Source: a virus. Taken from it: DNA of 34,323 nucleotides. Within the stretch, counting starts at the first letter, position 1. Every line of letters begins with the position of its first letter. The stretch spans positions 1 through 34,323 of IMG/VR virus record IMGVR_UViG_3300024518_003235. One strand, given 5' to 3'. Under the pieces are notes generated by a model, which made no database searches, was not told where the DNA came from, and saw only the letters and a list, made by a program, of their open reading frames with translations. Made by a program: the position numbers and the translations under genes. Below are positions 1 through 34,323 of the stretch, in pieces.

Positions 1-20
1 TATAGTTTTAGAAAGTTTTT
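1..20. other. Probable chimeric contig end
   Basis: These 20 bases are, with one mismatch, the reverse complement of positions 73-92. They differ from what precedes the same sequence at the other end of the contig (before 34198). The terminal duplication therefore begins only at base 21. The simplest reading is a fold-back or template-switch artefact at the end of the assembly, not real phage sequence. Confidence 0.7.
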
Positions 21-146
21 CTTAACAGTAAGGGGGGTACTGGAAATTCACCTATGCGTCTAAACTGTTCAGAAAAGCTTTCTAAAACTATAGATGCTAA
101 GATTGAAGATTTGAAGATAATAACGTCAATGGAAAGAGAAAACGCT
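21..146. repeat. Terminal direct repeat, left copy
   Basis: Positions 21-146 are identical to 34198-34323 (126 bp). The shared sequence lies inside one reading frame that continues correctly across the join, so this is the overlap of a circular or circularly permuted assembly and not a biological duplication. Removing one copy and the first 20 bases leaves about 34.18 kb. Confidence 0.9.
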
Positions 147-305
147 ACATTGAAATTGATGAATGATATAAAAGAAGAGATAAAATCATCAATAGAGTCT
201 GCAATGAGCAGCTCTAGAGATAAGACAAAGTGGAGTATGGAGATATTCAAATTTGCTATTACCGTGGCTACTCTTATGGGCTTTACTAAGTATATCTCAA
301 GCTGA
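21..305 (+). CDS. Membrane-anchored coiled-coil protein, C-terminal part (gene spans contig ends)
   Basis: This frame is the continuation of the gene that starts at 34096; the whole protein is 128 residues. The part here is charged and helical, rich in Lys, Glu, Ile and Asp, and ends with one membrane segment over about the last 22 residues (around FAITVATLMGFTKY). A short coiled coil followed by a C-terminal membrane anchor resembles XhlA-like or holin-associated phage proteins, but no diagnostic motif is visible and I do not assign a function. The internal ATG at 54 is not the start, because the frame continues upstream to a well-placed ATG with a Shine-Dalgarno at 34096. It is the last gene of the late rightward region. 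Confidence 0.75.
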   Translation, partial: LNSKGGTGNSPMRLNCSEKLSKTIDAKIEDLKIITSMERENATLKLMNDIKEEIKSSIESAMSSSRDKTKWSMEIFKFAITVATLMGFTKYISS

Positions 306-310
306 TTACC

Positions 311-339
311 TTTACTAAATAAAACCAATGATATATTAT
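311..339 (+). promoter_or_regulatory. Sigma70-like promoter giving a leaderless mRNA
   Basis: TTTACT at 311-316, a 17-bp spacer and TATTAT at 334-339. The expected +1 falls on or next to the ATG at 347. No Shine-Dalgarno lies in front of that ATG, so the transcript would be leaderless, as for lambda cI made from PRM. The -10 match is good and the -35 match moderate. Confidence 0.5.
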
Positions 340-346
340 TTGTTAT

Positions 347-544
347 ATGGCAAGTGACAAAGGTAATAAGGGTATAATAAAAAAAATACCAAACGAAAAG
401 CTCGAGAAGATAATAAACCTTCTTGGTGTTCGAGGTGCATCAAAAAAGATGGGCATCTCAACACAGGCTATGTACAAGAGTATAAAGAAAAGGGGGGGAG
501 CTTCTAGAATGATTTACACCTTCCCCTTAGAGAAAGAGGGTTAG
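347..544 (+). CDS. Small HTH DNA-binding protein (Cro/YdaS-like)
   Basis: The product is 65 residues and very basic. Residues about 18-48 form a helix-turn-helix, with EKLEKIINLLG, then SKKMGISTQAMYKSIKKRG as the second and recognition helices; the pattern resembles Cro/YdaS-type phage regulators. It is the best candidate in the genome for the protein that binds the 16-bp operators at 2794, 2866 and 4731-4760, but that is inference. The ATG has no ribosome-binding site and sits about 7 nt after a -10 element, so a leaderless message is likely. Its stop codon (542-544) overlaps the stop codon of the convergent RusA-like gene. Confidence 0.7.
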   Translation: MASDKGNKGIIKKIPNEKLEKIINLLGVRGASKKMGISTQAMYKSIKKRGGASRMIYTFPLEKEG

Positions 545-918
545 ACGTATTCTCTTGATTTGCATATGTGAAGCACGACCCTATTTTCCTTTCCCTTAAA
601 AGCCTTGTAAAGAACTGTTCCTACATATTTTATGCTGTCATCAGTGAGGATGCCTTCCTTTACGAGTGCATCCTCAATCATCTTTGACATGAACGAGCAG
701 TTTGAAGAGTCAAAGGCTCTAGACTTGAAATGAAAGTGAAAGCACAGGTCTACTGGGTAGCTCTCTATTTTTTCTTTTATTTTCAATGACTTGATAAACC
801 ATCTAAAATCAGTCTTCATATCTGACCTAATAGAGAAGTGTACTCCTGCATATATCTTATTAGTAGAGATCAATAGGTGTTTAGGTAATTCAGAGTCTAT
901 TATCTTTGTAGTTTTAAT
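541..918 (-). CDS. RusA-like Holliday junction resolvase
   Basis: RusA-family endonucleases resolve Holliday junctions and other branched DNA in phage recombination. The signature is the acidic stretch RAFDSSNCSFMSKMIEDAL followed by GILTDDSIKYV, matching the family pattern D-x-S/D-N, then DAL...G...DDS. No ATG opens this frame. TTG at 873 would cut off the first strand (SELPKHLL) that normally precedes the STN motif. An ATT codon at 916-918 lies 9 nt after a GAGGAG Shine-Dalgarno and would give 125 residues, near the usual 120. A nearby ATG (924-926) is in another frame and stops after eight codons. It is the last gene of the leftward recombination operon. Confidence 0.75.
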   Translation of the reverse strand: MKTTKIIDSELPKHLLISTNKIYAGVHFSIRSDMKTDFRWFIKSLKIKEKIESYPVDLCFHFHFKSRAFDSSNCSFMSKMIEDALVKEGILTDDSIKYVGTVLYKAFKGKENRVVLHICKSREYV

Positions 919-932
919 GCGTTCATTCTCCT

Positions 933-1211
933 CTAAATACTCTTTTTAGCAACGCGAACAGGTGGAAGCAGGATAGGGGTTTCGGATACATCATTTATCT
1001 TTTCTTTGTGTAAAATATCGAGAAGGCTTAAATTAGGCATATTCTCTTCTTCTCTAGCTCTTTCAATGTATCTCGCCTCTGCCTCAGCTAGTCTAATCAC
1101 TTTTCTATTGTGCTTTCTGCAAAAAACACGGGTTTTATTTCTCTGAATAATGTCCTTTGCTGTTGATGAATCTCGTGTTGTATATCCTGCATTAGCGTTT
1201 ACTGAATTCAT
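933..1211 (-). CDS. Small basic protein of unknown function
   Basis: The product is 92 residues and is not recognised. It is basic in the first two thirds (NKTRVFCRKHNRKVIRLAEA), with a predicted long helix (AEARYIERAREEENM) and a Pro-rich, basic tail. There is no membrane segment and no clear metal site. The start is supported by GGAGA about 7 nt upstream of the ATG. It sits inside the leftward operon between an unknown 132-residue protein and the RusA-like resolvase, so a role in DNA replication, recombination or takeover is likely but unproven. Confidence 0.65.
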   Translation of the reverse strand: MNSVNANAGYTTRDSSTAKDIIQRNKTRVFCRKHNRKVIRLAEAEARYIERAREEENMPNLSLLDILHKEKINDVSETPILLPPVRVAKKSI

Positions 1212-1233
1212 TTTAAATCTCCTTTGTTAGTTG

Positions 1234-1632
1234 TTATTGTATTGAGCAACCCATCTCATCAGCCGTTGTCATTCCTATCGCATAAGTGGCAATCTCCTTC
1301 AATTTATCCTTTTCTATATCCCTGATATCCATGAGGTCTACAAACACGTCCCTAAATTCAAATTTATCATAATAGGAAAAATGGTCTCTCAACATATCAG
1401 AAATTACATGCTCACTTCTCCTGCTTAGAGGTTTTGATAGTCTGTTTATTGAATCTAGATAATCTTTATTGCGCTCCGATAAATATGAAAGCCTATCAAT
1501 CTTTTGTTTTTTTCTTTTCAAGAAACCAAGTTTGGATATCTTGTCACCTGTGCGACACCCAAACTCTCTTTTTCTTAACAAATGAACAATGCTTTTATTA
1601 CAATCAATCCTAGTAGCTAAAATCTTATTCAT
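1234..1632 (-). CDS. Hypothetical protein, 132 residues, behind a hexamer repeat
   Basis: No family is recognised. The protein is helical and highly charged: a basic N-terminal half (LGFLKRKKQKIDRL, then ERNKDYLDSINRLSKPLSRR) and an acidic C-terminal half (DVFVDLMDIRDIEKDKLKEI). The ATG at 1632 is preceded at once by AGGATT and then by four perfect GGGTCA hexamers, so the repeat forms the whole ribosome-binding region. Its place in the recombination operon suggests a DNA-metabolism or host-takeover role only by context. Confidence 0.65.
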   Translation of the reverse strand: MNKILATRIDCNKSIVHLLRKREFGCRTGDKISKLGFLKRKKQKIDRLSYLSERNKDYLDSINRLSKPLSRRSEHVISDMLRDHFSYYDKFEFRDVFVDLMDIRDIEKDKLKEIATYAIGMTTADEMGCSIQ

Positions 1633-1635
1633 AAT

Positions 1636-1671
1636 CCTGACCCTGACCCTGACCCTGACCGTGACACTGAA
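1636..1671. repeat. Hexanucleotide tandem repeat (CCTGAC on + / GTCAGG on -)
   Basis: Four perfect copies of CCTGAC (1636-1659) are followed by two degenerate copies (CGTGAC, ACTGAA). On the coding strand this reads GGGTCAGGGTCAGG directly in front of the ATG at 1632, so each unit holds an AGGG-type core. Copy-number change would move or multiply the Shine-Dalgarno. It could also be a binding-site array or a simple replication-slippage product. Confidence 0.85.
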
Positions 1672-1699
1672 CGAGATAATAAATATGTGTTACCTATCA

Positions 1700-1879
1700 T
1701 TATTGCTTAAACTCCCTAACTGAATACTTTTTTAAAAGTGATTCTAAATCATGAACAAAATCAGATATGTTCTCAAAGGGGACTTTCCAATCTGAAGGGT
1801 AAACAGTAGATTCATTATTCTCATCTAAATGGTCGTTAGCAAACTCAAACAATACCTCACCATTCACTTCAATTTTCAT
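1700..1879 (-). CDS. Small acidic hypothetical protein
   Basis: The product is 59 residues when started at the ATG at 1879, which lies 6 nt after GGAGG. A GTG two codons upstream touches the Shine-Dalgarno and is a poor start. The sequence begins MKIEVNGEVLFEF, a beta hairpin, followed by an acidic loop (DHLDENNEST) and a helix (DFVHDLESLLKKY). No family is recognised. It overlaps the end of the preceding 45-residue gene by 11 bp, indicating coupled translation in the leftward operon. Confidence 0.7.
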   Translation of the reverse strand: MKIEVNGEVLFEFANDHLDENNESTVYPSDWKVPFENISDFVHDLESLLKKYSVREFKQ

Positions 1880-2006
1880 TGTCACCCTCCTTATTTATAG
1901 AATCAATAAAGTTTTCTGCGTCAGTAAAGAACCCTTTAATCAATGCGTCAGAATTAGCGAATGGCCCTCCTTTAACTGGTTTTACATTTTCCATTTCATC
2001 TTTCAT
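1869..2006 (-). CDS. Small hypothetical protein, 45 residues
   Basis: ATG at 2006 follows GGAGAG by 4 nt and opens a frame of 45 codons (MKDEMENVKPVKGGPF..., ending INKEGDNEN). Its start overlaps the stop of the upstream zinc-ribbon gene (ATGA), and its end overlaps the next gene, a tight chain typical of phage early operons. The sequence is acidic at both ends with a central helix (DALIKGFFTDAENFIDSI). Not recognised. Confidence 0.65.
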   Translation of the reverse strand: MKDEMENVKPVKGGPFANSDALIKGFFTDAENFIDSINKEGDNEN

Positions 2007-2122
2007 TTAACTCTCCTTTCAATATTCCAATATTTGCTCTTGCATCCAGGGCAACACTTAGGGGTATTAGATATCCTTTTAAACCATTTATAGTTACATC
2101 TTTTACATTCTAGTTCTTTCAA
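2003..2122 (-). CDS. Zinc-ribbon microprotein, 39 residues, TTG start
   Basis: The frame starts at TTG (2120-2122), 6 nt after a strong GGAGG, and reads KELECKRCNYKWFKR, then PKCCPGCKSKYW. The two pairs Cys6-x2-Cys9 and Cys24-x2-Cys27 make a compact zinc ribbon. It lies directly downstream of the ERF gene and overlaps the next start by 4 nt. Such miniature ribbons often bind nucleic acid or another protein; no specific function can be assigned. Confidence 0.7.
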   Translation of the reverse strand: MKELECKRCNYKWFKRISNTPKCCPGCKSKYWNIERRVK

Positions 2123-2124
2123 TT

Positions 2125-2634
2125 TTATCCTCCTTTTTGATTACATGGCCAACATCTAGCGTAGTCACCGTTTATTTGATTCCCACATGCGCATTTTCCA
2201 ACTTCTTCTACAGGTTCTCTACTTGATGTTGATTTTACAGGATCTTTGTGGCTGGCAGCGTGTCCATCATCATCCTCACTTGGAATTCCTAGAACACTTT
2301 GCCAGGAGTATCGACGGCAATATGTTATACACGAACCGTAACCTTGTGGATCTTGCTTTGGGCTAGCGACTAAAAGCTTTTGGCTTATCCATTCTCCACT
2401 TGTGTGCATAAGTATCGTTTCGACACCACACTTATTGTCTTCTGATAAGGGGAGTTGCGCTATAGAAAGTCCATTATTTGATAATGGTTCTCTAGAAACC
2501 TCTATTACCTCACTTAGTTTAGAGTAGTTTGATTTGAAAAAAGGGTTGTATGCGCTTTTCTTTGCCCCTGTCATTTCGCTCTGTGCCTTGTTCAGTGCGG
2601 AAGCTAGCTCTTTTATTGACTCTGATTTATTCAC
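2125..2634 (-). CDS. erf: ERF-family single-strand annealing recombinase
   Basis: ERF proteins anneal single strands during phage recombination and genome circularisation. Diagnostic segments are YNPFFKSNYSKLSEVIE (residues about 28-45), VETILMHTSGEWIS, and the block DPQGYGSCITYCRRYSW followed by LGIPSEDDDGH (about 95-124). The last 25 residues add a zinc ribbon (CACG...CWPC), which is frequent in phage homologues. The start is GTG at 2634, 7 nt after GGAGG; the stop of the upstream 44-residue gene overlaps it (GTGA). With SSB and RusA it forms a complete phage recombination set on the two early operons. Confidence 0.92.
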   Translation of the reverse strand: MNKSESIKELASALNKAQSEMTGAKKSAYNPFFKSNYSKLSEVIEVSREPLSNNGLSIAQLPLSEDNKCGVETILMHTSGEWISQKLLVASPKQDPQGYGSCITYCRRYSWQSVLGIPSEDDDGHAASHKDPVKSTSSREPVEEVGKCACGNQINGDYARCWPCNQKGG

Positions 2635-2765
2635 GTTCTCACCTCCAGTATTCGTTTAATTGATTTAATTATCTTTCTGGTCGTGCTAGGTTTAACTTTA
2701 TATACCGTGTTAAACAGTATATTCTTTATCTGATACCTGTTTATACCTATCTTCTTAATTAGCAT
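2631..2765 (-). CDS. Small basic HTH-like protein, first gene of leftward operon
   Basis: ATG at 2765 lies 6 nt after GGAGG and opens 44 codons. The product is very basic and helical: MLIKKIGINRYQIKNILFN, then VKPSTTRKIIKSIKRIL. The spacing of hydrophobic residues and the KIGINRYQIKNIL segment look like a minimal helix-turn-helix, but the match is only by eye. As the promoter-proximal gene next to the divergent operator region it could be an autoregulator. It overlaps the ERF start by 4 bp. Confidence 0.6.
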   Translation of the reverse strand: MLIKKIGINRYQIKNILFNTVYKVKPSTTRKIIKSIKRILEVRT

Positions 2766-2789
2766 GTTCACCTCCAATGTTGTCACTAC

Positions 2790-2819
2790 AGTATATTATC
2801 ATAATAACAGGAAAGTCAA
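2790..2819 (-). promoter_or_regulatory. Leftward early promoter
   Basis: On the minus strand TTGACT (2819-2814), an 18-bp spacer and TATACT (2795-2790), both 5/6 matches to sigma70 consensus. The operator copy at 2794-2809 fills most of the spacer and reaches into the -10. It drives the ERF/RusA operon. Confidence 0.75.
2794..2809 (-). promoter_or_regulatory. Operator-like near-palindrome, copy A
   Basis: TGTTATTATGATAATA read on the minus strand. It is one of four closely similar 16-bp sites (2794, 2866, 4731, 4745), each overlapping a promoter. The best copy (4745) is nearly self-complementary, as expected for a dimeric repressor site. Confidence 0.6.
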
Positions 2820-2842
2820 TAGCAATAAAAACCAATAAGAGG

Positions 2843-2871
2843 TTGACCAAAGTAAACATAAGGTGTATTAT
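2843..2871 (+). promoter_or_regulatory. Rightward early promoter
   Basis: TTGACC (2843-2848), a 17-bp spacer and TATTAT (2866-2871). The -10 is the first six bases of operator copy B. It is about 30 bp upstream of the first gene of the rightward early operon (ATG 2901). Confidence 0.75.
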
Positions 2872-2881
2872 TATGATAATA
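2866..2881 (+). promoter_or_regulatory. Operator-like near-palindrome, copy B
   Basis: TATTATTATGATAATA; matches copy A in opposite orientation, 72 bp away. The two copies point at each other across the divergent promoter pair, the layout of a phage early switch. Confidence 0.6.
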
Positions 2882-2900
2882 TAAAAAAGGAGGAAGAATT

Positions 2901-3305
2901 ATGGAAAAGATAGAGATGAGAAGTTGTGAGGAGATGATGGTAGAGACGCTATTAGAGGTTAAGATAAAGTGTGGTGATATTCAGGACTTGTTTGGTGAGA
3001 GGTATGAATTTGATGAATACTTAAAGGGTGTTGTATCGCAAAGCGAAGTATTTATAGATATGATAGATACTACCAAACTACTTGTTTATGGGTATTATAG
3101 GCATATGTATGAAATAGACAATGAAAACAATGAAGAGTCTGATGAGTTTAAGTTGGGGAAGAAAGCGGTAGTGGATGCTGTATTTATGGTTACAAATCCA
3201 AATGATATATTTGAAGCGTATCCAGACGACGAGGAGATAATGGATAAGGCAATGTCAGAGGCAGATGAAGAGTTTATACTACAAACAGAAGGAGTATCAA
3301 TATGA
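2901..3305 (+). CDS. Acidic hypothetical early protein
   Basis: The product is 134 residues and strongly acidic, especially in the second half (EIDNENNEESDEF, then AYPDDEEIMDKAMSEADEEF). No motif or family is recognised. The start has an excellent ribosome-binding site (AAGGAGGAAGAATT then ATG), as expected for the first gene after the rightward early promoter. Its stop overlaps the SSB start (ATGA), so the two are translationally coupled. Acidic early phage proteins can mimic DNA or bind host regulators, but nothing here proves that. Confidence 0.75.
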   Translation: MEKIEMRSCEEMMVETLLEVKIKCGDIQDLFGERYEFDEYLKGVVSQSEVFIDMIDTTKLLVYGYYRHMYEIDNENNEESDEFKLGKKAVVDAVFMVTNPNDIFEAYPDDEEIMDKAMSEADEEFILQTEGVSI

Positions 3306-3664
3306 ACACGTGTACATTTATAGGAAGGTTGGTTAAAGATCCAGATTTAAAAGAGAAGAAAGATTTTTCTTTGTATATGGTTAACATCGCTATTGATAGA
3401 AGCTATAAAGGAAAGGATGGCGTAAAGAAGACGGATTTTATTCAAGTTAGGTTTCTGTCAAAGCATATTACTGACTTTATAGGCAAGTACGTTAAAAAGG
3501 GTCAGCTAGTATCAATAGTTGCATCATTTCAGAATAACAACTATGAAAAGGATGGGGAGATGGTGTATCAGAACATATTGATGGGTAGGGAGCTTACAGT
3601 ACTTCAGTGGAATAAGAAAGAGGATAGTGCAAGTGAGATAGAATTAAAAGAAACACCGTTCTAA
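3302..3664 (+). CDS. ssb: Single-stranded DNA-binding protein
   Basis: An OB-fold SSB that coats single strands during replication and recombination. It opens with MNTCTFIGRLVKDPDLK, the usual N-terminal strand, followed by VNIAIDRSYK, KTDFIQVRFLSK and the VKKGQLVSIVASF strand. At 120 residues it has the OB domain and a very short tail ending ETPF, a weak version of the DDxPF tip that recruits partner proteins. It partners functionally with the ERF and RusA-like proteins of the divergent operon. Start overlaps the previous stop; the next gene overlaps its stop (TAATG). Confidence 0.92.
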   Translation: MNTCTFIGRLVKDPDLKEKKDFSLYMVNIAIDRSYKGKDGVKKTDFIQVRFLSKHITDFIGKYVKKGQLVSIVASFQNNNYEKDGEMVYQNILMGRELTVLQWNKKEDSASEIELKETPF

Positions 3665-4032
3665 TGGGACACTGTAGAACATGTACGTGTGAGCATATAG
3701 CGATAGAGCCACACGAGATGCATGAGATGCGTAAATATCCCAATAGAGTGTTCGACGCGATCTTTGGTCATTACAAGAAGGAGAGGCGTGGAAATCATAT
3801 GTCCACTCGTATCGCATATCGGTCTAATATTGATCTAGATGACCGATATGCACTTTACAATATTACACACGCTTACAATTGTTATGTTCTAACGAGTGAG
3901 TATAAAGATGGGATAGTTATGGGTTTAGCCAAGTGGTTTGAGCAGTGGGAAAACTTTGTTCCAGATGATTTGTATGAAACAGAGTTAAATGAAGACGATT
4001 TAGAAGAGTTCGAGCAGTTTTGCGGAAAATAA
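3664..4032 (+). CDS. Hypothetical early protein with N-terminal Cys cluster
   Basis: The product is 122 residues, not recognised. The N-terminus has HCRTCTCEH, a possible metal site, followed by a His/Met-rich segment. The middle (DLDDRYALYNITHAYNCYVL) and the acidic C-terminal helix (ETELNEDDLEEFEQF) look like an ordinary soluble fold. The start is coupled to the SSB stop (TAATG) and has no separate Shine-Dalgarno. An internal ATG near residue 46 is an alternative start if the Cys cluster is not real. Confidence 0.65.
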   Translation: MGHCRTCTCEHIAIEPHEMHEMRKYPNRVFDAIFGHYKKERRGNHMSTRIAYRSNIDLDDRYALYNITHAYNCYVLTSEYKDGIVMGLAKWFEQWENFVPDDLYETELNEDDLEEFEQFCGK

Positions 4033-4053
4033 ATATAAAAACAGGAGGTTGAA

Positions 4054-4584
4054 ATGGCGTATAAAAAAGATAAATATGAGAGAGAGCTTACTATATTAGA
4101 GGAGTCAATGTGTAGTGAGTTAGAAGATCTAGCTACAAGGATGTCCAAGCCTACTACACAAGCAAGAGATTTAATTATGAGTTTTCATTATTTAGATCCA
4201 GCTCCTAAGTTGTCAGAGATAAAAAAATTCTGTGACTTCTGGGTTAATCTTGAGAATATGCACAGAACATACCCGCAATGGTGGCAGTTAAGAAACTTCA
4301 TAAAGAGGCTTCCAGAAAGAAATACAAATAGAGAGATGGGGTGTATTGAAGTGGGTTGCTATGACGGATACATAGAGTTAATAAATAAAGATACAGGAAA
4401 ATATGAATTTTCTAGAAAGTGTAACTGTTATAACAAGAGCATGTTTAATAGCATAAAGGAAACGCACGTAAGGACAGAGCATCAAAAGTCTAGGCCTGTT
4501 ACATTGAAGCAGTTAGAGGATGGTCGTATATTGAAAGGTGAGAAGGTTAGAAAGGCTATACATGAGTACGTGGGAGGTTTTTAG
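4054..4584 (+). CDS. Hypothetical replication-region protein with Cys-rich insert
   Basis: The product is 176 residues. The N-terminal half is helical (EELEDLATRMSKP-like segment, then FCDFWVNLENMHRTYPQWWQL); residues about 97-127 hold a Cys cluster (GCIEVGCYDGYIEL, then FSRKCNCYNK) that reads like a rubredoxin-type zinc site. It sits right after SSB in the early operon, where many phages place a helicase loader or replication initiator, and no other replication protein is present. That placement is suggestive only; no P-loop or DnaC/DnaT signature is visible. The start follows AGGAGG closely. Confidence 0.65.
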   Translation: MAYKKDKYERELTILEESMCSELEDLATRMSKPTTQARDLIMSFHYLDPAPKLSEIKKFCDFWVNLENMHRTYPQWWQLRNFIKRLPERNTNREMGCIEVGCYDGYIELINKDTGKYEFSRKCNCYNKSMFNSIKETHVRTEHQKSRPVTLKQLEDGRILKGEKVRKAIHEYVGGF

Positions 4585-4587
4585 GGT

Positions 4588-4728
4588 ATGGATAGTGATA
4601 TTGTTGTATGTGTGTGTGGCAACATAAAAAGGGCTGTAAGCTTAACTATGAAATATATAGAGGTGGATGGCATTAAGTATGATCGTAAGTGTAGAAGATG
4701 CCATGGGCTTATAAAAAAGAAAGATTGA
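4588..4728 (+). CDS. Com-like zinc-ribbon microprotein, 46 residues
   Basis: ATG at 4588 opens a 46-codon frame: CVCG near the start, then YIEVDGIKYDRKCRRCHG and a Lys-rich tail. The layout Cys-x-Cys, a spacer of about 28 residues with a beta hairpin, and Cys-x2-Cys is that of Com of phage Mu, a zinc protein that activates translation of mom. There is no mom gene nearby, so only the fold is proposed. GGAGG lies 11 nt upstream; it is the last gene before a second promoter/operator. Confidence 0.6.
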   Translation: MDSDIVVCVCGNIKRAVSLTMKYIEVDGIKYDRKCRRCHGLIKKKD

Positions 4729-4753
4729 TATGTTATTATGATAATGTTATTAT
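4725..4753 (+). promoter_or_regulatory. Second rightward early promoter
   Basis: TTGATA (4725-4730), 17-bp spacer, TATTAT (4748-4753). It has the same architecture as the promoter at 2843, again with the -10 inside an operator copy. It lies upstream of the microprotein genes at 4782 and 4865. Confidence 0.65.
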
Positions 4754-4760
4754 GATAACA
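4731..4760 (+). promoter_or_regulatory. Operator-like tandem pair, copies C and D
   Basis: TGTTATTATGATAATG (4731-4746) and TGTTATTATGATAACA (4745-4760) lie 14 bp apart. The second is a near-perfect palindrome with only the two central-flanking positions unmatched. Both overlap the promoter at 4725-4753. Confidence 0.65.
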
Positions 4761-4781
4761 TAATAAACAAAGGAGTGAGCC

Positions 4782-4844
4782 ATGATACATATATTAAGTT
4801 TAGTTGGGGTTGTTGTTATTGCTATTGCTATTTTAAGTAAGTAA
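4782..4844 (+). CDS. 20-residue single-pass membrane peptide
   Basis: ATG at 4782 follows AAAGGAGTGAGCC and encodes 20 residues, MIHILSLVGVVVIAIAILSK, nearly all of which form one membrane helix ending in Lys. It has its own strong Shine-Dalgarno and is the first gene after the promoter/operator at 4725-4760. Phages use such peptides as superinfection-exclusion or toxin-like factors, but the sequence gives no specific function. Confidence 0.55.
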   Translation: MIHILSLVGVVVIAIAILSK

Positions 4845-4864
4845 TTAAAAAGAGGAGAAAATAA

Positions 4865-5038
4865 ATGAAAAATAGTAGGATTCGTTTGAAGACAAGTAGG
4901 CGATTGAAGGAAGCAGAGTTAAAGAGGAATAAAGAGATTATATGGGGTCTATTCTTTTGGGTTGTCACTTTTATGGTTGTGGTATCAGTGGGCTTTGCTG
5001 TTGTTAGGATGATGGAGAAGTTTATATTTGTATCGTAG
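4865..5038 (+). CDS. Small membrane protein, 57 residues
   Basis: ATG at 4865 follows AGAGGAGAAAATAA. The product has a very basic N-terminal half (RIRLKTSRRLKEAELKRNKE) and one membrane helix (LFFWVVTFMVVVSVGFAVV), then a short basic tail. The positive-inside rule places the N-terminus in the cytoplasm. Not recognised; grouped with the 20-residue membrane peptide just upstream. Confidence 0.6.
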   Translation: MKNSRIRLKTSRRLKEAELKRNKEIIWGLFFWVVTFMVVVSVGFAVVRMMEKFIFVS

Positions 5039-5079
5039 TTCTTGTAATTAACGTTACCGGACATAGAGAGGAGGGTTAA

Positions 5080-5262
5080 ATGAAAGTTAAATGGTATATA
5101 GATGACTCGTGCTGTAACAACAAAGTCCTACATACAACAGATGTTCCTGATGACGAATTAGAACAGTGTAATAGCCAAGAGGATCGTGAAATTTTGATAG
5201 ATAAATATGTTAGCGAAGACTTCTACAGTGAAGCGGCATACTGTATTGAATCTTATGCCTGA
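5080..5262 (+). CDS. Small acidic hypothetical protein
   Basis: The product is 60 residues, strongly acidic, with a beta-like start (MKVKWYIDDSCCNNKVLHT) and a helix (DREILIDKYVSEDFYSEAAY). No family is recognised. It resembles the small DUF-type early proteins common next to Lar-like genes. The start has GAGGAGGG 6 nt upstream. A 21-bp element immediately after its stop (5261-5281) recurs at 8293-8313. Confidence 0.65.
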   Translation: MKVKWYIDDSCCNNKVLHTTDVPDDELEQCNSQEDREILIDKYVSEDFYSEAAYCIESYA

Positions 5263-5295
5263 ACGTCTGGAAAGTTAAGTTATAAAGGAGCTGTT

Positions 5296-5505
5296 ATGAA
5301 GAAAAAGAAGCCATGCCCATTTTGTGGAGAATCTGATCGTAAAAAACTAAAGACATTAAAGGGACCCTGTCATCTTCAAATTGAATGTTTTACATGTAGA
5401 TCAAGAGGGCCATTAGTAGAATTTTATGATGAGTTAACGCCATATTGGAATTTACGATTTGAGCCTGAATGTCTGGAAATAAAGGTTAGCGGACATAGAG
5501 ATTAA
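5296..5505 (+). CDS. Lar-like zinc-ribbon protein (restriction alleviation family)
   Basis: The product is 69 residues and follows the Lar family layout: KKPCPFCGESDR at the start, IECFTCRSRGP in the middle and the conserved YWNLRF near the end. The two CxxC pairs bind zinc. Lar of the Rac prophage eases type I restriction by enhancing modification; many phage paralogues share the fold without a tested function. AAAGGAG precedes the ATG. It is the last coding gene of the rightward early region, directly upstream of the candidate structured RNA. Confidence 0.75.
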   Translation: MKKKKPCPFCGESDRKKLKTLKGPCHLQIECFTCRSRGPLVEFYDELTPYWNLRFEPECLEIKVSGHRD

Positions 5506-5528
5506 TAGAAGATTATTTTTTATTCATA

Positions 5529-5534
5529 TATAAT
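5529..5534 (+). promoter_or_regulatory. -10 element for the structured RNA
   Basis: A perfect TATAAT at 5529-5534 with no convincing -35. The expected +1 (about 5541) coincides with the 5' end of the closing stem of the candidate RNA. Confidence 0.45.
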
Positions 5535-5540
5535 AGTATT

Positions 5541-5676
5541 GCGGAGTGAAGGTAAAGGTGCGCACGCATCGCGCATAACGAAAGTATTTAATGTTGCCCC
5601 CAAAAACACAACTTAAATACTGTTCAGAACACTACAGTTAATGGTGAAACCCTTCCTCCGCAAGCTACTTCTTTTT
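5541..5676 (+). ncRNA. Candidate structured RNA, multi-branched
   Basis: There is no gene here, but nested complementary segments are clear. A closing stem pairs 5539-5552 with 5651-5663 (13 bp, one bulge). Inside are TGCGC/GCGCA (5559-5563 with 5571-5575, 7-nt loop), a 12-bp stem with one bulge (5584-5596 with 5609-5620, C/A-rich 12-nt loop), and a small stem at 5621-5631. A perfect -10 sits at the right distance upstream, and a T run (5672-5676) follows. The closing stem and T run may together end both the early rightward and the convergent lysis transcripts. It could be a free RNA, a regulatory leader or an elaborate terminator; no known family is recognised. Confidence 0.5.
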
Positions 5677-6144
5677 AAAGAACGGTATTATTACAAGATC
5701 TTCGATGTTATAGTTCTCACACGCTAGATGAGTCCAAGTGGGGGTATTGTCTTCAATGGCAGTGAGCCCGATACCTTTAAAGTAAGAGTGATAGTTATCT
5801 TTAATGGCTTGTTGAACGTCAGTAGCGCTTATTCCTTCTACTTTGATATCTATAGCCATGCCACGTCTATGAGCGGAGTCGTTAGAACCTATCTTGCAGC
5901 TTATTGGCCTATATCCAGAAGCCGTATAGTTCTGCCCGTTAAACTTACCGTTTATAGTTATGGGTTTACCAAAGAACTTTCTAGTGCCATTGGCAATGTC
6001 AATAATCTTAGGGTCTATAAAGCGACTACTTTTAGCACCCCATTTCTTAAAGGTGTTGGGTGGGACAAACTCTTTTATGTGGAAGTAGTTCTTATTGTCT
6101 TGGGGGGGATCTGGTTCTGTCGGTTCATGATCTATCGTTTTTTT
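5665..6144 (-). CDS. M15-type peptidoglycan peptidase (endolysin) with no canonical start
   Basis: The frame encodes a D-Ala-D-Ala-type peptidase: YFHIKEFV near the N-terminus, FFGKPITING, the zinc motif SAHRRGMAID (HxxGxxxD), FKGIGL and WTHLACE, which supplies the last His. It would cut peptide cross-links at lysis. From the upstream stop (6145-6147) down to the ATG at 5859, which is inside the active site, there is no ATG, GTG or TTG. An ATG at 6126-6128, just after the holin stop, is one frame off and would join at a run of seven G (6102-6108). Alternatively a -1 slip on nine T (6138-6146; A9 in the mRNA) would fuse it to the holin. Confidence 0.8.
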   Translation of the reverse strand, partial: KKTIDHEPTEPDPPQDNKNYFHIKEFVPPNTFKKWGAKSSRFIDPKIIDIANGTRKFFGKPITINGKFNGQNYTASGYRPISCKIGSNDSAHRRGMAIDIKVEGISATDVQQAIKDNYHSYFKGIGLTAIEDNTPTWTHLACENYNIEDLVIIPFFKKK

Positions 6145-6539
6145 TTAAGCGCCTCAGAAACAGCGGGGGCAATCTTCTCAGCAGATCTTCCAACAACATA
6201 ACCGCCAAGACCAATCTTAAGTAGCGCCCAAGCTTCAACAGATAATCTAAAGGCAAGAATTCCAAATGAGTCACAGACAACAAGAGCTAGAAAGGTAAGC
6301 ATAGTTATAGGACGCCAGTTCCTTTGCATCCAAGACTTACCATTAGATTCAGATTGAATGACGGATGATTGAGCTTTCATGAGGTCTTGTTCATAAGATA
6401 GAACCTTAGACTTCATTTCCATCTGCATCTTCTCAAACTGATTGCGTAGCTTTAACTTCTCTTCATCACTAGTATGTAAGTCATCAATAAGCTTTGCTGC
6501 TGGTTTAAATACATCCCCTAAAAACCCTAGTATGCTCAT
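6132..6539 (-). CDS. Holin of the 3TM (GTA-holin) family
   Basis: The product is 135 residues. A helical, charged N-terminal half (KLIDDLHTSDEEKLKLRNQF...) is followed by the family hallmark RNWRPITMLTFLALVV (first membrane helix), a second hydrophobic segment (ALLKIGLGGYVVG) and GRSAEKI. Such proteins form the membrane lesion that lets the endolysin out. The start at 6539 (MSILGF) has GGAGA 8 nt upstream; a longer frame from 6575 has none. The gene ends in nine A before CGA TAG, overlapping the open endolysin frame. Confidence 0.85.
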   Translation of the reverse strand: MSILGFLGDVFKPAAKLIDDLHTSDEEKLKLRNQFEKMQMEMKSKVLSYEQDLMKAQSSVIQSESNGKSWMQRNWRPITMLTFLALVVCDSFGILAFRLSVEAWALLKIGLGGYVVGRSAEKIAPAVSEALKKKR

Positions 6540-6789
6540 ATGTAAAATCTCCTTTTCCCCATTGATTAAATACAATCATAACATAAAGACACAGCTTTCC
6601 CCAATATCGCTCTAACGCTACTAATGGAATGCGTTTTCTCGTCAATCTATAAAAAAGCGAAGCTTAGAAAGAAAACCCTATACTAGAAATGGGATTCAGT
6701 AGCGAAGCGTATGAAGACCTATCGTACGGAAGTACGAAACGCTATTGCAACAGCATCATAGATAGATACACGAGCTGGTGACCTTCGAA
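6540..6789 (-). other. Structured untranslated leader of the lysis transcript
   Basis: No gene is seen here. From the leftward promoter at 6790-6819 the mRNA would carry about 245 untranslated nt. Complementary segments nest: 6616-6622 with 6698-6704, 6633-6639 with 6670-6676, and 6655-6658 with 6662-6665 around a 3-nt loop. A separate hairpin pairs 6722-6727 with 6732-6737, and a 14-bp near-palindrome lies at 6741-6754. The octamer AGCGAAGC occurs twice (6656, 6701). The layout suggests a regulatory leader or a separate small RNA. Confidence 0.45.
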
Positions 6790-6819
6790 AGTATAGCACA
6801 TCCTGATATTTGAAGTCAA
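6790..6819 (-). promoter_or_regulatory. Leftward promoter for the lysis genes
   Basis: On the minus strand TTGACT (6819-6814), 18-bp spacer, TATACT (6795-6790) with TGC just before it (extended -10). The hexamers and spacing are identical to those of the leftward early promoter at 2790-2819, but no operator copy overlaps it. Confidence 0.75.
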
Positions 6820-6854
6820 ATGCTCGTTGAATAGATTAAACCTTACATATGGTG

Positions 6855-6875
6855 TATAATGTTATTATGATGAAT
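6855..6875 (+). promoter_or_regulatory. -10 element and degenerate operator for the late region
   Basis: A perfect TATAAT (6855-6860) without a good -35 runs into TGTTATTATGATGAAT (6860-6875), a degenerate copy of the early operator. The expected +1 coincides with the ATG at 6867, so the message would be leaderless. Confidence 0.5.
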
Positions 6876-7052
6876 AAAATATTAAGTGTATTTAATGATA
6901 AGGATTATAGAGAGCTTTCTATCACGTTATTGAGCTTCGTTGTTCTATTGGTTATATCGGCTTGGTTAATGAGCTTCGGGTGGATGAGTCTGCCTATAGT
7001 GTTGGTTATTTGGGGTGCATGGTTGGCGTACTTGGTAGTAGATGGTGAGTGA
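6867..7052 (+). CDS. Small two-helix membrane protein
   Basis: The product is 61 residues from the ATG at 6867: a polar N-terminus (NDKDYRELS), a first membrane helix (about 18-36), a short turn with Gly/Trp, a second helix (about 41-58) and an acidic end. Size and topology fit a class II holin or an antiholin, and it lies beside the lysis promoter, but it is transcribed away from the lysis genes as the first late gene. An in-frame ATG at 6849 lies upstream of the -10 and is unlikely. No Shine-Dalgarno is present. Its end overlaps the terminase small subunit by 11 bp. Confidence 0.6.
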   Translation: MMNKILSVFNDKDYRELSITLLSFVVLLVISAWLMSFGWMSLPIVLVIWGAWLAYLVVDGE

Positions 7053-7566
7053 AGAAAAAAAGGTAGGTAAGGTAGGTGTAGGTCAAGGCGTTGGTGGTGG
7101 TAGGCCTACTAAGAGCAAGTCTGTTGATTATGACCTTATTACTAGGCTATATGAGCAAGGCTGTAGTGACTTACAAGTAGCTGGGATAATAGGGGTAGCT
7201 ACAGCATCAATCCATAACTGGAAGAAAAGTGATAAAAAGTTTTTAGACGCCTTAAAAAAAGCTAAGATAAGCCCAGATGATAGGGTTCAACGTGCTTTGT
7301 TTGAACGTGCTATAGGTGCTTCTCATCCTGATGTACATATTTCTAACTTTAAGGGCGAGATAACGGTTACTCCTTATATTAAGAGCTACGCGCCTGATAC
7401 AGTTGCCTGTATTTTCTGGCTTAAGAATAGACGTAGGGCTGAATGGCGAGATAAGGTAGAAGTGGATCATTCTATGGATGATGCTATTGATGTCGATGCT
7501 TTGAAGAAAGAGGTTAAAGCTTTAATGAAAGCTAATAACATTGATCTGTTGGAGGATAAGAAATGA
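7042..7566 (+). CDS. terS: Terminase small subunit
   Basis: The small terminase subunit recognises phage DNA and loads the large subunit for packaging. The 174-residue protein has a Gly/Lys-rich start (GGGRPTKSKSVDYD), an N-terminal HTH (LQVAGIIGVATASIHNWKK), then the typical TerS pattern RVQRALFERAIGASHP, YAPDTVACIFWLKNRR and AEWRDKVEVDH, and an oligomerising C-terminal helix. It lies upstream of the large subunit but is separated from it by about 1 kb of microprotein genes, which is unusual. The start overlaps the preceding gene and has only a weak ribosome-binding site. Confidence 0.88.
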   Translation: MVSEEKKVGKVGVGQGVGGGRPTKSKSVDYDLITRLYEQGCSDLQVAGIIGVATASIHNWKKSDKKFLDALKKAKISPDDRVQRALFERAIGASHPDVHISNFKGEITVTPYIKSYAPDTVACIFWLKNRRRAEWRDKVEVDHSMDDAIDVDALKKEVKALMKANNIDLLEDKK

Positions 7567-7576
7567 GGGATATTAG

Positions 7577-7729
7577 ATGAAGCCTATAAGAAGAGATAGT
7601 CCTGTTAATGTTAAAACGGTTAGGAAGCCTATAAAGGTCAATTCTACGATAAGAAAAACAATCGTTCGTTCACCTACCGTGCAAGATTTTAGTGTGTACT
7701 TGAAGCCAGTGATAAATGAGAAGAAATGA
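7577..7729 (+). CDS. Small basic hypothetical protein, 50 residues
   Basis: ATG at 7577, eleven bases after the terS stop, opens 50 codons with a weak AGGG Shine-Dalgarno. The product is basic and low in complexity (MKPIRRDSPVNVKTVRKPIK, then RKTIVRSPTVQDF). No motif is recognised. Its stop overlaps the start of the next microprotein (ATGA), which supports both being translated. Confidence 0.5.
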   Translation: MKPIRRDSPVNVKTVRKPIKVNSTIRKTIVRSPTVQDFSVYLKPVINEKK

Positions 7730-7848
7730 TCAAATCAGAAATGACAGGTAAAAGTAGTTGTTGTGGTGCAATGGTTAGGGTTGAAGGTAGAACTACGCAT
7801 TACTATGTTTGTAATAAGTGTGGAAAGGCTTGTGATAGGTGTGAATGA
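7726..7848 (+). CDS. Zinc-ribbon microprotein, 40 residues
   Basis: ATG at 7726 overlaps the previous stop. The product has SSCCGAMVRVEGR, then YYVCNKCGKACDRCE: a Cys-Cys pair, a beta hairpin and Cys-x2-Cys followed by a further Cys-x2-Cys at the end. This is a compact zinc ribbon of the type repeated in this genome. Function unknown. Confidence 0.6.
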   Translation: MIKSEMTGKSSCCGAMVRVEGRTTHYYVCNKCGKACDRCE

Positions 7849-7930
7849 TTGTATTCAAAAAAGATAACCCATAGTAACTTTGATATAGATGGTATAAAGA
7901 TGTCTAGTAATAAATAAAATAAGAGGTTAA

Positions 7931-8000
7931 GTGCCAAAAAGGTGTGAATTGTGAGAATATTGGTTCCGATAATGTGTGGGTTGTACGAAGTTTTACTTAA
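7931..8000 (+). pseudogene. Possible broken zinc-ribbon gene
   Basis: GTG at 7931, after AGAGG, reads PKRCEL and stops. One frame over the sequence continues CENIGSDNVWVVRSF to a stop at 7998-8000. Joined, they would give a ribbon-like start (KRCExxCENIGSDN). The rest of 7849-8031 shows no convincing gene. This may be a decayed copy of the neighbouring ribbons or a sequencing indel. Confidence 0.3.
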
Positions 8001-8031
8001 TAGTTGTAAAAATGAAACTAAGGAGAAATAA

Positions 8032-8202
8032 ATGGCCCCGACTCATTATAGCTGTGAAGAATCTAAGTTTATAAAATCAAATAAAGAAGTTTGTTCTAGG
8101 TGTCATGTTAATGTAATACTAATAGACACGGAAGAATGGGATAAACCTCTTTGTGATAGTTGTTACGTGTATTTAGGAGAGCCGGAAAGTGAAGTTTTAT
8201 GA
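8032..8202 (+). CDS. Zinc-ribbon protein, 56 residues
   Basis: ATG at 8032 follows AAGGAGAAATAA. The product carries VCSRCHVNVILI and PLCDSCYVYL, two CxxC pairs 22 residues apart, a treble-clef or ribbon zinc site. The end (EPESEVL) resembles the end of the next frame (RPESEV), and the DNA behind it is a 15-bp direct repeat (8182-8196 and 8299-8313). Function unknown; it belongs to the run of Cys-rich microproteins between the terminase subunits. Confidence 0.65.
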   Translation: MAPTHYSCEESKFIKSNKEVCSRCHVNVILIDTEEWDKPLCDSCYVYLGEPESEVL

Positions 8203-8340
8203 GTGAGCCCCGTATTACCTATGTTTTCAGCTTATCCCAAGTGGAACTTGAGACTTCGATTAATAAAGGGCTCTATGTATAGAGTATCAGACGAACGCCC
8301 GGAAAGTGAAGTTAGGAAGTTAACAAAAAAGGAGAATTAA
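8203..8340 (+). pseudogene. Possible Lar-like remnant in frame behind a TGA
   Basis: The frame of the preceding 56-residue gene continues after its TGA for 45 codons, with possible starts GTG 8203 or ATG 8221. It reads SAYPKWNLRLR and DERPESEVRKLTKKEN. The WNLR block and the PE-rich end resemble the C-terminal end of the Lar-like protein at 5296 (YWNLRFEPECLE), without the CxxC pairs. No Shine-Dalgarno is seen. A competing 27-codon frame (ATG 8199 to 8282) overlaps it. Confidence 0.3.
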
Positions 8341-8342
8341 TT

Positions 8343-8495
8343 ATGAACAGAGACGTAGTAAAATGTTTTAGGTGTAAGAAGGTTCTAGATATAGCTGATA
8401 CACCAGATTATGGCAGGTTCTGTTGTAAAGAATGTGATGGGTCTGAACAATATCAACCCGTTAATAATTATGGAAACTATACTTCTTGGAGTTGA
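8343..8495 (+). CDS. Zinc-ribbon microprotein, 50 residues
   Basis: ATG at 8343 follows AAAAGGAGAATTAATT, a strong ribosome-binding site. The product has VKCFRCKKVL and FCCKECDGSE, two CxxC pairs about 20 residues apart, then a polar Asn/Tyr-rich tail. It lies 40 bp upstream of the large terminase gene. Function unknown. Confidence 0.65.
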   Translation: MNRDVVKCFRCKKVLDIADTPDYGRFCCKECDGSEQYQPVNNYGNYTSWS

Positions 8496-8535
8496 AGTCC
8501 TGATTAGTTAGTTTTATTTATGTTATGGTATATAA

Positions 8536-10875
8536 ATGTCAACTGAGAAAGAATCACTTCTTAAACTTAGAGATAAGCTAAAACAGCTTTCTACCCATAA
8601 AGAAAACAACATGTTAGATTTCATGGATTGGGAGTCTTATGAAAAGCAAAATGATATGCGAGTTAAGGTGCTTGATAGGCTTCTTTACAATAAGGGTGAT
8701 AAGAAGATATTTGTTGTATTTGGCGGGAATCGTTGCTTAGGTAAAAACCAAAAGATTTATGATCCAGTAAAGAATAAAAGCATTGCAGTATCAGAGATAG
8801 ACGGTGATTTTAACGTGTGTTCTTATGACGGAAGCCACAAGGTTATATCTAAAGCATGTAAGCCCTTTATTAAAGGTCATCTAAATATATACAGGGTAAC
8901 TTTTAAAAATGGCACTCAGATTGAGGTTTCCGATACGCATTTGTTACTGGCTTCTTCCGGTAAATATTTGCCCGTTTCTCAACTCCAGAACGGAGACGGC
9001 GTTTTCCATCATCAGTCCATTTTGGAATCCTTCCTTTTAAATCTTCTGCCAAATGTTCTGAATTTGAGGAGTATATCTTTAGGTTTTCTAAACGGTTGTC
9101 GTCCTTTTTTCCGTTTATGTGGTGAACGACTTCATGCCTTTCAAGAGTCCTACCGATATTTTCAGACATCACAAGACGATGTTCAGGTACATAGCATTTA
9201 CGAGGATGACGTGCCATCGGGTGGTTTTTCTTGTAGACAAGGATGTATCCATTCTTATCAATCAGGCAACCGCCCTTCCATTCAGGGTGCCCATCACCAG
9301 AGCGAGGCCCAACACGATGCGTCTTTATATCAAGTTTTTTGCAAATCCTTGAAACTTGTTGGTTGCTGCACCCTATTTCTTCCCCTATTGTTTTTAAGGT
9401 TGCTCCGTCATGCACTCTTTTGGCTATGTAATCAATTGGCCAGATTATTTTTATTTTTGTTCTCATTAAATATCACATCCCGAACTATTATAACCAAAGT
9501 CAATTTAATAGGAAAGAGTGAGGTTTGGGACTTTGAAGTGCCTGTATACAATAACTATTTTATTGAAGGGATAGTCAATCACAACTCTGGGAAAACGGAA
9601 TTAGGGGCAGGGATAGTAGCAGAGTACTTAGAGAAATCCCCAAATGCACAGGTGATGTGTTCGACTGTAGATTATAAACTCTCTGTAGTAGTCCAGCAAA
9701 CAAAAGTAAACAAGTTGATAAGAAATCGTAACGTTAGCTATGGGCAATTCAATCCAGCAAGAGGCTACACAAACGATACCTTCATAATGAAGAACAATTC
9801 AAAGTGCTTGTTCCGTTCTTATCAACAAGGTCGTGAAGCTGTTCAGGGTATGGACTTGGATTTAATATGGTGGGATGAAGAGGGCCCTTGGTCTTATTTC
9901 CAAGAATGTTTAGCACGTCTAACGGATAGGGACGGGGTATTCCTTTTAACCTTTACGTCACTATCAGGGTTTACAAGGTTGGTTAACTTCTTATGGGAAA
10001 GTGAGAATAAGCTAATAGAAACCACGGTTCTTTCTATACTAGATAACCCATTCATCCCACAGTCTGCAAAGGATAACTATCTCTTAACGGTAGATCCAGA
10101 TGAGGTTCAAACAAGGGTTCACGGTAAGCCTCATTTAAGAGAAGGGCTAATTTATAAGTCGTTTGGTGAGATACACAAGATAGACCCATTCGATCATGTA
10201 GAATTTGCAAGAGCAAATCCTCAGAGGTATCAACTGCATGAAGGTATTGATCCACATGAAAGGACACCACATCATTGGATTAGATTTCTATATGACTCAC
10301 AGGAAAACATTATATATATATGTGATGAGTTAAAGGCACCTGTAGAAAGTATGATAATTGCGGATTTCTCTAGATTGATTAAATTGAAAAGGGGTTCGGA
10401 TAAGAGAGGTGTTATAAAGCCAGCGTATTGCCAAATAGACACATCGTCTAATAAGCCGGACGTAATATATAAGCATCCAGACGAAGATCAGGAAGATGCT
10501 CACACCATACGGTTAGAGTTCTTTAGGAATGGAATAGAAACTATATTATGTACAAAGGATAACGCTATAGGTATAGGCGAGGTTAAGAAGAGGCTTAAAG
10601 TTGTTAAGACAAATGCGGGTGTTGTTAAGAGGCCTCCAATGATATACGTATTTAAGACATGTACAGGTGTAATATGGGAGTTTAATAGATATAGTTGGGA
10701 TAGCTACTCTAGTGATAAGATATCAGAAAGGAAAGAGCTAATAAATAAACCAATGAAGAAAAACGATCACTATATGGACGTTGTTAAGTATGAGGTTCTT
10801 AAGATGAGGAATGATTATGGATCAGTTGAAGAAGAGGTTAAATTCGAGGAGCAGTACGAAGGTATGGGATATTAA
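8536..10875 (+). CDS. terL: Terminase large subunit with in-frame intein
   Basis: The packaging ATPase and nuclease. The 779-residue frame contains a 284-residue intein (67-350); the spliced protein would have 495 residues, normal for the family. The P-loop is split as FGGNR before and SGKT after the intein. Walker B is LDLIWWDEE (441-449), followed by the coupling motif LTFTSLSG. The C-terminal nuclease shows HEGIDPHERTPHHW, QIDTSSNKPD and YMDVVKYEVL, giving the acidic metal ligands. Without splicing the ATPase site is destroyed, so packaging depends on splicing. The start has no strong Shine-Dalgarno. Upstream are the microproteins; the portal follows after 176 bp. Confidence 0.93.
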   Translation: MSTEKESLLKLRDKLKQLSTHKENNMLDFMDWESYEKQNDMRVKVLDRLLYNKGDKKIFVVFGGNRCLGKNQKIYDPVKNKSIAVSEIDGDFNVCSYDGSHKVISKACKPFIKGHLNIYRVTFKNGTQIEVSDTHLLLASSGKYLPVSQLQNGDGVFHHQSILESFLLNLLPNVLNLRSISLGFLNGCRPFFRLCGERLHAFQESYRYFQTSQDDVQVHSIYEDDVPSGGFSCRQGCIHSYQSGNRPSIQGAHHQSEAQHDASLYQVFCKSLKLVGCCTLFLPLLFLRLLRHALFWLCNQLARLFLFLFSLNITSRTIITKVNLIGKSEVWDFEVPVYNNYFIEGIVNHNSGKTELGAGIVAEYLEKSPNAQVMCSTVDYKLSVVVQQTKVNKLIRNRNVSYGQFNPARGYTNDTFIMKNNSKCLFRSYQQGREAVQGMDLDLIWWDEEGPWSYFQECLARLTDRDGVFLLTFTSLSGFTRLVNFLWESENKLIETTVLSILDNPFIPQSAKDNYLLTVDPDEVQTRVHGKPHLREGLIYKSFGEIHKIDPFDHVEFARANPQRYQLHEGIDPHERTPHHWIRFLYDSQENIIYICDELKAPVESMIIADFSRLIKLKRGSDKRGVIKPAYCQIDTSSNKPDVIYKHPDEDQEDAHTIRLEFFRNGIETILCTKDNAIGIGEVKKRLKVVKTNAGVVKRPPMIYVFKTCTGVIWEFNRYSWDSYSSDKISERKELINKPMKKNDHYMDVVKYEVLKMRNDYGSVEEEVKFEEQYEGMGY
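8903..9466 (-). CDS. HTH-HNH homing endonuclease, antisense inside the intein
   Basis: The product is 187 residues. An N-terminal HTH (GATLKTIGEEIGCSNQQVSR, residues 21-40) is followed by the HNH nuclease: VPEHRLVMSENIGRTLERHE (93-112), then VVHHINGKKDDNRLENLKIY, with His114-His115, Asn118, Asn124, Asn128 and His138. It would cut intein-free terminase genes and spread the intein. It lies wholly inside the intein but on the opposite strand. The last 25-30 residues are the antisense of the intein's Hint block B and look like a run-on tail. The ATG (9466) has only a weak GGATG upstream and a -10 at 9492-9487. Confidence 0.88.
   Translation of the reverse strand: MRTKIKIIWPIDYIAKRVHDGATLKTIGEEIGCSNQQVSRICKKLDIKTHRVGPRSGDGHPEWKGGCLIDKNGYILVYKKNHPMARHPRKCYVPEHRLVMSENIGRTLERHEVVHHINGKKDDNRLENLKIYSSNSEHLAEDLKGRIPKWTDDGKRRLRSGVEKRANIYRKKPVTNAYRKPQSECHF
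9487..9492 (-). promoter_or_regulatory. Candidate -10 for the antisense HNH gene
   Basis: Perfect TATAAT on the minus strand, about 20 bp upstream of the HNH ATG and inside the intein's C-terminal coding part. TTGACT lies only 5 bp upstream of it, too close to serve as -35, and no better -35 is seen. Confidence 0.35.
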
Positions 10876-10880
10876 ACCAG

Positions 10881-10964
10881 ATGAATAAAAGGGATTGTGA
10901 AGACATTGATATATTTAACCTATATTATTCATTTATTGTCGTGGATGTCCCAATAAGGACGTAA
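10881..10964 (+). CDS. Possible 27-residue peptide
   Basis: ATG at 10881, five bases after the terL stop, opens 27 codons (MNKRDCEDIDIFNLYYSFIV...). There is no Shine-Dalgarno and no recognisable motif. The rest of the terL-portal gap holds the promoter listed next and a small GTCC/GGAC hairpin (10949-10962). Confidence 0.25.
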   Translation: MNKRDCEDIDIFNLYYSFIVVDVPIRT

Positions 10965-10980
10965 ATACAGCTAATTATCA

Positions 10981-11008
10981 TTGTTTCCTGTAATTAATAT
11001 GCTATATT
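10981..11008 (+). promoter_or_regulatory. Promoter for portal and capsid genes
   Basis: TTGTTT (10981-10986), 16-bp spacer, TATATT (11003-11008) preceded by TGC, an extended -10. The portal ATG is at 11052 with AGGAGA upstream. GCTAT at 11001 and ATAGC at 11026-11030 could also pair ahead of six T, a weak alternative terminator. Confidence 0.5.
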
Positions 11009-11051
11009 AAAAAAAAAGGTTAGAAATAGCTTTTTTACAGGAGACAACCAA

Positions 11052-12992
11052 ATGGCAGATTCAAACGCAGACAATAATAGAGACAGCGAAGCGGTAAATT
11101 ACTTTCTTTCACTGAAGCAGAAGTATGAGTTAGATAGACAGCCTTGGGAACCTAGGTGGAGACAAGCATTAGCTGCTTATCATGTCACTGATAATCTGGA
11201 TACTGTTTATGAGGGAAGAGCAAACATACAGATCCCTATAATGAAGTGGAAGGTTAACGGTATTGTAGCTAGAGAGAATAGAATCCTATTTAATGTTAAG
11301 CCATTTGGAAGGATAGAAGACACAAAAGCAGAAAGCATAGATAAAAACATTGTCGATTTATGGAATAGATACATATTCGATTATCAGTTAGAGCAAATAG
11401 ACTTTAAATCTGCATTTAAACAATTCAATAAGAATAAAGAGATAGAGGGTACGGCAGTAGCAAAGGTTACTCAAGAGTTCCAAGAAAAGAATTTCTCTTT
11501 CTTCGATGATGTAGAAGAAGAGCAGGTTATCGTTAAGGACAATACCTATTTCAGAAATATGCTTTTAACTGAATTCTACTCAGATGTTAGTAAAGAAAAC
11601 ATAAATGATAGTCAGGCGTGCATACATGCAACCTCTGTTCCAATGGCGGAGTTGTTAGCTAATGAAATTAGAAGGGAAGAAGTCGAGATTGAAACAGAGG
11701 ACGGCATTATAATTGAGAGTCAAGAGTTCGGTTTCTATAAGAATCTAGACCTATTGCAATTGGATGGCGCTAATATTACAGAGCAACAAGCAGAGTATAT
11801 ACAGCTACTAGGACTAAACAGGTCAGAGACTACAGCTTTTCAGAAATCATTACGTGATACAAAGAAGACTGGATTTGTTCAGATTGATGAATGTTATGGT
11901 CTTTTTGATATAGATGGAAGTGGGAATCAGGTAGAAGCGGTATGTACTATCGCGAATGGAAGGGTTGTTATCCGACTAGAAGAAACACCTTTTAAGCATA
12001 AGAAATATGTAAGGCCTTTTATAGTTGGTAGAGCTGAACCTATAGGAAACTGCTTATATGGAAACTCAAACATAATCACAGGGCTTCCGTTATTGATGGA
12101 GCTTAATGCAGCTAGGGCTCAGGCCACAGACGCAAGAACAAGGTCTGTCTCTCCAATGTGGTATCAAGACGAGACTAAAAACGTGCGTTGGGATGGGACA
12201 TGGAGACCAAACGGAATAATAAAGGGTCAGGGACAAAACGGAATGATCCCTCTGTTAAACCCAAATCTTTCGAATGTCTCTATCACTGACAGTGAAATGA
12301 TAAGTCGTGACTTAGATCAGTTATGGAGTCTATCGCCAGTTCAAGAGGGCACGAGTGATTCAAGGTTTATTCCAGATACAGCGTCAGGAACTAGACAGTT
12401 AATTAGTCAAAATGACATGCCATTAAACGACAAAATAGATAATACAACTGAAATGGAGCTTAAACCTTTTATAGAGATGATCTACGAAAGGAATCTTGTA
12501 TTTAAAACAGTAGAGGACCTTCTAGTCGTTTGGGATGAGAAAGATCTAGCTAAAGCAAAGGTAGATGAAAATACGGATATGGTAGACCTCGCATTCGATA
12601 TAAACGTGAGCATTCTCGGAAATCTAGAGCTTTCTAATGAGATTGCGCAGCAAAATGGATGGAATTCTTTCTTGAACTTTGCAATGAACGTACCACCAAT
12701 AGCAAGCCGTCTAGATTGGCAAGCCGTTGCAGATAAGCAGCTAAAGGCATTTGGTATTAAAGATGACGCAGAGGGTATCTGGTTAGACGATGCTGACGTA
12801 TTAGCAGCACAGCAAGAAGCGCAGCAAGCAGCAGTACAAGGCGCTCAATTCGAAGAGTCACAAGCTCAGAAGGGTCGTGCAGAAGCCAAAGAGGACGCTA
12901 AATTCATAAAAGAATTAGATACAGAGTCAGACATCGTTAAGATGCAATCAGAAGCAATCATTGAGAAAACGACAGGGCAGAAAATTCAATAG
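11052..12992 (+). CDS. Portal protein
   Basis: The dodecameric head-tail gate and DNA-packaging channel. The 646-residue protein follows terL and precedes scaffold and capsid. Recognisable podovirus-type portal features are the N-terminal helix and wing start (RQPWEPRWRQALAAYHV, YEGRANIQIPIMKWKVN), a long middle domain with RPFIVGRAEPIGNCLYGNS, and LMELNAARAQATDARTRS leading into the channel helix. The C-terminal 60 residues are Gln/Ala/Glu-rich (AQQEAQQAAVQGAQFEESQ), a helical barrel-like end. AGGAGACAACCAA precedes the ATG. Identification rests on position, size and overall pattern. Confidence 0.82.
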   Translation: MADSNADNNRDSEAVNYFLSLKQKYELDRQPWEPRWRQALAAYHVTDNLDTVYEGRANIQIPIMKWKVNGIVARENRILFNVKPFGRIEDTKAESIDKNIVDLWNRYIFDYQLEQIDFKSAFKQFNKNKEIEGTAVAKVTQEFQEKNFSFFDDVEEEQVIVKDNTYFRNMLLTEFYSDVSKENINDSQACIHATSVPMAELLANEIRREEVEIETEDGIIIESQEFGFYKNLDLLQLDGANITEQQAEYIQLLGLNRSETTAFQKSLRDTKKTGFVQIDECYGLFDIDGSGNQVEAVCTIANGRVVIRLEETPFKHKKYVRPFIVGRAEPIGNCLYGNSNIITGLPLLMELNAARAQATDARTRSVSPMWYQDETKNVRWDGTWRPNGIIKGQGQNGMIPLLNPNLSNVSITDSEMISRDLDQLWSLSPVQEGTSDSRFIPDTASGTRQLISQNDMPLNDKIDNTTEMELKPFIEMIYERNLVFKTVEDLLVVWDEKDLAKAKVDENTDMVDLAFDINVSILGNLELSNEIAQQNGWNSFLNFAMNVPPIASRLDWQAVADKQLKAFGIKDDAEGIWLDDADVLAAQQEAQQAAVQGAQFEESQAQKGRAEAKEDAKFIKELDTESDIVKMQSEAIIEKTTGQKIQ

Positions 12993-13000
12993 GAGGTTAT

Positions 13001-13207
13001 ATGGAGGAAAAGAGAGGATATTTAAATATTGAGGAGATAAACGACACACTGGATTTATTATCTTCAAATATAGACATAGAGATGGATGAAATAATGTCAG
13101 CGTGCGATTTGGACAATGACAAGATAAGGATGTTTGTAACGGAACGGGTAACTATAAAAAGAATTCGTAGTATACTTAACGGCCTTTTAACTGAGGTGCC
13201 GAAATAA
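13001..13207 (+). CDS. Small acidic hypothetical protein
   Basis: The product is 68 residues, with AGGAGGTTAT just before the ATG. It is helical and acidic (LNIEEINDTLDLLSSNIDIE, DEIMSACDLDNDKI) with a more basic C-terminal helix (RVTIKRIRSILNGLL). Not recognised. It lies between portal and scaffold genes with very short spacing, so it is co-expressed with head proteins. Confidence 0.7.
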   Translation: MEEKRGYLNIEEINDTLDLLSSNIDIEMDEIMSACDLDNDKIRMFVTERVTIKRIRSILNGLLTEVPK

Positions 13208-13217
13208 AGGAGGGCGC

Positions 13218-13568
13218 ATGTCATTTAATGATCTAGAAAGATCTATGCGTAAAAGTTGTTGGGGACGGTTTGTAAGAAAGTGGAATAAATCATTGCAGTT
13301 AGATAAACAAAAGCATTTTCTATTAGGGCAGCTATTAGGAACTCTTTCATTGATGGCTGTATTTATTAATGATTTTAGGAAGGCTGCAATTTACTGCTTC
13401 TTTGTTCTTTGCATAGCGCAATTCATTTCGTATGGATTAGAAGTGTATCAGTCGACTACAAAAGATAGGTGTGTTGAGGCTAATGACGCATATGCAACGT
13501 CTGCGGGTGCTGCTATGTCATGGGTCTTTTGTGTAATTATTGTGTATTTAGTAAAAAAATATATATAA
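13218..13568 (+). CDS. Membrane protein, VanZ/YfiM-like
   Basis: The product is 116 residues with about three membrane helices (LLGQLLGTLSLMAVFI, AIYCFFVLCIAQFISYGL, AMSWVFCVIIVYLV). LDKQKHFLLGQ before the first helix, GLEVYQ after the second and EANDAYATSAGAA before the third match the DK-H, G-E and D-A-N-G pattern of YfiM/VanZ-like proteins. The function of phage members is not established. GGAGGGCGC precedes the ATG. Its place within the head gene cluster suggests a lysis or membrane role expressed late. Confidence 0.65.
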   Translation: MSFNDLERSMRKSCWGRFVRKWNKSLQLDKQKHFLLGQLLGTLSLMAVFINDFRKAAIYCFFVLCIAQFISYGLEVYQSTTKDRCVEANDAYATSAGAAMSWVFCVIIVYLVKKYI

Positions 13569-13580
13569 AGGGAGTTTGTT

Positions 13581-14231
13581 ATGGAAGAAAAAGAAGTTGT
13601 TGAAGAAGTGGTAATGAATAAAGTAGAGGTAGAAGTAGAGGAAAAGGCAGCACCTAAAAAGAGGAAGCCACGTTCAGCTAAAAAGGTTGCGGTTGTTTCT
13701 AGTGCTTTTGATGGTTCTAAATATAAAGAAACAAAATCTATCGAAGAAAAGATAGCGGTAAGACAGTTGAATCGACGTGGGCAATTGGTAGTAGAACAAA
13801 CGCCTACTGGGAGATTTGTAGATAAAGAAGTGTTTACAGACGAGTTCGTAAGAAAGTATGGCGGTGGAACAAAAGAGAATAAGACCGCATTTCATAGAGC
13901 GAAGTGCTGTTTTAGAACAGGGGAAGCTTTCGGTGTAGATTTAGAACAAATCGCTAAAGGGTATGTATTATTAAGTGGTAAAAAGATAGACGGGTTTTTT
14001 ATCACTGATTTAATAGATAGGTTTGGCTGGTCAAACGGTGAACAGGTAAGCAGAAACCAACTGAAAGACAAATATAAAAAGGTTTCAGTCCAGTCGGTGA
14101 ATATTGCACAAGATAAATTGCGTGATATACTTAAATCATCCGATATAGAGAAGGCATACGTTGACTTAGTTAAAGATATTAAGGACGAATTCGCTAAAGA
14201 ACTGCACGATAAAACTGTGTACGGCGAATAG
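13581..14231 (+). CDS. Hypothetical head-region protein
   Basis: The product is 216 residues. The N-terminus is a Glu/Val-rich, then Lys/Arg/Pro-rich low-complexity arm (PKKRKPRSAKK); the rest looks folded, with RQLNRRGQLVVEQTPTGRFV, FHRAKCCFRTGEAFGVDL and a C-terminal helical region (KDIKDEFAKELH). No family is recognised. It lies between portal and scaffold, a place often used for minor head or assembly proteins. GGGAG lies 8 nt before the ATG. Confidence 0.7.
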   Translation: MEEKEVVEEVVMNKVEVEVEEKAAPKKRKPRSAKKVAVVSSAFDGSKYKETKSIEEKIAVRQLNRRGQLVVEQTPTGRFVDKEVFTDEFVRKYGGGTKENKTAFHRAKCCFRTGEAFGVDLEQIAKGYVLLSGKKIDGFFITDLIDRFGWSNGEQVSRNQLKDKYKKVSVQSVNIAQDKLRDILKSSDIEKAYVDLVKDIKDEFAKELHDKTVYGE

Positions 14232-14243
14232 GAGGCCAAGTTA

Positions 14244-15104
14244 ATGGAAGATGCAAATATCGAGGAAATGGATTTAGATTCAATGTCTATGGATGAACTG
14301 GACAGCTTGTTGACTAATGAGGATGGGGCGCCATCTGCAAATGAAAAACAAGCTGAACCCGAAAAGGAAACCGTAGATGAAGAAGAAAACATTGAACCCT
14401 CAAGTAATGCCGAGTCTGTAGAAGAAGATTCAGTTGAAACTGTTGATGGTGTTGAAAGTGAGTCTTCAGAAGAGGAATCGGATATCGAGCCGCAATACAA
14501 AGGCAAGAGTAAAGAAGATATCCTAGAGATGCAACGTAACGCTAACCGCAAGATATCTCAGCAAAATAATGAGCTTTATCATTTAAAGAAGCAGATGGAA
14601 GAACTTAAGGCGTCTCAAGAGAAATCTAAAGAAGTCGTTAAGGAAGATTTAGATGATGATATATTAGCAAATTATGTAGACGAAGATGTCAAAGCGATCG
14701 ATACACTAGTTAATAGGGCAATCTTAAAGAGAGAAGAGGCTCGTTTAGAATCTGAAAGATCAGCTGTAAAAGAAGTGACTTCAGAGCATGATGATATGTG
14801 GGAAAACTTAGAGGTGTTCAATCCTGATTTATTCGGGAAGATAAAGGACGAAGCCTTAGTCCAAATGAAGGCCGACAAGCAAAACACATATTATAAAAAG
14901 GGTTGGATGAAACAATTTATAGCAGACAAGGTACGCGCGAGTGCATCTGAAACGCAAAAGCCTAAAACTGTTATAAGAAAAAGGACTACTACCGTAACTG
15001 GTGGTGGCGCATCTAGCTCGGTAAACAAAATAAACAAAAGTATAGATGATATGAACTTGTCCGAATTTGAGGCTTATCAAAACGCTCAAGGGATTAAATT
15101 CTAG
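14244..15104 (+). CDS. Scaffolding protein
   Basis: Scaffolds shape the procapsid and then leave. The 286-residue protein has the usual composition: a very acidic, disordered N-terminal third, a coiled coil (NRKISQQNNELYHLKKQMEE, about 96-125), and a basic C-terminal region (KPKTVIRKRTTTV) followed by a short helix-loop-helix (NKSIDDMNLSEFEAYQNAQG) that would bind the capsid protein. It lies directly upstream of the major capsid gene, the standard order. GGAGG precedes the ATG by 8 nt. Confidence 0.85.
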   Translation: MEDANIEEMDLDSMSMDELDSLLTNEDGAPSANEKQAEPEKETVDEEENIEPSSNAESVEEDSVETVDGVESESSEEESDIEPQYKGKSKEDILEMQRNANRKISQQNNELYHLKKQMEELKASQEKSKEVVKEDLDDDILANYVDEDVKAIDTLVNRAILKREEARLESERSAVKEVTSEHDDMWENLEVFNPDLFGKIKDEALVQMKADKQNTYYKKGWMKQFIADKVRASASETQKPKTVIRKRTTTVTGGGASSSVNKINKSIDDMNLSEFEAYQNAQGIKF

Positions 15105-15124
15105 AAAAAAAGGACTAGATTAAT

Positions 15125-16210
15125 ATGGCAGATCAACAATCGGGACAAGCAGCATTAACTAATGTTGTGGGTACTTGGTACTCAAAGAAGATTTTACAAT
15201 CGTTTGAACCAGAGACAGCTTATTACCAAGCTGCTCCAATAAAAGAGCCAATTCCAATGTCTGGCGGAAAGACAATAAACTTTGATAGATACAAAGCTAT
15301 TCCTGCTCTATACAAAGATGACTCAGACGAGTTTACAGCACAGCAAATGTATCAATCTGCTGAGGTTGTAACCGCTACTCTTCATGAAAGAGACGGATAT
15401 GTTCAGTTATCACGTTACACAGTATTAACAGCAAGAGGTAGAGCGTTAGAAAGAGCTGCCGATAAAGTTAAACATGCAGCTGTTAAAACTCTTGATAAAT
15501 TGGTTCGTAACGATATCGGAGCTTGTGTTGTTGACAAAGCAACTTACTCAGCAAACATGTTCGATAACTTGAACATTGATGGTGGTACTCTTAATCATTC
15601 AGGTATTACTGTTAGATTGTGGACTCGAAGAGACGACGGTTTCCCTCTTTACCACAACAAAACACGTGTTGCTCAATCTGGACTAGTAACTGCACTTGCA
15701 GCTTCTGGAATGACAGTTAAAACATTGCAAGACGGTGTTAGAGTTTTAGAAGGTAACGATGTTCCAACACTAAGTGACGGAAACTACAGATTCATTTGTC
15801 ACCCTGACGTTTCTTACCAAATTACTACTAACGCAGGTTTCAAAGGATGGGTTTCTCCAACATCTAGTGAAGAAATGAAGAAATCTCCAATCAGACGTGA
15901 CATCGTTGCTGGAGCTTCAATTCAATCTACTACATTGGGATATAAGTACCCTCTAACAGGTGATACTTTATCAACTGCTTCTGGAAACGTTTATCTTTCT
16001 CTCCTATTCGGTGATGAAGCTTATGGTGTTTCTGAAGTAACTGGTGCTGATGGTGGTGGAAAAGGTTTCCAATTCTTCCTTAAACAGTCTGGGCCTACAA
16101 CTGTTAGTGACCCAACTAATAAGAAGAAGCAAGCGGCTTTCTCAATTACTGCTGTAGCTAAAGTATTGAATAAATCAGCCGGTATCTGGATCGCAACTAC
16201 AGGAACCTAA
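15125..16210 (+). CDS. Major capsid protein, N4-gp56 family
   Basis: The HK97-fold shell subunit. The 361-residue protein starts with a short arm, then LTNVVGTWYSKKILQSFEP, PIPMSGGKTINFDRYKAIP and LHERDGYVQLSRYTVLTARG, the typical N4-gp56-family blocks. Codon use is noticeably more biased to TCT, ACT, GGT and AAC than its neighbours, as expected for the most highly made protein. A strong terminator follows 26 bp after the stop, so capsid mRNA is ended separately from the glycan module. Confidence 0.92.
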   Translation: MADQQSGQAALTNVVGTWYSKKILQSFEPETAYYQAAPIKEPIPMSGGKTINFDRYKAIPALYKDDSDEFTAQQMYQSAEVVTATLHERDGYVQLSRYTVLTARGRALERAADKVKHAAVKTLDKLVRNDIGACVVDKATYSANMFDNLNIDGGTLNHSGITVRLWTRRDDGFPLYHNKTRVAQSGLVTALAASGMTVKTLQDGVRVLEGNDVPTLSDGNYRFICHPDVSYQITTNAGFKGWVSPTSSEEMKKSPIRRDIVAGASIQSTTLGYKYPLTGDTLSTASGNVYLSLLFGDEAYGVSEVTGADGGGKGFQFFLKQSGPTTVSDPTNKKKQAAFSITAVAKVLNKSAGIWIATTGT

Positions 16211-16235
16211 TAAAATAGGTTTGGTTGTTTAAACT

Positions 16236-16279
16236 AATCGGGTCATGTTATTATTTTTACATGGCCCGATTATGTTTTT
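16236..16279 (+). terminator. Intrinsic terminator after the capsid gene
   Basis: A 13-bp stem pairs 16236-16248 with 16259-16271 (one G-T pair), with a 10-nt loop, followed by ATG and five T. It marks the upstream border of the glycan module. Confidence 0.85.
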
Positions 16280-16290
16280 AAGGAGAAAAA

Positions 16291-16656
16291 ATGAAAAAGA
16301 TTGAAGTTATAAAGCTTAGTGATATAGAGAAGCGTGAGTTAGAGGCGTCTTACAATATGGATAAAGATCCAAGCGTGTCTCTAGAAGATCTAATCAAGTC
16401 TAATGAGAATCAGTCTCTTTCAGTACTTAGGCAGATTAAAAACATATATGAGTGGGATGATATAGAGGACATGGTTAATTATGTCTCTGTTATTAATGAG
16501 TTTGAAAAAAGTAGCACGTTCGTAGAGCTAGAAGATTCAAACGTAGACCTAGTAATAAAGGTGTTTAAAAGCGCAGTGTCGTCTAAAAAGGTAAAGGGTA
16601 TAGCTCTAGAGAAAGTGGTGCAAATATATAAAGAGTTTGCGTGGGGTCAGGAATGA
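16291..16656 (+). CDS. Hypothetical acidic protein opening the glycan module
   Basis: The product is 121 residues, helical (LSDIEKRELEASYNMDKDPS, VLRQIKNIYEWDDIEDMVNY) and not recognised. AAGGAG lies 6 nt before the ATG, and the ATG is only 12 bp after the terminator, so expression depends on read-through or on a promoter I cannot see. Its stop overlaps the start of the first glycosyltransferase (ATGA), tying it to the module. Confidence 0.7.
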   Translation: MKKIEVIKLSDIEKRELEASYNMDKDPSVSLEDLIKSNENQSLSVLRQIKNIYEWDDIEDMVNYVSVINEFEKSSTFVELEDSNVDLVIKVFKSAVSSKKVKGIALEKVVQIYKEFAWGQE

Positions 16657-18338
16657 GATTTAATATTATAATCCCGTTCTACAAAAACTATAAATCAATA
16701 AAGCCTCTTTTGTTATCTATAGAGGATCAAGACTATACTGACTACAATATTACTATAGTTGTTGATGGTGAAGACGAGGAAGCCGGAAAGCTTCTTACTG
16801 GTTACTTAGACGCTGGTGAACATGCGTTTAATTTAGAGATGTTAAAAGACAATGTGGGTGCTAGTGCAGCTAGGAATCATGGTGCTAAAATGTCAGGTGA
16901 CGATTTAATGTCAGATAATAGCGATTCAATTCTTTTCTTCGTAGACGCTGATTGCAAACTAAGCCCTGGTATTCTTAGCGATTTCAATATGCAGTTCGAT
17001 ATACATAAAGACATAGACTTTTGTTATGGGAACTACAGATTCGAGTTAGATAAGCCACCATTTATATCTCAAGCATATGACCCGTATCTATTAAAGACGA
17101 TGAACTATATACCTACAATGAGCCCAGTAAAGAGAGATGCGTTTAATCAAGTCGGAGGGTTTGACGAAGACAGGAAGTACTTTCAAGACTGGGGCCTTTT
17201 CTATAAGCTGTCTCAAAACAATTACAAGGGACATTACTTAGGGGATAAGTATTTTGTGTGTTCTACAACATCGCCTACAGAGGATAGCATCTCTGGATCA
17301 CAAGGTATGACTTTGGCTGAGAAGTGTGCAGAGTTTAGGAAGTATTACGGAATAAAAGATAAAGAGTTGGTAGTATCTACTTGGGGCGCTCCATTGCAGG
17401 CAATACAGAGAGCTAAAATGTTAGACGCTGACTATGTTGGTGCAGGGATAGGGTCAGACAGGATGACATTTCCCGCAAACTATAGGTTCGAAAACTGGAA
17501 GTATACCTATATGGTCGGGTGCTACAATCAAACGATATCAGCTCTAGAAAACCATATGACTAGTGTAGTAGGAACGCCGATCTATCACTTTATAGGAACA
17601 GACGTATTTACAATGTTTAACGTACATTCTGTAGCTGCTTTAGATGACATAAAAAAGATGTTTAAAGTTCAAGATGCGGTTCTATTGTCAAACTCACCTA
17701 GATGCCAAGAAGAGTTGTTGAGATGCGGATTAGAGACAGACCTCGTATACACTCCCATTTACGAGATAGATAAATACAAGTCTATAGCCCCTCTTCCTGA
17801 AAAGTTTACAGTCGGTGTATATGTTAGTGATACAAATAGGGCTCATATGCCAGACGGAGCAGGTGGGCATAGCAATATACCATTGATATTAGATGTAGCA
17901 ATGGCTATGCCGGATGTAGAGTTTAAATTATTCGGAATAGATAAAATGTACGATAAGAAAGGTAACGTAGAGTATTGCGGAAGAATCCCTGAGTCACATA
18001 TGGTGGACTTTATAAACGAGTGTTCAATGGTAGTTAGGTCTACAATACATGATGGTTTCCCACAGCTACCTATACAGTACATGCTTTGTGGACGTCAGGC
18101 GCTTGTGTCCTGTCCCGATGAAACGATGGAGTATGCGGAAAAGATATCCTTTGAAGATAACCTAGACTGGGAAAGCAACAAGGGTGAAATTATAAGTAAG
18201 ATATACGCAATGAAAGATAATTTACCGTTTGGTGGTGCTAATCAAGACTGTGTAACTGAATATTATAGAGATCTTATGAGTGCTGATGTGTTTAAAGAAA
18301 AGATATATTCTTACATGGAAAAGGAGACAGTAAAATGA
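16653..18338 (+). CDS. Two-domain glycosyltransferase (GT2 + GT4-like)
   Basis: The product is 561 residues from the ATG at 16653, which overlaps the previous stop; a GTG at 16641 is less likely. Residues 1-230 form a GT2 (GT-A) domain: MRFNIIIPFYKNYKSIKPLL, DNVGASAARNHGAK, the metal motif FFVDADCKL (DAD at 98-100) and GGFDEDRKYFQDWGLF, the acceptor-side acidic motif. Residues about 385-550 form a GT4-like GT-B half: TVGVYVSDTN, KLFGIDKMYD, YCGRIPESHMVDFINECSMV and STIHDGFPQLPIQYMLCGRQ, the nucleotide-sugar binding end. It probably adds two sugars in sequence to a glycan acceptor in the cytoplasm. Confidence 0.82.
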   Translation: MRFNIIIPFYKNYKSIKPLLLSIEDQDYTDYNITIVVDGEDEEAGKLLTGYLDAGEHAFNLEMLKDNVGASAARNHGAKMSGDDLMSDNSDSILFFVDADCKLSPGILSDFNMQFDIHKDIDFCYGNYRFELDKPPFISQAYDPYLLKTMNYIPTMSPVKRDAFNQVGGFDEDRKYFQDWGLFYKLSQNNYKGHYLGDKYFVCSTTSPTEDSISGSQGMTLAEKCAEFRKYYGIKDKELVVSTWGAPLQAIQRAKMLDADYVGAGIGSDRMTFPANYRFENWKYTYMVGCYNQTISALENHMTSVVGTPIYHFIGTDVFTMFNVHSVAALDDIKKMFKVQDAVLLSNSPRCQEELLRCGLETDLVYTPIYEIDKYKSIAPLPEKFTVGVYVSDTNRAHMPDGAGGHSNIPLILDVAMAMPDVEFKLFGIDKMYDKKGNVEYCGRIPESHMVDFINECSMVVRSTIHDGFPQLPIQYMLCGRQALVSCPDETMEYAEKISFEDNLDWESNKGEIISKIYAMKDNLPFGGANQDCVTEYYRDLMSADVFKEKIYSYMEKETVK

Positions 18339-18646
18339 AACATTCTATTCCGAATGATGTTCTTGATAGTATTAAAGATGACCCTAAGTTTTTAGAGAGG
18401 TCTATCACTGCAATAAAAACAGAGATAAGCAGAATTGATAAAGGGGATATTACAGGATCATTCATTGAATTAAGTGGTGCGACTCTAGATTATAGAAGCA
18501 CTATATCCCATATGCTTTCATTACTTGAAGAAATAAATCCGTCAGATTCTTTCTTAAAAGAAAAAATAGAAACTACTCCAATTGAAAAAAGAGATAGCCT
18601 TTTGTATAAAAAGTTTACCGACCTACTTAATGGGAGAATCAAGTGA
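18335..18646 (+). CDS. Hypothetical protein between glycosyltransferases
   Basis: The product is 103 residues and helical (DVLDSIKDDPKFLERSITAI, TLDYRSTISHMLSLLEEI), not recognised. The start has AAAGGAGACAG upstream and overlaps the previous stop; its own stop overlaps the GTG start of the next gene. Strict overlap on both sides suggests it is a co-translated partner of the two glycosyltransferases. Confidence 0.65.
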   Translation: MKHSIPNDVLDSIKDDPKFLERSITAIKTEISRIDKGDITGSFIELSGATLDYRSTISHMLSLLEEINPSDSFLKEKIETTPIEKRDSLLYKKFTDLLNGRIK

Positions 18647-19353
18647 AAAATAAAGAACCGCTTAAAATAAGCTACGTGCTTCCTGTTTATAACGGACAGA
18701 ATAATATCTACAAATGCTTAAAGAGTCTATCTAAGCAGAAGATAACGCCACACGAAATAATCGTAATAAATGATTGCTCAACCGATAATACGTTTAGGTT
18801 GATAACTCACTTTAATGAGTACTACAACGATAGTGAAAAGATACCTCTTAAGATATTTAACAATGAAGAAAGAAAAGGTGCTGCATGGTGCAGAAATCAA
18901 GGTAACTTTTATGCTTCAGGTGATGTTATAGCTGTGTGTGATGCAGATTGGTATTCAGAAGAAAGAAGCGTTGCTATAGACGAGTTCTTTAATGAGAAAA
19001 AAGAAATGTCTCTGTTTTACTCAGGTCTAGAGTGTCAGTCTTCACTTAATCCTAATGAGAGATGGGCTGTAGAAGCTTTCGAATGGGACTTTAATAGTAA
19101 GTGCCCAATATCACATCCAACAATCGCTTACAGGAAGGAACTAGCTAATGAGATTAAGTATCACGAAGAGTCATTAGAGACGGACCTTTATGAGTTCTTC
19201 TTGCTAGATGCACATAAAAAGGGCTACTTGTTTAGTGGATGTCAAAACCCACTTATGATTAAGGTAGAGGGCGATACTATAAGAGATAGAAGCGATGCGA
19301 GAAAGCTTAAGATATCTAAGTATAAAGAGTATGGAATAGAAGTGGATATGTAA
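18643..19353 (+). CDS. Family 2 glycosyltransferase
   Basis: The product is 236 residues with a GTG start, GGGAG 5 nt upstream and overlap with the previous stop. It has the GT2 core: ISYVLPVYNGQNNIYKCLKS, IIVINDCSTDNT (nucleotide site), RKGAAWCRNQGNFYASGDVI and VCDADWYSE (DAD at 100-102, metal). SHPTIAYRKE and ESLETDLYEFFL complete the acceptor side. It transfers a sugar from a nucleotide donor; donor and acceptor cannot be told from sequence. No membrane segment is seen, so it acts in the cytoplasm or at the inner membrane surface. Confidence 0.85.
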   Translation: MKNKEPLKISYVLPVYNGQNNIYKCLKSLSKQKITPHEIIVINDCSTDNTFRLITHFNEYYNDSEKIPLKIFNNEERKGAAWCRNQGNFYASGDVIAVCDADWYSEERSVAIDEFFNEKKEMSLFYSGLECQSSLNPNERWAVEAFEWDFNSKCPISHPTIAYRKELANEIKYHEESLETDLYEFFLLDAHKKGYLFSGCQNPLMIKVEGDTIRDRSDARKLKISKYKEYGIEVDM

Positions 19354-19365
19354 ATGCGGTTCTGG

Positions 19366-19394
19366 TTGACATTGGTAACCTATGTATCTATCAT
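19366..19394 (+). promoter_or_regulatory. Internal promoter of the glycan module
   Basis: Perfect TTGACA (19366-19371), 17-bp spacer, TATCAT (19389-19394). The +1 would fall on the ATG at 19401. The following gene has no Shine-Dalgarno, so a leaderless message is likely. Confidence 0.7.
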
Positions 19395-19400
19395 TAAATA

Positions 19401-20141
19401 ATGACATCCAAGTATAAAGCAGAGAGAGATTATTTCGTGGGGAAGTGTTTGCCGTATACCATGACGCAAGCACCAAGAATGCAGGTTTTATGGAACCTAA
19501 TAGAGTGTATCGAAAAATATAAATTGAGGTCTTCGTTTGTAGAGGCTGGTGTTTATAAGGGTGGATCAGCAATGTTAATGGCATATGCCTTGAAGACATT
19601 AAAGATGGATAACCAGATTATCTTATTCGACACTTTTGCTGGAATGACAAAGCCAACTGAGAGAGATGTAAAGATCGCAAAGGGAAACCTTTATTTTGAT
19701 AAGTGGTTAGGTCTTCAAAAGATTGAGGAATCGTCTTATGGAAGAAAGGAAGCGTATACAGATTGGTGTTATGCTCCATTAGAAGATGTAATCGATAATA
19801 TGATGAAGACAAAATACGAAAACATTCAGTATGTAAAGGGTGACGTTGTAGAAACCATACCAGAGCTAACAAGCAGCATGTGGGACGCTAAAAAAATATC
19901 ATTGTTAAGATTAGACACAGATTTCTATGAATCTACAAAGCACTTAATGGAGAACTTTTTCCCTAGGGTAGAGGATGGTGGTTTTGTTGTATTTGATGAC
20001 TATAACTGTTGGAAGGGCGCAAAGGACGCGGTTGATGAGTATTTCGCTGCTAACGGCTTAAACAAGCATGATATTGTTACTGTGGACCATTCATGTTCTG
20101 TATATCAAGTAGGAGGAAAGAGATGCACATTGCAAGGGTAG
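19401..20141 (+). CDS. TylF/MycF-like sugar O-methyltransferase
   Basis: The product is 246 residues and matches the TylF family, SAM- and metal-dependent enzymes that methylate sugar hydroxyls in antibiotics and surface glycans. Key blocks are SFVEAGVYKGGSAMLMA (SAM loop, about 45-61), ILFDTFAGM, YVKGDVVETIPE, ISLLRLDTDFYEST (Asp172/Asp174) and GGFVVFDDYNCWKGAKDAVD (Asp199-Asp200, metal site). It has its own promoter. The next gene starts 19 bp inside its end. It probably caps or decorates the sugar chain made by the neighbouring transferases. Confidence 0.87.
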   Translation: MTSKYKAERDYFVGKCLPYTMTQAPRMQVLWNLIECIEKYKLRSSFVEAGVYKGGSAMLMAYALKTLKMDNQIILFDTFAGMTKPTERDVKIAKGNLYFDKWLGLQKIEESSYGRKEAYTDWCYAPLEDVIDNMMKTKYENIQYVKGDVVETIPELTSSMWDAKKISLLRLDTDFYESTKHLMENFFPRVEDGGFVVFDDYNCWKGAKDAVDEYFAANGLNKHDIVTVDHSCSVYQVGGKRCTLQG

Positions 20142-20920
20142 ATAAGGAATATCTAATAGTAGGAGGTCATGGCTTCATCGGTTCGTATCTATGTAAGAGA
20201 TTAATAGAGCTGGGAAGTTCTTTTGATATATATGACATTAATGAACCTAATGGAGACCCAAAAAAAAGCGTTATTAATTATAGGAGAAAAGGTCTTCCTG
20301 AATCAAAAACGCTAGATCAGATATCAGAAAATGTATATGAAAAAGTTATTCACTTAGGGTCTTATGCTGGGATACGGTCAGGTAGAAACCCTTTGGACTA
20401 CTTTGAAAACAACGTACTGAACTTACAGATCTTGTTAAATGAATTGCTGGGTTTCAGAAAGCTAATATATATATCATCATCAAGTGTTCTGGGGGATGTG
20501 GAAACGGCATATTCTCTATCTAAAAAAATAGCAGAACAAGTCGTTTCTTCAACATTCCAAGACAATCTAATCATAAGGCCATTTACAGTGTACGGTAAGG
20601 GTGGGCGGCCTGAGATGTTAATTACAAAGCTTGTTAATGGTGAGAAGGTTATTATTAATGGTGATCCTGAGAAGATAAGAAGAAGGTTTACATACGTAGA
20701 GGATCTAATAGATTGTATTTTGGTTAATGAGAACGAGGCAGGTATTATAAATGCAATAGGTGGGCATTCTTATAAGCTTAGTGACCTACTGGATATATTT
20801 GGTAATGAATATACGATAGGTGATGAAAGTCCGTATGATTTTAAAAATCAAACGTATGACCATGCTAAAGACTATCTATGCAAAACAATGATTGAGGATG
20901 TTAAGGATAAATTGAGATGA
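20123..20920 (+). CDS. NAD-dependent sugar epimerase/dehydratase (extended SDR)
   Basis: The product is 265 residues from the ATG at 20123, which has GGAGG 6 nt upstream; an in-frame ATG at 20093 lacks a site. The Rossmann motif is YLIVGGHGFIGSYLCKRL (10-27), followed by HLGSYAGIRSG, LIYISSSSVLG (Ser site) and the catalytic pair in AYSLSKKIAE (Tyr130, Lys134). FTVYGKGGRPEM and RRRFTYVEDLIDCI are typical nucleotide-sugar positions. It is shorter than the usual 310-340, mainly at the end. It likely converts a nucleotide sugar for the module; C4 epimerase, dehydratase or reductase cannot be separated. Confidence 0.85.
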   Translation: MHIARVDKEYLIVGGHGFIGSYLCKRLIELGSSFDIYDINEPNGDPKKSVINYRRKGLPESKTLDQISENVYEKVIHLGSYAGIRSGRNPLDYFENNVLNLQILLNELLGFRKLIYISSSSVLGDVETAYSLSKKIAEQVVSSTFQDNLIIRPFTVYGKGGRPEMLITKLVNGEKVIINGDPEKIRRRFTYVEDLIDCILVNENEAGIINAIGGHSYKLSDLLDIFGNEYTIGDESPYDFKNQTYDHAKDYLCKTMIEDVKDKLR

Positions 20921-21810
20921 ATATAGGGATAGTGGGGTATGGCATTCTAGGTAAGGCGGTAATGGAAGGCTTTAAAGATAAGTGTGAAGTCTTTATAAAC
21001 GACAAGGAGATATCTAAGGAAGCACCAAAAACTAAAAAGGAATTAGTTCTAGAGTGTGACTATATATTTATATGTGCGCCTACACCTTTTAATGTAACCA
21101 AAAATAAGTGTGATGTAGAAATAATAGATAGCATAATTTATGAGATAAACATGTTGTCCCTTCTGAAGGGAAAAAGGCCGATTGTTATAGTGAAGTCAAC
21201 AGTCGTGCCTTCACAGGTTAGACAGTGGGTAGCGTTCTATAAGAGTATAGATATCGTCATTAACCCTGAATATTTGACAGAAAGAACGAGTAACGAAGAT
21301 TTTATAAATCAAAAGTTTATGGTGTTTGGTGGAGATATCGAACAGTGTAGTGCGGTTGAGTTTCTTTATAAGCATCATAGTTCATGCAATAAGGATTTTA
21401 AAACAGGGTTTTGCTCTCACGAGGAAGCGTCATTATTGAAGTATATGGCGAACAGTTTCTTGGCTATGTACAATATATTCCTTAATGAATACAAGTTCCT
21501 TTACGATACAATGAATTTCTATGACCCAATATCATGTTCAAAAGACTCAGACGAAAACTACAATAATCTAATAAGACTATTTCAATTAGATGAAAGGATG
21601 GGAGTATTTCCATTTAAGTATGAAATTCCGGGTCCAGACAAGGACATCGGTTATGGTGGTAAATGTTTACCAAAGGACATAAAGTCAATCATATCAGAGG
21701 GAGAAAGCGTAGGTTCTAAAATGGGGCTACTTGAAAGGGTAGACGAAATAAACGAGAAAATAAGGACAAATAGAGATTGGGAGGAGATAGCAGATGCGAT
21801 TTCAGAATAA
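20917..21810 (+). CDS. UDP-glucose/nucleotide-sugar 6-dehydrogenase-like protein, short form
   Basis: The product is 297 residues with an NAD-binding start MNIGIVGYGILGKAV, IFICAPTPF, IVIVKSTVVPSQVRQW, INPEYL, then EEASLLKYMANSFLAM and the catalytic loop IGYGGKCLPKD (Cys250). These are the motifs of UDP-glucose and UDP-ManNAc 6-dehydrogenases, which make uronic acids. Family members are usually 380-450 residues. This one stops soon after the Cys loop and lacks most of the C-terminal UDP-binding domain. It may use another substrate or need a partner. It overlaps its neighbours on both sides. Confidence 0.82.
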   Translation: MNIGIVGYGILGKAVMEGFKDKCEVFINDKEISKEAPKTKKELVLECDYIFICAPTPFNVTKNKCDVEIIDSIIYEINMLSLLKGKRPIVIVKSTVVPSQVRQWVAFYKSIDIVINPEYLTERTSNEDFINQKFMVFGGDIEQCSAVEFLYKHHSSCNKDFKTGFCSHEEASLLKYMANSFLAMYNIFLNEYKFLYDTMNFYDPISCSKDSDENYNNLIRLFQLDERMGVFPFKYEIPGPDKDIGYGGKCLPKDIKSIISEGESVGSKMGLLERVDEINEKIRTNRDWEEIADAISE

Positions 21811-22477
21811 AGAAGAGGCGCAAGGAGCGCATATAGACAACTATAGATCAGATGGCGTTAGTAAGCAGTATGGTAACCCAAATCAGTCTCATTACTTGAG
21901 AATATCTTATTTCATAGATCAGATAAAAGAAGGGTCTAGGGTATTGGATGTTGGATGTAATGGCGGTTCTTTAGGCGTTCACTTATTAAGTAAGGACTGT
22001 CATGTAAACGGAATAGACCTTATAACTGATTTAGTAGAAAAAGCAAAAAGGAGAGGGATATATGCTGAGCAAGGAGAAGCGGAGGATTTATCTAGGTATA
22101 ACGACAATACCTTTGATTATGTTATGTGTGGCGAAGTGTTGGAGCATCTTTATGACCCGTTCCCAGCAGTGGAAGAGGCCTATCGGGTATTGAAGCCGGG
22201 TGGTAAATATATTATAAGCGTTCCTCATCCAAACAGTTTTATTTCAGGTGATAAGCTAGGTGATTACCATCATCAGAATTTTACACTTGAGATGCTTAAC
22301 ACGCTTATATACAACTTTTTCAAAAAGGATTCTGCTAAGATTGTAGGAATTCCTTACATAGAAAGATATAATCTAGCTGAGGGGATAAAACCTATAGGGT
22401 TAAATGAAGACGGTTCAAATATGTATCCACCTCAATGGGTTGGAATAACAGCGCAAAAGGAGAAAAATGATGAGTAG
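21794..22477 (+). CDS. SAM-dependent methyltransferase (class I, UbiE-like)
   Basis: The product is 227 residues. Motif I is VLDVGCNGGSLGVHLL (50-65), acidic end of strand 2 GIDL, motif for the adenine side GEAEDLSRY, then DYVMCGEVLEHLYDP (motif IV region) and AYRVLKPGGKYIISVPHP (post I). The acceptor is unknown; in this setting a sugar or lipid-linked glycan is likely. GGAGGAGATAGCAG precedes the ATG, which lies within the end of the dehydrogenase gene. Confidence 0.85.
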   Translation: MRFQNKEEAQGAHIDNYRSDGVSKQYGNPNQSHYLRISYFIDQIKEGSRVLDVGCNGGSLGVHLLSKDCHVNGIDLITDLVEKAKRRGIYAEQGEAEDLSRYNDNTFDYVMCGEVLEHLYDPFPAVEEAYRVLKPGGKYIISVPHPNSFISGDKLGDYHHQNFTLEMLNTLIYNFFKKDSAKIVGIPYIERYNLAEGIKPIGLNEDGSNMYPPQWVGITAQKEKNDE

Positions 22478-22682
22478 TTTTATTAACGGTATGTTTTATT
22501 TGCCAAACAAGATAAGCATGATAGGCTCAGAGTCAATATGGTTTGTACTTGGTATATCTCTATGTATATATATGACGTTTAAATGTATAAATATAATTCT
22601 AGACTTTATAGAAAGATCTTTTTCAAAGATAGAGAACTTGTACTCTTCAGGGGCTTCTTTGTTAAAGAGTAAAAAGATTTAG
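22467..22682 (+). CDS. Small membrane protein of the glycan module
   Basis: The product is 71 residues with one long hydrophobic segment (SIWFVLGISLCIYMTFKCIN, then IILDFI) and an amphipathic basic tail (LKSKKI). AAAAGGAG precedes ATGATG; the first or second ATG can start it. Not recognised. It could anchor the soluble sugar enzymes at the inner membrane or modulate a host glycan transporter; both are speculation. Confidence 0.65.
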   Translation: MMSSFINGMFYLPNKISMIGSESIWFVLGISLCIYMTFKCINIILDFIERSFSKIENLYSSGASLLKSKKI

Positions 22683-22686
22683 AATA

Positions 22687-23763
22687 ATGATTAAACTATT
22701 ATATGTCCCATCACTAAACATACCTGTTTGCTATTGGCGGATAGAGAGCTACGCAGATCAGATAGTTAAGTTTAGTAATCGCGCAATGGTAAACGTTGAG
22801 TACTTTACAGACATAATAGGTGTTAACGTTGCTTGGGATGACGCTTGTGTAGGTAAGGGAAAGATATCTCATGAAATTCAAGGTAAGCTAAGAAACGCTT
22901 TTAAGTTCTTTGATGTAATAATCTTTCAGAGAATCCAGAATATGCCAGCCCTAGCGCTTATACAGGAACTTAGAAAAGAGTATCCAGAAACAAAGATAAT
23001 TGCAGAGTTAGATGATAGTGTAGGTGAGGTTCCACCGTCATCTCCTCATAAATGGAAAGAACATCATAGGTGGTCTGCTGAACATCTTCATAGAAGCGAC
23101 GCTGTTATTTGTTCTACTAAGTACCTAGCTGAAAGCATACGTGAAATAGTTAAAGATAAGCCTGTTCATGTTGCACCTAATTGCATAAACGGTAGGCTAT
23201 GGAGATTAAAGAGAAGTAAGAAGTCTCACGAAGGTATTAGGATTGGATATGTTGGTGGAGGCGCACATGATGAAGATTTGCGTGTTATCTATAAAGATAT
23301 GCTTAATGTATTAAAGAAGCACAAAGAAGTTACTTTAGTTATTAGGTATGGTGGATGGAAGCCTAAGTGGTTCAAAGATCATCCTCAGATAGACTTTAAA
23401 TGTGTGGGGTGGTGTATGGATGAATACCCTCAAGAGCTTCATAACATGGATTTAGACTTAGCATTGGCGCCACTTAGAGATAGTGAGTTTAATAGGTGTA
23501 AGTCTAATTTAAAATGGATTGAGTGGTCTAATTTGGGGATTCCTTTATATGCTTCTAATGTAGAGCCATACCGGCATACAAAGGGTGAAATTACATTAAT
23601 CGACAACGATGGTAAAAACTGGGAAAGAGAACTAAATGATTTTATAGAGCTAGAAAAGTACTTAAGCGTTAATAAGAAATCACTTAAAAAAGAATGTACG
23701 GCAAACTACAACATCTACAGGGAATCAAAGAAAGTTTTGAAATTCATTGAATCGTTGATATAA
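22687..23763 (+). CDS. GT4-like glycosyltransferase (GT-B fold)
   Basis: The product is 358 residues. The N-terminal half has IKLLYVPSLNIPVCYWRIES and VIIFQRIQNM; the C-terminal half opens with IRIGYVGGGAHDEDLRVI and holds LDLALAPLRDSEFNRCKSNL, then KWIEWSNLGIPLYASNVEPY. The FN-KS-LK-E-G-IP pattern is the donor-binding signature of group 1 (GT4) transferases. It is the last gene of the module, with a weak ribosome-binding site, and is followed by a strong terminator 28 bp after its stop. Confidence 0.82.
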   Translation: MIKLLYVPSLNIPVCYWRIESYADQIVKFSNRAMVNVEYFTDIIGVNVAWDDACVGKGKISHEIQGKLRNAFKFFDVIIFQRIQNMPALALIQELRKEYPETKIIAELDDSVGEVPPSSPHKWKEHHRWSAEHLHRSDAVICSTKYLAESIREIVKDKPVHVAPNCINGRLWRLKRSKKSHEGIRIGYVGGGAHDEDLRVIYKDMLNVLKKHKEVTLVIRYGGWKPKWFKDHPQIDFKCVGWCMDEYPQELHNMDLDLALAPLRDSEFNRCKSNLKWIEWSNLGIPLYASNVEPYRHTKGEITLIDNDGKNWERELNDFIELEKYLSVNKKSLKKECTANYNIYRESKKVLKFIESLI

Positions 23764-23791
23764 TATAGTTATCAACTACAAACCATTACGG

Positions 23792-23833
23792 AGAGTTGGC
23801 AGTCATTAATTTGGCAGCCAGCTCTTTTTTTTT
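23792..23833 (+). terminator. Intrinsic terminator after the glycan module
   Basis: A 9-bp stem pairs AGAGTTGGC (23792-23800) with GCCAGCTCT (23817-23825; one G-T pair), running straight into nine T. It closes the module and separates it from the tail genes, which begin 11 bp later. Confidence 0.88.
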
Positions 23834-23843
23834 AGGATGAAAA

Positions 23844-24149
23844 ATGGCAGAAAATCAATATGATAGCCCGAAAGATGTAATATTCTCAGCATATGACACC
23901 TCATTCGTAACGGGTGATTCGCCTGTTACGCACGATATAAGAGGAACGCTTGTAAGAAACGGGGTAGATGGTTTTATAGATAACTTTGGCGCAGGGGACC
24001 TTATCTATGCTATATCAGAAGATGGAACAACCTATAACGATGACATTTACTTGCCAGCAGGTGCTATAGACGATTTAAGGGCTATGTCTATGGCAAAGGT
24101 TAAAGTGACTTGGGTTGCTGATACTAAGTATCAATTGAGGGTTACATAA
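23844..24149 (+). CDS. Hypothetical virion-region protein
   Basis: The product is 101 residues, beta-rich and without Cys (FSAYDTSFVTGDSPVTHDIR, FGAGDLIYAISEDGTTYND). No signature is recognised, but composition and position just ahead of the long beta-rich protein at 24149, which it overlaps by one base (TAATG), suggest a small structural or decoration protein. AGGATGAAAA precedes the ATG. Confidence 0.65.
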   Translation: MAENQYDSPKDVIFSAYDTSFVTGDSPVTHDIRGTLVRNGVDGFIDNFGAGDLIYAISEDGTTYNDDIYLPAGAIDDLRAMSMAKVKVTWVADTKYQLRVT

Positions 24150-25495
24150 TGGAGATTATTAAACGTATTTATAACGCAGTAATGCTTAAGAATAGTTCTG
24201 GCACTGTGATTAACCCTGCTACAGAAGAGACTTTATCAAGTGTCGATACAAAGCTAACAACTATAGATACAACCCTTACAGATGGAACTCAAAAAACACA
24301 AATAACTTCATTTCCAACGGATTCACCTAATTTTGATTCTTTTGATAGGTTGCGTGTTTCTAATCCGACAACACTATTTGATAGTAAACAGCTATGGGAC
24401 AATGCGCCATTATTCTGGGATGACTCAGAGGTGTCAGGTAGTGGAACAACTAGTTCACACTCTACGGATACAGCTAGCACAACAATCGGTGTTGCTTTAA
24501 GTACGGCAGGTAAAAGAGTGCGTCAAACATATCAATGTTTTAATTATCAGCCTGGAAAATCTCAGTTAATAATTATGACGTTTGTTACGGATCTGTCAGG
24601 CGGTGGAGCTGGTGTCGTGAGAGAGATCGGAATTGGAGAAGATAACAATGGGCTGTTTCTTCAAGATGATGAGGGTACATATAAATTTGTAAGAAGAACA
24701 TCGACTTCTGGATCGGCAGTTGATAGTGATGTGAGTCAAACGAATTGGAATATTGATACTCTTGATGGAGCAGGATCTAGTGGAATAACAATAGATTTTA
24801 CAAAGACTCAAATAATGGTTATTGACTTTGAATGGTTGGGAGTTGGAAGAGTTAGGCTCGGATTTGTATTTGATGGCATTATAGTTTATGCGCATGAATT
24901 TTTAAATGCAAATAATCTTTCTGAGGTTTACATGTCTTCTCCTAACCTTCCTTTAAGGCTATCAATAGAAAATACTGGAGCAGGAGCAGCATCAACACTA
25001 AGTCACATTTGCTCAACTGTTATTAGTGAGGGTGGGGCAACAAAAACTGGTGCATTAAGGCATAAAGATTCAGGTAGTATCTCTAGTCTATCATCAGGAA
25101 CAACTTATGCGGTTATTGGTATTAGGTTGAAGTCTACTCATATAGATGCGGCTGTACTTATAGAAAGTCTATCAATGATATCTACATCTCAGAACGATCA
25201 GGCTCACTGGGAGCTGTATATAAACCCAACTGTAGCAGGAACATTTACATATTCAGATATGACAAACAGTTCTATTCAAACAGCTACAGGGTCATCTTCA
25301 AATACCATTACTAATGGGACTGAATTAGATGGTGGTTTTTTTGAGACATCCGCACCGACTACTACTGTAACTCCAAACGCTATACGTATAGGAGCTGCAA
25401 TAGATGGAACTGTTGACACACTTGTTTTAACTGTTAAACCAATAACAAATAATATTACAATTCAAGGGTCTATGACATGGAGGGAATTAAGCTAA
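24149..25495 (+). CDS. Beta-rich virion protein, probable tail or decoration component
   Basis: The product is 448 residues, rich in Thr, Ser, Gly and Asp. It begins with LKNSSGTVINPATEETLSSV and has DSPNFDSFDRLRVSNPTTLF and DSKQLWDNAPLFWDD, blocks I recall from structural proteins of environmental podophages and myophages. The rest is jelly-roll-like (VIDFEWLGVGRVRLGFVFDG, AHWELYINPTVAGTF). I place it in the virion, most likely an appendage or head decoration; receptor binding is possible. It is the first large gene after the glycan module. Confidence 0.6.
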   Translation: MEIIKRIYNAVMLKNSSGTVINPATEETLSSVDTKLTTIDTTLTDGTQKTQITSFPTDSPNFDSFDRLRVSNPTTLFDSKQLWDNAPLFWDDSEVSGSGTTSSHSTDTASTTIGVALSTAGKRVRQTYQCFNYQPGKSQLIIMTFVTDLSGGGAGVVREIGIGEDNNGLFLQDDEGTYKFVRRTSTSGSAVDSDVSQTNWNIDTLDGAGSSGITIDFTKTQIMVIDFEWLGVGRVRLGFVFDGIIVYAHEFLNANNLSEVYMSSPNLPLRLSIENTGAGAASTLSHICSTVISEGGATKTGALRHKDSGSISSLSSGTTYAVIGIRLKSTHIDAAVLIESLSMISTSQNDQAHWELYINPTVAGTFTYSDMTNSSIQTATGSSSNTITNGTELDGGFFETSAPTTTVTPNAIRIGAAIDGTVDTLVLTVKPITNNITIQGSMTWRELS

Positions 25496-25635
25496 TGCCA
25501 TTAAAAAAGGGAGTGTCAAACAAGACTGTATCTCAAAATATAAAGTCGGAAATTAGATCTGGAAAGCCAAGAAAACAAGCGATAGCAATTGCATTAAATA
25601 AAGCAGTAAAATCAAAAAAGAGAGGTAGATCATAA
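25495..25635 (+). CDS. Small basic phage protein (MPLKKG type)
   Basis: ATG at 25495 overlaps the previous stop (TAATG), and its own stop overlaps the next ATG. The 46-residue product reads MPLKKGVSNKTVSQNIKSEI, then RSGKPRKQAIAIALNKAVKS and a Lys/Arg-rich end. This pattern (MPLKKG, N-I-K, GKP-KQA-AIAL-KA) recurs in many tailed phages near head-tail genes. Its function is not established; a DNA- or capsid-associated role is plausible. Confidence 0.75.
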   Translation: MPLKKGVSNKTVSQNIKSEIRSGKPRKQAIAIALNKAVKSKKRGRS

Positions 25636-26354
25636 TGGGAAGCACACTATCATCACTTAGAAGTTTATTAGAGAATCAACTAGATTCAGGCGAGACAGAC
25701 GCATCTACAGACCCAACATCAACGTTATTGAACACATATATAAATAGTGCGATTAGAACGGTTGTTAGAAAAGATAGGCCTCATGAACTTTATTCTGCTG
25801 CAGTATCTACAGCATCAATTTCATCAGGTACTAATACAGCATCAATACCAACGAGCATTTTTGTTCCAGACCTTGTTTATTACTCTAGAAGTTCCGGTTC
25901 TGTAGTTGAGCTTATTCAAAAGCCAATAAAGGAAATGATTGATAGGGAGTCGCCATTCCGTTTCTTTGATACCGGGAATACCGGAGACCCAAGTATGTAT
26001 GATGTAAGGGGTACGTCCTTTCTGTTTAACAAGTATTTTGATAGAACGGATGCAACGGCGATAAAAGTTTATGGGATAGGGTTTCCGACTACACTAGTAA
26101 ATGATTCAGATACTACAGAGTTACCAATTGACTATGATCTTCTTGTTGTATATGAGTCAGCGGTATTGTTTTACCAAAAAGATGATGACTTGGAAAATCA
26201 AAGAAAGTATCAAATATTAGCATCGGAAAGACGAGCAGACATACGGGTATTCTTAAGAACAAATGATTCTTCTTCTATAGAGATGGACCCTTATGTATTT
26301 ACTGGCGATTACGGATCAAGAAAAAGCAATCCGTCAATCTTCTTTGGAGGTTAG
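25635..26354 (+). CDS. Probable head-tail adaptor
   Basis: The product is 239 residues. It starts with LSSLRSLLENQLDS, then TLLNTYINSAIRTVVRKDRP, a pattern seen in adaptor proteins that dock under the portal (P22 gp4 / T7 gp11-like or gp6-type). The middle is beta-rich and the end includes DYDLLVVYESAVLFYQKDDD and ENQRKYQILASERRAD, the conserved helical C-terminal part. Position before the beta-propeller-like protein supports a connector role. The start is coupled to the preceding stop. Confidence 0.65.
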   Translation: MGSTLSSLRSLLENQLDSGETDASTDPTSTLLNTYINSAIRTVVRKDRPHELYSAAVSTASISSGTNTASIPTSIFVPDLVYYSRSSGSVVELIQKPIKEMIDRESPFRFFDTGNTGDPSMYDVRGTSFLFNKYFDRTDATAIKVYGIGFPTTLVNDSDTTELPIDYDLLVVYESAVLFYQKDDDLENQRKYQILASERRADIRVFLRTNDSSSIEMDPYVFTGDYGSRKSNPSIFFGG

Positions 26355-26356
26355 CA

Positions 26357-27934
26357 GTGAGTAGTTTCGCAAGCGTATCGATAGATAAATTTCTAGGAAT
26401 GAACACAAGCAGGGATGAACTTTCCTTAATACCGGGTCAGTTATCTAAAAACCAAAACTACCTTTATATGGCTAGTGGTGGTCTTAGTGAAAGAGGTGGC
26501 GGGGCTAAATTAACAGATCCCCCATCAGCGGGAGAAACGTACTCTCTTGCAAACTATAGGAACCAAAGTGGTAGTGAGTTCTTAATAACAAACCAAGGGA
26601 CAGATGCTTATTACTATAATTCAGGGTGGAACGCGCTTTCTCTTACTCTTACAGCCGATAAAAAGACTAGGTGGGAGCAAGCAGGAAAGGCAGCAGCAAC
26701 AGCGCTTTATGGTGTAAATGGGAATGATTCAGTAATTAAGATTACAGGATCAACACCTACAGGATCATTGGTATCGGATAGCCCAACAGATGCAATCGCT
26801 ATAAAGCTACATAAAAACAGATTGTTCACATTGAATTCAGCAGGTACGCTATCTTTCACTGAGGTATTAGCGTTCGATACATGGAACACAACAGAAAACA
26901 CAATAGATATAGCGCCCGGTGTAGACGGTGACGGTGTTGCATTGGAGATATGGGGAGACTCACTATTCATATTTAAAGAGTTCGGGGTGTACGTTCTACC
27001 AAACGCAGCAGACCCCGTACCAAAAATAAACTGGGCTGTACTGAGGGCTGATTCAGCGACAGGAACAAAAAGCCCGGATACAGTGAGAAGGAATAAGAAT
27101 GGTATATATTTTCTTTCTTCAGACAACTTTGTGAGAACTATATCTCCTAATATTAGTTTCTCTAGTGGTGAGTACACGCTTGGTGGATCAGGAACACCGA
27201 TTGTATCTATTCCTATAGAGGATGATCTAGAGCTTCTTATAGACGATGCAGCAAAGGTTAATGCACAAGCTGTCGTGCATAATGACCTTTATATACTATC
27301 GTTTCAAACAATAAACAACGCACTTACATATAATGACGCTACTTATTTTGCAGACACAAATAAATTTATACAGTTCCCAGGAATACCAAACCCTCAACCA
27401 TTTTGGGGTGAGCTTACAGGTTTCGACTACGACTTCTTTTCTACACAGTTATCTGGTGGCAAAATAAAGATATATGGTGCAAAAGGTGGAGGGACGGCAG
27501 GAGAGGTACACGAAACCTTAAACGAAACAATACATAATGATGATGGCGGAGCTATAGCTAGTAGAGCTATATTAGGTTGGTTTCCAGTAGGGGGAGAGAG
27601 CTTATACAAAAAAATGAAGCAGATATACTTTGTTGGTGATACTGAGAACTGGGAAATAGAGCTAATATTCAAAGCTTATAAATTCGGAACAATAGTCCCA
27701 ACAGAAGGTGAAGGATCTCAGTATTCTTATCAATCAGGAACGGGAAGCAAGGCAATTGTAGGAACGGCTATTGTAGGAACAGATACATTAACAGAGTTAA
27801 ATGTAGGTTCATCAAAGTTTAGGACTAGTTTGAAAGGGCATATGTTTCGGGCAGAGATGTCAAACGTAAATGCAGACGAGTTCACACGTATTGATAAAAT
27901 GGTAGTCTATTATAGACCCATTAATAACAAATAA
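26357..27934 (+). CDS. Beta-propeller-like structural protein (P22 gp10-type stabilisation protein)
   Basis: The product is 525 residues with a GTG start 6 nt after GGAGG. It opens with SIDKFLGMNTSRDELSLIPG, then NQNYLYMASGGLSERGG, a form typical of large tail-hub proteins in podophages. Repeated short strand motifs (HKNRLFTLNSAGTLSFTEV, GDSLFIFKEFGVYVL, NKNGIYFLSSDNFVRTI, HNDLYILSF) suggest propeller blades. By family analogy it closes the portal channel or forms the tail hub. It lies between the adaptor and the ejection genes. Confidence 0.7.
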   Translation: MSSFASVSIDKFLGMNTSRDELSLIPGQLSKNQNYLYMASGGLSERGGGAKLTDPPSAGETYSLANYRNQSGSEFLITNQGTDAYYYNSGWNALSLTLTADKKTRWEQAGKAAATALYGVNGNDSVIKITGSTPTGSLVSDSPTDAIAIKLHKNRLFTLNSAGTLSFTEVLAFDTWNTTENTIDIAPGVDGDGVALEIWGDSLFIFKEFGVYVLPNAADPVPKINWAVLRADSATGTKSPDTVRRNKNGIYFLSSDNFVRTISPNISFSSGEYTLGGSGTPIVSIPIEDDLELLIDDAAKVNAQAVVHNDLYILSFQTINNALTYNDATYFADTNKFIQFPGIPNPQPFWGELTGFDYDFFSTQLSGGKIKIYGAKGGGTAGEVHETLNETIHNDDGGAIASRAILGWFPVGGESLYKKMKQIYFVGDTENWEIELIFKAYKFGTIVPTEGEGSQYSYQSGTGSKAIVGTAIVGTDTLTELNVGSSKFRTSLKGHMFRAEMSNVNADEFTRIDKMVVYYRPINNK

Positions 27935-27945
27935 GGAGCGTTAAT

Positions 27946-28944
27946 ATGGCAACAGGATTACCATCAGAATTAAATCAAACAGTACCAAATAAAACATTAG
28001 GTGAAGAAGTAGAAGGTCCAACTCTAGCAAAGACATCACAAGATGTAGCTACTCAAGCATTCGAAACAGCAGTTAGCCCATTACGTAGCGAATTTAAAGA
28101 GCGTTTAGGTGGTACAGTTGAATCATTGGCACAAAGAGGAATACAGTTTGGTGGGGTAGGAGGAGAAAGGCTATCAGATATATTTCAGGAGCAGCAAAGA
28201 TTAGAAGCTGGTATTGCAAGTAGGTTAGGCGCAGAATTAGGAAAAACAGAAATAGAACGGGCTTTCCAAGCTTCAGAAGCAGCTAAAAACAGATCTCTAC
28301 AAAGAGAGTTGCAAACGGCAGGATTCGAATTCTCTGCAGGAGAGTCACAGCTAGGAAGAGAGTTCGCTTCGGTAGAGTCTGAGAAGGTACGCGAGTTTCA
28401 AAAGGCATCGCAAGAAGCAGGATTTCAGTTCGCTTCTACTGAGGCAGAAATAGACAGGGAGACAAACAGACGAAATCAAATATTGGGATTGGTACTAGAG
28501 GGAAATCTAGATCAGTCACAAGTACAAGGTGAGTTGGCTAAGTTGTACGGTGAAGGTGCGGTTCTAACAACTAGAGATGAACTAGGTCTGCAAAGGATAG
28601 CTGAAGCATCAGGTCTCACAGTCGAAGACTATACAAGGCTAAGGGGTGCAATCGGAACTAAGCAGGGAGAATTAATATTAGGAAGTCGTCAGGAGCAAGA
28701 CATAGACGCATCCGGTAGACCACTTTATATGACTCCAGATGGAAGAACTACAACAGAGGTTACAGAGCAACCGAAATTAGTAGAAGTTCAAAATATACAA
28801 GATTTTATACAAGACCCAGCAGCCGCAAGAAGATTTCAAGTACAGCTAGCAAAAATCCAAGGTGATGTTCAAAGAGATATTGCAAGAGAACAGTCCAAGG
28901 GTTCAGGTATGAGCATTCCTCTAATAGGAAATCTGTTCGGGTAG
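27946..28944 (+). CDS. Ejection-type internal virion protein with helical repeats
   Basis: The product is 332 residues, mostly helical and Glu/Gln/Arg/Ala-rich, with aromatic residues at regular positions. Residues about 119-175 hold two related units (RELQTAGFEFSAGESQLGRE and REFQKASQEAGFQFASTEAE). The end (GMSIPLIGNLFG) is an amphipathic, Gly-rich tip. Such proteins are packed in the head or tail and injected to form a DNA conduit. No sequence signature proves this; the call rests on composition and position with the next two genes. Confidence 0.6.
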   Translation: MATGLPSELNQTVPNKTLGEEVEGPTLAKTSQDVATQAFETAVSPLRSEFKERLGGTVESLAQRGIQFGGVGGERLSDIFQEQQRLEAGIASRLGAELGKTEIERAFQASEAAKNRSLQRELQTAGFEFSAGESQLGREFASVESEKVREFQKASQEAGFQFASTEAEIDRETNRRNQILGLVLEGNLDQSQVQGELAKLYGEGAVLTTRDELGLQRIAEASGLTVEDYTRLRGAIGTKQGELILGSRQEQDIDASGRPLYMTPDGRTTTEVTEQPKLVEVQNIQDFIQDPAAARRFQVQLAKIQGDVQRDIAREQSKGSGMSIPLIGNLFG

Positions 28945-28975
28945 TATTAAATAAAAAAAAAGGAGAAGTTCAAAG

Positions 28976-29950
28976 ATGCCTAGATTACAACAATTATTAT
29001 CAACCTCATTAACACAAAGCTTAGGCTTGGGAGAGGTATTAGCATTAAGAGAAAGAGAAGCTCAGCAACTAGGCGACGTAGAAAGGCTTAGGGGTATTCT
29101 AGAAGCAGAGAAAATAAAATCAGCTTCCCGTCAGAAAAGAGGGATGGCAGAAACGCTAGGAACTCTAGGTGGAGCAGCAGCGGGATTTGCAATAGGTGGC
29201 CCAGCAGGAGCGCAACTAGGATCACAATTAGGTGGTGCTATAGGTGGTGAGGTTTCAGGCCAAGCAGCAGATCCAAGAGCGTCTGCAACATCTAGGGCAA
29301 TACAATCTGGAATAGGAACGGCGGTAGGAATAAGCAATTTAGCAGGTAAGCGTGCATTAGCAAGAAGGAAAGAGGCTGTAGATATTGCTAAGACAGGAAA
29401 GTTTGACCCGGAAACAATAAAGATATTTCAGGATACTGGAGATATATCTGTATTAAAAGGACTTGATGGCGGAAAAGAAAAGTTACCACCAAAGCAAAGA
29501 AATATCGCAAAGCAGTCTAAAAAGGCATTAGAGATAGCAACAAAAGAATTGTCGCCATTATTTAAACAGGGAGCGGGGCTAACGTCTAAATTAGCACAAT
29601 CTGAATTTGCAGGAAGATTTGCAGGAGACAAGGCTAAAAAGGTTCGATCGTCAGTAAGTAACGCATTAGATGGGATAATCAGATTTAGAACGGGTGCTGT
29701 AGTTAACGCCGAAGAAATGAAGCTTTATATGAATACGTTTGGTCCACAAGCCGGAGATTCACCAAGTGTTGTAAAATTCAAAATGAATCAGCTTAATTCA
29801 ATGATAAAAATAATGAATGGAGAAGAAGTTACAGAAGACGAAGATATATTCGGTCAAGAAGGGCTTCAAAAGGTTCAGGATATTAGGCAGGAAATAGATC
29901 AGCAACAGCCGGTTCTAAGGTTCGACTCTCAAGGAAGGAGGATTCAATAA
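28976..29950 (+). CDS. Ejection-type protein with glycine zipper
   Basis: The product is 324 residues. A helical start is followed by a Gly/Ala-rich segment at about 61-95 (LGTLGGAAAGFAIGGPAGAQ, then LGSQLGGAIGGEVSG), a glycine zipper able to enter membranes. The rest is charged and helical, ending in a Gln/Arg-rich tail. Together with its neighbours it fits the three-protein ejection set of short-tailed phages that spans the envelope. AGGAG lies 11 nt before the ATG; the next gene starts at its stop (TAATG). Confidence 0.65.
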   Translation: MPRLQQLLSTSLTQSLGLGEVLALREREAQQLGDVERLRGILEAEKIKSASRQKRGMAETLGTLGGAAAGFAIGGPAGAQLGSQLGGAIGGEVSGQAADPRASATSRAIQSGIGTAVGISNLAGKRALARRKEAVDIAKTGKFDPETIKIFQDTGDISVLKGLDGGKEKLPPKQRNIAKQSKKALEIATKELSPLFKQGAGLTSKLAQSEFAGRFAGDKAKKVRSSVSNALDGIIRFRTGAVVNAEEMKLYMNTFGPQAGDSPSVVKFKMNQLNSMIKIMNGEEVTEDEDIFGQEGLQKVQDIRQEIDQQQPVLRFDSQGRRIQ

Positions 29951-31635
29951 TGCCCATCCCAATCTTTATAGAGGGCGTTGGTAATTTAGAATTTCCTGAC
30001 GGTACTTCAGAAGAGGTTATACAGAGAACGGTTAATGATCTAGTGAGCGGAGACGCTTCTACACAACAACCCGTATCAGCTCCAACGCCTACGACAACAG
30101 CTCAAATACCTACACAAGACTCAATTCCTGAAGCACAATTAGATATACAAGAAGAATCGGCAAGGCCTACAGCTAGTGAGTTCGCGTCAGAACTTCCAAA
30201 AGCAGCAGGTCAAGAATTACGCCGTCTAGGAACAGGAATAAAACAAATAGCAAAAGGCATCACAACTGACATCTCAACCTTTGTAGGCGGTACAGAAGCA
30301 GAGAAAGATGAGATAACAAAGCGGAGAGGCAAAGAGGCTCTTAGTCTACTGAGAGGCATTCAAGCGGGTCCCGGTGTTCCTCTAGACCCAGAGACTATAG
30401 AAAGAAAAAAGCAAGATTCTAAAGAAATAGTGTTTGATATGGGAAAGACATTCGGTGTTGATTTCGAGAATAACCGAGCAGACTTAGACATCGCTTTAGA
30501 AAAGTTTCAAAATGCACCAATAGAATCTGCTCTAGATGCCGTTATGATTGGTGGATTATTTAAAGCTGCATCTAAATCAGCAGGGAAAAGTTTATTTAAA
30601 GCAACATCAAGAAGAATGGGCACAGGTGGTAAGCAAAAAATACAAAAGATAATCTCAAAAGGTGATGTTGAGACAAAACAGATATTAAAGAATACAAGCA
30701 ACACTGAGGTTAATACGTTGCTAGATGATCTATATGATGAGTCTAACACCATAAAGAAGTTCGAAAGCATTGAGAAGCAGTTAGATAACCAAAACTTTAT
30801 AGAGTCTGTTGGGAATAGTGTAGTAAAAGACTTGAATACACTGAAGAAAAGAGATCAATTAGCACTTAATAATGCAATAAAAGAAATAAAGAATGAGGCC
30901 GTAGGAATTGCGGAAATAAGCGATGATGTGGGTGCAAGGCTAAGTGAAAGAGGGTTTCTAAAAGAAGGAAATGTTCTAGATGTACAAAATATAGAGCCCG
31001 GTCTAAGTAAGTCAGCACTTGTTACTGAGATAAAGAGGCTTAACGACCCAAGGCCTATGACGGCTGGAGACCTTAAAAACAGAATGGACGCTATCAGTAA
31101 GAAGATAAACTGGAAAAAGCCAGCTATAGCAGATGAAGGTTTGATAGAGATTAGAAGGGTTTATAGAAATAAGCTTAGGAATATGTCGCCAAAGTTTGAC
31201 CAAAAAGCATTAGAGGTAGCGGAGAAGCTAGACAATTTCGAACCACAGCTAAGAAAGTTTGAGAAGCTAGGCGCTGGCGAGAAGTTTGGGAAATCACCAT
31301 TTAGTACAAGGGAGGAACTAAACACCTTTATAGACTTAATGGAAAGGAACCCAGATAAATTGACGGGTAAGATATTGGGAGACATGAAAACAATAAAGGC
31401 GTGGAATGCATGGAACAAGTATTTTAAGCAGAATCCAGACTTCACGTTTTTAGGCAAAGACATCCCCTTGGTATCTTCAAAATTAGTTCCGTCAATTAAA
31501 AAAGGAGTAATAAAAAGAGATATAGGTATAGGCGCATCAAAGAAGGTATCGTCAGCAAAGAAATTGTTTAGAAGAAAGAAAGAATTCGCCGTTCCGTTAA
31601 GGGTCGGACTTGAAGCAAAACAGGAGGAGATTTAA
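29950..31635 (+). CDS. Ejection-type large internal virion protein
   Basis: The product is 561 residues. The N-terminus VGNLEFPDGTSEEVIQRTVN is a short motif common at the start of phage virion proteins. A Pro/Thr/Gln linker (about 40-65) leads to a long helical body with a short hydrophobic patch (ALDAVMIGGLFKAASKSAGK). The body carries DLNTLKKRDQLALNNAIKEI and RNKLRNMSPKFDQKALEV, an extended helical domain, and ends very basic. No lytic transglycosylase motif is visible. It overlaps the previous gene by one base. Confidence 0.6.
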   Translation: MPIPIFIEGVGNLEFPDGTSEEVIQRTVNDLVSGDASTQQPVSAPTPTTTAQIPTQDSIPEAQLDIQEESARPTASEFASELPKAAGQELRRLGTGIKQIAKGITTDISTFVGGTEAEKDEITKRRGKEALSLLRGIQAGPGVPLDPETIERKKQDSKEIVFDMGKTFGVDFENNRADLDIALEKFQNAPIESALDAVMIGGLFKAASKSAGKSLFKATSRRMGTGGKQKIQKIISKGDVETKQILKNTSNTEVNTLLDDLYDESNTIKKFESIEKQLDNQNFIESVGNSVVKDLNTLKKRDQLALNNAIKEIKNEAVGIAEISDDVGARLSERGFLKEGNVLDVQNIEPGLSKSALVTEIKRLNDPRPMTAGDLKNRMDAISKKINWKKPAIADEGLIEIRRVYRNKLRNMSPKFDQKALEVAEKLDNFEPQLRKFEKLGAGEKFGKSPFSTREELNTFIDLMERNPDKLTGKILGDMKTIKAWNAWNKYFKQNPDFTFLGKDIPLVSSKLVPSIKKGVIKRDIGIGASKKVSSAKKLFRRKKEFAVPLRVGLEAKQEEI

Positions 31636-32229
31636 ATGGCTGAAAAAACTTCTTATAATACGTGGAGTATAATTAAGCAGGTGGGCACCTCCTCTAGGGG
31701 GAATATATATGAAGCAGAGTGTGAGTGCGGAAATGTTGTTGATAGAACCAAGGGGGATTTAAGACGAACCAAGTCGTGCGGTTGTTTCAGGCGAGAATAT
31801 ATGAGAAATAAATCAACTAAGCATGGTGATCGTGGCACTAGATTTTATAATATTTGGGCTGGCATTATAACTAGATGCACTAACAAGAACCATAAATCTT
31901 ATAAAATGTATGGAGAGAAGGGAATTACCGTTCACGATAAGTGGAGGGAGTATTTAGGGTTTAAAGAAGACATGCTTTCTTTCTATGAAGATGGATTAGT
32001 TATAGATCGTATAAATAATAAAAAGGGGTACTCAAGATCAAATTGTAGATGGGTTACACCAAAAGAAAACAGTAGAAATAGAAGTGTAACAAAAATGGCT
32101 AGCTATAATGGAGTAATGCGCCCTCTAGCAGAATGGTGCGAGAAGCTGTCACTAAATTATGACAAAGCCAAATATAGAGTGAATAAGGGCTCAATCGAGA
32201 TAAATCAAGTAATGAAGGAGATTAAATAA
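31636..32229 (+). CDS. HNH-like homing endonuclease, free-standing
   Basis: The product is 197 residues. It has an N-terminal zinc site (CECGNVV, then KSCGCFRREY), the block FYNIWAGIITRCTNKNHKSY, MYGEKGITVHDKW, LVIDRINNKKGYSRSNCRWV and TPKENSRNRS. This layout (YxxW-RC-YG-GI-W-DR-DN-GY-NCRW) is a common phage-borne family annotated as HNH-like or AP2-associated homing proteins. The end (GVMRPLAEWCEKLSLNYDKA) is a DNA-binding HTH-like repeat. It sits between the ejection and fibre genes, with a good AGGAGGAG site and a one-base overlap with the fibre start. Confidence 0.75.
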   Translation: MAEKTSYNTWSIIKQVGTSSRGNIYEAECECGNVVDRTKGDLRRTKSCGCFRREYMRNKSTKHGDRGTRFYNIWAGIITRCTNKNHKSYKMYGEKGITVHDKWREYLGFKEDMLSFYEDGLVIDRINNKKGYSRSNCRWVTPKENSRNRSVTKMASYNGVMRPLAEWCEKLSLNYDKAKYRVNKGSIEINQVMKEIK

Positions 32230-33794
32230 TGGCATTTATAACCCAATTTTATACGTGGGCTACAGGCAACACAATTACGGCGGTAAGGCTAAACGGAAAT
32301 ATAAGCAATCTTATAGACGGACTTAGCGCAGGAACAAAAGATATTAACATATCAAAGCTTCAGATAGGTGGTACGGACGTTATAGACAGTTCTCAGAATA
32401 TAACGATTACGGGTGACATAACGGGCACTTCTGGAACATCAACAAAGCCCACTTGGATGATAAAGAACACAAACGCAGACGCTAACAGTGGTGAGCTTCA
32501 GTTCTATAAGCTATCGGCTAGCCCTGCTGATTCTGACAATGTAGGAAAGATAAGTTTCTATGGTGATGACGATGGAACTAATAAGACTTTGTACGGACAG
32601 ATACTTGCAACGTCAACAGACGTCACAGACGCAACAGAAGACGGAAAGATAGACTTCTATTCTATGATGGCAGGAACCAGTACATTAACCTTCTCTACTG
32701 AGTCGGGTGTATTAAAAATCCCTGTAGATGGAACAGCGGAAAACGCAGCGGGATCATTAACGTTAGGTGCTGGTAATGATGCGGGGTTGTTCTTTGACGG
32801 AACTGACTTAGTAATCATAACAAATGGCGCTGGCGCATCAGGAATTATACTAGACTCAGAAGATGATACTGTAGAGATAAAGGGATCAGGTACGCTACAA
32901 GCTACATTCGATACCGGAGGTCTAGATCTAGTTACAGGTGATGAATATTCAATAAATAGCACTTCAGTGTTAAACGCGACAACTCTAGGAAGTGCGGTTG
33001 TGGCTTCTAGCCTAACAAGTGTCGGTACGCTAACAAGCCTAACAATGGGCGGAACTATTACGGACAATGCAACTTCTGGTATTACAGCGAGTACAACACA
33101 GAGCCAAGGACAGGGCGCATTAACAGCGGTTTTAAATGAAATAGCTAATTGTGCAAATGAAGATGATGTAAACACTCTTCCCACTGGTTCCGTTGGTGAT
33201 TATTGTTATGTTAATCATAATGGCGATGAGCGATTGCAGCTGTATCCTCCATCTGGTTATGATTTAGGTAAAGGCGCGAATGCATCTATGAAGGTTGTAA
33301 CGGGGTCCAGGCTCACATTTAGACTTGACGCTACAAGCACTTGGTCTTTGATGAATAGCTATTCTACAGTTCAGAATACTATACGACTATCTACTGGTGC
33401 GGGGTATGGATCTACAAATACTATGATTAGAAGAATGGAGACATCTGTTGAGGCTTCAGGAAAAGCAATAGTAGCAGCTCATTCGGCAACGTTGGGTACG
33501 ACTCTTACTATACAAGAGGATGGGGTATACGCAATGACCTATAACGATGCTCAATCAGCAGCGCAGGGCGCCATGGGAATTTCCCTAAACTCAACACAGT
33601 TAACAACCTCTATTCAAAACATAACAAGTGCTGATGAATTGACACAGTCACATATGTTTGTGGCTGACGAAAGTGTGAGTATTTCAGCAACGATGCCATT
33701 ATCTACTGGTGATATTATTCGGATGCATACAACGAGCCATCCAAACTCTACAGATGCACACGCATCAAGATTTATAATTACAAAGGTGAATTAA
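32229..33794 (+). CDS. Tail fibre / receptor-binding protein
   Basis: The product is 521 residues, rich in Thr, Ser, Gly and Asp. It starts MAFITQFYTWATGNTITAVR and LNGNISNLIDGLSAG, a usual virion-attachment start. A long repeat-like beta region follows (DVIDSSQNITITGDITGTSG, GSAVVASSLTSVGTLTSLTM), as in trimeric fibre shafts. The C-terminal 130 residues form a compact TNF/C1q-like head (IQEDGVYAMTYNDAQSA, DIIRMHTTSHPNS, ending FIITKVN). It would bind the host receptor, possibly the glycan altered by the phage module. No enzymatic motif is seen. Confidence 0.72.
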   Translation: MAFITQFYTWATGNTITAVRLNGNISNLIDGLSAGTKDINISKLQIGGTDVIDSSQNITITGDITGTSGTSTKPTWMIKNTNADANSGELQFYKLSASPADSDNVGKISFYGDDDGTNKTLYGQILATSTDVTDATEDGKIDFYSMMAGTSTLTFSTESGVLKIPVDGTAENAAGSLTLGAGNDAGLFFDGTDLVIITNGAGASGIILDSEDDTVEIKGSGTLQATFDTGGLDLVTGDEYSINSTSVLNATTLGSAVVASSLTSVGTLTSLTMGGTITDNATSGITASTTQSQGQGALTAVLNEIANCANEDDVNTLPTGSVGDYCYVNHNGDERLQLYPPSGYDLGKGANASMKVVTGSRLTFRLDATSTWSLMNSYSTVQNTIRLSTGAGYGSTNTMIRRMETSVEASGKAIVAAHSATLGTTLTIQEDGVYAMTYNDAQSAAQGAMGISLNSTQLTTSIQNITSADELTQSHMFVADESVSISATMPLSTGDIIRMHTTSHPNSTDAHASRFIITKVN

Positions 33795-33811
33795 AAATAG
33801 GAGTGTAAAAA

Positions 33812-34060
33812 ATGAGCAAAATAAAAAAGATAATGGATCATGCAAAAAAGGGAAGTACTACAAAAAAGAATGAAGTTAAATCTAATGGAGAGTGCGTAAC
33901 TTTATGCGTTACAAAGATCGACAATGAAGGAAATGAATTAGGAGAAAAGATATTAGAGGAATTCAACATAGAAGACATAAAGAAAGAGTATAAGAAAAAC
34001 AACAAAGACAATGACGATATATTAGATTTGTTTAGTTCTCTTGGTGTCGATATGAGCTAA
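33812..34060 (+). CDS. Small charged hypothetical protein
   Basis: The product is 82 residues: a basic start (MSKIKKIMDHAKKGSTTKKN), a beta hairpin (ECVTLCVTKIDNEGNELGEK) and an acidic/basic helical end (DIKKEYKKNNKDNDDILDLF). Not recognised. AGGAGTG lies 8 nt before the ATG. Between the fibre gene and the membrane protein that crosses the contig ends, it could be a fibre chaperone or a lysis accessory; neither is shown. Confidence 0.65.
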   Translation: MSKIKKIMDHAKKGSTTKKNEVKSNGECVTLCVTKIDNEGNELGEKILEEFNIEDIKKEYKKNNKDNDDILDLFSSLGVDMS

Positions 34061-34095
34061 TAGTCTAATTAAGATGGGGACAGAAAGGGGATTGT

Positions 34096-34323
34096 ATGGA
34101 AATTAACAATGATTATAATAATCAGGGTTCAAATAGGGGTATGAATAGAGGCTGTGAGTATGATAGGGCAGGTATTGAAAAGATAGTAAGGGAGACCCTT
34201 AACAGTAAGGGGGGTACTGGAAATTCACCTATGCGTCTAAACTGTTCAGAAAAGCTTTCTAAAACTATAGATGCTAAGATTGAAGATTTGAAGATAATAA
34301 CGTCAATGGAAAGAGAAAACGCT
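34096..34323 (+). CDS. Membrane-anchored coiled-coil protein, N-terminal part (gene spans contig ends)
   Basis: ATG at 34096 follows AGAAAGGGGATTGT, a good Shine-Dalgarno. The frame is open to the contig end and continues in register from position 147 to the stop at 303-305, giving 128 residues. The N-terminus is Asn/Gly-rich and polar (MEINNDYNNQGSNRGMNRGC), followed by a charged helix (AGIEKIVRETLNSKGG). The C-terminal membrane segment is in the other part, listed at 21-305. Confidence 0.8.
   Translation, partial: MEINNDYNNQGSNRGMNRGCEYDRAGIEKIVRETLNSKGGTGNSPMRLNCSEKLSKTIDAKIEDLKIITSMERENA
34198..34323. repeat. Terminal direct repeat, right copy
   Basis: Identical to 21-146. Only the copy preceded by 34096-34197 is in natural context; the left copy is preceded by the chimeric 20 bases. 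Confidence 0.9.

Follow-up and report, generated by a model that had tools for sequence, protein, structure and literature searches.

A terminase intein with a predicted HNH homing endonuclease gene on its opposite strand

The window, by which we mean the whole stretch of DNA analyzed, corresponds to an IMG/VR virus record and is 34,323 bases long. Its gene for the terminase large subunit (terL) contains a predicted intein, and an HTH-HNH endonuclease gene lies entirely inside that intein on the opposite strand. The same layout recurs in other viral contigs and in cultured phages, and the sense frame facing the endonuclease gene is kept open by selection. The explanation that we strongly favor is the backward entry of a homing gene into a mini-intein, probably as a single event, with the composite element then spreading among terminases. 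The features of the locus are as follows.

8536 to 10875, + strand: TerL precursor frame with intein; complete ORF of 779 amino acids, 495 after predicted splicing
8536 to 8733, + strand: N-extein, ending ...FVVFGGNR
8734 to 9585, + strand: intein of 284 amino acids, Cys1 ... VNHN with +1 Ser, inserted in the P-loop at GGNR^SGKT
8734 to 9018, + strand: N-terminal splicing half, intein residues 1–95, with blocks A and B ('VSDTH')
8903 to 9466, − strand: HTH-HNH endonuclease gene, 187 amino acids; complete ORF, wholly within the intein
9019 to 9480, + strand: sense-strand linker, intein residues 96–249, the antisense of the greater part of the HNH gene
9050 to 9184, − strand: HNH nuclease core, protein residues 95–139 (EHR..EVVHH.NG...DN..ENL...N.EHL)
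9335 to 9436, − strand: HTH region, HNH protein residues 11–44, with weak HTH matches; modeled helices at 11–19, 24–31 and 35–44
9476 to 9481, − strand: GGGATG, Shine-Dalgarno-like, before the HNH start; weak (duplex −5.0 kcal/mol)
9481 to 9585, + strand: C-terminal splicing half, intein residues 250–284, VWDFEVPVYNNYFIEGIVNHN
9487 to 9492, − strand: TATAAT, possible −10 box, 20 nt before the HNH ATG; whole-promoter match P 0.15, suggestive
9586 to 10875, + strand: C-extein, beginning SGKTELGA

The host frame was identified as a terminase large subunit by PHROG, and by Pfam through Terminase_6N (5.3e-6) and a weak match to Terminase_3C. The intein occupies residues 67–350 of this frame. Pfam Intein_splicing matched residues 85–350 of the whole frame at 2.7e-8 and the intein alone at 4.8e-9, better than the curated cut-off; it also matched 24 of 26 family members. 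An N-half profile of the intein matched PI-MtuI at 3e-10. Residues C1, H69, D266, Y275 and N284 were invariant in the 26 intein relatives, H283 was conserved in at least 90%, and the +1 residue was Ser in the window and Ser or Thr in the relatives. The insertion is in frame and exact and an intact empty allele is known, as befits an intein. The original prediction, made from the letters of the window, had claimed a full set of splicing residues and the FGGNR/SGKT split, a 779-residue frame leaving 495 residues after excision of the 284-residue intein, a complete antisense HTH-HNH gene of 187 residues inside it, and a sense frame open through the whole of that gene. The ORFs (779 codons with 0 stops in the sense frame), the motifs, and the Intein_splicing and HNH_3 matches bore these claims out.

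A structural model of the intein, built with the 26 relatives, had pLDDT values of 93–98 for residues 1–90 and 96–98 for residues 250–284. Values were below 50 for linker residues 98–160, 162–223 and 237–246. The top 20 PDB matches of the model were all inteins, which points to a HINT fold; its neighbors included the mini-inteins Ssp DnaB, Mtu RecA and Npu DnaB, with target-normalized TM scores of 0.76–0.85 for the better matches. In the model, the splicing halves thus fold as a confident mini-intein, and the middle is predicted to be disordered with no fold of its own. We infer from the intact splicing residues, the predicted fold and the occurrence of such inteins in plaque-forming phages that the sense precursor splices.

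The window HNH protein matched HNH_3 in Pfam (2e-7) and HNH endonuclease in PHROG (1.9e-24). The HNH_3 domain was found in all 26 HNH relatives, and residues E95, H96, R97, H116, N124, N128, N135 and H138, the catalytic-type H and N positions among them, were invariant across them. Its model had a mean pLDDT of 84.9, and its best fold match was the HNH homing endonuclease I-HmuI (1u3e; E 0.06, probability 0.97). This fold match is weak, but agrees with the family assignment and the invariant residues. Position 1 of each HNH codon faces position 1 of a sense codon. The last ~38 HNH codons face the block-B region, and for that reason 8906–9018 codes on both strands. The Leu/Phe/Cys-rich sense stretch pointed out in the original prediction is present; it is not, however, of an unknown kind, since it is the antisense of a Lys/Glu-rich HNH gene and was modeled as disordered. 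The idea that the sense middle is an unknown domain was rejected on these grounds. Nor is there a fused endonuclease in the sense frame, because the HNH lies on the minus strand here and a sense HNH was found in 0 of 80 family members. That the HNH protein drives homing is suggested by the family to which it belongs, by its position within the intein and by the presence/absence pattern described below.

The distribution of the layout was examined by searching first with the window intein and afterwards with HNH and intein N-terminal alignments. Searches took the best 80 of up to 301 relatives, and some loci overlap because contigs were fetched repeatedly. The layout and its antisense phase were common to at least 206 loci, representing at least 95 distinct complete inteins (46 clusters at 90% identity, 26 at 50%). 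In these loci, the strand opposite the HNH stayed open as a single frame for over 350 codons, always in the same phase. Distantly related free-standing HNH genes were one exception, the facing strand closing in that phase within 7–99 codons; the other was L263, which is truncated by a contig end and open for 236 codons. The loci came from viral contigs, one bacterial MAG contig (L132) and eight Ymer-group phage records (Koroua, Amona, Ymer, Abuela, Sabo, Pappous, Taid and Dickeya phage Setonix). A search of phages with the L019 intein protein gave no match, the middle having probably diluted the signal; with the HNH as query, the cultured phages were recovered. Further HNH queries against phages and plasmids gave no additional cultured group with the layout. 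Judged by these comparisons, the element type is old and widespread and extends beyond this one phage.

The host gene was a terminase in nearly every case tested; 2 of 10 C-exteins (L115 and L100) had no Pfam match and were called terminases from sequence similarity and motifs. Most of the insertions lay at GGNR^[ST][GSA]K[ST] or at the corresponding position, which in Koroua is AGFG^TGKS. Shifted insertions in L115 (NRIGK^TT) and L113 (RG^SNRAGKT) indicate that the element has also used neighboring P-loop positions. The nearest terminases to that of the window (L002–L006, 73–76% identical) are intein-free and empty at the same codon. For one terminase type, 80 relatives with C-exteins at least 91% identical comprised ~50 empty alleles and 28 with an intein, and some empty/filled pairs had identical C-extein protein sequences. 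Across lineages, the HNH proteins were often 60–66% identical while the TerL proteins were only 22–30% identical (some TerL identities of 67% were short-overlap alignment artefacts and were excluded), a difference that fits an element moving between terminases. One terminase of this group (L155) reads GGN-SGKT, with one Arg codon absent exactly at the insertion site, possibly as the scar of an imprecise loss. The L202 contig begins inside an intein ending NYFIGDILQKN|SGKT, which is L249-like; the terminase otherwise carries the L045 type, so that a single site may be contested by two different antisense-HNH inteins.

When only the intein N-terminus was used as query, a sample of 80 loci gave an antisense HNH match in 73 (one a remnant), a sense HNH in 0, and no HNH in 7. 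Five of the HNH-free loci were clear mini-inteins of 130–142 amino acids; L270 also reads as HNH-free, and L279 is similar. These HNH-free members of the same family, mini-inteins of the kind sought at this site, occupy the same terminase position and are without only the HNH-bearing middle. Alignment of L215, L217 and L243 with L216, L218 and L223 placed the gene in a loop after about residue 92 of the mini-intein. In a tree of HNH proteins, all 42 embedded members clustered together, separate from the 14 free-standing proteins (one change; SH-aLRT 87). With the long branches of the free-standing proteins, this gives moderate support for a single origin of the embedded HNHs. The insertion point and the exchange of the element among terminases are both shown by these comparisons. 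HNH-free mini-inteins were seen at the terminase P-loop in L240, L270 and L282, and tblastn matches to mini-inteins (H131–H133) fell in the terminase of the cultured Acinetobacter phage ME3 and a hypothetical protein of Microcystis phage Mvi-JY20.

The element that we propose consists of two nested parts sharing one stretch of DNA on opposite strands. Read forward with terL, its product would be a mini-intein capable of protein splicing, with a long unstructured linker. The splicing halves would fold together once translated, excise themselves and join the terminase P-loop. Read backward, the middle would give a separately expressed HTH-HNH endonuclease that recognizes and cuts intein-free terL during co-infection, and repair of the cut would copy the whole element into the break. 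The HNH gene would probably have made a single entry, in reverse orientation, into a HINT mini-intein at the loop that holds the fused endonuclease of other inteins, and the composite would then have spread among distantly related terminases. The original prediction had likewise supposed the backward entry of a homing gene into a mini-intein without closure of the host frame; the mini-inteins, the HNH grouping, the selection against stops and the empty sites lend support to it.

The antisense HNH might instead be a phage packaging or regulatory factor, kept for use with the terminase in whose gene it is located. HNH packaging proteins exist (Kala 2014, as cited in PMC10448857), and their roles near terminases mean that homing is not the sole possible job of such a protein. 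Against this, ~50 of the terminases at least 91% identical do without both intein and HNH, 7 of 80 family inteins lack the HNH, the element is present in many unrelated terminases, and the nearest solved fold is that of a homing enzyme. We therefore consider a packaging or regulatory role unlikely.

Two loci bear on whether the intein acts in trans or is decaying, with terL dead or in two pieces. L222 (intein N match 997–1254) has a 148-amino-acid intein with an antisense HNH remnant of 39 bits, and is likely a decay intermediate between the full element and a mini-intein. L058 (1375–2007, − strand) has an in-frame deletion of block B that leaves a 211-amino-acid intein and open HNH and terL frames; it cannot be expected to splice normally, and represents either an assembly error or an allele that has lost splicing. 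Fractured genes also have a gene between splicing halves; reportedly (in a 2009 description by Dassa and colleagues), they are split inteins whose halves flank a free-standing endonuclease gene. They resemble the window element in that separate gene and in occurring mainly in phages, but differ in that the host gene is broken and splicing occurs in trans, whereas the window has an unbroken frame and predicted cis splicing. A single open frame ran through the HNH gene in all complete loci, and stop avoidance in that frame is selected (below). Moreover, in Koroua, Ymer, Sabo, Taid, Setonix and others, the element sits in the only terL match of the record; since these phages form plaques, their productive terminase must derive from that frame. 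A dead or two-piece terL is accordingly very unlikely as an account of the element.

Phage group I introns commonly carry homing HNH genes, so the insert might be removed as RNA by a self-splicing intron, with the open frame and the intein motifs incidental. An Rfam scan of 8300–10000 gave no match up to E 1, and thus no group I intron RNA structure. The Intein_splicing matches in 24 of 26 members, the invariant C1, H69 and N284, the predicted mini-intein fold, and a sense frame kept in every complete case also argue against removal as RNA. The intron reading was rejected as highly improbable.

Selection on the sense frame was evident in the number of stop codons. For the window HNH gene, synonymous codon shuffles gave an average of 9.2 sense-frame stops, and none of 1000 shuffles was free of stops, as the observed gene is. 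For 29 representative HNH genes, 0 sense-phase stops were observed and 196 were expected from synonymous codon shuffling; the other two antisense phases of the same genes contained 190 and 337 stops. As controls, 14 free-standing HNH relatives had 117 stops versus 121 expected. The HNH codons avoid pairs that read as a stop on the opposite strand because such a stop would close the terL frame, and we conclude that the open sense frame is under selection. Some codon usages often yield antisense ORFs opposite real genes, but a chance or artefactual double-strand reading is scarcely credible, the former being rejected by the codon shuffles and free-standing controls and the latter contradicted by the same layout in independent contigs and cultured genomes.

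The codon positions that vary showed which strand is constrained. In a 29-member group, the flank encoding the N-terminal splicing half was variable at 76 of 82 third sense positions versus 14 of 82 second positions. Inside the HNH gene the order was reversed; second sense positions, which are HNH third positions, varied at 76 of 172 and third sense positions at 16 of 172. A 6-member group showed the same pattern in the HNH core (141/170 versus 48/170), and mixed constraint where the HNH tail faces the N splicing half. Constraint thus switches strand at the boundary: The splicing halves evolve as sense code and the middle as HNH code. Selection therefore treats the middle as HNH code and demands of the sense strand only that it be free of stops.

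Expression signals of the antisense gene were weak in the window. The strength of the GGGATG duplex is matched by 12.5% of antisense positions and is not significant alone, and a sigma-70 scan of the window region gave nothing above shuffles. Among the relatives, six (L036, L041, L046, L114, L115 and L127) had a strong Shine-Dalgarno site inside the intein at the HNH start, and others had a sigma-70-like promoter with a −10 box ending ~5–12 nt before the ATG. At that offset, 19 of 46 representatives scored at least 9 of 12, versus 0–2 per four-base bin elsewhere. This −10 placement is the geometry of a leaderless mRNA and is suggestive of one, the matches being to a consensus, on related sequences, in a region that is also constrained by the intein. 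We think it probable that these elements form a class of inteins that is widespread, that has an obligately antisense mobility enzyme, independently transcribed and uncoupled from expression of the host protein, and whose body is coded on two strands with a stop-free sense frame selected. Under the same reading, and with the same good likelihood, the enzyme would use a leaderless-type promoter in many lineages and its own Shine-Dalgarno site in others.

An intein and its endonuclease are usually one polypeptide, so that production of the host protein always brings production of the enzyme. Dividing the two jobs between opposite strands would permit early production of the enzyme, apart from the late packaging gene. 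It also shows how a homing gene can colonize an intein without joining its protein. In the middle of the element, nature provides a clean example of selection keeping a long antisense overlap open, with the same DNA giving a functional enzyme in one direction and merely a stop-free linker in the other. Since empty alleles, HNH-free mini-inteins, a remnant and complete elements all occur, the intein homing cycle could be tested in cultured phages.

A literature search of partial coverage found no description of an antisense endonuclease gene within an intein, nor of the combination of a continuous intein with an opposite-strand endonuclease gene. Mycobacteriophage TerL inteins have an in-frame homing endonuclease (Kelley et al. 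2016, PMC5050341), and sense-strand HNH inteins are noted in PMC8966425, which cites Dalgaard 1997. In-frame-endonuclease inteins share with the window element the splicing blocks, a site in the TerL ATPase domain, an endonuclease in the loop between the halves, and a patchy presence among close relatives; their endonuclease is part of the polypeptide, whereas here it is a separate opposite-strand gene and the sense loop an unstructured by-product. I-DsqI of Didymium is encoded by an antisense homing endonuclease gene in a nuclear group I intron and is expressed and active (PMC9548176). It too lies antisense within a splicing element, but that element is an RNA intron in rDNA, the enzyme is of the His-Cys type, and there is no opposite protein frame to keep open. 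The ShiLan domain is an HNH concealed out of frame within a phage methylase gene (Arsenault et al. 2025, PMC11855218). As in the window, an HNH gene overlaps a host-protein frame that is left open, and its distribution is disjunct; the ShiLan HNH, however, is on the same strand in another frame and without a splicing domain, whereas that of the window is antisense with a splicing domain and so is not of the ShiLan type. The I-HmuI-type phage enzymes resemble the window HNH protein as HNH nucleases and in fold, but I-HmuI is intron-encoded and the window gene is intein-embedded and antisense.

In the paper on the Ymer genus, the large terminase was annotated manually, with no mention of an intein or an HNH. 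In public Pectobacterium phage records (L031, 2074–4338; L033; L034), the terminase is labeled 'hypothetical protein' and the antisense HNH is unannotated, which indicates that gene callers miss the element. Elsewhere in the window, a glycosyltransferase gene lies amid virion genes at 22687–23763 (phrog_7162, 2.5e-37). In L127 (3913–6249, + strand), the same terminase frame contains a second intein-like insertion downstream with a sense-frame LAGLIDADG_3 match; one terL thus appears to carry an antisense-HNH intein plus a conventional in-frame intein.
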